Of a stretch of 42,284 nt of DNA, positions 1 through 42,284 are shown piece by piece. Origin of the DNA: Parcubacteria group bacterium RIFCSPLOWO2_01_FULL_48_18 (lineage in GTDB: Bacteria; Patescibacteriota; Minisyncoccia; UBA6257; WO2-01-48-18). The notes under the pieces are model-generated. The model was not told the DNA's origin. It did no database searches and saw nothing but the letters and a program-made list of their open reading frames with translations. Position numbers and translations under genes: made by a program. Each line of letters begins with the position of its first letter. Position 1 is the stretch's first letter. The stretch spans positions 1-42,284 of the forward strand of contig MHXH01000029.1 in the NCBI GenBank assembly GCA_001824435.1, given 5' to 3'.

Positions 1-62
1 TACGAAGGCGAGGTACATATTGGTTTGTTGTGTATGGCATACCCATAGCATAGTGCCTCTGG

Positions 63-80
63 GTGATGCAAAGCTATTGA
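63..80 (+). repeat. 18-bp repeat, inverted copy at the other window end
   Basis: GTGATGCAAAGCTATTGA here is found as its exact reverse complement at 42248-42265. An 18-base match between two places in 42 kb is unlikely by chance. Positions 1-228 otherwise show no convincing gene. Confidence 0.7.
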
Positions 81-228
81 ACCACAACGCACAGTTATTC
101 AGCTCAAGCTGTCAGGCGTAGGCTATGGCGGGCAGGCCGAAACCTTGTAGCGGTTAGCTGGAGCCGCGAGAATGAGCCAAAAGCTCTTTGCTTTCTGGCA
201 AACAGCATTTTATGTGTTTCTTATTCGA

Positions 229-699
229 TCATTCATCAAGCCCCCGATCAACTTTCTTTCTCCATTCTTTCCGGCGGCTACGCGCGTCTTTCTCCTGATG
301 CCTTTTTTCTTTCGCCGACTTCGGTTCTTGTACGCTTTGAATCCGTTCTTTCTGTACCAGAAGCGCTTCGGCGATCATCCTGTTTAATTTTGCAAGGGCA
401 TCTTCCTCGTTTTGTTTCTGGCTGCGCTCGGTTTGAGACGAAACAGTAATAAATCGGCCATCGGCGAGATACGATGGGTGTATTTGCTGCTTGAGCCGTT
501 CTTTTTGCGCATCCGACAGCTTGGCCGATCTATCAATATCAAAACGAAGGCGCACTTTTGTTTCCACCTTGTTCACGTTCTGGCCTCCTTTGCCGGATGA
601 ACGCATGGTTTCCCGTTTGACGTCCGAGATTTCTATGACGGGAATGTCCTCATTTGTTTCCGAGGCATTGTCCATATTAGCGGTATCCCACCGTTCCAT
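229..699 (-). CDS. arfB: Peptide chain release factor-like protein, ArfB/YaeJ type
   Basis: Small class I release-factor-like protein of 156 aa. The GGQ tripeptide is at residues 38-40 inside the RSSGKGGQNVNK motif, followed by the VETKVRLRF strand typical of the RF-1 catalytic domain. The C-terminus from about residue 125 is rich in Lys and Arg, like the ArfB tail that enters the empty mRNA channel. There is no codon-recognition domain, so it should act in rescue of stalled ribosomes by hydrolysing peptidyl-tRNA, not in normal termination. The annotated ATG has no clear Shine-Dalgarno sequence; a second ATG at residue 9 has GGTGGG upstream and may be the true start (end 675). No operon partner is visible; the next leftward gene is outside the window. 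Confidence 0.88.
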   Translation of the reverse strand: MERWDTANMDNASETNEDIPVIEISDVKRETMRSSGKGGQNVNKVETKVRLRFDIDRSAKLSDAQKERLKQQIHPSYLADGRFITVSSQTERSQKQNEEDALAKLNRMIAEALLVQKERIQSVQEPKSAKEKRHQEKDARSRRKEWRKKVDRGLDE

Positions 700-730
700 T
701 ATTTCTATAGTAATCGAAAGCGTAGTTTCT

Positions 731-750
731 GTGAACCCTCCGCATCGCGC
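731..750 (+). repeat. Direct repeat copy 1 flanking the 123-aa gene
   Basis: GTGAACCCTCCGCATCGCGC is repeated with one mismatch at 1356-1375. The two copies lie on both sides of the 847-1218 gene, 625 bp apart. Confidence 0.6.
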
Positions 751-752
751 TA

Positions 753-780
753 TTGATTTTTGATTTGCATATGCTATAAT
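753..780 (+). promoter_or_regulatory. Sigma-70-type promoter with extended -10
   Basis: TTGATT at 753-758, a 16-bp spacer and TATAAT at 775-780 preceded by TGC, giving an extended -10. It would start a transcript near 787, about 60 nt before the ATG at 847. Confidence 0.65.
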
Positions 781-846
781 AGTTTTGGTTCTGACGATGG
801 CATGGTGCTATCGTTCCAGCGCGCCACAACCAAAAGGAGACGCTCA

Positions 847-1218
847 ATGGGCATTCGCTGCGATCAGTTCATGGGGCTCAATAAGTGGGCCTTGAACTTC
901 GTCAAGGGTGAGCCAGTGCTCGTCTGCACGGAAGAGGTGACGCGCGTCTATCCCGATGGTCGGCGAGAAACGCTCGAGCCCCGTCCGGTCCACGAGTCCT
1001 CGATCAAGAAGGAGGAAAGCGGCGAGTCCTACTTTGGAATGTTCGGGGACAGCTACCTTCTCCACGAGCACACTTTCCCCGACGGGCGAGTGTACTTCGA
1101 GAAGGTGCAGGCGGAACCGTGGTCGTCCGGTCCGGTCTTCTTTCTCGCCCTTCAGGACGAGAACGGGGACTGGGTTCCAGAGTCGCTCTGGGCAGAAAAA
1201 GTCATCAAGGCTATCTAA
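847..1218 (+). CDS. Hypothetical protein, 123 aa
   Basis: I do not recognise this family. The protein begins MGIRCDQFMGLNKW and is soluble-looking, with mixed charge and no signal peptide or membrane segment. It has two similar beta-hairpin-like stretches, VYPDGRRE and TFPDGRVYFE, which suggests a small antiparallel beta fold. The reading frame is open upstream to 760, but AAAAGGAG lies just before the ATG at 847 and fixes that start. The gene is a complete transcription unit: extended -10 promoter at 753-780, coding region, and hairpin terminator at 1237-1281. Direct repeats at 731-750 and 1356-1375 flank the unit, so it may be a cassette gained by transfer. Function is unknown. Confidence 0.7.
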   Translation: MGIRCDQFMGLNKWALNFVKGEPVLVCTEEVTRVYPDGRRETLEPRPVHESSIKKEESGESYFGMFGDSYLLHEHTFPDGRVYFEKVQAEPWSSGPVFFLALQDENGDWVPESLWAEKVIKAI

Positions 1219-1236
1219 ACAGAGCATCGCAACATC

Positions 1237-1281
1237 AAGCGCGTAGGAGACCGATAAGGTCGTTTACACTACGCGCTTTTA
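1237..1281 (+). terminator. Rho-independent terminator after the 123-aa gene
   Basis: AAGCGCGTAG at 1237-1246 pairs perfectly with CTACGCGCTT at 1269-1278, with a second short stem GACC/GGTC inside the loop, followed by a T run. Confidence 0.7.
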
Positions 1282-1355
1282 TAATTCAAGTTAGCTTTCT
1301 AAAACTTACCTCTTTCTTTCCAATCTGGGGGCTGGGGCTTCTGGGTTGTAACGGG

Positions 1356-1375
1356 GTGAACCCTCCGCACCGCGC
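1356..1375 (+). repeat. Direct repeat copy 2 flanking the 123-aa gene
   Basis: GTGAACCCTCCGCACCGCGC matches 731-750 in 19 of 20 bases. The gene-free stretch 1219-1677 holds this repeat, the terminator at 1237, two palindromes (1412, 1553) and one copy of a dispersed repeat (1610). Confidence 0.6.
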
Positions 1376-1411
1376 ACGCTTTTATACCGCCCATACCGTT
1401 ACTCTATGACA

Positions 1412-1435
1412 CAAAAAATGCTATAGCATTTTTTG
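1412..1435. repeat. Perfect 24-bp palindrome
   Basis: CAAAAAATGCTA followed directly by TAGCATTTTTTG. The flanks ATGAC and GTCAT extend the symmetry with a 2-base offset. It may work as a bidirectional terminator because both arms carry T6/A6 tracts. Confidence 0.6.
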
Positions 1436-1552
1436 TCATAAAACAAATAAGGATTTCCAAGCCTTCGTTACATATTTGTATATTCCTTCGTCAATTTCGC
1501 CTTTTCGTTGCAGAAGAAACTATCCCTCGTCGTTGCTACTCCTCGGGACACT

Positions 1553-1606
1553 ATTGTTTGTAAATCAAAAATCGAAGCTAAGAGCTCCGATTCTTGAACA
1601 AACAAT
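1553..1606. repeat. Imperfect inverted repeat, hairpin element
   Basis: ATTGTTTGT at 1553-1561 is inverted at 1598-1606. The symmetry continues inward with mismatches (AATCGAAGCT against AGCTCCGATT), making a hairpin with arms of about 25 bp. Confidence 0.55.
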
Positions 1607-1609
1607 GTG

Positions 1610-1643
1610 GTTGCGGAAGTGGGACGCAGTTTATACCAGATTG
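1610..1643 (+). repeat. Dispersed repeat, copy 1 of 3
   Basis: Begins GTTGCGGAAGTGGGACGCAG. Related copies in the same orientation lie at 2357-2389 and 3094-3126, with the shared core GAAGTSGGACGSRGTTTA. Confidence 0.6.
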
Positions 1644-1677
1644 CCTAAAACTTAAAAGTATTTGGTCGTTATCCCTA

Positions 1678-1929
1678 TCATCTGTAAATATTCTTTCGGT
1701 GACCGACCCTTAAAATAACGATGGCGTCTTTGTGAAAATCAAAAATGAGACGATAATCACCGATACGGAGGCGGTACTCCCCCAACGAATAGTCTTTCAG
1801 CCGCTCGGCGAATTTTAAAATCTCTCCGCTATTGAGATAAAAATCAAGCTTCCTGCGAAGCTTGCGTTGAACCGATTCCTCAAGGTTTTCCCAATCTCTT
1901 TTCGCTCTTTCGGTAAAAACTATTCTCAT
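1678..1929 (-). CDS. RelE/ParE-superfamily toxin
   Basis: An 83-aa basic protein with the pattern of the RelE/ParE fold: the N-terminal strand RIVFTERAKRDWENL, two helices rich in Arg and Lys, then GEYRLRIGDYRLIFDF and the C-terminal VGHRKNIYR. The RIGDYR core and the VGHR..IYR end are hallmarks of this toxin group, whose members cut ribosome-bound mRNA or inhibit gyrase. Which activity applies cannot be told from sequence. It lies 8 bp downstream of the 79-aa gene at 1938-2177 in the usual antitoxin-first order, and both are probably translated from one message. It is complete and not visibly damaged. Confidence 0.88.
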   Translation of the reverse strand: MRIVFTERAKRDWENLEESVQRKLRRKLDFYLNSGEILKFAERLKDYSLGEYRLRIGDYRLIFDFHKDAIVILRVGHRKNIYR

Positions 1930-1937
1930 TGCAAGTG

Positions 1938-2177
1938 CTATCTTATTTTGCTAAAAACTCCTGTCTTTGAATTGAACTTGTATACTTTGCCCGGTTTAAC
2001 CTGCTTTCGAGAATCCTTGATAGATTGCCGATAATTATGAGAACGGCTCATCTGATATTCTTCAAGGAGCGACTCAACTCTATGCCAATCATCGAGCGGC
2101 AAAACCACTACGGGTGATTTCCCTATTTTCCGTGGTCTGGTTTTATTCAATTTTTCTAACAACTGTTGGGCGGTCAT
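1938..2177 (-). CDS. Antitoxin of the RelE/ParE-type module
   Basis: A 79-aa protein directly upstream of the toxin gene. The middle segment PVVVLPLDDWHRVESLLEEY resembles Phd/YefM-type antitoxins, in which a strand plus an LxxxxxLLEE helix forms the dimer. The C-terminal part is basic and probably disordered until it wraps the toxin. The assignment rests mainly on position, size and this motif; it is not a clear match to one antitoxin family. TATAAA lies about 10 bases before the ATG, so the message may have almost no leader. Modules of this type usually repress their own promoter. Confidence 0.78.
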   Translation of the reverse strand: MTAQQLLEKLNKTRPRKIGKSPVVVLPLDDWHRVESLLEEYQMSRSHNYRQSIKDSRKQVKPGKVYKFNSKTGVFSKIR

Positions 2178-2356
2178 TGTTTTGATTTTATACCCATACT
2201 GTACTAAACAAAAAGGATGCTGTCAATCGTTCGTTCGTTTCGCCCGGAAAAATTACCTTTCTGAAGTGCCTCTAACGAAGGGAGGTTTTCGTTACGGGCT
2301 GGGGTCGACCTCCTCCGCCAAGGCTGCAGATGGCCGAAGAGACCCCTCGTCAACAT

Positions 2357-2389
2357 GTTGCAGAAGTCGGACGCGGTTTACATCAGATC
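2357..2389 (+). repeat. Dispersed repeat, copy 2 of 3
   Basis: Begins GTTGCAGAAGTCGGACGCGG and is related to 1610-1643 and 3094-3126. It ends about 40 bp before the start of the frameshifted gene at 2431. Confidence 0.6.
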
Positions 2390-2430
2390 ATAGAAAGCTT
2401 GAAAAAGGTTTATGTAGTGTTAATAAAACT

Positions 2431-3029
2431 ATGCTTAAAAAAATCTTATTCATATTAATCCTGGTAGTAATTGGCCTCGGCACCATCGGTTATATATCTC
2501 AAAAAATTGATTCCGAAAATGAATTTTCTGGCTGGAAAACTTATCGCAATAAAGAATTTGGATTCAAATTTAAATACCCTCCTTATTTTGGCGTGCCACC
2601 CCTTAGTAAGGGCGATGAATATCACAGCATTGAGCATGTTCTCGATCCTGCCAATGATGTAAATCCAAATAATGATTATGCTCACTTTAAGCTTTTTTTA
2701 TTCCCCGCGCCTCTAAATCTTTTTACCCATTCTATGCGTCTCCTGATGCTTGGTCCGAGTATCTCAAAAATAGCAATAGCGCTCAAAACTTTAATCAAAT
2801 TTCTGTGATTTTAGGCAAAAATAACTTTATCACTTTTCCCGTAGAGAAAAGTGAGGCGGAAGCAGGGGGCACAACAAGTTTATACTTTATCAAGAGACCG
2901 GGGGACAATGATTGGGTTATATTCGAACATACTGCTTCTAACGTTTCAAAAAATGTATCTGGATATATGAACTACGATCAACAAAAGGAAATCGTTGAAA
3001 AAATTCTTAGTACGTTTGAATTTTTATAG
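2431..3029 (+). pseudogene. Membrane-anchored PsbP-like protein, frameshifted
   Basis: The ATG at 2431 opens MLKKILFILILVVIGLGTIG, a single N-terminal membrane anchor or signal segment, followed by FSGWKTYRNKEFGFKFKYP. The W-x-TYxNxxxGFxFxYP pattern is common in exported PsbP-like proteins of these bacteria. The frame runs to a stop at 2806-2808, but its last 35 residues look non-coding. The other frame, open from 2691, gives DAWSEYLKNSNSAQNFN and continues without a break into ILGKNNFITFPVEK and a normal C-terminus ending at 3029. The frames meet at a T7 run (2693-2699), so one base was probably lost or gained there. The joined protein would be about 199 aa. A sequencing error or transcriptional slippage at the T run is possible. 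A strong terminator follows at 3051. Confidence 0.75.
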
Positions 3030-3050
3030 AACAATACAACCTCATGACAA

Positions 3051-3089
3051 AATACAAAAACACCATTATAACGGTGTTTTTGTATTTTT
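3051..3089. terminator. Strong rho-independent terminator
   Basis: AATACAAAAACACC at 3051-3064 pairs perfectly with GGTGTTTTTGTATT at 3073-3086 around an 8-base loop, followed by more T. The symmetry allows it to work in both directions; it ends the 2431 gene. Confidence 0.85.
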
Positions 3090-3093
3090 CGTA

Positions 3094-3126
3094 GTTGTAG
3101 AAGTGGGACGGAGTTTACACAGATTC
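3094..3126 (+). repeat. Dispersed repeat, copy 3 of 3
   Basis: Begins GTTGTAGAAGTGGGACGGAG and continues TTTACACAGATT. It follows the terminator at 3051 directly. Confidence 0.6.
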
Positions 3127-3144
3127 TCAAAGAACTATGGCTAC

Positions 3145-3316
3145 TTTATCTGCCTTCGCAGAAAACCCAGCCTTCGCTAAAGCTATGGCTGGCAAGCGTG
3201 GGCGTGAGCCCGCGGACGCCGTCGGCCAAAGCCCATGGTGTCGGACGACGAACGCGAGACGGACCCGCAGAAGCCTTGGTGGAGGCGGGTGTAATGCTTT
3301 GGTGGATTTCGCTCCG
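3145..3316 (+). repeat. Dispersed intergenic element, copy 1
   Basis: Three blocks are shared with 12025-12107 in opposite orientation: 3145-3163 (18 of 19 bases), about 3197-3215 (18 of 19) and 3295-3316 (20 of 22). The spacers between blocks differ, so the copies are 172 and 83 bp long. The gene-free stretch 3030-3452 consists of the terminator, one dispersed repeat, this element and the glpX promoter. Confidence 0.65.
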
Positions 3317-3434
3317 CGGTTTCAGAATAAAAGATACCGCTAATGTAAACCCGCGGAGCTTCATATGACTCACCACTAAAACCGACTCAAAGGGTCATTA
3401 AGAGAGAGACGTGAGATGTAGAAGAGAACAATAG

Positions 3435-3443
3435 TGTTATAAT
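3435..3443 (+). promoter_or_regulatory. Extended -10 promoter of glpX-fba
   Basis: TG at 3435-3436, then T and TATAAT at 3438-3443, with no good -35 box. The expected transcript start is near 3450, only a few bases before the ATG at 3453, so the message would be nearly leaderless. Confidence 0.6.
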
Positions 3444-3452
3444 AGGATAAAC

Positions 3453-4412
3453 ATGACAAACGGATCCGTATTTGCGAATTTGGCGCTTGAGTTTGTCCGG
3501 GTCACCGAATCTGCTGCGGTTGCGTCGGCTCGGTGGATTGGGAAAGGCGATGGCAAGGCTGCGGACAAAGCCGCGGTTGACGAAATGCGCGAACGGTTTA
3601 ATCAGATTGAGTTTTGCGGCGAGGTGGTGATTGGCGAAGGCGAAAAGGACGAGGCGCCGGAGCTTTACGTCGGCGAACATCTTGGCTGCGGCGAAGGAGG
3701 AGCTGTATTCGACATTGCAGTGGATCCGCTTGAATGTACCGACAGCGTTGCATACGGCAGACCCAACGCGATGGCTGTTATTGCCACCGGACCCAAAGGA
3801 ACGCTCTACCGCGCAATCGATTCATACATGGAAAAAATTTCGGTGGGGAAAGGAGCGTGGGGCGCGATTGATCTGGATGCGCCGACGGCGGATAATATAA
3901 AAAAGACTGCGGCCGCGCTGGGAAAGGATGTTTCAGAAATTACCGTGGCAGTCTTGGATCGGCCGCGCCACGAACAATTGATTAAAGAAATCCGTTTGTC
4001 AGGCGCTCGCGTGCAGCTTTTTACAGATGGAGACGTGGCAATGGCGGTCGCGACATGTCTTGAAGACTCTCCGGTGGATATGCTCATGGGCATTGGCGGC
4101 AGCACCGAGGCGGTGCTTGCTGCAGCTGCGCTGAAATGTTTGGGTGGAGAAATGCTGTGCCGCTGGAAACCCAAAGACGAAAAACACCTCGCGCGACTCA
4201 GCGCTGCCGGCATCACCGACTTGAAAAAGATTTTTACCGTGCAAGATTTAGCAAGAGGCGATCATATTACGTTTACTGCCACCGGAGTCATCAGCGGTCC
4301 GTTGCTTCAAGGGGTAGTATTTGCTCCGCGGACAATTATTACGCATTCGGTGATTATGTCTTCTCAGCCCAAAGAGGTGAGGTTTTTAGAAACAAGACAC
4401 GCACATGAATAA
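3453..4412 (+). CDS. glpX: Fructose-1,6-bisphosphatase class II
   Basis: This 319-aa protein matches GlpX along its length and should hydrolyse fructose 1,6-bisphosphate to fructose 6-phosphate with a divalent metal. Visible motifs are GEVVIGEGEKDEAPELYVGE (residues 56-75), the metal-site region VDPLECTDS (90-98), YMEKISVGKGAWGAIDLD, the substrate-binding RPRHEQLI and DGDVAMAV, and GIGGSTEAVLAAAAL. The usual DPIEGT or DPIDGT reads DPLECT here, replacing a Gly in a conserved metal-binding loop. The stop overlaps the aldolase start by 8 bp, so the two are translationally coupled. Together they carry triose phosphate to fructose 6-phosphate, giving this probable fermenter a gluconeogenic route to sugar phosphates. 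Confidence 0.93.
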   Translation: MTNGSVFANLALEFVRVTESAAVASARWIGKGDGKAADKAAVDEMRERFNQIEFCGEVVIGEGEKDEAPELYVGEHLGCGEGGAVFDIAVDPLECTDSVAYGRPNAMAVIATGPKGTLYRAIDSYMEKISVGKGAWGAIDLDAPTADNIKKTAAALGKDVSEITVAVLDRPRHEQLIKEIRLSGARVQLFTDGDVAMAVATCLEDSPVDMLMGIGGSTEAVLAAAALKCLGGEMLCRWKPKDEKHLARLSAAGITDLKKIFTVQDLARGDHITFTATGVISGPLLQGVVFAPRTIITHSVIMSSQPKEVRFLETRHAHE

Positions 4413-5433
4413 AGAGACACTCGTTGAAATAGCACAAGCAATGGTCGCCCCCGGAAAGGGTATTATTGCCGCAGATGAATCAAGTGGAACATGCCAAAAA
4501 CGCTTTGATGCGGTTGGGGTGCCGTGCACCGAGGAAAATCGCCGAGCGTATCGGGAAGTGCTATTCGGAACAAGAGGACTTGAGGAATATATTAGTGGCG
4601 TCATCCTCTTTGACGAAACAATTAAACAAAAAACGGCTGATGGGATACCGTTTCCCAAGCTTCTTGCAGATAAAGGAATTATGCCCGGCATTAAGGTTGA
4701 TGCCGGAGCAAAGAAACTTGCCTTTCATTCTGAAGAAAAAGTCACCGAAGGACTTGACGGCCTTCGCGAGCGGCTGGCAGACTATGCCGTTCTCGGCGCT
4801 CGATTCGCTAAGTGGCGAGCGGTAATTACTATCGGCCCCGGCATTCCATCTCGGGCATGCATTCATGCAAATGCTCATGCGCTTGCCCGTTATGCAGCGC
4901 TTTGCCAGGAAGCCGGTATCGTTCCCATTGTGGAACCGGAGGTTTTAATCGACGGCGATCATACAATTGAGCAGTCGTATGAGGCCACCTCTGCGACGCT
5001 CAAAAAAGTTTTTGAAGAGATTGCGGAACAGGGCGCCTTTTTTGAAGGGATAATCCTCAAAGCCAGCATGGTTATCGCCGGAAAAGGCGCGGTACACCAA
5101 TCGACCGCTTCAGAAGTTGCCGAGGCGACAATCCGGTGCCTTCTCGAAACAGCACCGAGAAATCTTGCCGGCGTCGTGTTTTTGTCCGGCGGCCAGAGCG
5201 ACGAACAGGCAACGGCGCATTTGAATGCGATGAATCAAAGGGGCGGATCTTCATGGCCCCTCAGTTTTTCCTACTCCCGTGCCATCCAGAATCCGGTGCT
5301 GAAAATCTGGGCTCAAGACCACGCTGCACATGTAGACTGCGCCCGCGACGCGCTTCTCTTCCGTGCACGAATGAATTCGTTAGCGTCTCAAGGGAAATAT
5401 TCGGAGGATTTGGAAAAAAATCGGCCTTATTAG
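4405..5433 (+). CDS. Fructose-bisphosphate aldolase, class I
   Basis: A 342-aa class I aldolase of the eukaryote-like type. Conserved active-site positions are visible: Asp24 in GIIAADES, Lys137 in KWR, Glu178 in VEPE and the Schiff-base Lys219 in ILKASMV. LSGGQSDEQAT (about residues 255-265) is the phosphate-binding loop, and the C-terminus ends in Tyr, as in vertebrate aldolases where that Tyr matters for catalysis. It cleaves or makes fructose 1,6-bisphosphate reversibly without a metal. The 8-bp overlap with glpX indicates one operon. The last codons and the stop lie inside a terminator hairpin (5422-5443), so the operon ends here. Confidence 0.95.
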   Translation: MNKETLVEIAQAMVAPGKGIIAADESSGTCQKRFDAVGVPCTEENRRAYREVLFGTRGLEEYISGVILFDETIKQKTADGIPFPKLLADKGIMPGIKVDAGAKKLAFHSEEKVTEGLDGLRERLADYAVLGARFAKWRAVITIGPGIPSRACIHANAHALARYAALCQEAGIVPIVEPEVLIDGDHTIEQSYEATSATLKKVFEEIAEQGAFFEGIILKASMVIAGKGAVHQSTASEVAEATIRCLLETAPRNLAGVVFLSGGQSDEQATAHLNAMNQRGGSSWPLSFSYSRAIQNPVLKIWAQDHAAHVDCARDALLFRARMNSLASQGKYSEDLEKNRPY

Positions 5434-5443
5434 GCCGCTTTTT
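5422..5443 (+). terminator. Terminator overlapping the aldolase stop codon
   Basis: CGGCCT at 5422-5427 pairs with AGGCCG at 5432-5437, loop TATT, then CTTTTT. The TAG stop at 5431-5433 lies at the loop and the start of the 3' arm. Confidence 0.8.
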
Positions 5444-5603
5444 AAATCTTGAATGTAAGTGACTCCGCCACACGCGACAAGCTGTTCGACTGAACTCACG
5501 GCCCAAACCCCAATGCTTGGTACTACGGGTTTCTTGACCCGTTCGATTAAACCACGTAAGTTGAAAGAGGCGGTTTAATAACACCAAGATTATAGGAGAC
5601 AAG

Positions 5604-5663
5604 ATGAGTCCGTACGGGCGTCTAAAGAGATGGTGGCACGATGCATGGTGCGGCGGATACTAG
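5604..5663 (+). CDS. Possible 19-residue Trp-rich peptide
   Basis: ATG at 5604 is preceded by TAGGAGACAAG, the AGGAG lying 5 bases upstream. It encodes a 19-residue peptide beginning MSPYGRLKRWWHDAW and ending CGGY before TAG. The peptide is basic with three Trp residues. It stands alone in a 428-bp stretch without other genes (5434-5861) and is followed by structured sequence and a terminator at 5753, so a short independent transcript is possible. A leader or regulatory peptide, or a small RNA with a chance ORF, are the alternatives. I know no matching family. Support is the ribosome binding site and the context only. Confidence 0.35.
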   Translation: MSPYGRLKRWWHDAWCGGY

Positions 5664-5752
5664 TGTTTGATTTCGGCAGAAATGAGGTCACCCGTGGATT
5701 CTGCGGGAAGACACTTCCTTTGTGATTACGTTATCATGAATGGGTACGAAAT

Positions 5753-5789
5753 AACCGCGCTCGCTTCCGAGCCGCGGTTTTAAATTTTT
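5753..5789 (+). terminator. Rho-independent terminator
   Basis: AACCGCGCTCG and CGAGCCGCGGTT form a GC-rich stem (5753-5779) with a one-base bulge and loop CTTC, followed by TTTTAAATTTTT. It ends a transcript that would contain the 5604 mini-ORF. Confidence 0.75.
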
Positions 5790-5861
5790 AAAAAGTTTTC
5801 CACAAAAAGCGGAATATTTTCATTTCAAAAGACGAATTTTATGGTACGATGAAAAAATAAT

Positions 5862-6914
5862 ATGCCAAACGGAACCAAAACCTGCCTTCTGCTGTACAAT
5901 ATTCTTATTGGGGACGGCAAAGAGGACGAAGAGCTCAATGCTGTTGATCAGGTGCGTACTGAAATTGCGGCCGTGCGAAATGCGCTCAAGGATTGCGGCT
6001 ATACGGTGCGCACGATGGGCCTGCGCTATTTAAGCGCCAAAGTGATTACGGAGATTGACGAAGTCAATCCGGATTTTATTTTTAATCTTGTTGAGTCGGT
6101 GTACGCCCAAAGCCGGACGGAAATGTATATCGCAGGCCTTTTTGAACTGCTTAAAATTCCCTACACCGGTTCGCCCCCGCTTGCGTTGGGGTTGGCGTTG
6201 AATAAGTTGAAGACGAAGCAGATATTACGTGCTGCTAGTATTCCGGTGCCCCCGTCAGTTATCGCGATTCCAGGCGAAAGCCCGAATTTTGAAGATTTAA
6301 CCCCGCCTTACATTATCAAGCCGATTCGCGAAGATGGAAGCAGTGGCATCAGCCCGGCTTCTGTTACGGACGACCTGAAAGAAGTGAAAGAGAAAATAAC
6401 ATATATTCATGAAACATTCCATCAGCCCGCCCTGATTGAAGAGTTTATCGATGGAAGAGAATTTAACGTTTCTGTGATCGGCAACAATCCCCCGCGCATG
6501 CTGGCTGTGGCAGAAATCGATTTTTCCAAAATGCCCAAAAAAGAACCGCGCATAGTTTCGTATGAGGCAAAGTGGCGCCCGCAAAGCCCTCAATATATCG
6601 GCACTGAAGTGATTTGTCCGGCCGAAATTGATTCTTACCTCCGCGCGCGGATCGAAAAAATAGCGCTTAAATCATATAAAGAGCTTGGCTGTCGTGATTA
6701 TGCGCGGATTGATATTCGATTGGGAGAGGGGAGGCGCCTGTACGTGATTGAAGTGAATACGAATCCGGATATAGCGCCAGAGTCCGGATTTGAAAAGGCG
6801 GCGCAATCAGCCGGAATGTCGTATAAGGATTTCGTCGGGGAAATTGCTGACTATGCGATCGGCCGCAGCAACCGTAAGGCAGCTGCGGAATCATCAGCCA
6901 GCGCGGTAATTTGA
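5862..6914 (+). CDS. ATP-grasp ligase of the D-Ala-D-Ala ligase family
   Basis: A 350-aa ATP-grasp enzyme with Ddl-type layout. N-terminal domain: FIFNLVES and IPYTGSPPLALGLALNK. ATP-binding part: IIKPIREDGSSGIS, the small loop that closes over ATP, and LIEEFIDGREFNVSVIG. C-terminal catalytic part: ARIDIRL followed by VIEVNTNPDIAPESGF, carrying the metal-binding Glu and Asn. Ddl enzymes normally read NTxPG at the last motif; here it is NTNPD, so the substrate may be other than D-alanine. In a genome with murC and a penicillin-binding protein, peptidoglycan D-Ala-D-Ala synthesis is the simplest role. It precedes the cysteine desulfurase gene by 83 bp on the same strand. Confidence 0.82.
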   Translation: MPNGTKTCLLLYNILIGDGKEDEELNAVDQVRTEIAAVRNALKDCGYTVRTMGLRYLSAKVITEIDEVNPDFIFNLVESVYAQSRTEMYIAGLFELLKIPYTGSPPLALGLALNKLKTKQILRAASIPVPPSVIAIPGESPNFEDLTPPYIIKPIREDGSSGISPASVTDDLKEVKEKITYIHETFHQPALIEEFIDGREFNVSVIGNNPPRMLAVAEIDFSKMPKKEPRIVSYEAKWRPQSPQYIGTEVICPAEIDSYLRARIEKIALKSYKELGCRDYARIDIRLGEGRRLYVIEVNTNPDIAPESGFEKAAQSAGMSYKDFVGEIADYAIGRSNRKAAAESSASAVI

Positions 6915-6997
6915 ACCGCCGGTTATTATATTCGTTTTGATCGACTAATTCCTCGGGGGTTTTGTCCCTAGGCAGTTCATTTAACGAGTAATATTTA

Positions 6998-8263
6998 ATG
7001 GCTGGTCCCGGAAATAAGAATAGAGGTAGGGGTAAGAATAGCAGAGGACGGGTCATTTACTTGGATTATGCGTCCACCACGCCGGTGGATGCCGATTTTA
7101 TTTCGCTTCAGGCAAAGCTCACGAAAGAGTATTGGGGAAATCCTTCGTCGGCGCACCGTATCGGCCAGCGAGCAAAAAAACTGTTGGATGAGGCGCGAGA
7201 AATTTCTGCGAAGGCGCTCGGAGCTCGGTTTGACGAAATAATTTTTACTTCGTCCGCCACCGAATCGAACAACCTTGCGTTGAAGGGCGCGGTGAATTAT
7301 GCGGTTCGAAATATTGAACGATTCCGGAACAGGATCGTCAAGCCGAAATTGATTGTTTCGTGCGTCGAGCACAGTGCGCTTTTGAAGCCAGCAGAATGCC
7401 TGCGGGATGACGGACTAGTCGACCTTGTCGTGCTTCCCGTTGATTCATCCGGTCGCGTCGACCCCAAAACCGTGCATAACTCGCTCGACGAGAATACCAT
7501 CCTAGTTTCCATTATATGGGCGAATAACGAAATTGGAGTTGTTGAACCAATCGAGGAAATCGGTAAGGTAATCGCAGAATTCGGAAAAAATAAAATTTCT
7601 AAACCCCGTACCCCAAACCCTATACCCTACCCGTTATTCCACACTGATGCCGTACAAGCGTTTCAGTATGTGCCGGTAGACGTGCGTGGAGACGGGGTTG
7701 ATATGCTTACCCTTGGCGCCCACAAATTATATGCGCCGAGAGGCACGGGAATCCTCTATGTGAGATCCGGCGCGCCTGTTATTGGCAACCTTGATGGCGG
7801 CGGACAAGAATATGGTTTTCGGTCGAGCACCGAATGCGTCGTAGGAGCATATTGTATGGCAAAAGCGCTTGAGCGAGCCGTTCTGAATCGGAAGAAAGAA
7901 GCGAAGCGGATTTCTGCTTTAGGCATAAAACTTATGAAGGGTATTGGAAAAATAGAGGGAGTGAGGCACGTCGGTGATCCGAGCCCTGCCGGGCGCGCCC
8001 CGCATATCTACCCGTTCCTTTTTAAAGGAGTAAGCGCTGAAGAGCTTTTGTATCTTTTGGATGAGTATGGAATTGCGGCTTCGGCCGGTTCAGCCTGCAC
8101 AACCGGCAAGCTTGAAGCCTCTCATGTTTTGAAGGCGATTCAGATTTCTGCGGAGGAGGCGCGGAACGTCATTCGACTTTCGCTGGGAAAATATACGACG
8201 CGGGAAGAAATTGATTATACGGTTTCTGCGCTGGTCAAAATAATCAAACGGATCCGCGGATAG
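6998..8263 (+). CDS. Cysteine desulfurase (NifS/IscS family)
   Basis: A 421-aa PLP enzyme that takes sulfur from cysteine for Fe-S cluster assembly and tRNA thiolation. Motifs: YLDYASTTPVD near the start, SATESNN, VEHSALL with His125, WANNEIG, FHTDAVQ, the PLP Lys243 in LGAHKLYAPRG, and the persulfide Cys367 in SAGSACTTG. The catalytic loop is of the longer NifS/IscS kind. Two stretches look added: the Gly, Arg and Asn-rich N-terminus before RVIYLDYA, and residues 198-213 rich in Pro and Asn, coded by a short repeat (about 7597-7632). The true start could be later than 6998 because no strong ribosome binding site is visible. No iscU or thiI neighbour is in view. Confidence 0.92.
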   Translation: MAGPGNKNRGRGKNSRGRVIYLDYASTTPVDADFISLQAKLTKEYWGNPSSAHRIGQRAKKLLDEAREISAKALGARFDEIIFTSSATESNNLALKGAVNYAVRNIERFRNRIVKPKLIVSCVEHSALLKPAECLRDDGLVDLVVLPVDSSGRVDPKTVHNSLDENTILVSIIWANNEIGVVEPIEEIGKVIAEFGKNKISKPRTPNPIPYPLFHTDAVQAFQYVPVDVRGDGVDMLTLGAHKLYAPRGTGILYVRSGAPVIGNLDGGGQEYGFRSSTECVVGAYCMAKALERAVLNRKKEAKRISALGIKLMKGIGKIEGVRHVGDPSPAGRAPHIYPFLFKGVSAEELLYLLDEYGIAASAGSACTTGKLEASHVLKAIQISAEEARNVIRLSLGKYTTREEIDYTVSALVKIIKRIRG

Positions 8264-8274
8264 GATCGTACAGT

Positions 8275-8298
8275 TTAAAAACACCCCGCACGGGGTGT
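8275..8298 (-). terminator. Terminator of the acyl ligase gene
   Basis: ACACCCC at 8281-8287 pairs with GGGGTGT at 8292-8298. Read leftwards, the stem is followed by TTTTTAAAC, so it serves the minus-strand gene; the convergent desulfurase gene may use it less well. Confidence 0.75.
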
Positions 8299-8312
8299 AT
8301 GTGTATGTCGTT

Positions 8313-10136
8313 TTAATCATGGGTCTTTGCCATTTCTTCATTCATTGTTTTTTGAAGCATTTTCTTTTTGATCTTGCCGATGGTGGTGACCGGTACATCA
8401 GCTAATTGTTTGAACAGGATTACTTTCGGTATTGCCGTACGTTCCAGCTTTCCGCTGTGATCGAGAAATTCCCTTAACTTTTTTTCGGTTTCTTCATTGG
8501 CGCTTTGAACATGGTCTTTCAAAATGACAACCGCAACGAGCACTTCTCCTTTTCTCGGATACTCAACGCCGAAGACCGCAGCGTCTTCAACCGCTTCATA
8601 TTCTTTGATGACCGCCTCAACTGCCGCATTGGAAACATTGATGCCGCCAATAATAGAAATGTCTTTCTTGCGGCCGACGATCCTGTGTGTTCCATTTCCC
8701 GGCGAGACAACGCAGAGGTCTCCTGTTTTGAACCAGCCGTCCTCGGTGAACGCCCGCCTGGTTGCTTCGGCGTTGCCGTAATAGCCGGAGAAGATGTTGT
8801 CTCCTTTGAGCAACAACTCTCCTTCGTTTCCGGGCGCGAGTTCTTTTCCGTCTTCGTCGGCTATTTTTGTTTTCTGGCCCGGAAGTGGCAACCCCACGGT
8901 TCCCGGCATATTCGTCAGCGGATGGTTGCACAACGCCGCTGCGCATACTTCGGTAAGGCCGTACCCTTCGTAAATATCGGCGCCGGTGATCTCTTTCCAT
9001 TCTTGAAATGTTTGTTCGCGGAGCTTTTCAGAGCCGCTAATGAACAGTTTGACGAATCCGAAGTTGCGGCGCCTTCCCGGACCACGTCCTTGTTTTTTCA
9101 AATACGCGAGGACGAGGTCGTAATGCTTGGGCGAGAGAGGAATAATCGTGGGTCGGCGCTCTGTGATGAGCTTTGCCAAGAGCTTGGCGTCAAACCTGCT
9201 GTCTGCCGTACGCGGATTGGGGACGAAATCAACATTGAACCCGAAGGCCCCTGCAGCCGCCACGCAGACTATTGCGCCGAAAGAGTGTGAAAGTGGAATA
9301 ACGGCCAAAATGCGTTCTCTTCCTTTGCGGAATACGCGCGGATCGCCCCTAGGATTGAAGAAGTAAGCCTCTGTCATGCAGATTTCTGCGGTAAGGTTTT
9401 TGTGCGTCCACTCGATGAGTTTCAAATCTTGATCGTCGATGCTCGTGGTGCCGCTCCCATAGATAAGCACGGCAAGCGCGTTTTCGCCCGCGCGGTTTCC
9501 GATATCTGTGTAGTCGTTGTTGAGCGTATCGGTCCATGCGCGTACCAGGTGAGGCGCGCGATGCTGTGATTCGTCGAGGTCGCACCATCGGTTTTTTTCT
9601 TGCAGTTTGCGGGTGACCAGCCAACGAACCCAAAATGGATAATAATCGCTTAGGTGAACGGCGATAAGCCTGGGCTCGTTCTTGAGTTTTTGAACTACCT
9701 TCAGATAGGACGGCAGAAGAAAGTCGGAAATAACGATTGCTTTTAAGTCGGCCTTGTTCAATTGTTGAATAAGATATTTTTCGTCCGTCCACGTAGGATC
9801 AATGGGAACCATAGCCAGTCCGGCTCGCCATACTGCAAACGTTGCTACAAACGCATACGGACTCGAGGGCAGATGAATGCCTACATGATCGCCATCGTTA
9901 AGTCTGAAAAACGGATCGCGGCGGAGCGCGGCGGAAAGCTTACGTACGTCAGCCGCTACGCTGCGGTAATTTATAGAGGCGCTCAATTGGCCTCGAAGAC
10001 TGATTTGATTATCCGGCCAGAGCTTCGCGCTTTGCTCGAAATAGTCGACAACCGTCCGAGTACCTTTTGCTGTTAACAGAGGAACGCCGAGCCTACGGTA
10101 TTGTTCGGTTAGCGTCGCATCAACCGGTGATGCCAT
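8313..10136 (-). CDS. AMP-forming acyl ligase / acyl-CoA synthetase-like
   Basis: About 607 aa, a member of the ANL adenylate-forming superfamily that activates a carboxylic acid with ATP. Motifs: P-loop-like LIYGSGTTS (about 224-232), IPLSHSFGA, GYGLTE, GWFKTGDLC, IVGRKKD and the C-terminal catalytic-Lys region TTIGKIKKK. The P-loop usually reads SGTTGxPKG; here SGTTS is followed by DDQDLKLIEWTHKNL, so the Gly-Pro-Lys part is replaced. The substrate, probably a fatty acid, is unknown. An ATG 15 bp upstream (10151) is in frame, but GGGAGGG lies between the two and serves the ATG at 10136, so I chose that start. A TTGACA promoter lies at 10178-10207. It is divergent from pilB. Confidence 0.88.
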   Translation of the reverse strand: MASPVDATLTEQYRRLGVPLLTAKGTRTVVDYFEQSAKLWPDNQISLRGQLSASINYRSVAADVRKLSAALRRDPFFRLNDGDHVGIHLPSSPYAFVATFAVWRAGLAMVPIDPTWTDEKYLIQQLNKADLKAIVISDFLLPSYLKVVQKLKNEPRLIAVHLSDYYPFWVRWLVTRKLQEKNRWCDLDESQHRAPHLVRAWTDTLNNDYTDIGNRAGENALAVLIYGSGTTSIDDQDLKLIEWTHKNLTAEICMTEAYFFNPRGDPRVFRKGRERILAVIPLSHSFGAIVCVAAAGAFGFNVDFVPNPRTADSRFDAKLLAKLITERRPTIIPLSPKHYDLVLAYLKKQGRGPGRRRNFGFVKLFISGSEKLREQTFQEWKEITGADIYEGYGLTEVCAAALCNHPLTNMPGTVGLPLPGQKTKIADEDGKELAPGNEGELLLKGDNIFSGYYGNAEATRRAFTEDGWFKTGDLCVVSPGNGTHRIVGRKKDISIIGGINVSNAAVEAVIKEYEAVEDAAVFGVEYPRKGEVLVAVVILKDHVQSANEETEKKLREFLDHSGKLERTAIPKVILFKQLADVPVTTIGKIKKKMLQKTMNEEMAKTHD

Positions 10137-10177
10137 AAGACCCTCCCGCATATATCGGTTTTCGAAATTCTAGATAT

Positions 10178-10207
10178 ACGATAAGGCCGATTGTTTCTCG
10201 TTGTCAA
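10178..10207 (-). promoter_or_regulatory. Promoter of the acyl ligase gene
   Basis: On the minus strand TTGACA (10202-10207), an 18-bp spacer and TATCGT (10178-10183). It gives a leader of about 35 nt to the ATG at 10136. Confidence 0.65.
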
Positions 10208-10286
10208 TATGATGTGAACGAGCGTTGCCGCTTCTTTGCTTGCAAAACGACTTGTTAACTGGACAGAAAAACCGTCGGGGTATACG

Positions 10287-11981
10287 ATGACGATAACGAT
10301 GACCATCGGAGCTGACCAGCAAAAGCTGCAGGAAAAATTGAAAGAAGTGCGTAGGCAAGCGGAAGAACGGCTTGCACAGAAAGAGGCGTCTGACCTCGGA
10401 TTTCCGTACATTGATTTGAATCCGGTGCCGATCCAAGTCGACGCCCTCGCGCTTGTTTCCGAAGAACAGGCGAAGGCGGCGCAACTTGCAACGGTATTGT
10501 TGCGGCAAAACGACGTGGTGCTTGCTGCGCTTAATCCGAAGAGCGCCCCTGTTCAGAAAGTCGTTGAAAGCCTGAAAAAAGACGGACATAATGCACTTCT
10601 GTTTGTATGTTCGTTTAGCAGCTTGCAATTGGCATGGAATTCATATCAGTACGTTGTTAAGGAAAAAACGGAGATTACCGGACGAGTGTCCATTGAGGTG
10701 GGGGAGATAGAAAGTGCGCGCAGCGCATTTTCCCGCCTTGCCGACGTTCAAGGCGCAATCGCCGCATTCAATAATCCCGCGACATCGAAAATCTTTGAAG
10801 TGGTTCTGGCTGGCGCGCTAGCGATTAAAGCATCCGACATCCACCTGGAGCCGTCGGAAACCGCTTCGCGTCTTCGGTACCGCATTGATGGAGAGTTGAA
10901 CGATGTCGCAACCGTGAATCTTAAGATATATCATTCGCTTACTTCGCGCATTAAGCTGCTTTCCGGGCTCAAGTTGAATGTCAAGAACGAGCCGCAGGAC
11001 GGCCGTTTTACCATTAAAGCCGGACCAAAGGATATTGAAATACGTACCTCGACCATTCCATCCGAATACGGGGAAACAATTGTTTTGAGAGTGCTCGATC
11101 CGGATGCGATACAGGTAGGCCTTGAAGAACTGGGATTGAGAAAAGAAGATCTCGAAATTGTACGATTCGGTTTGCGAAAACCAAACGGAATGATTCTAAA
11201 TACCGGACCAACCGGTTCCGGGAAAACCACGACGTTGTACGCGTTTATCCGGTACATATATGACCCGGGCATTAAAATCATCACCATCGAAGATCCGATC
11301 GAGTATCACATTGAGGGTATTTCCCAAACGCAAGTAGACCCGTCCGCCGGATATACGTTTGCCAACGGCCTGCGGTCGATTCTGCGGCAAGACCCGGACG
11401 TGATTCTGGTGGGAGAAATCCGCGATCTTGATACTGCGGAAATCGCCATGCATGCGGCGCTTACGGGACACGTCGTATTCTCCACGCTCCATACGAATGA
11501 GGCAGCGGGAACCATACCTCGTTTGGTAGACATGGGCGCGAAACCGCCCATCATTGCGCCGGCGCTCAATTTAGTAATTGCGCAGCGGTTGGTACGAAAG
11601 CTTTGTGTCGGCTGTCGGCTGCCGCACGAATTAACGTTGGCTTTGAAGAAAGACCTGGAAAAGTTTCTGTCCGCGCTACCCGAACGAGTCGAAAAGCCGG
11701 ACATCAGTGCGATTCAGATTTTTGAGGCAGGAACAGGCTGTGACAAGTGCCACGGGGGATATAAAAGAAGAGTGGGCGTATTTGAGATATTCGTGATGAA
11801 TCCTCAGTTTGAAGAACTGATGCATAAAGGAGCTACCGAAGCGGCAGTAAAAAAATTAGCCGTTGAAAACGGCATGGTTACAATGCAGCAGGATGGCGTA
11901 TTGAAAGTGATGGCCGGCATTACAACATTCGATGAGATAGAAAAAGCAACCGGGCCGATATCGTTCGATAAAGTTATATGA
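10287..11981 (+). CDS. pilB: Type IV pilus / type II secretion assembly ATPase PilB/GspE
   Basis: About 564 aa. The N-terminal GspE-like region (about 20-130) is followed by the secretion ATPase core: SDIHLEP, RYRIDGEL, Walker A GPTGSGKT at 307-314, the Asp box IITIEDPIEY, Walker B-type DPDVILVGEIRD, and the His box HAALTGHVVFSTLHTNEA. The zinc-binding tetracysteine domain is present as CVGC and CDKC. This ATPase drives pilin polymerisation at the inner membrane; in such bacteria type IV pili are linked to host contact and DNA uptake. The frame is open from a TTG at 10236, but the ATG at 10287 with CGGGGT upstream is the better start. No other pil genes are in the window. Confidence 0.93.
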   Translation: MTITMTIGADQQKLQEKLKEVRRQAEERLAQKEASDLGFPYIDLNPVPIQVDALALVSEEQAKAAQLATVLLRQNDVVLAALNPKSAPVQKVVESLKKDGHNALLFVCSFSSLQLAWNSYQYVVKEKTEITGRVSIEVGEIESARSAFSRLADVQGAIAAFNNPATSKIFEVVLAGALAIKASDIHLEPSETASRLRYRIDGELNDVATVNLKIYHSLTSRIKLLSGLKLNVKNEPQDGRFTIKAGPKDIEIRTSTIPSEYGETIVLRVLDPDAIQVGLEELGLRKEDLEIVRFGLRKPNGMILNTGPTGSGKTTTLYAFIRYIYDPGIKIITIEDPIEYHIEGISQTQVDPSAGYTFANGLRSILRQDPDVILVGEIRDLDTAEIAMHAALTGHVVFSTLHTNEAAGTIPRLVDMGAKPPIIAPALNLVIAQRLVRKLCVGCRLPHELTLALKKDLEKFLSALPERVEKPDISAIQIFEAGTGCDKCHGGYKRRVGVFEIFVMNPQFEELMHKGATEAAVKKLAVENGMVTMQQDGVLKVMAGITTFDEIEKATGPISFDKVI

Positions 11982-12024
11982 AGCTCTGCGGGCTCACGTC
12001 CGCGTATCCTTTCCGGATTGGGGG

Positions 12025-12107
12025 CGGAGCGAAATCCGCCGAAGCAGAAGATTGGCTCGCGTCCAGCCGCGGGCTTACGCCCACGGTCTTCTGCGAAGGC
12101 GGATAAA
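12025..12107 (-). repeat. Dispersed intergenic element, copy 2
   Basis: Inverted and shortened relative of 3145-3316: blocks 12025-12046, 12067-12085 and 12089-12107. Block one, GGCGGAGCGAAATCCGCC, is itself a hairpin. It lies just beyond the 3' end of the candidate ncRNA. Confidence 0.6.
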
Positions 12108-12331
12108 ACCAAAACCCGACTACTCTGTGGGCAACGTCCTGCGAGCAAGCGCAGGTATAAGAACCTATTCGAGGAGCGCACCAGCCGGAGCCAACGCGTC
12201 CGTAATGCTAAAACAGGCCCCTAAAGATCCCGGTAAAAGTAATCTTTGCCCACAGGGTAGTCGGGTCGCGAGCAAAAATATTATAAAGATATAAAATAAA
12301 GAAAGGAAAGGGGGGAGAAATCCTATCTTGA
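12104..12331 (-). ncRNA. Candidate structured RNA, 6S-like closing stem
   Basis: A 20-nt arm at 12246-12265 pairs with 12115-12134 with one mismatch, closing a region of about 150 nt. Inside, minus strand, are the stems AAAGAT/ATCTTT and CCTGCG/CGCAGG with mostly unpaired sequence between. Read leftwards the closing stem runs into GGGTTTTGGTTTTA, a fair terminator, and a consensus promoter stands at 12338-12366. A second TATAAT at 12280-12285 could start the RNA right at the stem, near 12273. The long closing stem with open centre is like 6S RNA, but I see no conserved 6S sequence; RNase P, tmRNA and SRP motifs are absent. The single mismatch is U-G on the other strand, which leaves some doubt about orientation. 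Confidence 0.5.
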
Positions 12332-12337
12332 CTTCCC

Positions 12338-12366
12338 ATTGTAGCAAAAAAATGGGACATTGTCAA
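12338..12366 (-). promoter_or_regulatory. Consensus promoter pointing away from ruvB
   Basis: Minus strand TTGACA (12361-12366), 17-bp spacer, TACAAT (12338-12343). There is no protein gene downstream on this strand, only the candidate structured RNA. Confidence 0.75.
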
Positions 12367-12382
12367 CCCCTCCGTTTCTTCC

Positions 12383-13375
12383 ATGAAAAAATCGACGGAC
12401 CAAGAAGATAAAAACGTTGATCTGGCCCTACGGCCTGCCACATGGCAAGAATATGTGGGCCAGGATGCGGTGAAGAAAAACTTAAGAATTCTGATTGATG
12501 CCGCCAAGCAGCGCAAAGAATCATGCGACCATATATTGTTTTACGGCCAAGCCGGGCTGGGAAAAACCACGCTCGCGCATCTTGTGGCTAAAGAAATGGG
12601 GGCCGATATCAAGATTACGTCAGGGCCGACGATCGAAAAAACCGGAGACTTGGCATCCATCTTGAGCGGCCTCAACCGAGGAGATATATTATTCATTGAC
12701 GAGGCGCACCGGATTAACCGCATGATCGAAGAAGTGCTGTATCCGGCCATGGAAACACGCAAACTGCATATTATTATCGGCAAGGGGCCGGCTGCGCGAA
12801 CGCTCACACTGGACCTCCCGCCGTTTACCATGGTGGCTGCGACTACCAGAATAGGTTTGTTGTCCAATCCCCTTCGAAGCCGCTTCGGCGCGATTTTCCG
12901 CCTCGATTATTATCAGCAAAAAGATATTGAGACTATACTGAAAAGATCGGGCCAGCTGTTAGGCGTCGAGGTCGGTCAGGACGCGATTAAGGTTTTGGCC
13001 CGAGCCTCGCGCGCAACGCCACGCGTTGCAAACAGATTGCTGAAACGCGCTCGCGATTATGCGCAGGTGCATAGCGCAGGTGCCGTGACCGAAGAAGTTG
13101 CCCGCCAGACATTAAAGCTTCTTGATATCGACGATGTCGGACTTGACATGCAAGATCGCCGCCTTCTTGAATCGATCATCAAAAAATACGCCGGCGGACC
13201 GGTGGGGCTCCGTTCATTAGCGGCCAGTCTTTCTGAAGAGGTTGATACTATCGAAGACGTCTACGAGCCGTATCTTATGAATCTTGGATTTTTGGAACGC
13301 ACGAGCAAGGGAAGAGTCGCAACATCGTTGGCATACAGACATCTTGGGTTAAAAGAACGAGGGCAATTGTTTTAA
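12383..13375 (+). CDS. ruvB: Holliday junction branch migration ATPase RuvB
   Basis: A 330-aa AAA+ motor of normal length. LRPATWQEYVGQD is the usual RuvB start motif. Walker A is GQAGLGKTT at 55-63, Walker B ILFIDEAHR with DEAH at 106-109, and sensor 1 and the arginine finger region lie in VAATTRIGLLSNPLRSRFG. The C-terminal winged helix, LGFLERTSKGRVAT, binds DNA. RuvB hexamers pump DNA through RuvA-bound junctions and RuvC cuts them. ruvC is about 2.2 kb downstream on the same strand with yebC and a J-domain gene between; ruvA is not in the window. A long hairpin follows the stop. Confidence 0.97.
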   Translation: MKKSTDQEDKNVDLALRPATWQEYVGQDAVKKNLRILIDAAKQRKESCDHILFYGQAGLGKTTLAHLVAKEMGADIKITSGPTIEKTGDLASILSGLNRGDILFIDEAHRINRMIEEVLYPAMETRKLHIIIGKGPAARTLTLDLPPFTMVAATTRIGLLSNPLRSRFGAIFRLDYYQQKDIETILKRSGQLLGVEVGQDAIKVLARASRATPRVANRLLKRARDYAQVHSAGAVTEEVARQTLKLLDIDDVGLDMQDRRLLESIIKKYAGGPVGLRSLAASLSEEVDTIEDVYEPYLMNLGFLERTSKGRVATSLAYRHLGLKERGQLF

Positions 13376-13432
13376 AGGGCTTTGTCCAAATTTCGAAGCC
13401 GAAGGCGCACGAAATTTGGCAACAAACCCTTT
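13374..13432. repeat. Long imperfect hairpin after ruvB
   Basis: The arm at 13374-13395 pairs with 13410-13432 with a few mismatches (AAAGGGCTTTGT against ACAAACCCTTT; CCAAATTTCG against CGAAATTTGG). It starts inside the ruvB stop codon and may act as its terminator. Confidence 0.6.
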
Positions 13433-13467
13433 ACTCCGAGCTCGTCGAGGGGTTTCAATACTGTAAT

Positions 13468-13572
13468 TCTTCGACTCCGCCGCACCTGACGCGGCTTCGC
13501 TCAGAATGCTCAATTTTGTAGCGAAATTGACCGAGTCGAACTCGGTCATCCTGAGCAGAAGGCGAAGGATCC
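13468..13572. repeat. Paired CATYCTGAGC-type repeats
   Basis: Two facing copies of a motif widespread in bacterial spacers: one read on the minus strand (CATTCTGAGCGAAGCCGCG, ending at 13508) and one on the plus strand (CATCCTGAGCAGAAGGCGAA, to 13572). Between them is the hairpin TGACCGAGT/ACTCGGTCA. Confidence 0.55.
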
Positions 13573-13654
13573 CGTGAAGTTACGAAATTCCTCGCTCCGC
13601 TCGGGATGACCCTCGAGAGAGTCAGTTTCTCTACAAAATTTCGACAAAATTGGC

Positions 13655-14182
13655 ATGTCTGGTCACTCCAAATGGGCTCAAATAAAACATAAGAAGGGAA
13701 CCGAGGACGAGAAAAGGGGAAAGCTTTTTTCCAAATTGAGCATGACGATTAGCATTGCTGCGCGTGACGGCTCGGATCCAAACGCGAATCCAAAGCTGCG
13801 CGCTGCCGTTGAAAAAGCGAAGGCGAGTCAGATGCCGAACGAAAATATTGAACGGGCAATCAAACGCGTCGCCGAGGCAAAAGAAAACCTGGAAGAGATA
13901 ATGCTTGAGGCGTACGGTCCTGAGGGCGTGGCAATATTCATAGAAGCGTTCACCGATAACCGAAATCGTCTTGTGGCAGAAGTCAAAAGCGCATTGAATG
14001 AGTACGGCGCCAAGCTCGGAGAACCCGGAAGCGTCCGCTGGGCCTTTGAAAAGGAAGGAGATGGCATGAAAGCGAAATACACTCAAGGCTTATCCGAAGA
14101 ATCTAAAAGTAAACTCAACGAACTCGTGGAAGTGCTAGAGGATCGAGACGACGTAAGACGGGTTTGGACAAACGCGATTTAA
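13655..14182 (+). CDS. yebC: YebC/PmpR-family protein, shortened
   Basis: The N-terminal domain is typical: MSGHSKWAQIKHKK, LFSKLSMTI, NPKLRAAVEKAKASQMPNEN and YGPEGVAIFIEAFTDNRNRL. After GSVRWAFEKEG the protein goes almost directly to the final LEDRDDVRRVWTNAI. Bacterial YebC is usually about 240 aa; this one has 175, so most of the second and third domains is missing while the C-terminal motif is kept. YebC-type proteins have been described as transcription regulators and, more recently, as translation factors that relieve stalling at proline runs. Placement between ruvB and ruvC agrees with the frequent yebC-ruvC linkage. No strong ribosome binding site is visible. Confidence 0.9.
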   Translation: MSGHSKWAQIKHKKGTEDEKRGKLFSKLSMTISIAARDGSDPNANPKLRAAVEKAKASQMPNENIERAIKRVAEAKENLEEIMLEAYGPEGVAIFIEAFTDNRNRLVAEVKSALNEYGAKLGEPGSVRWAFEKEGDGMKAKYTQGLSEESKSKLNELVEVLEDRDDVRRVWTNAI

Positions 14183-14255
14183 CCGCATACTCCTTTAATA
14201 ATGGAGCGGGCAGTATGATTATAATGACGAGCATAGTTACTAAAGGTTTAAGTTT

Positions 14256-15527
14256 ATGCCGAAAATACCCAAGGAAAAATACGGAGAATACGGGCTAGAG
14301 TCGGAGTCTGAAGAATATAATCCCAGCATGTCCGAAGTTCGGAAAGAAACGGAAATTGCAGATATCGTGAGAGGCCAACTTTCAGACATCGATTACGAAC
14401 TTCGTCACCCTCAAGAAGATCCTTATACTGGAGAAAAGGATGAATTCGGGGCTCATGACCCGGAGGATCTGTGGACCCGTTTAGCGTATCTCAAGGCTGA
14501 TTACGTCCACGACATCAAGGATCTTGAATTAAAAAGAGAGCTCGAGAACAAAATTTCACAAGTGGAGAAAATAGTTTATAAGCAGTTTATTCCTTTTATT
14601 GATTCGGCGGTCAATTTGTTCGGTTGGCAGCATTCGCCCCCAGAGAAACATAGATCTAGAAACAAAATGGATGCAAGAGAAGTATTTTCTTATTTGGACC
14701 AAGCTCGTTCAGCGTTGGAGCACGCTCAAACATCAGAAGATGAAAAAAGAGAGTTTTTGGATGAGATTGTTCGACTCCAAGAAAAGTTCATGCGTTACCA
14801 AGATGAGCCGACCTTGTTTACGTTCGAAAAAATTGAGGAAGAATTACAAAGAGAAGTTTATAATGACGAATTTATATACTATGGGAACAGAAAGATACAA
14901 GATCCATCGAGAATGCTTGATCACGAGGAATCGCGAGCGGGAGACCCGCAGAGACTTAACCTTTTATTAGAAAAAGCGCGTTCGTTGCGAAAAATTGCCC
15001 GCGAGATGCTAAATGCCAAAATAAAAGCCGATTGTGAGCTGAGAGCCGAATCCTTATACAAGTACGTAGAACATCTGAAAGCGGAGGCGGAATTGCCTCG
15101 TGAATTTTTACTGATTGAAGTTAAACTAAAAAGCCTATTGCGAAGAACAAAAAACAGAGAGCGAGTAGATGTTAGTGAATTGGAAGAAGTGGAATCCGCA
15201 TTAAAAGAGCTTGAAAAGAAAAGCAGGGGAGGTAACCATGAAGAAGCTTTAAGTAAATTAGCAAGGATTCTTAAAAAAACACGGAAGGCACTTTTGGGCG
15301 AAGTCGCCGACGACGAAAAAGAACAGTTTGAATACAAAGGCATAGATTGGGCTTGGGAGTTTTTGGGGATTTCGAGAAATTCTTCAATTGAAGATGTAAA
15401 AAAAGCATATAGAAGGGCGTCGTTGAAATATCATCCCGATATTAGTCGGGTAGTCGGCTCTTCAGAAAAGATGCAGAGAATAAACGAAGCATATGGATTT
15501 GTGAGAAGAATGAAGGGTTTTAAATGA
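14256..15527 (+). CDS. J-domain protein with long charged N-terminal region
   Basis: The last 61 of 423 residues form a J domain, IDWAWEFLGISRNSSIEDVKK and onward, with the HPD tripeptide at 393-395, which activates DnaK-type ATPases. The first 360 residues are highly charged and helical, rich in Glu, Lys and Arg heptad-like stretches, and probably form coiled coils. There is no Gly/Phe region or zinc centre, so this is a class III J protein whose partner is set by the N-terminal part. I do not recognise that part. TATAAT at 14220-14225 is a likely -10 box about 30 bp before the ATG. ruvC begins 35 bp after the stop and may be co-transcribed. Confidence 0.83.
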   Translation: MPKIPKEKYGEYGLESESEEYNPSMSEVRKETEIADIVRGQLSDIDYELRHPQEDPYTGEKDEFGAHDPEDLWTRLAYLKADYVHDIKDLELKRELENKISQVEKIVYKQFIPFIDSAVNLFGWQHSPPEKHRSRNKMDAREVFSYLDQARSALEHAQTSEDEKREFLDEIVRLQEKFMRYQDEPTLFTFEKIEEELQREVYNDEFIYYGNRKIQDPSRMLDHEESRAGDPQRLNLLLEKARSLRKIAREMLNAKIKADCELRAESLYKYVEHLKAEAELPREFLLIEVKLKSLLRRTKNRERVDVSELEEVESALKELEKKSRGGNHEEALSKLARILKKTRKALLGEVADDEKEQFEYKGIDWAWEFLGISRNSSIEDVKKAYRRASLKYHPDISRVVGSSEKMQRINEAYGFVRRMKGFK

Positions 15528-15562
15528 GCGGATTGCGGCATTGACGTTTCTGCTCTTGTTAC

Positions 15563-16033
15563 ATGTTCATTCTTGGTATTGATCCCGGCAGCCATCAGAT
15601 AGGATATGGACTGATAAAAACTGGTAGAAAAACCGAACTGCTTCGTAGCGGCCTGTTGAAGTTTCAAAAAAGAGGCGCCGAAAATCTAAAAGATATTTAT
15701 GACTGCGTATACGCGCTTATGGAATCCACAAAACCAGGCGTAGTTGCCATCGAGCGCATTTTTTTCTTTAAAAATCAAAAAACTGTCATCGAGGTTGCGC
15801 AGTCTCGGGGTGTCATTCTCCTTGCGGCCATGAAGCACAAACTAAAGATTATTGAAATAGCCCCCCTGCAAGTTAAATTATCCATTGCAGGATCCGGCCG
15901 AGCTGACAAAAAGGCAATTGCCAAGATGACGGCTCGCATTCTGGGGGTGTCGAAGATAGAAGGCGCCGACGATGTCACTGATGCAATAGCGCTCGCGCTT
16001 ACGGCAGCGCAGCTGTTGCGTTATCCACAGTAG
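15563..16033 (+). CDS. ruvC: Holliday junction resolvase RuvC
   Basis: A 156-aa RNase H-fold endonuclease that cuts Holliday junctions symmetrically. The acidic catalytic residues are visible: Asp7 in GIDPG, Glu64 in VAIERIFF, and Asp137 and Asp140 in GADDVTDAIALAL. FFFKNQKTVIEVAQSRGV is the conserved junction-contact region and the length is normal. It works with RuvAB; ruvB is upstream in the same direction. The ATG at 15563 has no clear Shine-Dalgarno, but MFILGIDPG matches the family start exactly. Confidence 0.96.
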   Translation: MFILGIDPGSHQIGYGLIKTGRKTELLRSGLLKFQKRGAENLKDIYDCVYALMESTKPGVVAIERIFFFKNQKTVIEVAQSRGVILLAAMKHKLKIIEIAPLQVKLSIAGSGRADKKAIAKMTARILGVSKIEGADDVTDAIALALTAAQLLRYPQ

Positions 16034-16037
16034 GGCA

Positions 16038-16067
16038 TTGACAAGGGACGCCCTTGCTCATTACTAT
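16038..16067 (+). promoter_or_regulatory. Promoter before the small acidic ORF
   Basis: TTGACA (16038-16043), 18-bp spacer, TACTAT (16062-16067). The transcript would have a leader of about 100 nt before the ATG at 16173 and would end at the terminator 16344-16373. Confidence 0.6.
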
Positions 16068-16172
16068 GTCCATAAATTGCGTTTTTTTGTAAGCATTCTA
16101 TAAATTTTTAATCAAAGGTCGTTTGATGTATGCGTGGGCCTGGTTTTGCTGTAGCGCCGGCCCAAAAAACTT

Positions 16173-16310
16173 ATGATGATTACGGAAATGGTGCAGCCGG
16201 TTCGAATGGCCGAAGAATTTTTAGATGAAGAACTGGAGTCTGATGACACGGAACTTGAGAAAGGCCTTGACGACGAACCCGATGACGAGGAGAAGGACGA
16301 AAGTTACTGA
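16173..16310 (+). CDS. Small highly acidic protein, 45 aa
   Basis: This ORF begins MMITEMVQPVRMAEEFLDEE and its second half is almost entirely Asp and Glu, ending DEEKDESY. A random ORF would rarely be so one-sided, and it lies in its own unit between a consensus-like promoter (16038) and a terminator (16344). There is no obvious ribosome binding site, so ATG codons at residue 6 or 12 could be used instead. Acidic small proteins can mimic nucleic acid or bind basic partners, but no function can be given. The alternative is a non-coding RNA of about 300 nt. Confidence 0.45.
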   Translation: MMITEMVQPVRMAEEFLDEELESDDTELEKGLDDEPDDEEKDESY

Positions 16311-16343
16311 CCCTCCCGTTATGCCGTCACCTTAACACAAAAA

Positions 16344-16373
16344 ACACCCGGCTTTTGAGCCGGTTGTTTTTTT
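16344..16373 (+). terminator. Rho-independent terminator
   Basis: CCGGCT and AGCCGG with loop TTTG, extended by outer A/T pairs, followed by TTGTTTTTTT. Confidence 0.85.
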
Positions 16374-16479
16374 ACCCCGTTAGATACTGGTAGTGCTAAC
16401 CCGGAAGCCAGAGACAAAAGGATTACTTCTCAAAGATTGAGCAAAAACGTTGACCCTCAAAGCGGGTATCTAACGGGGT
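16374..16479. repeat. 106-bp element bounded by a 14-bp perfect inverted repeat
   Basis: ACCCCGTTAGATAC at 16374-16387 is exactly inverted at 16466-16479 (GTATCTAACGGGGT). The inside shows no ORF. It follows the terminator directly. It may be a small mobile element or a structured RNA closed by this helix. Confidence 0.6.
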
Positions 16480-16528
16480 TTATCGCCGTAGGCCCGCAAA
16501 GATCGGTGATGCCCGCAGGCATGTTCTA

Positions 16529-16690
16529 AAGACCTCTTGCATAATAATCTTTCTGTTGCAATTTTGATATTTTGGCTGCAAACCGCTCGTCGCTCCTCAA
16601 AATAGCTATTGCTATTCTTCGTCGCGCTTCGCGGTTTTCGCCTTAAAATCTCAAAATTTCGCTACGAAATTTATTATGCAAAAGGTCTTA
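16529..16690. mobile_element. MITE-like palindromic element at the tyrS 3' end
   Basis: The ends AAGACCTCTTGCATAATAA (left) and its near inverse TTATTATGCAAAAGGTCTT (right) form terminal inverted repeats. The symmetry continues inward for about 60 bp per arm with mismatches (AATTTTGATATTTT against AAAATCTCAAAATT), so the whole 162 bp folds back on itself. It has no coding capacity. The right end contains the TAA stop codon of tyrS (16688-16690). No clear target duplication is visible. Positions 16311-16687 hold the terminator, the 106-bp element and this element, but no other gene. Confidence 0.65.
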
Positions 16691-17887
16691 AGGTACGATT
16701 ACTTTGATAAATCTTCTTTTTCCGATTTTCAGTACCGTTGTTCTGCGCGGCGTAAAACTCGGGTCGGCAATCTTTGTATTTTTTTCATCGCGAACCGCTC
16801 CCCCTCGAATAAGCCGACGCCATTCAGCCTTGGAGGAAATGACGCCGCCCTTAACTAATTTTTCTACCAGCGTGTCGCCCTTTTTCAATTTGATGTCCGG
16901 CACATCTTCCGGCACGATGCCCTCGCGAAATGTTCTTTCGAATACTCTCTCGGCTCGCCGTGCCCCTTCCTCTCCATAAAACTTTTTTACAATTTCGAGG
17001 GCTACACGAGCTTTTGCGTTCCTCGGACCGAGGGCCATAATGCTGTCTTTTTCTTCGAGAGGTATTCTTGTACAATTGACAAATAACACCTCAATCATTT
17101 CATCCGGCTGGGCCATGATGGCGCCAAACATCTCATTCGGGGGAGCAGACAAAAACACGCCTGTTCCCTTGCTCTTTGACATCAATTCGCCGGTTTTGGG
17201 GTTTGCCATGAGATTGAGGGCTACAACAAACTTTTCTTTATTTTTTAGTCGCCGCAACAGCGTGCGCCCGGCGAGGGCATTGAATGTCTGGTCGGTGCCA
17301 CACAACTCTACGTCAACATCCATTGCTACGCTATCGTAGCCCTGCATGACGGGATATAAAAACTCATGCAGATAGATCGGGATATTGCCCTTCCATCTTT
17401 TTTCAAACATGTCCCGCTCGAGCATTTGCTGGACGGTAAATTGGTGCGCAAGCGCAATAGCGTTTTTCAAGGACAACTTCGCGAGCCATGTGCTGTTGTA
17501 GAGAATGCGCGGCGGATTTTTCTTGTCGTCAAAATCCATCAGGGGCTTTATTTGGGAAATCCATCCCGCAACATTCTCTTTTATCTGTTTTTCAGTAAGC
17601 TCTGGCCTCGCTTCGTTTCGGTTTGTCGGATCACCGATTTGAGCCGTAAAATCGCCGAAAAGAATGATGGTCTCATGCCCGAGTTGGCGCAATTCTTCAA
17701 GAAACATATAATTTTTTGCATGGCTGAGATGGAGTGCATTTGAAGTCGGATCAGCGCCAATGTAAATTCTCAACCGTTCCCCGGAAAGGAGGCGTTTAAA
17801 GAATTCTTCTTTTGAAGGAAGAACTTCAACTACAATCCCCCGATTGAAGATTGTGTCTATTCTTTGTTTATCGGTGACGACCTTCAT
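16688..17887 (-). CDS. tyrS: Tyrosyl-tRNA synthetase
   Basis: A 399-aa class I synthetase. The HIGH signature is HLSH (53-56) after IYIGADPTSNAL, and the KMSKS loop is LMSKS (235-239). GYDSVAMDVDVELCGTDQTFN is the tyrosine and tRNA pocket region. The last about 60 residues, LVEKLVKGGVISSKAEWRRL to the end, form an S4-like RNA-binding domain. The enzyme charges tRNA-Tyr; a tRNA-Tyr(GUA) gene lies at 25653-25739. The stop codon is supplied by the end of the inverted-repeat element at 16529-16690, which suggests that the native 3' end may have been altered slightly by an insertion. Confidence 0.96.
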   Translation of the reverse strand: MKVVTDKQRIDTIFNRGIVVEVLPSKEEFFKRLLSGERLRIYIGADPTSNALHLSHAKNYMFLEELRQLGHETIILFGDFTAQIGDPTNRNEARPELTEKQIKENVAGWISQIKPLMDFDDKKNPPRILYNSTWLAKLSLKNAIALAHQFTVQQMLERDMFEKRWKGNIPIYLHEFLYPVMQGYDSVAMDVDVELCGTDQTFNALAGRTLLRRLKNKEKFVVALNLMANPKTGELMSKSKGTGVFLSAPPNEMFGAIMAQPDEMIEVLFVNCTRIPLEEKDSIMALGPRNAKARVALEIVKKFYGEEGARRAERVFERTFREGIVPEDVPDIKLKKGDTLVEKLVKGGVISSKAEWRRLIRGGAVRDEKNTKIADPSFTPRRTTVLKIGKRRFIKVIVP

Positions 17888-17952
17888 ACATTTGGTTATT
17901 TCCCCACTTTCTTATTTTACTCTGCATGTGTGCGAATGACTAGAACGTACGC

Positions 17953-17982
17953 TTGTGGGGCCCCTCTTTGATCTATTATAAT
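17953..17982 (+). promoter_or_regulatory. Promoter of the penicillin-binding protein gene
   Basis: TTGTGG (17953-17958), 18-bp spacer, TATAAT (17977-17982), about 36 bp before the ATG at 18026. Confidence 0.55.
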
Positions 17983-18025
17983 GATTAGGATCATAAAAGG
18001 GAGCACCTGAAACTATCCCATCGCT

Positions 18026-20446
18026 ATGAGGTTTTTTTTCAAACTATTTCTTTTTTTCTGTTGTATTGCTGTTGGTGCGGTCGCACTCGGGCTTGGGGCC
18101 TTTTCGTATTATGCAAAAGATCTTCCTGACCCGGCTCGATTTAAATCCCGTGAAGTGACGCAGTCAACAAAAATATATGATCGTGCCGGCGAGATACTCT
18201 TGTATGAAATTCACGGCGAGGAACGCAGAACGGTTATTCCGTTCGAGCAGATTCCGGACTATCTCAAAAAAGCTACTATCGCCATTGAAGACGATAATTT
18301 TTACGGGCACCCGGCATTCGATTGGCGCGCGATCGTGAGGGCGATAGCGGTAGATATTCTTCGAGGGGGCCTGGCGCAAGGGGGATCAACGATCACGCAG
18401 CAACTGGTTAAGAAGGCGTTTCTCACCGATGAAAAAACGCTGGCAAGAAAAATAAAAGAACTTGCGCTTGCGCTCAAGATGGAGCGCGAATACAGCAAGG
18501 ACGAGATATTGAATTTGTATTTAAATCAGGTTCCGTACGGTTCAAATGCATACGGCGTCGAGGCGGCAAGCCAAACGTTTTTTGCAAAGAACGTTGCCGA
18601 CCTGACGCTTGCAGAGTCCGCTCTGTTGGCGGCATTGCCGCGCCGGCCGAGTTATTATTCTCCGTATGGTTCCCACGTCAACGAACTCAAGGCCCGCCAG
18701 GAATTTATCCTAGAGAAAATGCGTCGGTTGGACCTTATCGATGAGGAAGAATTGGAACGCGCCAAAGCCGCTGAATTGAAATTTGCGCCCCCCACGAACG
18801 AAATACGAGCGCCGCACTTCGTCATGTACGTGCGTGATTATTTGAACAATACATACGGGGAGGATTTTATTGAACGAGCCGGGCTTCGGGTGATTACGAC
18901 GCTTGATTGGAATTTGCAACAAGTCGCCGAGAAAGCCGTCAAAGAAGGAGCTGAGCGGAATAAAAAGCTGTATAACGGCAATAATGCGGCGTTGGTTGCG
19001 CAGGACCCGAAAACCGGCCAGATTCTTGCCATGGTCGGATCGGTTGACTATTTCGACCGGGAACACGATGGAAATTTCAACGTCGCAACGCAGGGGCTTC
19101 GCCAGCCGGGTTCCGCGTTTAAGCCCTTTGCGTATTTCACGGCATTTGAGAAGGGATATACGCCGGAAACGATCGTTTTTGATCTGCCCACGAAGTTTGA
19201 CACGACCGGCGGGCCGGAAAAAAGCTATGCGCCCGAAAATTATGATAAAAAATTCCGCGGACCGATAACGCTACGAAATGCCCTTGCGCAGTCGGTCAAC
19301 ATTCCTTCCGTAAAGGCGCTCTATGTCGCCGGCATTGAGGATACGATCCGCACCGCGGAAAAAACGGGTGTTACGACCTTGGCCGATAGAAGCAGGTTCG
19401 GTCTTTCTCTGGTGCTCGGCGGGGGCGAGGTGCGGCTTGTCGAAATGGTGAACGCCTTTTCAGTTTTCGCGCAGGAGGGAGTTAAGCATGAACAAAGTAT
19501 CGTATTGAGCGTAGAAGAGGCGTCTGGAAAAATATTGGAGGAATATCGCGACAGCGCTCAAGCGGTGCTCGGTCCTCAATACGTGAGGCTTCTCAACGAT
19601 GTGTTGTCGGACGAACAGGCGCGCCGACCGCTCTTCGGCCCGAACAGCCTTTTGACCATTCCCGGTCATGATATTGCCGCTAAGACCGGGACGACCAATG
19701 ATTTCAGAGATGCGTGGACCATTGGTTATACACCGGGACTCTTGGCCGGTGTGTGGGCGGGAAACAACGACAATACGCCGATGAATATCGGGGGCGTGAG
19801 TATATTGGCTGCCGTACCGATTTGGAATGCGTTTATGATCGAAGCGCTTGGAGACAGGCCGCGTGAGCTTTTCACCAGGCCCGATGCGATCCAAACCGCA
19901 AAACCGATATTGAACGGCGAGTATGTCGTGAATTTTTCAGTAGGCAATAAAACCTATCCTCATGTCCACGACCTTCTATTTTATGTAGACAAAGACGATC
20001 CGCAAGGGCCTATTCCTCAAAACCCGGCCCTCGACCCGCAGTACGCGAATTGGGAAAAACCGGTTATCGAATGGGCGCGTGAGCATATTCCGAATTTTCA
20101 TGAATATAATCAACCGCTTCCGCCCGAGTACGAGATTATCCAGTCCGGCCAGTATCAACCGATCGTTCATTTAATTTCTCCCGTGAATGGAGCCTTCGTG
20201 GGAAACGCCTTGAACATACAAGCAGAGTTTACGGCGCCGCTCGGCATCAGCCGGATCCGGCTGCTATTAAATGGCGCAGCGCTGGATAGCGTTGTCTTTG
20301 ATGACGCGTCAGAGGCGCCGACAACGCGCTACGTCTATGCGCTGGAGAAAAGAATTGACGACATCGCGCCTCAAAATCAATTGCGTCTTGAGGTCACGGA
20401 CATATTTAACAACACGGCGTTCGCGGATGCGATCGTATACAGGTGA
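18026..20446 (+). CDS. Class A penicillin-binding protein (PBP1A type)
   Basis: An 806-aa bifunctional peptidoglycan synthase anchored by one N-terminal membrane helix (about 4-30). Glycosyltransferase family 51 domain: catalytic Glu88 in AIEDDNFYGH and QGGSTITQQLVKK (118-130). Transpeptidase domain: Ser363 and Lys366 in PGSAFKP, SVN in QSVNIPSVK, and KTGTT with Lys553. The C-terminal 100 residues (from about 705, HLISPVNGAFVGN) look like an Ig-like beta domain that may bind the wall. It polymerises lipid II and cross-links glycan strands outside the membrane, consistent with murC in the same window. The only upstream G-rich sequence is rather far from the ATG. Confidence 0.95.
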   Translation: MRFFFKLFLFFCCIAVGAVALGLGAFSYYAKDLPDPARFKSREVTQSTKIYDRAGEILLYEIHGEERRTVIPFEQIPDYLKKATIAIEDDNFYGHPAFDWRAIVRAIAVDILRGGLAQGGSTITQQLVKKAFLTDEKTLARKIKELALALKMEREYSKDEILNLYLNQVPYGSNAYGVEAASQTFFAKNVADLTLAESALLAALPRRPSYYSPYGSHVNELKARQEFILEKMRRLDLIDEEELERAKAAELKFAPPTNEIRAPHFVMYVRDYLNNTYGEDFIERAGLRVITTLDWNLQQVAEKAVKEGAERNKKLYNGNNAALVAQDPKTGQILAMVGSVDYFDREHDGNFNVATQGLRQPGSAFKPFAYFTAFEKGYTPETIVFDLPTKFDTTGGPEKSYAPENYDKKFRGPITLRNALAQSVNIPSVKALYVAGIEDTIRTAEKTGVTTLADRSRFGLSLVLGGGEVRLVEMVNAFSVFAQEGVKHEQSIVLSVEEASGKILEEYRDSAQAVLGPQYVRLLNDVLSDEQARRPLFGPNSLLTIPGHDIAAKTGTTNDFRDAWTIGYTPGLLAGVWAGNNDNTPMNIGGVSILAAVPIWNAFMIEALGDRPRELFTRPDAIQTAKPILNGEYVVNFSVGNKTYPHVHDLLFYVDKDDPQGPIPQNPALDPQYANWEKPVIEWAREHIPNFHEYNQPLPPEYEIIQSGQYQPIVHLISPVNGAFVGNALNIQAEFTAPLGISRIRLLLNGAALDSVVFDDASEAPTTRYVYALEKRIDDIAPQNQLRLEVTDIFNNTAFADAIVYR

Positions 20447-20579
20447 GTTCTATAACTCTGCGGTCACGGCATCCCGTAATTCAAGTTTCGGCTTATCCGA
20501 TACAACGAGAGTTGACGTTTCGGCAACCGGAGCCTATGATAACGGTATCGATTTTTCGTACGTATAGCGTATCGGGATC

Positions 20580-20951
20580 ATGAAACACGAAGATATTCAA
20601 AAATTCAAAGCGCGCTTGGAAAAGGAAAAGGCGGAAATAGTTTCCATCCTCGAGAAGGTGGGCGAGCGCGTGGATCACTCGGATAAATTCACGGCTCGCG
20701 TGCCCAATTTCGGGGATGACCTTACGGAATACGAAGACGAAGAGGCGGACGAGGCCGAAGAATTTGGAACGCGCATCGGAATCAATCAGGTGTTGTCGGA
20801 AAAACTGCAAAGCATCGATGCGGCGCTGGAGCGGATGAATAAGAAAACGTACGGCGTATGTACCGCGTGCGGCAACGAAATCGGCCATGACGTGCTTGAC
20901 GCGAATCCGGCTTCGGAGTTGTGCAAAGCGTGCAAAAAACCGTCAGTTTAA
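20580..20951 (+). CDS. DksA/TraR-family zinc finger protein
   Basis: A 123-aa protein with a coiled-coil hairpin (about 5-90, including an acidic EYEDEEADEAEE tip region) and a C4 zinc finger at Cys94, Cys97, Cys115 and Cys118 (CTAC, CKAC). DksA-type proteins enter the RNA polymerase secondary channel and change transcription of stable RNA and stress genes. The typical DksA tip DxxDxA is not clear; the sequence reads FGDDLTEYEDEE, so the response may differ from E. coli DksA. CGGGA lies just upstream of the ATG. It follows the PBP gene by 133 bp. Confidence 0.88.
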   Translation: MKHEDIQKFKARLEKEKAEIVSILEKVGERVDHSDKFTARVPNFGDDLTEYEDEEADEAEEFGTRIGINQVLSEKLQSIDAALERMNKKTYGVCTACGNEIGHDVLDANPASELCKACKKPSV

Positions 20952-21061
20952 TTCCAAATTCCCAATTCCCAATGCCCGGTTTTTTGACTCTTAAACGGAT
21001 GCACGTTCCTTAATGGCGTACCCGGTTCAAAGTTGGTAAATTGGATATTGGAAATTTATCA

Positions 21062-22606
21062 ATGAGATCTCCTGCTAAAGTATTCTCCGCCGCAGTGATC
21101 GGCATAAAAGCTAAATTGATTGAGGTTGAGGTCGACACAGCTGTCGGCCTTAGTTCTTTTTCGATTGTCGGGCTTGCAGATAAAGCCGTGAAGGAATCGA
21201 AAGAAAGGATATCGAGCGCCATTAAAAATTTCGGCGCTTCACCCCCCAATAAGCAGAATCGGCGAGTGACGGTTAATCTGGCGCCCGCCGATATCCCGAA
21301 GGCCGGTTCTGCCTATGATCTTGCGATTGCGATAGGTTATTTAATCGCCAGCGAGCAGATGAGCCCTTTTTCTTTTAGCGATAACGTGTTGGCAGGAGAG
21401 TTGGCGCTTGACGGAAGCGTGCGTTCTATAAGCGGCGCTCTGCCGATTGTAAAGGAAGCTGCCCGGCATCGGCGCAAAGAAGTTCTGCTGCCGCGCGAGA
21501 ACGCGAAAGAGGCGGCCCTCGTTGGCGCAATTCGCATTATCCCCGTGGATCGGCTGCAAGACGCGGTGGAATATCTGGAGCAAAAGAAAACGATATTGCC
21601 ACAGCCCAAAACTAAACTGGAAGATTTTTTGTCTGACGTGCATTACCCTTTCAGCATAGTAGATGTACACGGCCAAGAAAATGCCAAACGCGCGCTGGAA
21701 ATAGCCGCTGCGGGCGGTCATAATCTTCTGATGCTCGGCTCTCCGGGCGTCGGAAAGACAATGCTTGCAAAATCAATGCCCTCGATTTTGCCGCCCATGA
21801 ACGAGGAAGAAGTGATTGAGGTCACCGAAATTTACAGTTCATGCGGATTGAACGCGGATGAGCCAATAGTGGTACATCGGCCGATGCGCGCGCCGCACCA
21901 TACCGCTTCTCCTTCGGCGATTATCGGAGGGGGCACGAATCCGAGGGCTGGAGAAATCAGCCTTGCGCATCGCGGAGTACTGTTTATGGATGAACTTCCG
22001 GAATTTAGAACAGACGTGCTCGAGGCCCTAAGGCAGCCGCTTGAAGACGGCATAATTACAATTGCGAGGGCAAAGCAGTCGCTTACCCTTCCGGCAAGCT
22101 TTATTTTTCTCGCTTCGATGAATCCGTGCCCGTGCGGTTTTTACGGCGACCAAGAAAAAGAGTGCCGCTGCAACTCCGGAGAAATACTGCGCTATCAAAA
22201 ACGGATTTCCGGTCCCCTGCTCGACCGCATTGACATGCAGATCGATGTGCCGCGGATAGGCGCGGAGAAAATAATCCATCATACGCAGAAAAACGAGGGG
22301 GAACTGTTTGAGATTCGCGAGCGAGTGGTCCGCGCCAGGAAAACGCAGGAGGAACGGCTGCGGCCCTTTGGCAAGCGTACCAATGCGGAGATGAGCTCAA
22401 AAGAAGCGCGTTCTTTGGTGAAGATGGAGGAAGACGCAATGGATGCGCTCAAGAAGAGCATTACGAAAGAGATGCTTTCGGTGCGCGGCTATTACAAGAT
22501 ACTTAAAATCGCGCAGACGATTGCCGATTTGGAGCAGAGCGGCGTGGTAACGCTGGGACATGTTGCAGAGGCGCTCCAGTATCGAATGCGCAGTAAAGAA
22601 TCATAA
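21062..22606 (+). CDS. comM: ComM/YifB-family AAA+ protein (Mg-chelatase-like)
   Basis: About 514 aa. The N-terminal S5-like fold is seen in VEVDTAVGLSSFSIVGLAD and RVTVNLAPADIPKAGSAYDL. The AAA+ core has Walker A GSPGVGKT (226-233), GVLFMDELPEF as Walker B, and FIFLASMNPCPCGFYG, the Cys-containing loop typical of this family. ComM is a hexameric helicase that helps branch migration when incoming DNA recombines during natural transformation, which fits with pilB in the same window. The frame is open from a TTG at 21041, but the ATG at 21062, spaced after GGAAA, matches the family start. Confidence 0.93.
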   Translation: MRSPAKVFSAAVIGIKAKLIEVEVDTAVGLSSFSIVGLADKAVKESKERISSAIKNFGASPPNKQNRRVTVNLAPADIPKAGSAYDLAIAIGYLIASEQMSPFSFSDNVLAGELALDGSVRSISGALPIVKEAARHRRKEVLLPRENAKEAALVGAIRIIPVDRLQDAVEYLEQKKTILPQPKTKLEDFLSDVHYPFSIVDVHGQENAKRALEIAAAGGHNLLMLGSPGVGKTMLAKSMPSILPPMNEEEVIEVTEIYSSCGLNADEPIVVHRPMRAPHHTASPSAIIGGGTNPRAGEISLAHRGVLFMDELPEFRTDVLEALRQPLEDGIITIARAKQSLTLPASFIFLASMNPCPCGFYGDQEKECRCNSGEILRYQKRISGPLLDRIDMQIDVPRIGAEKIIHHTQKNEGELFEIRERVVRARKTQEERLRPFGKRTNAEMSSKEARSLVKMEEDAMDALKKSITKEMLSVRGYYKILKIAQTIADLEQSGVVTLGHVAEALQYRMRSKES

Positions 22607-22708
22607 AACCCTTTGCACAACACGAAAAGTTATTATCATCCGAGCGCAACGAGCATATTTACAAACTGAATGACAAAGTAATATAATTCGTAAATTATTA
22701 TATTGAAT

Positions 22709-23668
22709 ATGTCAAAAGATTCTGAAAAATATCCTGCGAAAGAATCGCCGGAATCAAATCGAGAGCGAATTAAATCCCAATTGAAACATCCCGATAAAAT
22801 TGAATTATACGAAGGGGGCACGATGGACGTTGTTGATGTTAAACCCGAGAGGCCAAAAACAGAAATTCCGACTTTTTGGCTTCGTGGATGGGGGACAACC
22901 GTAGAAGTCCACGAGGATAATATTGTTAATTTGGCTGAACGCGGGAGAAGAACTTTAGCGGTTGATGCTCCACACGGAATTGAAAGCGCGAATATACAAG
23001 AGTTAACAACAGAACGCGAACAAGAAATACACGATATCGAACTAAGAAAAGTAGCTGCCCTACTAAAGTCTCTTGACGAAAAAGGTATAGAGCAAACGGA
23101 TATCGTAGCTCATTCCGAAGGAGCAATTTATGGGGTGTTAGCAGCGCTTCTTAGACCAGAAAAGTTCAGAAACATGGTATTGGTTGATCCGGCCGGCATG
23201 GTCGGAGAAGATACAAAAGGAAGACTCGTTAAAGGCGTAGCTTTAGACATTGGTCTTCAGATTGCCAGAATTTATAAAAAATTATTGACAAAAGAAGGAT
23301 TTGAAGCGTTTAAGCAATCAAGCACGGCAGCCAAAGCTTTAGTAGAAGTTTTTGCATCAAATCCGCGGCATACCGTCGAGTCAATCGGAGTTATAGCAGA
23401 AACGCAAATTCACGAAATTCTACAAACTTTAAAAGAATTAGGAATAAAAATATCTATAGTTCATGGCGTAGACGATAAATTTTTTCCCATGGAGAGAGTC
23501 CAGCAACAAACCACCATGGAAATGATTGACGGATTTTATTCCGTTAAAGGGACTCATAACCAACTTTATCTTCATCCCGAGCAATATGCTTTTCTAGTCG
23601 ATAATGCCCTAGATGTGCTGGAGGCGTTGCGGAAAAAAAGAGGATCATCTGAAGAAAAAGAACAGTAG
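22709..23668 (+). CDS. Alpha/beta hydrolase
   Basis: About 319 aa with the alpha/beta-hydrolase pattern: oxyanion region PTFWLRGWG, nucleophile Ser136 in IVAHSEGA, acid Asp255 or 256 in HGVDDKFFP, and His283 in KGTHNQL. The first 50 residues are polar and charged and probably flexible. There is no signal peptide, so it should act in the cytoplasm. The substrate cannot be told; lipid esters or small-molecule esters are possible. The start is the ATG at 22709; a TTG two codons earlier is also in frame. The upstream region is AT-rich. Confidence 0.85.
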   Translation: MSKDSEKYPAKESPESNRERIKSQLKHPDKIELYEGGTMDVVDVKPERPKTEIPTFWLRGWGTTVEVHEDNIVNLAERGRRTLAVDAPHGIESANIQELTTEREQEIHDIELRKVAALLKSLDEKGIEQTDIVAHSEGAIYGVLAALLRPEKFRNMVLVDPAGMVGEDTKGRLVKGVALDIGLQIARIYKKLLTKEGFEAFKQSSTAAKALVEVFASNPRHTVESIGVIAETQIHEILQTLKELGIKISIVHGVDDKFFPMERVQQQTTMEMIDGFYSVKGTHNQLYLHPEQYAFLVDNALDVLEALRKKRGSSEEKEQ

Positions 23669-23878
23669 TTTAGGTTTAAATGAGGTTTTTGGCACTCTTT
23701 TGGACTTTTGCGTTTAAATAAAATGGCTATCGGGTTAACGCAGAAAATATTTCAGAAACACGCAAGCTTTGCCTCCATTACGGAGAAAATGCCTCCACGA
23801 AGATAAGCATTTCAGCGTTAAGTAGATAGTCGTCTTAAATAATCGTCGCGTTCGAATGATATAGGGGCTTATGGCGAT

Positions 23879-25225
23879 ATGAAGGTATTGACGGCCCATG
23901 CGGAAAAATTGGAAGCGGCGCTGTGGTGGTTATTGGTTGTTTGGATTCCGTTCGGGACGAGGAAATTCATTCTGTCGTTTGCGCCGCAGTTCAGTGAATA
24001 CGAAAGCGTCTTCGTATACGCAAGCGATTTTTTGATTGCCGGGTTGGCAGTTTTATTGTTGTGGAGGCTGGGAAAGAAATTTTTTTCTCGCGTTCCGAAA
24101 CTGTTGTGGATTTTTCTTGCGGTAGCAGCAGCTTCTGTAGTATTGGCATTCCACGTTCCTCTTGCACTCTATTCATTCGGAAGGCTTGTGCTCGCAGCGC
24201 TGTTTTTTGTTATTACGGCGTACGTTCTCGAAGCGCCGAAAAAATTTGACGCCGTACTGAAAATTGTCGCGGCGTCGAGCGTATTCCAAGCCCTTGTTGG
24301 CATTGCCCAGTTTTTTACGCAGCAAAGTATTGGTTTACGGCTTTTGGGAGAATCGCAGATCGGCATTCATATCGTCGGAGCGGCAAAAGTATATACCGAG
24401 TATGGATATTTTTTGCGGGCGTACGGCACGCTGCCGCACGCAAACATCTATGCCGCTTTTCTTGTATTAGGGCTCATTTCTTTATGTTATTTTTGGGTAC
24501 GGAGGAAGGGAGAGTTTCGTATATATACATCGCCGACTTGGCTCGCGCAAGATGTTTTACTTGGCATTTCCATATTTTTGGTGCTGATGGGGCTTGTAGT
24601 TTCTTTTTCGCGCTCGGGGTGGATAAGCGCGATGGCTGGAATTGTCTGTTTTTTCGCGCTCTCGTCTATTCGGAGGGGGTATCGGCTTGAGGTTGCGCGG
24701 CTCGTCGTGGTGCTGTTTGTTTCAGTTGTCCTTTTGTATCAATTGTTTCAATTCGCGATCAGTCCGCGCATTGAGGCAACTTACCGAGGAGACTATTCAA
24801 TATCGTCGCGGCTCATGTATAACAAGCTCGGCGTTGATCTTATAAAAGAGAGGCCGTGGGGGGTGGGCATTGGCAACCAGATGCCCCATGCCGTAACGCA
24901 TCGGTTGTATCAGAATTTGGGGATGACGCAGCGCTGGGAATGGCAGCCAATACATAATTTATATATACTGATGGCAGCGGAAATCGGGATAGCGGGACTC
25001 GCGGCATTTTTTGTTCTTTTAATTTTCGTGCTTCGCGGCTCGGGTTTTAAAAACCAAATTGTGCAGCTAAACCCGCAGAAACTTGTTTCGGTATCCCTAT
25101 TGTTCGCGCTGTTGATTTTCGGTTTATTCGATCATTTTCTTTGGGATTTACAGCCCGGGCGGCTGATGTTATGGTTGGTTTTGGGATCGGTGGCGGCGAG
25201 GCGAAATTATAACTCTTCTCACTAA
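23879..25225 (+). CDS. O-antigen ligase/polymerase-like membrane protein (Wzy/WaaL fold)
   Basis: A 448-aa polytopic membrane protein with roughly ten to twelve hydrophobic helices. RAYGTLPHANIYAAFLV and VVSFSRSGWISAMAG (about 240-255), followed later by HNLYILMAAEIGIAGLAAFF, match the O-antigen ligase / Wzy_C pattern, where Arg and His residues in large outer loops handle undecaprenyl-linked glycan. The likely role is polymerising or attaching a surface polysaccharide, or glycosylating pilins. No glycosyltransferase genes are adjacent, so the partner pathway is elsewhere. The upstream 210 bp (23669-23878) shows no gene. Confidence 0.85.
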   Translation: MKVLTAHAEKLEAALWWLLVVWIPFGTRKFILSFAPQFSEYESVFVYASDFLIAGLAVLLLWRLGKKFFSRVPKLLWIFLAVAAASVVLAFHVPLALYSFGRLVLAALFFVITAYVLEAPKKFDAVLKIVAASSVFQALVGIAQFFTQQSIGLRLLGESQIGIHIVGAAKVYTEYGYFLRAYGTLPHANIYAAFLVLGLISLCYFWVRRKGEFRIYTSPTWLAQDVLLGISIFLVLMGLVVSFSRSGWISAMAGIVCFFALSSIRRGYRLEVARLVVVLFVSVVLLYQLFQFAISPRIEATYRGDYSISSRLMYNKLGVDLIKERPWGVGIGNQMPHAVTHRLYQNLGMTQRWEWQPIHNLYILMAAEIGIAGLAAFFVLLIFVLRGSGFKNQIVQLNPQKLVSVSLLFALLIFGLFDHFLWDLQPGRLMLWLVLGSVAARRNYNSSH

Positions 25226-25232
25226 ACGCTTC

Positions 25233-25345
25233 GTTTTTGAACAAACACTACTCGCTCCGACCGGGAGGGCCCACTCCGGTCCGACCGCGGTCGGACCTTC
25301 GTCATCCTTTCCGGCTCTCCGCTTCGTGTGTTTGTTATCAAAAAC
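25233..25345. repeat. Palindromic element with terminal inverted repeats
   Basis: GTTTTTGAACAAACAC at 25233-25248 is inverted at 25328-25345 with a 2-base insertion. In the middle is a perfect 20-bp palindrome, GGTCCGACCGCGGTCGGACC (25278-25297). It lies between the 3' end of the membrane protein gene and the tRNA cluster. Confidence 0.6.
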
Positions 25346-25420
25346 TGCGCTATATCGTTCGAAGAATTATAATTTCTTTAAGAAAGACTGCGAAGAGAAG
25401 AAAGAAAATATTTCGACTCA

Positions 25421-25440
25421 CGCCCTCGTAGTTCAACGGA
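25421..25440 (+). pseudogene. tRNA 5'-end fragment
   Basis: CGCCCTCGTAGTTCAACGGA resembles the first 20 nt of a tRNA, and its last 14 bases repeat exactly in the intact tRNA-Arg at 25464-25477. Nothing tRNA-like follows it. Confidence 0.5.
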
Positions 25441-25458
25441 CCCCAACACTAAAAATAC

Positions 25459-25530
25459 GCGCCCGTAGTTCAACGGATAGGACGCATCCCTCCGAAGGAT
25501 GAGATCGAGGTTCAATTCCTCGCGGGCGCA
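25459..25530 (+). tRNA. tRNA-Arg (CCG)
   Basis: Acceptor GCGCCCG/CGGGCGC is perfect, the anticodon loop is CTCCGAA with anticodon CCG, and the T loop is TTCAATT. CCA is not encoded. Confidence 0.93.
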
Positions 25531-25652
25531 CTTAAATCCAAAAGGTGTTGTTTGGGGGATCAAAATTAAGATACCCCCGAGCGCGATTGCGCTACGGGGG
25601 TTGTTCTTCTCGTCTATCCGCCATCTCGGCACATCTGAAACTATGAGTTGCA

Positions 25653-25739
25653 TGGCGAGGGGAGGATTCGAACCTCCGGTGTTTACCGCGTGGGTGCCTG
25701 ATCTACAGTCAGGTGCCATCGCCGCTAGGCGACCTCGCC
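25653..25739 (-). tRNA. tRNA-Tyr (GTA)
   Basis: Acceptor GGCGAGG/CCTCGCC, anticodon stem CCTGA/TCAGG with loop CTGTAGA, a long variable arm and T loop TTCGAAT. The long arm is as expected for bacterial tRNA-Tyr. CCA is not encoded. Confidence 0.93.
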
Positions 25740-25768
25740 GGCCCATTGGTCTGCGGAATCTTCCTGCA

Positions 25769-25842
25769 TCAGGTGGTCGGGAATCGAACCCGAATGCCCG
25801 GGGCCACAACCCGGTCCTTTGGCCAGTTAAGGTACTCACCTG
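25769..25842 (-). tRNA. tRNA-His (GTG)
   Basis: Anticodon stem CCGGG/CCCGG with loop TTGTGGC, T arm TCGGG-TTCGATT-CCCGA, D stem CCTT/AAGG. The acceptor pairs as CAGGTG/CACCTG, which leaves one extra base before the D stem and a mismatch at the seventh pair. The usual His 5' G is not obvious. Confidence 0.85.
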
Positions 25843-25849
25843 AACAACA

Positions 25850-25923
25850 TACCCTCGACAGGATTTGAACCTGTAACCCCCGGATTAGAAGTCCGGCGCT
25901 CTATCCAGTTGAGCTACGAGGGC
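25850..25923 (-). tRNA. tRNA-Arg (TCT)
   Basis: Acceptor GCCCTCG/CGAGGGT with a terminal G-U pair, anticodon loop CTTCTAA (anticodon TCT) and T arm ACAGG-TTCAAAT-CCTGT. CCA is not encoded. Confidence 0.92.
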
Positions 25924-25954
25924 CTTCTTTTTACGGCAAGCTTGCGTTCGCCCA

Positions 25955-26028
25955 TGGGCCCTCTGGGATTTGAACCCAGGACCGACGGATTATGAGTCCG
26001 TTGCTCTAACCGCCTGAGCTAAGGGCCC
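25955..26028 (-). tRNA. tRNA with CAT anticodon, probably Ile2
   Basis: Acceptor GGGCCCT/AGGGCCC is perfect and the anticodon loop is CTCATAA. The 5' part, GGGCCCTTAGCTCAG, is closest to bacterial tRNA-Ile2, whose C34 becomes lysidine, but elongator Met cannot be excluded. Confidence 0.9.
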
Positions 26029-26056
26029 CGTATTCATGGTTGGTTTAAGCGAAGAA

Positions 26057-26084
26057 ACGGGTCGCCTGTATAAGCGCGACCCGT
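26057..26084 (-). terminator. Hairpin after the glycine-zipper gene
   Basis: ACGGGTCGC at 26057-26065 pairs perfectly with GCGACCCGT at 26076-26084. Read leftwards it is followed by TTCTTC, a weak T tract. Confidence 0.6.
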
Positions 26085-26091
26085 CCAGGTC

Positions 26092-26727
26092 TTACCGCAA
26101 CCACTGGGTGTCATGCCACTCGATGCGTGGGTTGCCCCACGTATCTTCGTAGACCGTTACCAGTAGTTTCCTGCCCTCCCATCGCGAGACGACTTCATCG
26201 ATGTAGGTGAACTCGCGACGGTTTCCGTTTTCGTCCACAACCTCGATGGTGAGGCGCGCTACCGGGTCTTCGTGAGCCAGCTCTTGGCTTACCAACAGTC
26301 CGGCAGCTGCACCGAGCGCGCCGCTTTCGAGTTCCCGATCCTTGGGTGCTGCGAGTGCGCCGATGACTGTGCCGATGACGGCGCCGATCGCAGCTGCCCG
26401 AGGCCGGAAATCCTTGCTTCGGAACTTCACGACCGTAGTCGTTCCGGCCGGCTGCAGATCGGTCCCTTGAATCAGGGATTCGGTACTGAGCCTTTTGAAA
26501 CCGAGGTCGACGCAGCCTACGCGAAGTTGATTGTCCACCATGATGACTACATCTCCGCGCGTATTCCTGATCTTCCCGGTTCCTGGCATCATCCTCCTTG
26601 CACAGACGTTGTAGTCGCGAGTGTCAGGAACAGCCTCCACGTGCGACACACTTACCTGCGCCGCCGCGCTAGAGGAGCCGACTACTGTCGCGACAGCGAT
26701 CGCGAGAATGCCAATCATCCTTTTCAT
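26092..26727 (-). CDS. Exported glycine-zipper protein, 211 aa
   Basis: A signal peptide is clear: MKRMIGILAIAVATVVGSSS followed by AAAQ, with probable cleavage after AAA. The mature part has a beta-rich N-terminal half (VVIMVDNQLRVGCVDLGF), then a glycine-zipper-like hydrophobic stretch AAAIGAVIGTVIGALAAP and GALGAAAGLLVSQ (about 110-150), and a beta-rich end (ARLTIEVVDENGNRREFTY). Two Cys residues outside the signal could form a disulfide. Glycine-zipper segments usually insert in membranes. I do not recognise a family. It has a near-consensus promoter (26811-26839), a roughly 75-nt leader and a perfect AAGGAGG site. Base composition is more GC-rich than its flanks, so transfer is possible. 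Confidence 0.8.
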   Translation of the reverse strand: MKRMIGILAIAVATVVGSSSAAAQVSVSHVEAVPDTRDYNVCARRMMPGTGKIRNTRGDVVIMVDNQLRVGCVDLGFKRLSTESLIQGTDLQPAGTTTVVKFRSKDFRPRAAAIGAVIGTVIGALAAPKDRELESGALGAAAGLLVSQELAHEDPVARLTIEVVDENGNRREFTYIDEVVSRWEGRKLLVTVYEDTWGNPRIEWHDTQWLR

Positions 26728-26810
26728 GCTTCCTCCTTATCTGTAAGTACGGACATATGCGACATTGTCATAGGAGGGTTCGAAAAAGAAACTCTCCATT
26801 TACCGTTTCT

Positions 26811-26839
26811 ATTATAGCATAAAGTATACCTTCGGTCAA
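26811..26839 (-). promoter_or_regulatory. Near-consensus promoter of the glycine-zipper gene
   Basis: Minus strand TTGACC (26834-26839), 17-bp spacer, TATAAT (26811-26816). Confidence 0.75.
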
Positions 26840-26855
26840 GGGGGGGGTCGCTCAC

Positions 26856-26979
26856 GTAACCCCTCACACCTCCAAACACCGATTTGGCTTTGTTAAACCA
26901 TATTTTGATATCACCCATAAAAACGGAGCGGTTTACGACCGTTCAATAGAGCCATATTTTATGGGGTGTGAGGGGTTAC
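26856..26979. repeat. 124-bp element with 15-bp perfect terminal inverted repeats
   Basis: GTAACCCCTCACACC at 26856-26870 is exactly inverted at 26965-26979. A second symmetry, AACGG/CCGTT, lies inside. No ORF. Confidence 0.65.
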
Positions 26980-27002
26980 TTACTCACAAGTCCGAGGTGC
27001 TT

Positions 27003-27120
27003 GCCGAAAGGCAAAGAATTTTGGCTCATTCTCGCCGGGCTTTCAATTTTATGCGTAAATTGAGTGCTTGGGCCATGCCAAAACAGCCTCAAAATCCGTC
27101 AAAACTCTTTGCCTTTCGGC
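27003..27120. repeat. 118-bp element with 21-bp terminal inverted repeats
   Basis: GCCGAAAGGCAAAGAATTTT at 27003-27022 is inverted with one mismatch at 27100-27120. An inner near-palindrome, CAATTTTATGCGTAAATTG, makes the whole a hairpin. Positions 26728-27246 hold only the promoter, these two elements and short hairpins (TGCCTGTCGGCAGG and CTGCCGATAGGCAG). Confidence 0.65.
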
Positions 27121-27246
27121 ATGATGATGTGGAGCCCCACGGTTAAAGCCTTGCCTGTCGGCAGGTAGGGCTGTCTGCCGATAGGCAGATGTGGTTCCTT
27201 GGCGTGTGGACAGAGGGACACTTCAGAGCTGTGAGGAGATACGCGC

Positions 27247-28650
27247 TTAGAGTTTTCCGGCTACGCGGGTAAAAAATTCTCTCATGCGTGTATCGATGTC
27301 GCCTGCGCCCATGAAGATAATGCAGCGTCGGTTTAAGTTTTTTTTGTTTTGAAGCCGTTGTATTACCGAGGCGAATGACGGGAAATATTTGGCGCGATCT
27401 ATTTTTTCCGCAAGCTCTTTGCTCGTTTTCATTCTGCCCCGGTATTCCCGGCCGGCAACTTGATATGTCGGGAGAAGCCATAGTTCGTCGGCGAGATCAA
27501 ACGCGTGGACGAAATCATTAAATAATTTTGTCAGCCGATCGATTTGGTGCGGCTGATAGATAACCAGTAGTTTTTTGTTCGGATGTTTTTCGCGAAAGGC
27601 CGCAAGCGTTGCTTTAATTTCGGTCGGATGATGAGCATAATCGGAATAGATTAAAGCTGAAGGGTTAAGGTTGGAAGTTTTTGGACCGCCATTGATCTTA
27701 AATCTCAAATTTTTAATCTTTAGTTGTTCCATTCTGCGCCATGCGCCGCGGTAGCGCGAGAGTGCTTCCCGCGCGATTGATTTTTTGACGCCAAGCAGCT
27801 TGGCTGCCTGCCATGCGGCTTCGGCATTGATCTGGTTGTGGATACCGGGAATCTGAAGCGGCCATCGTCGCCCCCCTCTTTTTATACGAGCTTGACTACT
27901 CGCATATTCGCGCGAATAAGTGAATGGTTTTGAATCCGTTTTTATGCCGAAATAAACTACGCATGATTGTGTCTTTTGCGTCAAGAATCGCGAGTTATTA
28001 TCATGTTTATTGAGAATCAGATAGCCTTCTTTTGGTAGGCGGGCCGCATATTGAGCAAAAGCTCGTTTTACGCCGGATAGATTTTTATACGTATCCAGAT
28101 GTTCGCGATCAATGTTGGTAACGATCGCTATTGTGGGAAAGTAGTGTAAAAAGGCCCGCGCCCATTCGTCCGCTTCAAGAATGAGGTAGCTGCTTTTTCC
28201 CGGCCGGAAATTGCTGTTACCGAATTCTTTAAGCTTAGTGCCAAGGATAACCGTCGGATCAAAGCCGGCCCGTGCTGTGATGAGGGCAAGCATTGCGGCG
28301 GTGGTGCTCTTTCCGTGGCTGCCGGAGACGGTGATGGCGAAGTAGCGTTTGGTTATCTCGCCGAGGGCTTCGGGATAGCTTTGGGTTTTTATGCCGAGAC
28401 GGCGAGCTTCGATAAGCTGCGGATTGTCGGGCCTGACAGCGAGGGAATAGATTATCAAGTCGCATGATGTTGCGGCGGCAGGACGCGCGTGGTTGCCGAT
28501 ATACACTTGTATGCCGGTTCTTTTAAGGTCATCGGTAATTTCTGAAGCGGTTGAATCTGATCCGCTCACGCGCCATCCCCAATGCAAAAAAGCGCGAGCC
28601 AACGCGCTCACGCCGATGCCGCCGATCCCGATAAAATGCACATGCTTCAA
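27247..28650 (-). CDS. murC: UDP-N-acetylmuramate-L-alanine ligase
   Basis: A 467-aa Mur ligase that adds L-Ala to UDP-MurNAc, the first peptide step of peptidoglycan. The N-terminal Rossmann motif is HFIGIGGIGVSALA (4-17), the ATP loop is GSHGKST (110-116, usually GTHGKT), then EADEWARAF, VTNIDREHLD and DYAHHPTEI (338-346). Residues 311-333, LKIKNLRFKI followed by NGGPKTSNLNP, fall between RRMEQ and IYSDYAHHP, where MurC normally has only a few residues; they are coded by an AT-rich short repeat. The start MKHVHFIGIGG fits the family. Together with the PBP gene it shows that the organism makes a cell wall. Confidence 0.95.
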   Translation of the reverse strand: MKHVHFIGIGGIGVSALARAFLHWGWRVSGSDSTASEITDDLKRTGIQVYIGNHARPAAATSCDLIIYSLAVRPDNPQLIEARRLGIKTQSYPEALGEITKRYFAITVSGSHGKSTTAAMLALITARAGFDPTVILGTKLKEFGNSNFRPGKSSYLILEADEWARAFLHYFPTIAIVTNIDREHLDTYKNLSGVKRAFAQYAARLPKEGYLILNKHDNNSRFLTQKTQSCVVYFGIKTDSKPFTYSREYASSQARIKRGGRRWPLQIPGIHNQINAEAAWQAAKLLGVKKSIAREALSRYRGAWRRMEQLKIKNLRFKINGGPKTSNLNPSALIYSDYAHHPTEIKATLAAFREKHPNKKLLVIYQPHQIDRLTKLFNDFVHAFDLADELWLLPTYQVAGREYRGRMKTSKELAEKIDRAKYFPSFASVIQRLQNKKNLNRRCIIFMGAGDIDTRMREFFTRVAGKL

Positions 28651-28718
28651 AGATTAAATCCGAAGCGCGAAATCCGAAACCCGAAACAGTGTCGGGGAAC
28701 GATATTCGAATCTCGAAC

Positions 28719-29366
28719 TCACTTACTGAAGTATCTATCAAATTCCTTCATTGATTCTATAAATTCTTGGTTGAGAGCGTTGATGTTCCGAATTTCTCTG
28801 TTGATCTCGTCTACACGGGTTTGAATTTCTATGCCCGGGGAAGCCACGCCATTAAGATGTGCTTTCAGTTTAAGTCGCAATTCTTCAAGAAGCTGAGACA
28901 AGAGCTGGCTGTAAGAGATGAGTTTATTGATCAGTTGTACCTCGGCTAAGATTGCTCCCTGCGCTTTTGTCTGTGCTTCGGGAGGATATACCTGTTCTAG
29001 ATTTCTGAGCATTACTTCCAGCTGTTTGGAAAGACTAACCGCACTGTCGGCAACCGCCTTGTTTTCTTCTAGGGCCCGCGCGGACAAATCCAGCGCCGCT
29101 CGATAGTCGCCGCCGACATCATACGTGGATATTAAATACAGGCGGTCGTTTGATTCGCTGACGACATCAACGATTTCCTGCGCGATCAATGCTCCTTGAA
29201 GCCGCGCCGCGTTGAATTCGTTCGGCACATGAGGACGCGGGCCGGCAAAAAACGTCCACGCGCCATACAGTAAAAAGCCGGCGACAATTGCAGTCGCGAC
29301 AGAACGGAGATGTCTTTTTCGAATGCGGAAAGAGAGTACGCCGTCCATGATCATAGGAATTTGCAT
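28719..29366 (-). CDS. Membrane-anchored coiled-coil protein, 215 aa
   Basis: I do not recognise this protein. After a basic start (FRIRKRHLR) there is one membrane helix, SVATAIVAGFLLYGAWTFFAG (about 21-41), then an all-helical exterior with long stretches of Leu, Glu and Gln: EENKAVADSAVSLSKQLEVM and ELRLKLKAHLNG. The orientation should be N-in, C-out. In-frame ATGs at residues 5 and 7 could be the start instead, and no ribosome binding site decides. It lies upstream of murC on the same strand with a 68-bp spacer made of short repeats, so a link to envelope functions is possible but unproven. Confidence 0.72.
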   Translation of the reverse strand: MQIPMIMDGVLSFRIRKRHLRSVATAIVAGFLLYGAWTFFAGPRPHVPNEFNAARLQGALIAQEIVDVVSESNDRLYLISTYDVGGDYRAALDLSARALEENKAVADSAVSLSKQLEVMLRNLEQVYPPEAQTKAQGAILAEVQLINKLISYSQLLSQLLEELRLKLKAHLNGVASPGIEIQTRVDEINREIRNINALNQEFIESMKEFDRYFSK

Positions 29367-29464
29367 TTTTTATCATCATACACGGTGTCCAAAAAAAATC
29401 AACCCAGAAGAAAGAAATGGTGGAGCACGCAAAATCAAAAATTGTTCGGAAAGTCTTATCTTGG

Positions 29465-29535
29465 AGCGGGATACCAGAATCGAACTGGCGTCTACTCCTT
29501 GGAAGGGAGTCGTACTGCCACTGTACTAATCCCGC
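29465..29535 (-). tRNA. tRNA-Gly (TCC)
   Basis: Acceptor GCGGGAT/ATCCCGC with discriminator T as usual for Gly, anticodon loop CTTCCAA (anticodon TCC), T loop TTCGATT. CCA is not encoded at the end as defined; the following bases read CCA by chance or as a remnant. Confidence 0.92.
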
Positions 29536-29560
29536 AAATGTCGTCGAAGTTGATATACGG

Positions 29561-29602
29561 GGCTTGGAGGGCAGTCATAATGGCCACTATACGACGGCCC
29601 GC
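29561..29602 (-). pseudogene. tRNA-Gly-like 5' half
   Basis: The 42-nt sequence begins GCGGGCCGTCGTATAGTGGC and runs through a D arm to an anticodon-like CTCCAAG. It then diverges: there is no matching 3' anticodon strand, T arm or acceptor. It lies 25 bp upstream of the intact tRNA-Gly on the same strand and shares its layout. Confidence 0.6.
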
Positions 29603-29695
29603 AAAATGATGTTTTCGCAGATGCATAAGCTGTACGTGATGGATTATACCAGGGGGCAACCAGCGGTTGCAATTTAAGCCGAAAACGACAAATAA

Positions 29696-31225
29696 TTACA
29701 CAACCAGTTTTTCGATTTCTTCATCTGACAGCTGCAAAAAGTTTTGTGCAAGTAAGACTTTAACGATCTTATGTTTTTCTTCAAGGGTTAAAAACTGCTC
29801 TGGACCGCCCGAGGGCTTTCCTGCCGCAAGCCATTTCTTAAAACAATCGCCATAACTTTCGAGCGGAATTCTAATCAAAACAATATCATCAACCGGCCGC
29901 TTCACATACCGCAAGTATTTGGATTCGGCAATGTGCTTGCGCGCCTCCCCAATCTGTCTTTCCTTATCAAACAATATCGAATTGAGTTTTGTGATTGTAA
30001 ACTGTATGCCGACCCTTCTTTTATTCTCAACGTATGCTTCTCGCATCATATCCTCACTTTCAACTGCAACGCCGCGGCGCTTTTGGGGTATCACCAATTT
30101 AAAATCATATTTTAACTCGGTGTCTTCCAGCGCATTTGAGTTTTCTATTCTAAAGCCGTATTTTGGATGAGCATATTCAAGACGAGTTAAAAATGTTTTC
30201 ATCATCCGTTCGGCTATGATGCCGGCACTGACTTTGATATTTTGTTCGATGGCTTCAACCGGAACATGGTCAATGCCGAACGAAGTTCCTTCTCGTTCAG
30301 CCAACTCTTCGTCAAAAGATCTTTCGATACGGTGGCGGGCTTCCGTGATATCGGAAAGTTTTCGTAGGCGCCGCCATAGATGATCAGGAACGGATACGTC
30401 CGGCCGATACATGATGCCCCATACGTAATCTGCAACAACATCGCCCTCGCCCACAACTTTTTGATTTCCGTCTTTCATCACAAGCAATGTGCCGCTGGAT
30501 TCATCGTATGAAAGAGTCCGCCTTCCCCCTCGTTCACTGCTTGTATAATCTTCTTTCCTGTCAATTGCCCGAAGACGCCCCTTCAGTTTTTGCATCTCGC
30601 CTTGCTTTTTTCTCTCAAATCCTAAAAGCACGTTACGTTTATGCACATACGAATCAAATTCTGACTGTTCATTGGACGAAAGCCGAATTCCTTGGTTCGT
30701 TTTTACTACTATAGCCTGGACGCGCTCCGGCAGAACATCATATTCGATAAGCAATTGCCCGATTAAGTATTTGCGCTTTTTGCTTCTGGAGTTAACCTTA
30801 GAACCTTTTATATTCCGCATTCGCTCGGGCGAAGAAACCTGTTCGGCCACAAGCATTTGAGAATTCACCGAATCAACCAGAAGCAGCGCCTCTCCAAAAC
30901 ATACCTCTTCTTGCATGACGTCAGAATCCGATTCCCCTCTCCCATTCCGCAACGACATGCTATATTTCTCGCCCAAAAGTCCTTGCCGTTCGGCCCTGTG
31001 TTTATAGGGGAAATCGTATTTTTTTTGCCACCATTCCTGAATAACAAGATCCCGCCTGCGCTGTTCTTCCGGCGCAACACGTTCTCCCTGTAAGTATCTT
31101 TCGATAAGCGGTCGATCTTCTTCAGCAAATAACGCTAAATCGGCATTCAATTCCATAGAAGTTGCTTCGCGCATGGACCGTGGCGGTACCGCTTTTTGCG
31201 ACTCAGAACCTCTTTCGAGCATCAT
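29696..31225 (-). CDS. Uncharacterised 509-aa protein, possible nuclease-like core
   Basis: I do not recognise a named family. The N-terminal half is charged and helical, with stretches such as LIERYLQGERVAPEEQRRRD. In the second half, DTELKYDFKLVIPQKRRGV followed by KRRVGIQFTIT (about 370-425) resembles the core of PD-(D/E)XK nuclease-like folds, which often show D, then (K/Q)F near a strand reading IQ; this is weak. TATAAT lies only about 12 bases before the first ATG, so translation may start at that leaderless ATG or at later Met codons (residues 18 or 24). It is complete, with no signal or membrane segment, and stands alone between tRNA-Gly and the Hsp20 gene. Confidence 0.72.
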   Translation of the reverse strand: MMLERGSESQKAVPPRSMREATSMELNADLALFAEEDRPLIERYLQGERVAPEEQRRRDLVIQEWWQKKYDFPYKHRAERQGLLGEKYSMSLRNGRGESDSDVMQEEVCFGEALLLVDSVNSQMLVAEQVSSPERMRNIKGSKVNSRSKKRKYLIGQLLIEYDVLPERVQAIVVKTNQGIRLSSNEQSEFDSYVHKRNVLLGFERKKQGEMQKLKGRLRAIDRKEDYTSSERGGRRTLSYDESSGTLLVMKDGNQKVVGEGDVVADYVWGIMYRPDVSVPDHLWRRLRKLSDITEARHRIERSFDEELAEREGTSFGIDHVPVEAIEQNIKVSAGIIAERMMKTFLTRLEYAHPKYGFRIENSNALEDTELKYDFKLVIPQKRRGVAVESEDMMREAYVENKRRVGIQFTITKLNSILFDKERQIGEARKHIAESKYLRYVKRPVDDIVLIRIPLESYGDCFKKWLAAGKPSGGPEQFLTLEEKHKIVKVLLAQNFLQLSDEEIEKLVV

Positions 31226-31390
31226 TATGCAATTATACTATCCTATATTTAGAAATCCGTCACGTTATGCGAAGTTTCATTTCTACAGTACATCGGCGGT
31301 CCTCTGGCCAAAAGCCCAAAAGGACTTCCTTGGGAGCAGCTTGGATGTGATCCGACTGATTGATCCCCTCAATGGATCATCAGGGTAATC

Positions 31391-31408
31391 AAAAAACCCC
31401 CTTGGGGG
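31391..31408 (-). terminator. Terminator of the hsp20 gene
   Basis: Minus strand CCCCC-AA-GGGGG (31397-31408) followed by TTTTTT (31391-31396). Confidence 0.82.
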
Positions 31409-31454
31409 AATTCGTCGGTCGGTTTTTTATCCGCGCCATTCAAAGAGAAATTGA

Positions 31455-31976
31455 TCACGCAGGGGTTTTTACCTTCAGTTTTTTCGTTTTCTGTTTTTTG
31501 ATTTTCGGGAGCCGTACGGTCAGGATGCCGTTTTTAAGTTCTGCGGTTGCTTGTTCGCTGTCGACGTCTTGCGGCAGAATCACGGACCGTGAAAACCTTC
31601 CCCAGTATAATTCTTGATAGAGGTAGTCTCTTGTTTCCACCGATTCTGATTTTTCTCTCCTGCCGCGGATCGTCACCATCTCATCGGTAACGCTTACTTC
31701 TAGATCTTCCGGAGCAACGCCGGCAATGGTCGATTGAATAATGATCTCATTCGGCTTTTGGTACACGTCGATGGTAAGCTGTCCTTCGTCTCCGCGCAAC
31801 TCGTCGTCTCCGAAAACGCCCTCCTTTTCCTCGTCCTCATTATTTTCGTCGTCGTCCGTTCCTTGCATGACTGCAGCTGATGCTGAACCGTGGTCTGTTT
31901 TTACGGACACCAAATCGGCGTGCGGCGCAGGGTCGGTGCTTAAGTCCTCGAAAAATTTTTTAATTTCTTCATCCAT
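31455..31976 (-). CDS. Small heat shock protein Hsp20 (alpha-crystallin)
   Basis: About 173 aa. The alpha-crystallin domain spans roughly residues 66-160: QLTIDVYQKPNEIIIQSTIA, GVAPEDLEVSVTDEMVTIRG, YLYQELYWGRFSRSVILPQ and the closing ELKNGILTVRLPK. The N-terminal region is unusually acidic (TDDDENNEDEEKEG), and the C-terminal tail is Lys-rich without a clear IxI motif. It should act as an ATP-independent holdase. The frame opens at a TTG at 31994, next to the prsW stop, but the ATG at 31976 is more likely. The gene follows prsW by 18 bp and ends at a strong terminator, so the two are probably co-transcribed. Confidence 0.92.
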   Translation of the reverse strand: MDEEIKKFFEDLSTDPAPHADLVSVKTDHGSASAAVMQGTDDDENNEDEEKEGVFGDDELRGDEGQLTIDVYQKPNEIIIQSTIAGVAPEDLEVSVTDEMVTIRGRREKSESVETRDYLYQELYWGRFSRSVILPQDVDSEQATAELKNGILTVRLPKIKKQKTKKLKVKTPA

Positions 31977-31994
31977 TGGGTTCCGGTTTCTCAA

Positions 31995-32738
31995 TTATAC
32001 GCTCGGGTTCTGCGACGGATGGAAATGTTTCGCCTGCCGTGGGTACCCCTTAATTTTCTCAAAATCATGCAGCACTACTGCTGCTACGATCACCAGTAAC
32101 AGAGTAGAATAGTATATCTGACCGGGTCCATATGTAATAATAAGGTAATTAAAGAAGGCATGCAAGAGGGTGGCACATAAGAGGCCTAGGGCAATAAAAT
32201 GCTTTTCCCGCCTTTGCGCAATCCCCAACGCCCAATAATATCCTACAATTGCCGAAGCGAGCGTGTGCAGCAATGTGGCGCCCACGAATCTAAGCGAGAT
32301 GGTTTCGAACACCCCGCCGATGAGGCTGCTCTCCATAATGCCGGCGGTTAATCCCTCTTGGATGTCGCCGACCGCAAACAGGATATTTTCAGCAGTGGCA
32401 AATCCAAGGCTTGCCACCACCATATAAATCATGGCATCGACCGCTTCGTCGAAATATCTGCTTCTGTGAATACTTGCGTAGGTGGCGGCAAATTTAAGCA
32501 CCTCTTCGATGATCGCAAGCCCCGTCAATAATGCAATGGGCGTCTGCCAGCCGAGCAGCTTGAGCGCATTGAGATAGCCGATTTCTAAACCAACGGCAAG
32601 AAAGGTAACAATTCCGCCGACGAGAAATACGTATACAATAAGCCGTCTCGGTTCAGGGTGTGGATCTTCCTGCAAATAGAAAATCAGCCACGCAAATCCG
32701 GGAAGAATGCCGAAAATAATCGCAAGAACGAGAAGCAA
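31995..32738 (-). CDS. prsW: PrsW-family intramembrane metalloprotease
   Basis: A 247-aa membrane protein with about seven hydrophobic helices. The PrsW motifs are present: EE at 78-79 in LAIIEEVLKFAATY, YFDEAVDAMIY (95-105), GFATAENILF (112-121), and His158 and His193 in later helices. These residues form the probable metal site. Related proteins cut anti-sigma factors or related membrane substrates under stress; the substrate here is unknown. The start appears to be TTG at 32738 with no good ribosome binding site, and the region before it is a low-complexity AGCTTGTAGCTT-type repeat that begins right after the valS stop. It lies between valS and hsp20, all in one direction. Confidence 0.85.
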   Translation of the reverse strand: MLLVLAIIFGILPGFAWLIFYLQEDPHPEPRRLIVYVFLVGGIVTFLAVGLEIGYLNALKLLGWQTPIALLTGLAIIEEVLKFAATYASIHRSRYFDEAVDAMIYMVVASLGFATAENILFAVGDIQEGLTAGIMESSLIGGVFETISLRFVGATLLHTLASAIVGYYWALGIAQRREKHFIALGLLCATLLHAFFNYLIITYGPGQIYYSTLLLVIVAAVVLHDFEKIKGYPRQAKHFHPSQNPSV

Positions 32739-32786
32739 TGAGAGCTTTTTAGCTTTTTAGCTTTGCTACAAGCTACAAGCCAATCT

Positions 32787-35336
32787 TTAATTTATTTGTT
32801 CTACCATCAGCAAGTTTTTGTCCGTGATCGGGATGAAAGAGTAAATATATTCTGTTGCAAATGGCATAAATGGGTGCAGTATTTTGAGCTGTTCCACAAG
32901 AAGGGCAAGTAAAAATAATTTTGCGTCGATTCCTTCTTTATCCTTGAACTCTTCAATCGCCCGGTCGCAAAATCGATGCCAGAAAAAATCATATAACCGG
33001 TGCAACGCGTGGCCGAGGCGATATGCAGCAATATCCTTCTCCATTGATTGTACCATTCTTTTATATTCTCTATATATTGTTGATGCGTTTTTGTCGCGTG
33101 CGGGAAATTTCAAGAGCGTGCTGCCGAGTTCTTTTTTTGTTGCTTTTTTCCCATCCAGGCGCATCAGCACAAAACGGCTCGCATTCCATAATTTGTTGGC
33201 GAATTTTTTACCCGCGATCAACGCTTCCTCGCTCCAGCGGATATCTTGCTGTCCCATTGACTGCCAGATAACGGCGAAGCGGAGCGCGTCTGTGCCGTAT
33301 TGTTCGATGAGCATGAGCGGATCCACTCCGGTGCCAAGGCTTTTGGACATACGCTTGCCTTCTTTGGTAAGAACAGTGCCGTGAATTAAAACAGTGTGAA
33401 ATGGCGGTTGTTGTTTAAATTCTGTTCCTGAAAAAATCATCCGTGCCACCCACAGGTTTAAAATGTCGCGCGCCGTTACCAGCACATCGGTCGGATAGTA
33501 TTGTTCCAGGTCGCGTTTGCTACGCGCGGCAAACGGCCATAGCGCGGACGAAAACCATGTGTCTAGCACGTCCGGGGTTTGAGTAAGATTTGTTCCGCCG
33601 CACGCGGGGCACTTTTTGGGTTTTTCAGAAGATACAAGAATATTTCCGCATCCCTCGCGCGAATGTTTCTCAGTTATCGGCGTGAATGAGTATGTATACG
33701 TTATTACGATCGTGTCTAAAGTTACTTTTCTGTCAGGATTATAGCGCTTAAATGCGGTGATAATGTCTTTGGTTGTTTTATACAGCGTGCCGTGCGATGG
33801 GTCCGTCATTGGAACAAGGTCCGCGACCCTTGTTTGTTCAATCTCCGTAATAATACCGTATCCAAACAACGCTTTCGTTTGGCTATTTTCAAAAGCGACT
33901 TTGTCGCCGACATTGAGGCGATGGTCGCGGACCCGATGCGTTTTTGTTTTTTTTCCGCCGAGCACCTGCGGCACGATACGTTCGTTAAAACCCATAACGG
34001 GCAGACGCGCTTCGGCCAATCCACAATACCACGCCGGTATTCGGTGTCCCCACCAAATTTGTCGCGAGACGCACCAATCTTTTATATCTTTCAGCCACGC
34101 AAAATAAGGTTTCTCGTAGTTTTTAGGAAGGATTTTCACCTTTCCCGATTGTACTGCTTTATATGCCATTTCGCGAAGCGACATCTGCGTTTTTTGACCC
34201 CGAGGACGTTCCCGCATCCTAACAAACCACTGATTACTCCTCTGCGGTTCAAGCGCTCCGCCGCACCGGTAGCAAATGGCGAGATTGTGCGAGTACTCCT
34301 CTTCTTTTTCTATAAGATTCTTTTCGCGCAACATCCCAGTAACTCTTTCCCGGCACTCGTCCGTTTTCAAATCTTCGAATAGTTCGCCTGCATGCGCAGT
34401 CATCCGGCCGCGTTCATTTATGATATCGAGAAACGGGAGGGTGTGGCGCTCCGCAATTTCGGCATCGAGCATATCATGCGAAGGAGTGACCTTCACGGCG
34501 CCGGTTCCGAAATCCTGCTCGACACCCTTATCCGTAATAATCGGGATCAAACGGTCGTGAATCGGCAAAAGAACATTTTTACCTACATACCCCGTATAGC
34601 GCGCATCTTTAGAGTGTACCGCAACCGCGCAATCTCCGAGCATGGTTTCCGGACGCGTTGTCGCAACAACGATATAATTTCCCGATTCGTTCTCAATCGG
34701 ATAACGAATGTAATACAGCCGCGCCTTTTCTTCTTTATATTCGATCTCAAGTTCGGAAAGGCTCGTGCCGCAACGAGTACACCAGTTTACAACGCGCTTT
34801 CCCCGATAGATCAATCCTTTATTGTAATAGTGGGTGAAGGCGTTTTTTACCGCCTCTGCATACGCCGGATCCATGGTAAATCTATTACGCGACCAATCGC
34901 ATGAATTCCCCAGGAGGCGCTCCTGGTTTTCAATAACTGCGCCGTACTTTTGCTTCCACTCCCAAGTTTTTTCAATGAATTTTTCTCTACCGAGACCGAA
35001 CCGCGAAACGCCTTGTTTACGGAGCTCTTTTTCAACGACATTTTGCGTCGCGATTCCCGCATGGTCAGTGCCGGGAAGCCAGAGCGCACGGAATCCTCGC
35101 ATCCGATGCCAGCGCGTAAGAAGGTCTTGAATTGTTTGATCGAGTACGTGGCCGATGTGAAGCGAGCCAGTCACGTTCGGAAGCGGCATCAAAATAACGT
35201 ATGGTTTATTTCTCCGTTTCCCCGTTTCTCTGTTTCCCCGCTTTGGTAGCTTATCTGGATTGAAATAGCCGGATTTTTCCCACCGGGCATAAATTTCTCG
35301 CTCCACGTTTTTCGGATCATATGCCTTATCAAGCAT
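32787..35336 (-). CDS. valS: Valyl-tRNA synthetase with an internal ASCH-like insertion
   Basis: An 849-aa class I synthetase. HIGH is at 60-63 (PNVTGSLHIGH), KMSKS is RMSKS at 662-666, and the editing domain shows TTRPETMLGD. One zinc knuckle is NWCTRCGTS. The second ribbon is unusual: Cys438 (AWYC) is separated from Cys563 (GCGNIL) by about 124 residues, then comes Cys576-Cys579 (CPAC). The inserted part (33651-34022) looks like an ASCH domain. Without it the core has about 725 residues; the protein ends soon after HPFMPFATEYIYSF and lacks the C-terminal coiled coil of other ValRS. A repeat of four 8-bp units (35209-35240) codes the linker RGNRETGKRRN before KPYVILM. The ATG at 35336 begins the normal start region. 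Confidence 0.95.
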   Translation of the reverse strand: MLDKAYDPKNVEREIYARWEKSGYFNPDKLPKRGNRETGKRRNKPYVILMPLPNVTGSLHIGHVLDQTIQDLLTRWHRMRGFRALWLPGTDHAGIATQNVVEKELRKQGVSRFGLGREKFIEKTWEWKQKYGAVIENQERLLGNSCDWSRNRFTMDPAYAEAVKNAFTHYYNKGLIYRGKRVVNWCTRCGTSLSELEIEYKEEKARLYYIRYPIENESGNYIVVATTRPETMLGDCAVAVHSKDARYTGYVGKNVLLPIHDRLIPIITDKGVEQDFGTGAVKVTPSHDMLDAEIAERHTLPFLDIINERGRMTAHAGELFEDLKTDECRERVTGMLREKNLIEKEEEYSHNLAICYRCGGALEPQRSNQWFVRMRERPRGQKTQMSLREMAYKAVQSGKVKILPKNYEKPYFAWLKDIKDWCVSRQIWWGHRIPAWYCGLAEARLPVMGFNERIVPQVLGGKKTKTHRVRDHRLNVGDKVAFENSQTKALFGYGIITEIEQTRVADLVPMTDPSHGTLYKTTKDIITAFKRYNPDRKVTLDTIVITYTYSFTPITEKHSREGCGNILVSSEKPKKCPACGGTNLTQTPDVLDTWFSSALWPFAARSKRDLEQYYPTDVLVTARDILNLWVARMIFSGTEFKQQPPFHTVLIHGTVLTKEGKRMSKSLGTGVDPLMLIEQYGTDALRFAVIWQSMGQQDIRWSEEALIAGKKFANKLWNASRFVLMRLDGKKATKKELGSTLLKFPARDKNASTIYREYKRMVQSMEKDIAAYRLGHALHRLYDFFWHRFCDRAIEEFKDKEGIDAKLFLLALLVEQLKILHPFMPFATEYIYSFIPITDKNLLMVEQIN
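33651..34022 (-). other. ASCH-like domain coded inside valS
   Basis: Residues 439-562 of ValRS. FNERIVPQVLGGKKTKTHR followed by LNVGDKVAFE, GYGIITEIEQTRV and a final VTLDTIVITYTYSF follow the ASCH layout (GxKT.T.R, GD, strand, closing strand with F), the same order as in E. coli YqfB. The Lys-Thr-x-Thr-x-Arg core is intact. The Glu reported for YqfB catalysis has no clear counterpart. Confidence 0.7.
35209..35240. repeat. Four 8-bp tandem units in valS
   Basis: TTTCTCCG, TTTCCCCG, TTTCTCTG, TTTCCCCG on the plus strand, in the part that codes the linker before the HIGH region. Confidence 0.8.
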
Positions 35337-35472
35337 TGTTTATAGTATAGCGAGAACTGCTTAAAATTCCAGGCAGAAACTCAATCTTCACAAAGGCCTT
35401 GCATGGAAGACAAGAATTTCGTATTATCCCATTAGCTGCTCAACAAAATCTCAAAAATGGAGGATATACGCA

Positions 35473-35928
35473 ATGGATATTATTGTCGCGGCCATCATTG
35501 TAGTTGGACTGTTTGTTGATGCCATTTTTGGACTAAGGGCAGCGATCGGAGTTGTTGCTTTCCTTATTGTATGCGTCGCGCTTCTTCTTTTTTTCAACTC
35601 CCCGTTCTATGAAGATATCAAATGGAGGCGATGGAAAAAAGGGGCAACCCGCGCGATCGACAGTGGCAGGGTAACGCTGTGCGCAATCTGCAATGATCAT
35701 GTTTTCCCGAACGATTTCGTTGCCGAAGCATTCGTGGGAGACGACCCGACCCCAAAACTCATACATGCCGGATTCCACTATTCCATGAAAGAACGCAGTG
35801 CATTTTGTGCGATGGGCGCAATCGGTACCGGCTTCTGGGACGGGGAAAAATTCGTCAAGACCATGACCGAATCCACGGCTCAAGCGGCAATACGCACCGG
35901 AGAGGCGCAAGTCGGACCGCAAGAATAA
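35473..35928 (+). CDS. Small membrane protein with soluble C-terminal domain, 151 aa
   Basis: Two hydrophobic segments lie at residues 2-20 and 22-41 (VAFLIVCVALLLFFN), followed by a soluble domain of about 105 residues. It contains CAICNDHVFPNDFV (Cys-x2-Cys, a possible zinc knuckle), AGFHYSMKERSAFC and GTGFWDGEKFV. A further Cys makes three in the domain, so metal binding or a disulfide is possible. I do not recognise the family. TGGAGGATATACGCA gives a good ribosome binding site for the ATG at 35473, and a terminator follows at 35929, so it is a single-gene unit divergent from valS. Confidence 0.75.
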   Translation: MDIIVAAIIVVGLFVDAIFGLRAAIGVVAFLIVCVALLLFFNSPFYEDIKWRRWKKGATRAIDSGRVTLCAICNDHVFPNDFVAEAFVGDDPTPKLIHAGFHYSMKERSAFCAMGAIGTGFWDGEKFVKTMTESTAQAAIRTGEAQVGPQE

Positions 35929-35952
35929 ACCTCCGCACGCAGGGGGGTTTTT
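35929..35952 (+). terminator. Terminator of the 151-aa gene
   Basis: ACCTCC and GGGGGT pair, with wobble, around GCACGCA, followed by TTTTTTA. Confidence 0.7.
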
Positions 35953-35993
35953 TATTTAAGACTCAAATTCGCCTTTCGGTGGGCTCAGCGAAC

Positions 35994-36053
35994 TTATAAG
36001 TTTAAATTCGCCCTTCGGTAAGCTCAGGACGAATTTATAAGTTTAAATTCGCC
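35994..36053. repeat. Direct repeat of 19 bp, period 41
   Basis: TTATAAGTTTAAATTCGCC occurs at 35994-36012 and 36035-36053, and AAATTCGCC with its flank TTCGGTGGGCTCAG also occurs at 35965. The second copy is the end of the tsaD remnant, so its 3' end appears to have been copied in tandem. Confidence 0.7.
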
Positions 36054-36139
36054 TGCGCTTTGAGTGGGCGTCTTTTATTTTGAAGCCAGTTTATATAACT
36101 TGCAGCCGCGATCATTGCGGCATTGTCGGTATTGAATTT
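36035..36139 (-). pseudogene. Remnant of a second tsaD 3' end
   Basis: Read on the minus strand this codes KFNTDNAAMIAAASYINWLQ, then NKRRPLKAQANLNL and a stop. The intact tsaD at 37831 ends in a related stretch, KFNTDNAAMIGVAG and onward, finishing NLNL and stop; 22 of 34 positions are the same. Upstream the similarity ends, and TAA precedes the first ATG, so no full gene is left. The divergence is too high for a recent copy: it is either an old duplicate or the end of a foreign tsaD. Stretch 35929-36236 holds only the terminator, the repeats, this remnant and a hairpin. Confidence 0.8.
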
Positions 36140-36191
36140 TTTTGCGCAACTCTTCATTTATAAAAAGACGCAACAGGTTTTTTTAGTTAAA

Positions 36192-36219
36192 GGACTCTGG
36201 ATCGCATGATCCAGAGTCC
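36192..36219. repeat. Perfect 12-bp hairpin
   Basis: GGACTCTGGATC-GCAT-GATCCAGAGTCC. Read leftwards it lies 18 bp after the zinc-ribbon gene end at 36237 but lacks a T tract, so it is a 3' stabilising hairpin or a protein site more than a classical terminator. Confidence 0.7.
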
Positions 36220-36236
36220 GAACAAGTCCCCGATTC

Positions 36237-36470
36237 TCAACCTCTTTCGAATAATCCCCTGAGGCCGTTCCGTAGTTTGATTATGAAGCGCGTACCGCAG
36301 TGGGGACAGAGGACCGGAATTTCTCAGTGCGGCTCCACCGGCTTTTCTCCCCACGTTCGAACGTAGAAACCATACTGGTTTTCATCCTCGGCCCACTCAA
36401 AGAAAGGGTGGCAGCCCCCGCCGTTGCATGTTCTGAGCCGTAACCGGAGCTTCAGAACACCTTTTAACAC
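36237..36470 (-). CDS. Small zinc-ribbon protein interrupted by an in-frame UGA
   Basis: AAGGAAAGG precedes a GTG at 36470. The first 48 codons give LRLRLRTCNGGGCHPFFEW and then WGEKPVEPH, followed by TGA (36324-36326). The same frame continues EIPVLCPHCGTRF, then IIKLRNGLRGLFERG and TGA at 36237-36239, 76 residues plus the UGA. The Cys pair before the stop (C-x4-C) and the CPHC after it would complete one zinc ribbon, as in the upstream 113-aa gene (C-x10-C and CPLC). So the gene was, or still is, one protein across the stop. A nonsense mutation (Trp to stop) is simplest; readthrough is possible. TGA is a normal stop elsewhere in the window. It forms an operon with 36491-36832. Confidence 0.6.
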
Positions 36471-36490
36471 AACCTTTCCTTGTGAATGGA

Positions 36491-36832
36491 CTACTTTTCT
36501 GGGTTAATGTGCCACTCTGGAGTAGCGCCGTCGCTGAAACCGTCCCAGATCGCTTTTCTGCGGCTTGCGGCCGTGTCAAGCTTTTCCCAGATCGAGTCGG
36601 GAACCCCTACCATGTTATATTTCCCGCATAGCGGACATTGAGCGGCAAGATAATAATGCGGGAAAAATGAGCCGTACCAGCACATCATCACAAGGTCTTT
36701 TGCGGCAATCTCTAATTTGGCCCGACAACCAGTCGTATCGTACTTGTCTTTCTTGGCGCAGACAACCTTAATTCTCCACTGTTTAACGCTTACCTTCACG
36801 ATCTTCACTTTCCCAGCTTTAACGACCCTCAT
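36491..36832 (-). CDS. Zinc-ribbon-like protein, 113 aa
   Basis: The N-terminal 20 residues are basic with alternating Val and Lys (RVVKAGKVKIVKVSVKQWRI). Next come Cys25 and Cys36 (VCAKKDKYDTTGC), an intervening 29 residues and CPLC (66-69) in AAQCPLCGKYNMVGVP. The spacing fits a zinc ribbon. The C-terminal part, DSIWEKLDTAASRRKAIWD, is helical. It resembles the following gene in layout, and 20 bp separate the two, so this may be a duplicated pair in one operon. The promoter (36879-36907) is a perfect consensus, followed by a palindrome at the expected start of transcription, so expression is probably strong and controlled. Function unknown; nucleic acid or protein binding is likely. Confidence 0.78.
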   Translation of the reverse strand: MRVVKAGKVKIVKVSVKQWRIKVVCAKKDKYDTTGCRAKLEIAAKDLVMMCWYGSFFPHYYLAAQCPLCGKYNMVGVPDSIWEKLDTAASRRKAIWDGFSDGATPEWHINPEK

Positions 36833-36856
36833 GGTGTTTCCTTGTTAAGGTACGTT

Positions 36857-36872
36857 GTTGAACCGCTTCAAC
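36857..36872. promoter_or_regulatory. Operator-like palindrome
   Basis: GTTGAA-CCGC-TTCAAC, about 7 bp downstream of the minus-strand -10 box, at the expected transcription start. A repressor bound here would block the zinc-ribbon operon. The divergent TrmB-type gene is a candidate. Confidence 0.5.
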
Positions 36873-36878
36873 AGTATA

Positions 36879-36907
36879 ATTATATTCTGAAACAAGCACT
36901 TTGTCAA
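36879..36907 (-). promoter_or_regulatory. Perfect sigma-70 consensus promoter
   Basis: Minus strand TTGACA (36902-36907), 17-bp spacer, TATAAT (36879-36884), driving the zinc-ribbon operon. Confidence 0.85.
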
Positions 36908-36943
36908 TAGTAAATAGTACACTGTCGACTTTTCTCAACAATA

Positions 36944-36952
36944 TGTTATACT
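36944..36952 (+). promoter_or_regulatory. Extended -10 promoter of the TrmB-type gene
   Basis: TG-T-TATACT at 36944-36952, 20 bp before the ATG; no clear -35 box. Confidence 0.55.
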
Positions 36953-36971
36953 TAAAGAAAGAGGAATATCC

Positions 36972-37748
36972 ATGATAACTATTTTAAGAAAAGTATTTAG
37001 CGATCTCGGCCTAAGCGATAAAGAGATCCAGGCAATGTTTGTTCTGCTACAAGAGGGAAGTCTTAGGGTTCCTGCGGTTGCGAAAAAAGCCCGCCTGAAC
37101 CGGACCACAACGTACGGTATTTTGAAGTCGCTCACGGAGCGGGGGCTTGTATCGTCCGCCGATCGCGGAGGGATTATCGAATATCAATCCATTCCGCCCA
37201 GCCACATCATTCCGTTCATTGAGCGCAAGCGGGACGAGCTGCAAGACCGAAAAGATGAAATTAAAGAAATATTGCCCGAACTAAAAAAAGTACGGGAAAA
37301 AAGAGATATTTTGCCGCGAATCAGATTTTTTGAAGGGATTGAGGGAATTAAACAGGCATACGAGGACACGTTAGAAAATAACAAAGAAAAAAAACTTCTT
37401 GATTTTACCGGAACCGATGCGATTTTTAAAAAAATGGACAAGGGATGGATTGAATATTATGTGAAAAAGCGGACTCGGCTTAGCATCAAATGTATTGCTA
37501 TTGCTCCTGATACGCAATGGTCGCGGGTTAGCCAAAAAAGGGACGGCGAACTGCTTCGCACCACAAAACTATTGCCCGAAAAATATACGTTCGACACCGA
37601 AATCGATATTTATGATAACAACGTAGGAATATTTTCGTTCTCCGAGGATCAGCCGATAGCTATCCTTATCGAAGATGAGAAAATCGCGCATACACTAAAA
37701 ACCCTATTTTATTATACTGAAAGTACTCTCGACCAAGATCAAGATTAA
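36972..37748 (+). CDS. TrmB-family transcriptional regulator
   Basis: A 258-aa protein. The N-terminal winged helix-turn-helix spans about residues 5-75: LGLSDKEIQAMFVLLQEGSL, VPAVAKKARLNRTTTYGILK and SLTERGLVSS are typical of TrmB. A coiled-coil helix follows (80-115, ERKRDELQDRKDEIKEILPE), then a phospholipase-D-like or sugar-sensing C-terminal region (RFFEGIEGIKQAYEDTL and on), without a clear ligand pocket. TrmB proteins repress or activate sugar or metabolic genes. It is transcribed divergently from the zinc-ribbon operon, whose promoter carries an operator-like palindrome, so it may control that operon and itself. AGAGGAA before the ATG is a fair ribosome binding site. Confidence 0.88.
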   Translation: MITILRKVFSDLGLSDKEIQAMFVLLQEGSLRVPAVAKKARLNRTTTYGILKSLTERGLVSSADRGGIIEYQSIPPSHIIPFIERKRDELQDRKDEIKEILPELKKVREKRDILPRIRFFEGIEGIKQAYEDTLENNKEKKLLDFTGTDAIFKKMDKGWIEYYVKKRTRLSIKCIAIAPDTQWSRVSQKRDGELLRTTKLLPEKYTFDTEIDIYDNNVGIFSFSEDQPIAILIEDEKIAHTLKTLFYYTESTLDQDQD

Positions 37749-37830
37749 GACTTGCTGCGGCGGCTTTTGCCCGGCTCTAAATCCCCACTTGCTAAAGTTA
37801 CGGCGGGTAGGCGTACGAATGGTAGAATAG

Positions 37831-38982
37831 TCACAAATTCAAATTCCCCTGTGCTCTGATTGCGCGGGTTTTATTTTTTAGGTACTGCATATACCCCGCA
37901 ACACCGATCATCGCGGCGTTATCGGTGTTAAATTTGAACGGAGGAACGAAAAAATTAGCGCGTAGCTTGCGGCTTGCAGCTTGCAGCGCCCTCCGTAAAG
38001 CCCTATTTGCCGCGACCCCGCCGGAAAGCATAATTGATTTCGCGCCATACTCCCGTGCCGCGCGGACTGTCTTTGTAACGAGGACGTCGATTACTGCAGC
38101 CTGAAATGAAGCCGCAATATCGTTTTTGAGCGTAGAGTGTTTAACGTTGAACACTGAGGGCGATAGTTCTTTCATATAGTAAAGAACGGAGGTTTTGAGG
38201 CCGGAAAAGCTGAAATCATAGTCTTTCGCGTGAATCATGGGTCGGGGAAATGATATCGTATCGGCCCTGCCCTTGCGGGCGAGTTTTTCAAGCTCTGCGC
38301 CGCCGGGATACGACAGATGAAGCATGCGCGCAACTTTATCAAACGCCTCGCCCGCGGCATCATCGCGCGTTTCTCCAAGCTTGTACCATTTGGCAAGCGA
38401 CTCCATCAAAACCAGAATTGTATGCCCACCGCTCACCAGCAATGCTATTGCTGGAAATTCGAAATTCGAAATTCGAAATTCGAAACCATCCAATCTTCTT
38501 TTCGCACTTCGTGCTTTATGCGTCGTGCCCGCAGCTTTCTTTGATAAAAGAAAACTGTAGAGGTGACCCTCAAGGTGATTGACGCCGACTGCCGGTACGT
38601 CCAATTCTCTTTTTAATTTTTTTGCGAATTCGATGCCGGTCCAGAGCGCCGGCTCAAGGCCGGGACCAACGGTTACGGCCAATAGATCAAATTTACCCCT
38701 CGGTCCTGTCCTCGACCCTGAGGCTCGAACTCGAAAAAGGCTCGGGGTCGAAGGAGAATTTTGGAAAACCCTTTTCAAAACTATCGGGAGGTTCTTGATA
38801 TGTTCGCGCTTCGCAAGATTAGGAACGACACCGCCGAACGGCGCGTGAATTTTTACCTGCGATGAAACGACGCTTGATACAATCCTGAATTTCGGCGCGC
38901 GCAGCCCGCCGGATGCTTCCACAAGGGCAATCGCAGTTTCGTCGCACGATGTTTCAATGGCTAAGATATTCATAAGATTCAT
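37831..38982 (-). CDS. tsaD: tRNA N6-adenosine threonylcarbamoyltransferase TsaD
   Basis: A 383-aa ASKHA-fold enzyme that transfers threonylcarbamoyl to A37 of ANN-decoding tRNAs. Motifs: ILAIETSCDET (6-16), VVPNLAKREH, metal ligands His136 and His140 in VNHLEGH, ALLVSGGHT, GEAFDKVARML, YPGG, the conserved DYDFSFSGLKTS and KFNTDNAAMIG. It is about 40 residues longer than usual. The extra residues lie at 77-97 and 148-177 and coincide with short repeats, including four exact GAAATTC units (38454-38481) coding FEFRISNFEF. The ATG at 38982 follows AGGAG at a good distance. A decayed second C-terminus of the same family lies at 36035-36139. Confidence 0.95.
   Translation of the reverse strand: MNLMNILAIETSCDETAIALVEASGGLRAPKFRIVSSVVSSQVKIHAPFGGVVPNLAKREHIKNLPIVLKRVFQNSPSTPSLFRVRASGSRTGPRGKFDLLAVTVGPGLEPALWTGIEFAKKLKRELDVPAVGVNHLEGHLYSFLLSKKAAGTTHKARSAKRRLDGFEFRISNFEFPAIALLVSGGHTILVLMESLAKWYKLGETRDDAAGEAFDKVARMLHLSYPGGAELEKLARKGRADTISFPRPMIHAKDYDFSFSGLKTSVLYYMKELSPSVFNVKHSTLKNDIAASFQAAVIDVLVTKTVRAAREYGAKSIMLSGGVAANRALRRALQAASRKLRANFFVPPFKFNTDNAAMIGVAGYMQYLKNKTRAIRAQGNLNL
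38454..38481. repeat. Four exact 7-bp tandem units in tsaD
   Basis: GAAATTC repeated four times without change. The total of 28 bp is not a multiple of 3; the larger insertion around it keeps the frame. Confidence 0.85.
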
Positions 38983-39024
38983 CCTTCTTCTCCTGTACTA
39001 TCATATACGATCTATAAAAACAAT

Positions 39025-39050
39025 TCCCTCTTTTTCCAGAGGGATTTTTT
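39025..39050. terminator. Terminator between thioredoxin and tsaD genes
   Basis: TCCCTC and GAGGGA (39025-39044) with loop TTTTTCCA, a T6 tract on the plus strand and a weaker one on the minus strand. Its useful direction here is leftwards, after the thioredoxin gene. Confidence 0.7.
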
Positions 39051-39085
39051 ATGACTACAGAACGGAGTCAAGGCAATGAAAGCGA

Positions 39086-39406
39086 TTATACAAGACCGAG
39101 AAATTTCTTAAACTCCGGTTCGGTCATAAAGCCGGACCTTTTTTCTTCTTTTCCATTGCGGAATAATATAGCCGTCGGAATGCCACGCACGTCGTATTTG
39201 TCCATCGTCGCCCCGTTTTCATCCGTGTTCAATTTGGCAAAAACGATCGTGTCACTATGCGCTGCCGCAACTTTTTCGAACACCGGTCCGAATATTCGAC
39301 ACGGGCCGCACCAGTCAGCCCAAAAATCAACCACCACCGGCAATGCAGATTTCGATACAAGTTCCTCAAAGTTTGCGTCGGTTGCTTCGTGCGTGTGCGT
39401 GCTCAT
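39086..39406 (-). CDS. trxA: Thioredoxin
   Basis: A 106-aa thioredoxin with active site WCGPC (Cys33, Cys36) after VVVDFWAD, the cis-Pro in RGIPTAILF and the final helix EFKKFLGLV. It reduces disulfides in the cytoplasm; there is no signal peptide. The frame is open upstream to 39577, but CAGGAAAACT before the ATG at 39406 and the family length fix that start. The N-terminus MSTHTHEATD is rich in His and Thr and slightly longer than usual. A likely promoter on the minus strand is TTGCCT, 17 bp, TAGTAT upstream. No thioredoxin reductase is in the window. Confidence 0.95.
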   Translation of the reverse strand: MSTHTHEATDANFEELVSKSALPVVVDFWADWCGPCRIFGPVFEKVAAAHSDTIVFAKLNTDENGATMDKYDVRGIPTAILFRNGKEEKRSGFMTEPEFKKFLGLV

Positions 39407-39523
39407 AGTTTTCCTGTAGGAAAAGTAAAAAACCTTACTTATACTACCAACGGTTTTGGCTTTAGGCAAGATTATGACCCCTCGATAAACCCATGGTCGT
39501 CTTGAGTAGAACCGAAGGATGAA

Positions 39524-39552
39524 TTGAAACGCAAATAACCTTCGGTTATACT
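39524..39552 (+). promoter_or_regulatory. Promoter of tRNA-Glu
   Basis: TTGAAA (39524-39529), 17-bp spacer, TATACT (39547-39552). A 9-bp inverted repeat, AACCGAAGG/CCTTCGGTT (39510-39518 and 39539-39547), overlaps it. Confidence 0.7.
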
Positions 39553-39621
39553 GATTTTGAGAATGCGCTTCTGTCATCCATGGGGCAGGGGTGTCGGTTT
39601 TTTCTCACTTCCCTTTGTTTT

Positions 39622-39696
39622 GGCGCCATCGTCTAGTCTGGTCTAGGACATCGGCTTTTCAAGCCGGTAACCCGGGTTCGAATCCCGGTGGCGCTA
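39622..39696 (+). tRNA. tRNA-Glu (TTC)
   Basis: Acceptor GGCGCCA/TGGCGCT with a terminal G-U pair, anticodon loop TTTTCAA (anticodon TTC), T arm TTCGAAT. CCA is not encoded. Confidence 0.92.
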
Positions 39697-39759
39697 CTGA
39701 TAGAAACCTCGTCTGCTCCGCGCCTCTCGCGCTGGGCGATGGAACTGTGCTTGCGGCTC

Positions 39760-39930
39760 GCGGGCAAAACCTCCTTCCGTTCATCTCCGTTTTTGCCCGC
39801 TCGGCGGATCTACCCCGCGCCAGAAAGCCCCAGACTCTTTGTCTGGGGATGAAAGTGCCAAGCCCGAAGGGCTTTCGGTGCGGGGTTTCGCTCCGCACCG
39901 AATCGAAAGAAGCTGCCGACTCCTGTCGGC
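39760..39930. repeat. Cluster of five consecutive hairpins
   Basis: GCGGGCAAAA/TTTTGCCCGC (39760-39800), CCCCAGAC/GTCTGGGG (39828-39848), AGCCC/GGGCT (39861-39873), CGGTGCGG/CCGCACCG (39876-39900), GCCGAC/GTCGGC (39915-39930). The cluster lies between tRNA-Glu and the convergent 584-aa gene. Confidence 0.65.
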
Positions 39931-39941
39931 TGAGCTTCACT

Positions 39942-41696
39942 TCAGGACACTTCTGTGTTGTAGCAATCTTCGCAAAGCAACTTCGGGTATTTTTCAACTT
40001 CTCTAGGGGACAAAAGCGTAGCTCCGCACTTTCCACAGCGCCGATCGTAGAATTTGAGGCGCACTGCATAAGGTTTCCGAAAACGGAAAATTCGTACAAT
40101 TGGATGTTCTCGCGGCAACGCAAGGCCATTCCTTCGGTAAAAATCCAACTCATAGGGCATGATTCGAAAATAGCGATTATTCGCAGTATCGTGCACTACC
40201 CTTGTGAGAATATCGTCGTCTACCGCGCGAATATCAAGCGGCAAATCATCTCCGTGAATGACGGCGGCTCCGTTGTCGGACGGCCGTTCTGCGGAATTTT
40301 TAACATCGCTCACGTCGTAACCAAACTTTACAGCGCGAGCATAGTCGTCGAAACCGGTGTAAGAAGTTGCAAACGATATTTTATATGGAATAGGCATGAG
40401 GGCCGGCGGAAAAAACTCTCCGTACTCACCGGTGGTTAACATCGATGTTTTAATATGATCAACAAGTTTCCAGTATTCTTCCTCCGTATACTGTCTATTC
40501 AGGATACAAAAAGATTTATTCTCAAGCCCGATACAGCCAAAGCAATAGCTGCAATTTCGGCATAAGTCGCAGTACTCGACCTCGCGACAGTTGTCGATTT
40601 GAGATGAAAGTTTTACGCCATAATTCCCGCTCGTACTGACAGTCATAAGTTCATAACAGAGTTCTCCTCCGCCACCGCCGACAATGTCGCAGGAGTCTCG
40701 GTAATCGGTGAGCCCCAAAGAGTAGTTCACCCCCACCGATTTCATTACATACAAGGAAAAGTAACAGTTTTTTGAATCCCGATTGTAATCTCCAAGGCAG
40801 TTGACGGTACGAATATTATTGTCAACTTTATAAAGTGCGCCTCGTTTGATTTTGGCGAACTCGGCAACATATTTTTGAACCTCGTTGTAATTCCCAAGAT
40901 ACACTCCCCGCATATGCTGCTCATATTCTTCTTTCGAAAGTTGTTTATTTCGAAAACAGTATTTCTTGTTCCTTAGATTTGTAGACATAAAACAGCGATC
41001 ACAGTTCCGACAATCGAAAAGGAACGCACTCTCAAGGCAATTCGAACACTCTTCACAGAAAAAGCAATGATATGAGTTTGTGATGTCGCGGCAACTGTAG
41101 CAGTTCGTTGAGTTCGTGAACGAGTTCCCGTCAACACAGTCCATGCTTCGATCGTGGCCATCAACATAGTACAAATTCTCCCCGCTCAGCGTGTTGAAAA
41201 CCAAATAGCAATTTTTGAGATTCGACGACGTGTTTGTATAATCACTTCCAATGTTCGTGGGGTATGTAATGAGGTTTGGCCGCGGAACTAATTTTTGAAG
41301 TTCGGAAAATTGGTTGAAAAAACCTTTACTTGCAATCCATTGATGCCCAAATGAGATCGGGTCCCACTTGTCAGAGCGCCACACCTGATGTTCGTAAATT
41401 TTGTACGGCGTCTCCGGAGGATAAGCGGCAATGATCGGCTTCTTGCTCCACGCAGACGTTATCCGAAATATGTTGTATGAGTTTTCGTAGGCCGATAAGC
41501 GTCGCCATCGCTCGTTCGGATGAAGCGTCGGCAAAGGAACCCCAATCCGTTTATAAAATGCGATATCTTCGGGCCGGATGTAAAATTTCTCGCCGGAGAA
41601 CCGGCATTCGCGCCACACTCCATCCTGCTTTTCGAGCCTGAGATTCGTGAAATACTGAGCAAGCGTCCTATTGAATTTTGGTGTTTCTTTTGCCAT
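39942..41696 (-). CDS. Cys-rich repeat protein with duplicated end modules, 584 aa
   Basis: I know of no functional description. Residues about 38-66 (KFYIRPEDIAFYKRIGVPLP then THPNERWRRL-like) recur at about 506-540 (RYFRIMPYELDFYRRNGLAL then PREHP), so the same module stands at both ends. Between them are two Cys-rich repeat blocks: 160-260, ending KKYCFRNKQLSKEEYEQ, and 300-412, ending KSFCILNRQYTEEEYWK. Each has many short N-C-Y/C-x2-C units, like the turns of a beta-solenoid that could bind several metals. A zinc ribbon closes the protein (Cys554, 557, 575, 578). The frame opens at an ATG at 41714, but GAAGGGC upstream of the ATG at 41696 fits a ribosome binding site. There is no signal peptide. 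Similar proteins are, to my memory, frequent in this phylum. Confidence 0.78.
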   Translation of the reverse strand: MAKETPKFNRTLAQYFTNLRLEKQDGVWRECRFSGEKFYIRPEDIAFYKRIGVPLPTLHPNERWRRLSAYENSYNIFRITSAWSKKPIIAAYPPETPYKIYEHQVWRSDKWDPISFGHQWIASKGFFNQFSELQKLVPRPNLITYPTNIGSDYTNTSSNLKNCYLVFNTLSGENLYYVDGHDRSMDCVDGNSFTNSTNCYSCRDITNSYHCFFCEECSNCLESAFLFDCRNCDRCFMSTNLRNKKYCFRNKQLSKEEYEQHMRGVYLGNYNEVQKYVAEFAKIKRGALYKVDNNIRTVNCLGDYNRDSKNCYFSLYVMKSVGVNYSLGLTDYRDSCDIVGGGGGELCYELMTVSTSGNYGVKLSSQIDNCREVEYCDLCRNCSYCFGCIGLENKSFCILNRQYTEEEYWKLVDHIKTSMLTTGEYGEFFPPALMPIPYKISFATSYTGFDDYARAVKFGYDVSDVKNSAERPSDNGAAVIHGDDLPLDIRAVDDDILTRVVHDTANNRYFRIMPYELDFYRRNGLALPREHPIVRIFRFRKPYAVRLKFYDRRCGKCGATLLSPREVEKYPKLLCEDCYNTEVS

Positions 41697-41838
41697 GCGT
41701 TCTTGCCCTTCCATTGTATAATCGTTCCGCCCTGAAGTAAATCCGCCAAGCGGGCAAAAATGGAGGTAGTGGGTTCGCGTAAGGGATACGATGACCCTAG
41801 TTTTAACTTCGGCTCCGAGGAAATCTCGGCTATTCTTA

Positions 41839-41867
41839 TAAAAAATCCGCCCGTTAAGCGAGGCGGA
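41839..41867 (-). terminator. Terminator of the 68-aa gene
   Basis: TCCGCC and GGCGGA (41846-41867) with a T tract on the minus strand (41839-41845). Confidence 0.8.
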
Positions 41868-41877
41868 CGTTGGAATA

Positions 41878-42084
41878 CTAACCAGCGGTTACTTTTGAAA
41901 TAAGGCTTGCCAATTTGAGCTTGAGTCCGTCGACGTCGCTTGGTTCCAGCTTTACGATCGCATCTCCTCCGGAAAGTATATTTGAGATGAGGATCGCTTT
42001 TTGGACGTCGAATGTCTTCCGTAGAAGGTTTAGCACTAACGCAACCCCGAACATAAGAACCGCGGTACCGATGAGCATTTCCAT
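41878..42084 (-). CDS. Tiny membrane protein, 68 aa
   Basis: The N-terminal helix MLIGTAVLMFGVALVLNLL is a membrane segment, followed by a soluble tail of about 45 residues, TFDVQKAILISNILSGGDAI, ending in a helix rich in Lys and Leu. TAGGAGGAGATGGCTCT before the ATG at 42084 is a strong ribosome binding site and a terminator follows at 41839, so the small gene looks real. I do not recognise it. It could be a small envelope-stress or transport-associated peptide, but nothing here shows a function. The 200 bp to its right hold no gene except one copy of the 18-bp end repeat. Confidence 0.68.
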   Translation of the reverse strand: MEMLIGTAVLMFGVALVLNLLRKTFDVQKAILISNILSGGDAIVKLEPSDVDGLKLKLASLISKVTAG

Positions 42085-42247
42085 AGAGCCATCTCCTCCT
42101 ATTGATTCTTCACAAGGACGTGATTGTTATGCTACGCATAGTATATCGCGGCAGAAAGTTTTATGTCAAATTCGGCCATCTCAAATCCGGAATGTAAATA
42201 TACTCAATTTTGATGTCCTCCACGATGTCCCATGTAGCGTTCTCTAA

Positions 42248-42265
42248 TCAATAGCTTTGCATCAC
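42248..42265 (-). repeat. 18-bp repeat, inverted copy of 63-80
   Basis: Exact reverse complement of 63-80. If the window is a whole contig, both ends stop at the same repeat family. Confidence 0.7.
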
Positions 42266-42284
42266 TTCGGTCGGGGTTTTAAAG

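Follow-up and report, generated by a model that had tools for sequence, protein, structure and literature searches.

Aminoacyl-tRNA synthetases (aaRS) are usually held to gain domains slowly and vertically, once per lineage. They have been named as frequent hosts of domain insertions (PMC13114784). The ASCH superfamily is marked by the octapeptide G-x-K-x-x-[ETS]-x-R, and its YqfB-type proteins showed no tRNA binding in EMSA (PMC9599836). In Escherichia coli YqfB, an N4-acetylcytidine (ac4C) amidohydrolase, Lys21, Thr24 and Arg26 are each essential, and replacement of the general acid, Glu74, by alanine lowers kcat on ac4C by a factor of about 1000 (PMC6972931). ZmASCH of Zymomonas mobilis binds and cuts ssRNA (PMC5615036). 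Herein, we describe an insert, almost certainly an ASCH domain, in the valyl-tRNA synthetase (ValRS) encoded by contig MHXH01000029.1 of Parcubacteria group bacterium RIFCSPLOWO2_01_FULL_48_18, the whole of which (42,284 nucleotides) is referred to as the window.

The ValRS of the window

A ValRS of 849 aa is encoded on the minus strand at 32787..35336, as judged by the ORF, curated models and a genome search. It scored 891 and 824 bits against the NCBIfam valine--tRNA ligase equivalogs NF004349 (cut-off 704) and TIGR00422 (cut-off 612), and it is the sole ValRS of the 1.21-Mb genome, the remaining class I matches being IleRS and LeuRS. The HIGH motif (residues 60-63; 35148..35159, minus strand) and the columns of the CP1 editing domain are invariant in the ValRS alignment, and the KMSKS-type motif reads KRMSKS (residues 661-666; 33339..33356, minus strand). 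An AlphaFold model of the whole enzyme (pLDDT 85.8, pTM 0.79) matched the tRNA-bound ValRS of Thermus thermophilus (1gax) with a VIA Z score of 38.6 and 46% identity over 687 aligned residues. No C-terminal tRNA-binding arm was found by Pfam search.

The CP3 zinc ribbon lies directly ahead of the DTWFSS motif and reads WYC438-(124 residues)-C563-x12-C576-x2-C579, compared with merely 20-50 residues or so for the ribbon of insert-free relatives. The stretch 34005..34067 (minus strand) comprises the conserved upstream flank, SRQIWWGHRIPAWYC, in which Cys438 is the first of the zinc ligands, and then GLAEAR, the linker; the remainder of the ribbon, with Cys563, Cys576 and Cys579, lies at 33600..33650 (minus strand). 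Since the second knuckle is Cys576-x2-Cys579, the window ribbon has all four cysteines. The window ValRS is an intact, genuine, single-copy enzyme, normal apart from the insert.

The neighbours of valS (27247-38982) encode a Mur ligase, HSP20, a PrsW protease, a TrmB-like regulator and TsaD, and have no evident link to ASCH. Two minus-strand ORFs of the window, 29696-31225 (509 aa) and 39942-41714 (590 aa), matched no Pfam family at E<0.001.

Identity of the insert

The entire segment between Cys438 and Cys563 (residues 439-562; 33651..34022, minus strand), delimited from the ORF and the alignment, consists of an ASCH domain with short linkers and is open, in frame and without a stop. The domain itself spans residues 445-556 (33669..34004, minus strand), as placed by Pfam, AlphaFold, Foldseek/VIA and an alignment of 28 sequences. 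The earlier note, made from the DNA letters alone, had put an ASCH-like insertion of about 124 residues at 33651-34022, between Cys438 and Cys563 of the zinc ribbon; its coordinates are exact and the gap is 124 residues, with the four ribbon cysteines kept.

Pfam ASCH (PF04266) matched the isolated insert at E=0.0015 with 19.7 bits, just missing the curated score of 21.2, and matched an archaeal eL32 fusion (L067), 48% identical to the insert, at E=1.2e-6 with a passing 29.6 bits; ten of the 28 subfamily members matched at E<0.1. The window copy has the superfamily octapeptide as GKKTKTHR. With the 28-sequence alignment as input, AlphaFold folded the 114-residue ASCH segment at a mean pLDDT of 91.8, and the same order of strands and helices recurs in the full-length model, within the ValRS fold that matches 1gax. 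The top Foldseek matches of the domain model in the PDB, and all of the clear ones, were ASCH proteins, the best (E 2.5e-6) being YqfB with bound ac4C; ASCH-type matches comprised YqfB, ZmASCH, PH0355 and EF3133. VIA superposed the insert on E. coli YqfB with a Z score of 13.3 and 2.1 A over 100 residues at 15% identity. A sequence search of the PDB with the 28-member profile matched no aaRS and no ASCH protein, so the fold comparison is the only informative one with the PDB. Collectively, this evidence leaves little doubt that the insert is a compact, self-contained ASCH (PUA-like) domain at the tip of the first CP3 ribbon hairpin, beside a ribbon that the model leaves intact, which are features that the earlier note had named as support.

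Other origins of the segment were considered and rejected. For an intein, Pfam gave no intein family up to E=10, and the junctions, AEAR/LPVMGF and TEKH/SREGC, carry no splice motif. A group I or II intron or other structured RNA was rejected because Rfam found only tRNAs in the window and the insert keeps an open frame. A phage origin found no backing in a search of 2.9 million viral contigs, which returned no relatives.

Distribution of the ASCH subfamily

A scan of 84,980 GTDB species genomes yielded 28 loci, comprising 20 ValRS, three C-terminal fusions to eL32 and five free-standing genes, and a phylum survey of 380 genomes added one further ValRS carrier (L091). Within the order of the window genome, six of 244 genomes, the window genome included, have the subfamily in a ValRS. 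The search of patescibacterial ValRS that the earlier note had proposed places the insertion in about 22 ValRS overall, widely scattered over the phylum, and leads beyond that note to a second ValRS site, to eL32 and to free-standing genes. Every ValRS carrier that has a name belongs to the Patescibacteria, in which many lineages are represented (Curtiss-, Levy-, Roizman-, Berkel-, Colwell-, Lipton-, Nomura-, Doudna- and Gribaldobacteria). Most have the domain in the ribbon hairpin (site 1), ribbons without cysteines among them; three (L064, L072 and L076) have it in the loop that follows DTWFSS..WPFxTL (site 2), where L092 holds an ASCH domain of a different type. The frames are open and undecayed in all complete ASCH-ValRS carriers. 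A link with the zinc cysteines (16/21 versus 25/53, p=0.04 without phylogenetic control) was not relied on. The eL32 fusions belong to DPANN archaea (L062, L067 and L068; two Aenigmatarchaeota, AR5) and lie within or near ribosomal protein gene clusters.

The free-standing genes encode about 110-120 aa, and one of the five from the 84,980-genome scan is frame-shifted. In seven genome contexts the DNA of the free genes is 81-95% identical over 318-381 bp between unrelated flanks, the shared stretch covering the ORF and some tens of bases beyond it, and dN/dS among four free copies is about 0.04-0.2. One free gene (L069, 3381-3902) sits between REP-like hairpins and adjoins a Y1 (IS200-like) transposase; another (L074, 2074-3860) is found among three copies of GGTTCTAAYATCGTCCACGACCCGCAAC, one behind each small gene. 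The free form is, judging by this DNA, a mobile single-gene unit.

An integron cassette was considered as the vehicle, since GGTTCTAAYATCGTCCACG repeats around L074 hinted at it; no attC-like palindrome was seen there, and the repeat motif is limited to a few copies. The arrangement at L074 and L069 looks cassette-like, yet without attC structure. In Kuenenbacteria, a free gene (L085, 3471-3683 and 3619-3832) is split by a frame shift, either through decay or through an assembly error.

Histories of the domain and its hosts

The ASCH subfamily has moved across ValRS lineages and across the two ValRS sites, and also to eL32 and to a free-standing gene. When 74 ValRS cores were placed on a tree after removal of the ASCH residues, ASCH presence took 14 changes; ASCH was among the criteria by which the sample was selected, and gains are inseparable from losses. 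Site-1 carriers take 15 changes, against a mean of 15.5 for shuffled labels, and thus show no extra clustering; at least 12 changes are forced by well-supported branches. Close ValRS pairs with and without the domain occur as well (L081/L105, and L092/L108 for another ASCH type).

In the ASCH tree, built from 112 columns, a site-1 domain from Colwellbacteria (L061) grouped with the three site-2 domains (L064, L072 and L076) at a support of 99/97, and another site-1 domain (L078) grouped with free genes at 98/95. By AU tests the ValRS cores reject the ASCH clade {L061, L064, L072, L076} (p 1.1e-5) and others too. Conversely, the ASCH data reject the ValRS-derived groups {L059, L072, L076} (p=0.008), {L059, L063, L072, L076} (p=0.001), {L060, L064, L077} (p=0.0004) and {L064, L077} (p=0.03). 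The AU groups that come from the ASCH tree were picked with that tree already in view, a weakness of which the following correlation test is free: over 190 pairs, ASCH identity and ValRS-core identity correlate with a rho of -0.01, compared with 0.22-0.69 for eleven control segments of the core, equal in length, each set against the rest of the core. Segmental recombination carrying ribbon and ASCH together was rejected because the identity of the flanks, within 20 columns, does not track that of the ASCH domain. Given that the two trees conflict under AU tests, the domain appears to have moved by itself; that it moves INDEPENDENTLY of its host, with a mobility of its own, is well supported by these comparisons and highly probable.

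Pocket residues of the ASCH subfamily

The 28 subfamily sequences, drawn from ValRS, eL32 and free genes and mostly 41-52% identical to the window copy (minimum 38%), share 13 invariant columns, which include K463, T466, R468, D471, D512, H515, Y519 and Y547 (window ValRS numbering). When the 28-member profile was compared with single YqfB by hhalign, a helix alone was aligned, so residue equivalence to YqfB rests on a 43-sequence MAFFT alignment. There, Lys21, Thr24 and Arg26 of YqfB correspond to K463, T466 and R468, all invariant in the 28; the Lys-Thr-x-Thr-x-Arg core that the earlier note had read as intact is present in the window as GKKTKTHR, with its K, T and R shared by every member.

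The counterpart of Glu74 behaves differently. Its column is locally ambiguous in the MAFFT alignment, and under any local alignment none of the 28 members has a conserved Glu in this place or close to it, whereas the aligned GHE motif retains its Glu in most of the other ASCH domains, free or inserted in LeuRS. The catalytic residue that had first seemed unclear is in fact absent. This weakens the proposal of an added enzymatic step, considering the loss of activity of YqfB Glu74Ala, and makes YqfB-type hydrolysis by the insert unlikely. It appears from these residues that the pocket is retained and the known YqfB chemistry is not, so that a ligand- or RNA-binding pocket is likelier than a hydrolytic one. 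With a net charge of -2 to +13, the ASCH domains are variable and only mildly positive, so that RNA binding is not evident from composition. Since the same pocket is conserved in the ValRS, eL32 and free contexts, the job of the domain would not be specific to valylation. Binding rather than hydrolysis is a plausible function, with the chances about even, and the likeliest candidate role is that of a nucleoside- or RNA-binding module tied to the translation apparatus through its carriers.

Other inserts in the ribbon and in related synthetases

The ribbon hairpin slot is an insertion hot spot. A histidine phosphatase occupies the ribbon of other ValRS (L020, L064, L070 and L103) and was present in all six of the 900-1000-aa ValRS frames that were sampled; L070 has both this domain and ASCH. 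Among the longer frames of the order with a histidine phosphatase (about 1150-1270 aa), the 12 sampled were all IleRS with the domain after the corresponding ribbon knuckle, and at least 73 of 243 genomes of the order show frames of this IleRS length among the matches listed. The two IleRS of the window genome (L002, G000:C8, and L004, G000:C20) carry the histidine phosphatase PF00300 in the ribbon region, with E values of 1e-30 and 4e-30. In the LeuRS of the same genome (L006, G000:C18), an alpha/beta hydrolase (PF06821/PF00561) stands ahead of CP1 or at its start, with a NUDIX domain (PF00293) further on. The spot of that hydrolase is the position at which other LeuRS (L045, L046, L047, L095 and L100) hold, at the base of CP1, an ASCH domain of a different type, most of which keep the Glu of GHE.

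Short repeat-like peptides, such as ISNSQVPISNENLK, SSPLEGEGKGEGK, SAKATDGKP and STSAKASADK, were seen in the same ValRS loops. The loci concerned are L010, L058, L061, L082, L092, L105 and L108, in the ribbon or adjacent loops, and L006. It is as if small repeats were tolerated in frame in these loops.

Discussion

The explanation that we favour overall, at somewhat better than even chances, combines a permissive hairpin with an independently mobile ASCH binding module that has no YqfB-type hydrolysis. The ribbon hairpin would act as a permissive slot, so that aminoacylation and editing would continue as usual, while the domain would protrude from ValRS and perform a job of its own. Most likely, its conserved Lys-Thr-Arg-Asp-His-Tyr pocket would bind a nucleoside or some feature of RNA, with no amide hydrolysis of the YqfB type. 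By riding on ValRS or eL32, the module would stay expressed and near tRNA and ribosomes; the slot also takes domains without an RNA role, and tethering near tRNA may therefore be incidental.

The mobility of the domain could also mean that it has no functional link to aminoacylation at all and persists in strongly reduced genomes as a mobile or selfish domain through in-frame insertion into permissive loops of genes that are essential and highly expressed. The essential translation genes that serve as its hosts (ValRS and eL32), its two ValRS sites, its C-terminal eL32 fusions, its free mobile form, a history uncorrelated with that of the host and the free copy beside the Y1 transposase all agree with this account. 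However, the domain encodes no mobility machinery, its pocket residues are conserved as if selected for a cellular function, and no common DNA signature was found at the insertion junctions when it was looked for, which makes the account a minority view, at perhaps one chance in four. A related and slightly less doubtful, yet still speculative, idea is a mobile element at the level of the domain, which would lack self-splicing, repeatedly enter permissive loops of essential translation genes (the two ValRS sites and eL32) and travel as a free single gene. If this were true, the essential genes of reduced genomes would act as carriers of ASCH. Alternatively, the insert might bind tRNAVal, at its acceptor end or a modified nucleoside, with a gain in affinity or discrimination and perhaps in place of the lost C-terminal arm. 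PUA and ASCH domains are usually translation-associated and RNA-binding (PMC7641849), the insert sits in the ribbon of a fold that binds tRNA (1gax), and the arm is absent from 19 of 21 ASCH-ValRS. Yet most ASCH-less ValRS in the sample also lack the arm, and compensation for its loss was rejected because ValRS with ASCH and those without it have overlapping tail-length distributions; the domain is, moreover, no less conserved where it is fused to eL32 or stands free, and two different ValRS sites are used. We regard direct tRNA contact as rather unlikely.

Two further readings are less probable still. The insert might be a tethered enzyme that hydrolyses an acylated nucleoside, aminoacyl-tRNA or a by-product, with Tyr, Asp or His in place of Glu74; the invariant equivalents of Lys21, Thr24 and Arg26 would suit this, as would the hydrolase families (histidine phosphatase, NUDIX and alpha/beta hydrolase) among the other inserts. 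The absence of the conserved Glu from all 28 members, though most LeuRS-inserted and other free ASCH domains keep it, and the kinetic cost of its replacement in YqfB render this improbable. Least probable, at very low odds, is a neutral passenger, in which case the domain would be a functionless remnant in decay, lodged in a loop that accepts any insert. Unrelated domains and short low-complexity peptides do occur in the same loops, but the undecayed frames of the complete ValRS carriers, the 13 invariant residues and the confident fold speak against decay.

Under the favoured explanation of a permissive hairpin with a mobile binding module, a single module has repeatedly switched its host lineage and its position within an essential enzyme, and this repeated change makes domain mobility itself testable. 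A general feature of Patescibacteria comes to light here as well: ASCH, histidine phosphatase, NUDIX and alpha/beta hydrolase domains are lodged in ValRS, IleRS and LeuRS, which bears on the way in which functions are packaged in very small genomes. It is a warning, too, that annotation by length or by host model hides inserted domains.

Comparison with known systems

No earlier description of ASCH in ValRS was found in the openly licensed PMC literature, and novelty is unproven. The best structural match of the insert, E. coli YqfB (PDB 9kyf/9kyh), has the same length and shares the equivalents of Lys21, Thr24 and Arg26. The insert subfamily differs from it in lacking Glu74, in a variable residue at the position of Tyr89 and in sitting inside translation proteins or being fused to them. 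The ASCH fold is also common to the insert and the ssRNA ribonuclease ZmASCH (PDB 5guq and 5y6b; Z 9.8), which is a stand-alone protein of 140 residues with a basic cleft of Tyr47, Lys53 and Ser128 (PMC5615036). T. thermophilus ValRS (1gax) shares the fold of the whole enzyme with the window ValRS, whose modelled ribbon, unlike that of 1gax, is interrupted by ASCH and which has no Pfam-detectable C-terminal arm. The histidine phosphatase inserts of patescibacterial IleRS and ValRS use the same ValRS slot or the equivalent IleRS ribbon; their fold is unrelated to ASCH, and they are widespread in the IleRS of the order. Other aaRS with accessory domains (e.g., NCBIfam NF040702, ileS_w_GNAT) likewise join an extra domain to an essential class I synthetase. 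What sets the present case apart from them is that the domain is in all likelihood an ASCH domain, that it lies inside the zinc-ribbon hairpin, and that it appears to move independently of the synthetase.

Follow-up and report, generated by a model that had tools for sequence, protein, structure and literature searches.

In Legionella, DotM, DotN, DotY and DotZ bind the VirD4 protein DotL at its long C-terminal tail (PMC12857230). A survey of Patescibacteria counted 5,713 VirD4 homologues in 2,918 genomes, 148 of them near virB4; most lie far from that gene, and exaptation was considered possible (PMC12102498). The passages of the survey drawn on here name no partner protein for these orphan T4CPs. 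Large Cys-rich extracellular proteins, averaging 1,655 aa and mostly equipped with signal peptides, have been reported from Peribacteria (PMC4736985).

The gene studied here lies in a window of 42,284 nucleotides (the whole stretch of DNA analysed). It belongs to a large family, hitherto undescribed, of coiled-repeat proteins with zinc modules found in ultra-small bacteria, and the new point is the link of this family to VirD4/HerA-type ATPases. No description of the solenoid family or of its ATPase link was recognised in searches of the open-licence literature. The linked ATPases share superfamily and phylum with the orphan T4CPs and are likewise mostly found without virB4 beside them (PMC12102498); we propose the solenoid family as a partner for particular subfamilies. 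The likeness to the Legionella DotL T4CC (PMC12857230) is that cytosolic-type partners are encoded with a VirD4-family ATPase having a conserved C-terminal tail. Unlike the T4CC subunits, the solenoid partner is multiplied into arrays, and in contrast to canonical VirD4/T4CP proteins most family-linked ATPases have no N-terminal membrane part within their own chain. For the solenoid family no match in sequence or fold to the DotL subunits was seen, and binding would here be a proposal by analogy; as regards DotM/DotN/IcmSW-type subunits, the window protein had no relative among PDB sequences, and the fold searches gave no significant match. With the Peribacteria proteins, as portrayed in the part of that report used here, the family shares the phylum, the Cys richness and the clustering of genes, but its members are about 580 aa long and without signal peptides, and identity was rejected: these are different proteins (PMC4736985). 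A hypervariable Gracilibacteria gene was also set aside, since the passage describing it presents a PTD-repeat protein, unrelated to the family (PMC6851277).

Duplicated architecture and zinc sites

The features of the locus are collected in Table 1. The length of 590 aa is counted from the first ATG of the ORF. The end at 41696 given in an earlier, sequence-only reading corresponds to an in-frame ATG at residue 7, which is plausible as the start because relatives begin with MS-SKTPQF. The whole window protein matched no Pfam or NCBIfam family, a search of PDB sequences gave no relative and nothing convincing, and PHROGs gave one weak match (E = 0.0096). A known enzyme was thus found in none of Pfam, NCBIfam and the PDB sequences.

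Table 1. Features of the two-block gene and a nearby TrmB-type gene, in window coordinates
Feature	Coordinates	Strand	Basis
Two-block beta-solenoid protein gene with terminal zinc-type modules, 590 aa (584 aa if the start is 41696)	39942..41714	-	ORF and homologues
N-terminal module, residues 33-112, zf_Tbcl-like plus CxxC-type half	41379..41618	-	Profile matches of relatives, profile comparison
Block 1, residues 155-268, Cys-rich short-strand solenoid (predicted), ending in YCFRNKQLSKEEYEQH	40911..41252	-	Model and profile comparison
Block 2, residues 300-418, duplicated solenoid (predicted), ending in FCILNRQYTEEEYWKL	40461..40817	-	Model and profile comparison
C-terminal module, residues 505-590, homologous to the N-terminal module	39945..40202	-	Profile comparison
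Zinc site C2 (C560, C563, C581, C584)	39963..40037	-	All four Cys in 269 of 276 sequences
TrmB-type HTH regulator, third gene over, with TsaD-like and thioredoxin genes between	36972..37748	+	Profile match; locus comparison

Profile-profile comparison of 276 full-length relatives showed that both ends and core are duplicated. The N-terminal module (residues 30-145) aligned with the C-terminal module (487-590) with a probability of 99.7, E = 1e-26 and a score of 141, against a maximum of 16.6 among 20 column-shuffled controls. In this alignment FYKRIGVPLP (53-62) pairs with FYRRNGLALP (525-534), the recurrence from which a repeated terminal module had been proposed. Block 1 (146-290) and block 2 (291-446) aligned with a probability of 99.9, E = 3.5e-34 and a score of 194.8 (maximum 20.4 among 20 shuffled controls), and close with the motifs YCFRNKQLSKEEY and FCILNRQYTEEEY. 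No similarity between modules and blocks was seen in the three cross-pairs compared. The internal similarity claimed in the sequence-only reading, for the modules and for the two Cys-rich blocks, is therefore present.

Each protein end in the family contains two Cys quartets, and judging from the relatives the terminal modules are zinc modules of the zf_Tbcl/CxxC type. Counted at E ≤ 0.1, seven of 25 relatives matched zf_Tbcl (PF13451), nine zf_Tbcl_2 (PF23477) and six the CxxC-x17-CxxC model (TIGR04272). The window protein, with three of its quartets lost, matched none of the three at E ≤ 1; it is homologous over the module to members that do match. Proteins with these models carry the same kind of module, and in the solenoid family the module pair flanks a duplicated solenoid core. 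In the window copy, positions 37, 40, 65 and 68 (N1) hold C, S, H and E, positions 87, 90, 108 and 111 (N2) hold S, S, E and V, and positions 509, 512, 537 and 540 (C1) hold D, N, H and V. One site of four is kept, C2, a state common to 22 of the 276 sequences; its CxxC...CxxC is the terminal zinc ribbon already noticed in the sequence.

The family-wide pattern argues for real metal sites, since quartets are lost in an all-or-none fashion across the 276 sequences. N1 is intact in 246 and C1 in 154. At N2, four Cys were counted in 100 sequences, none or one in 174, two in 2 and three in none, whereas under independence about 164 of 276 would be expected to have two or three. The window copy belongs to a clade of eight (support 1.0) from differently named Patescibacteria and its own genome. 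N1, N2 and C1 are absent in all eight and C2 is intact in seven, the eighth (L058) having C2 beyond the end of its sequence. The window copy would thus represent a subtype that does without three structural zinc ions. The chain ends six residues past the last Cys in 259 of 270 sequences, the window protein included. Many relatives (L033 1711-3489, L048 6336-8114, L052 7881-9659 and others) carry an insertion, CQCAG...NG.Y.NT..H.HG..C, that splits the last zinc ribbon.

AlphaFold2 models were obtained for the window protein (pLDDT 88.7, pTM 0.90) and for a relative with more zinc sites (pLDDT 87.3, pTM 0.89). Both showed terminal modules of high confidence and a core that is a short-strand solenoid; the blocks are accordingly predicted to be beta-solenoids. 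Block 1 is the least certain part (pLDDT about 62-78), which makes the solenoid tentative there. Cys occurs at every third residue in the blocks; for block 1 the autocorrelation is 0.66 at lag 3 and reaches 0.65 at lag 12. Among relatives the block Cys positions are freely swapped for Ser, Val, Leu, Ile or Thr, a pattern that inward-facing solenoid positions, rather than metal ligands, would be expected to show. Because of this free replacement, and because the single-block relatives described below are Cys-poor, the core need not bind metal. The earlier proposal of a metal-rich solenoid hence divides: the solenoid stands as a prediction, and the metal-rich part is the terminal modules, not the solenoid. 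Foldseek gave no match at E ≤ 0.001 in PDB or viral libraries, and a VIA-align fold search gave nothing significant (best Z 4.6). The weak likeness found by both programs to left-handed beta-helix acyltransferases and gamma-carbonic anhydrases (LpxD, PglD) reflects a common repeat arrangement only, and right-handed beta-helix or pectate-lyase-like proteins gave neither a Pfam match nor a significant fold match for the window protein. The missing fold match is no evidence of a new fold. The median Cys content of the family is 6.2%. By hydropathy, nearly all of 276 ORFs lack a signal peptide or membrane span, the three with a hydrophobic N-terminus all being long ORFs with possibly wrong starts, and the family proteins are predicted to be cytosolic.

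Copy number, arrays and regulators

The source genome (1.21 Mb in 29 contigs, the window being contig C29) holds one fragment and eight full-length copies, of which four on C20 and two on C7 stand in tandem. Among 61 genomes sampled by kinship, the source genome included and the others all of the same order, the family was matched in six. Across the phylum its profile matched 55 of 379 genomes at 1e-10; in many of these the match covered no more than the C-terminal zinc module or a short segment. When named genomes were scanned for a pattern, at least 573 stretches encoding relatives were found, and the best 80 carry mainly Patescibacteria names, which agrees with the group-specific distribution first suspected. 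Two odd names, 'Burkholderiales' (L091, 0.7 Mb genome, 18 family matches) and 'Pseudomonadota' (L102, 4.5 Mb, 25 matches), likely stem from mislabelled records or mixed bins. As to an origin in viruses or plasmids, tblastn searches of phage and plasmid sequences gave no match, and a scan of viral contigs with the single window protein, reaching close relatives only, found none.

Within Patescibacteria the family is patchily distributed, and its genes are multicopy and frequently lined up in tandem. Family matches numbered 7 to 60 in each of eight chosen genomes of 0.7-4.5 Mb, and up to 11 family genes stand in about 22 kb at single loci (L107, L121). Over 137 adjacent family pairs the median gap is 13 bases and one third overlap. 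The nearest relative lies in another genome for 228 of 252 members and in the same genome for 24, so recent tandem duplication was rejected for most members; the members of the arrays, which are often operon-like, are, as their sequences indicate, anciently diverged paralogues. Array gene order was kept in 20 of 127 tests against 30.3 expected, which leaves a fixed multi-subunit complex with conserved gene order unsupported. In genome G548 (L080 1-14324 and L120) TGA is a sense codon, read as glycine; seven of its family ORFs stay open under code 25 alone, and each contains 6-13 in-frame TGA that fall mostly at Gly columns of relatives.

Most family flanks are unrelated housekeeping genes. The neighbours of the window gene are thioredoxin and tRNA-Glu genes and a gene that we take to encode a TsaD-like protein. 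Clustering of neighbours gave two recurrent kinds of gene, VirD4/HerA-type ATPases and TrmB regulators. TrmB genes occupy 17 of 46 divergent upstream opposite-strand flanks against 3 of 865 background positions (p = 4e-21). At other loci the divergent TrmB gene adjoins family genes, and only by that arrangement would the TrmB gene in the window be tied to the family gene. Small HTH regulators of 86-93 aa adjoin family genes at four loci (L037 11308-11589, L038 15105-15365 and two more), the L038 one being of ArsR/HTH_20 type.

ATPases beside the family and its single-block relative

Over 110 of 117 loci, with L133-L137 included although they were chosen through single- or two-block matches, ATPase-cluster genes were counted at 14 of 96 upstream and 18 of 101 downstream same-strand flanks (32 of 197 together), 0 of 86 opposite-strand flanks and 18 of 865 background positions. 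The enrichment over background (p = 4e-7 upstream, p = 1e-9 downstream) is inflated by relatedness, as the loci are not independent. The remaining 165 of 197 same-strand flanks have no ATPase gene, which counts against an ATPase partnership. On contig C7 of the source genome the order is family gene, family gene, ATPase gene; no ATPase gene adjoins the window copy, whose ATPase link is by family only.

ATPases at least 52% identical to an array-linked one were found in 11 of 192 phylum genomes, ten of them among the 11 with full-length family members (p = 8e-15, with a threshold picked after seeing the table and related genomes that are not independent). The exceptions are G190, which has the array-linked subfamily without the family, and the source genome, which has the family and an ATPase only 45% identical to the co-occurring subfamily. 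A P-[LIM]-[ILV] ending is shared by ten of the 11 array-linked-type ATPases and by none of 19 other ATPases examined. The same ending was seen in 15 of 22 family-adjacent ATPases of the first neighbour set; the other seven are of a longer type, six of them with a CxxC...CxxC pattern, which occurs in 9 of 49 ATPase-cluster ORFs. The L051 ATPase, a copy that is not family-adjacent, carries zf_Tbcl_2 (E = 6e-13), the module kind of the family itself. In the ATPases scanned, PF10412 and PF01935 matched above the curated cut-off and PF02534 matched in several. At a cut-off of 1.7 for 19-residue mean hydropathy, none of 28 family-adjacent Walker A ATPase ORFs showed a membrane segment; a hydrophobic stretch does occur inside one further linked ATPase. 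A separate TM subunit adjoins or lies near the ATPase at some loci (L055, L122), and the TM-bearing T4CP found in most genomes is of a different subfamily.

A single-block relative (A4; 230-240 aa) was found in 9 of 147 genomes of the class of genome G358, and one ATPase subfamily (E ≤ 1e-96; best other ATPase 1e-33) in exactly the same nine. In a widened search the block protein was found in 33 of 392 genomes; 30 loci were examined, with 5 further matches lacking a locus. The ATPase stands directly upstream of the block gene at 26 of the 30, with gaps of -26 to +18 bases. The other four comprise one fusion, one locus at a contig edge and two with the conserved ATPase tail directly upstream, of which one is at a contig start and one appears broken by an IS200-type element. 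In L184 (171-1498) the block gene is preceded by a remnant of the ATPase, and immediately upstream of that remnant stands an IS200-type transposase gene (PF01797), suggesting breakage by insertion.

The natural fusion joins a VirD4/HerA-type ATPase to a solenoid block in 629 aa (L157 1489-3378, minus strand; also L188) and is one case from one draft assembly. It lacks the ATPase tail motif and block residues 1-40, and these missing parts could be those that a non-covalent pair might need for docking. From gene context, the association of block with ATPase is well supported in the one class and moderately so for the two-block family.

Proposed role and alternatives

It is possible, if still short of probable, that the family's proteins work in the cytosol of Patescibacteria as auxiliaries, either adaptors or cargo receptors, of VirD4/HerA-type ATPases mostly not encoded beside a type IV secretion locus, the window gene being one member. 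This reading as auxiliary subunits, with arrays as a repertoire, draws on the analogy with the proteins described as binding a VirD4 C-terminal tail (PMC12857230). The solenoid block would dock on the ATPase, perhaps via its conserved free C-terminal tail, while the variable surface and the zinc modules would select what the motor handles. An array would then be a repertoire of alternative adaptors serving few motors, partly controlled by the divergent TrmB-type regulators. The substrate of the motor could be DNA or protein.

That one motor goes with many family proteins would suit cargo just as it suits adaptors, which counts against this reading. The two-block proteins might be fed by a VirD4-type motor into a secretion channel, the block serving as the signal for docking or export and the arrays supplying a range of proteins suited to different hosts. 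Arrays of diverged paralogues in scrambled order, the patchy distribution, the divergent regulators and the exactly conserved free C-terminus would all suit cargo. A block protein that is one-to-one with its ATPase in the G358 class, and once fused to it, would be odd for cargo, and the lack of an obvious membrane segment in the family-adjacent ATPases also counts against it; we consider this alternative unlikely.

Slightly less likely still, in our view, is that the ATPase is a HerA-like cytosolic DNA translocase acting in repair, segregation or anti-element defence, with the solenoid/zinc proteins as DNA- or RNA-binding partners and no secretion. The ATPases do match DUF87/HerA, FtsK and PADLOC mad8 and HerA models, and treble-clef modules often bind nucleic acid. 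Against it, the genes neighbouring the arrays include no recurrent nuclease or other defence gene, and PADLOC gave no match for the window protein and one weak match (E = 0.0015) for the single-block protein. The mad8/HerA matches of the ATPases were read as superfamily resemblance and not as defence identity. Ordinary structural or metal-buffering Cys-rich proteins, with ATPase and TrmB neighbours that do no more than flag regions prone to variation and expansion, would account for the high Cys content, the multicopy state of both gene kinds and the many housekeeping flanks, but are very unlikely given same-strand-only ATPase flanks, exact co-occurrence and fusion in another class, and zinc sites that are dispensable and lost as units, which disfavours storage.

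We infer an adaptor role rather than cargo or a DNA-binding partner. A broader proposal, rather unlikely as it stands, is a Patescibacteria translocation or DNA-handling machine unlike known T4SS, in which an anchorless VirD4/HerA-derived motor would work with swappable solenoid/zinc receptors, each selecting its own cargo; some of the phylum's orphan VirD4 homologues would be such motors. Patescibacteria genomes are tiny, yet some devote many genes to this family (60 matches in the 1.4-Mb genome G548). The multicopy arrays and the VirD4/HerA link, absent from the sequence-only reading, give what had been called an unknown role a testable context, and the role of the motors becomes testable as well, now that a partner family is defined, a two-gene operon is seen to be kept across one class and a fusion occurs naturally.
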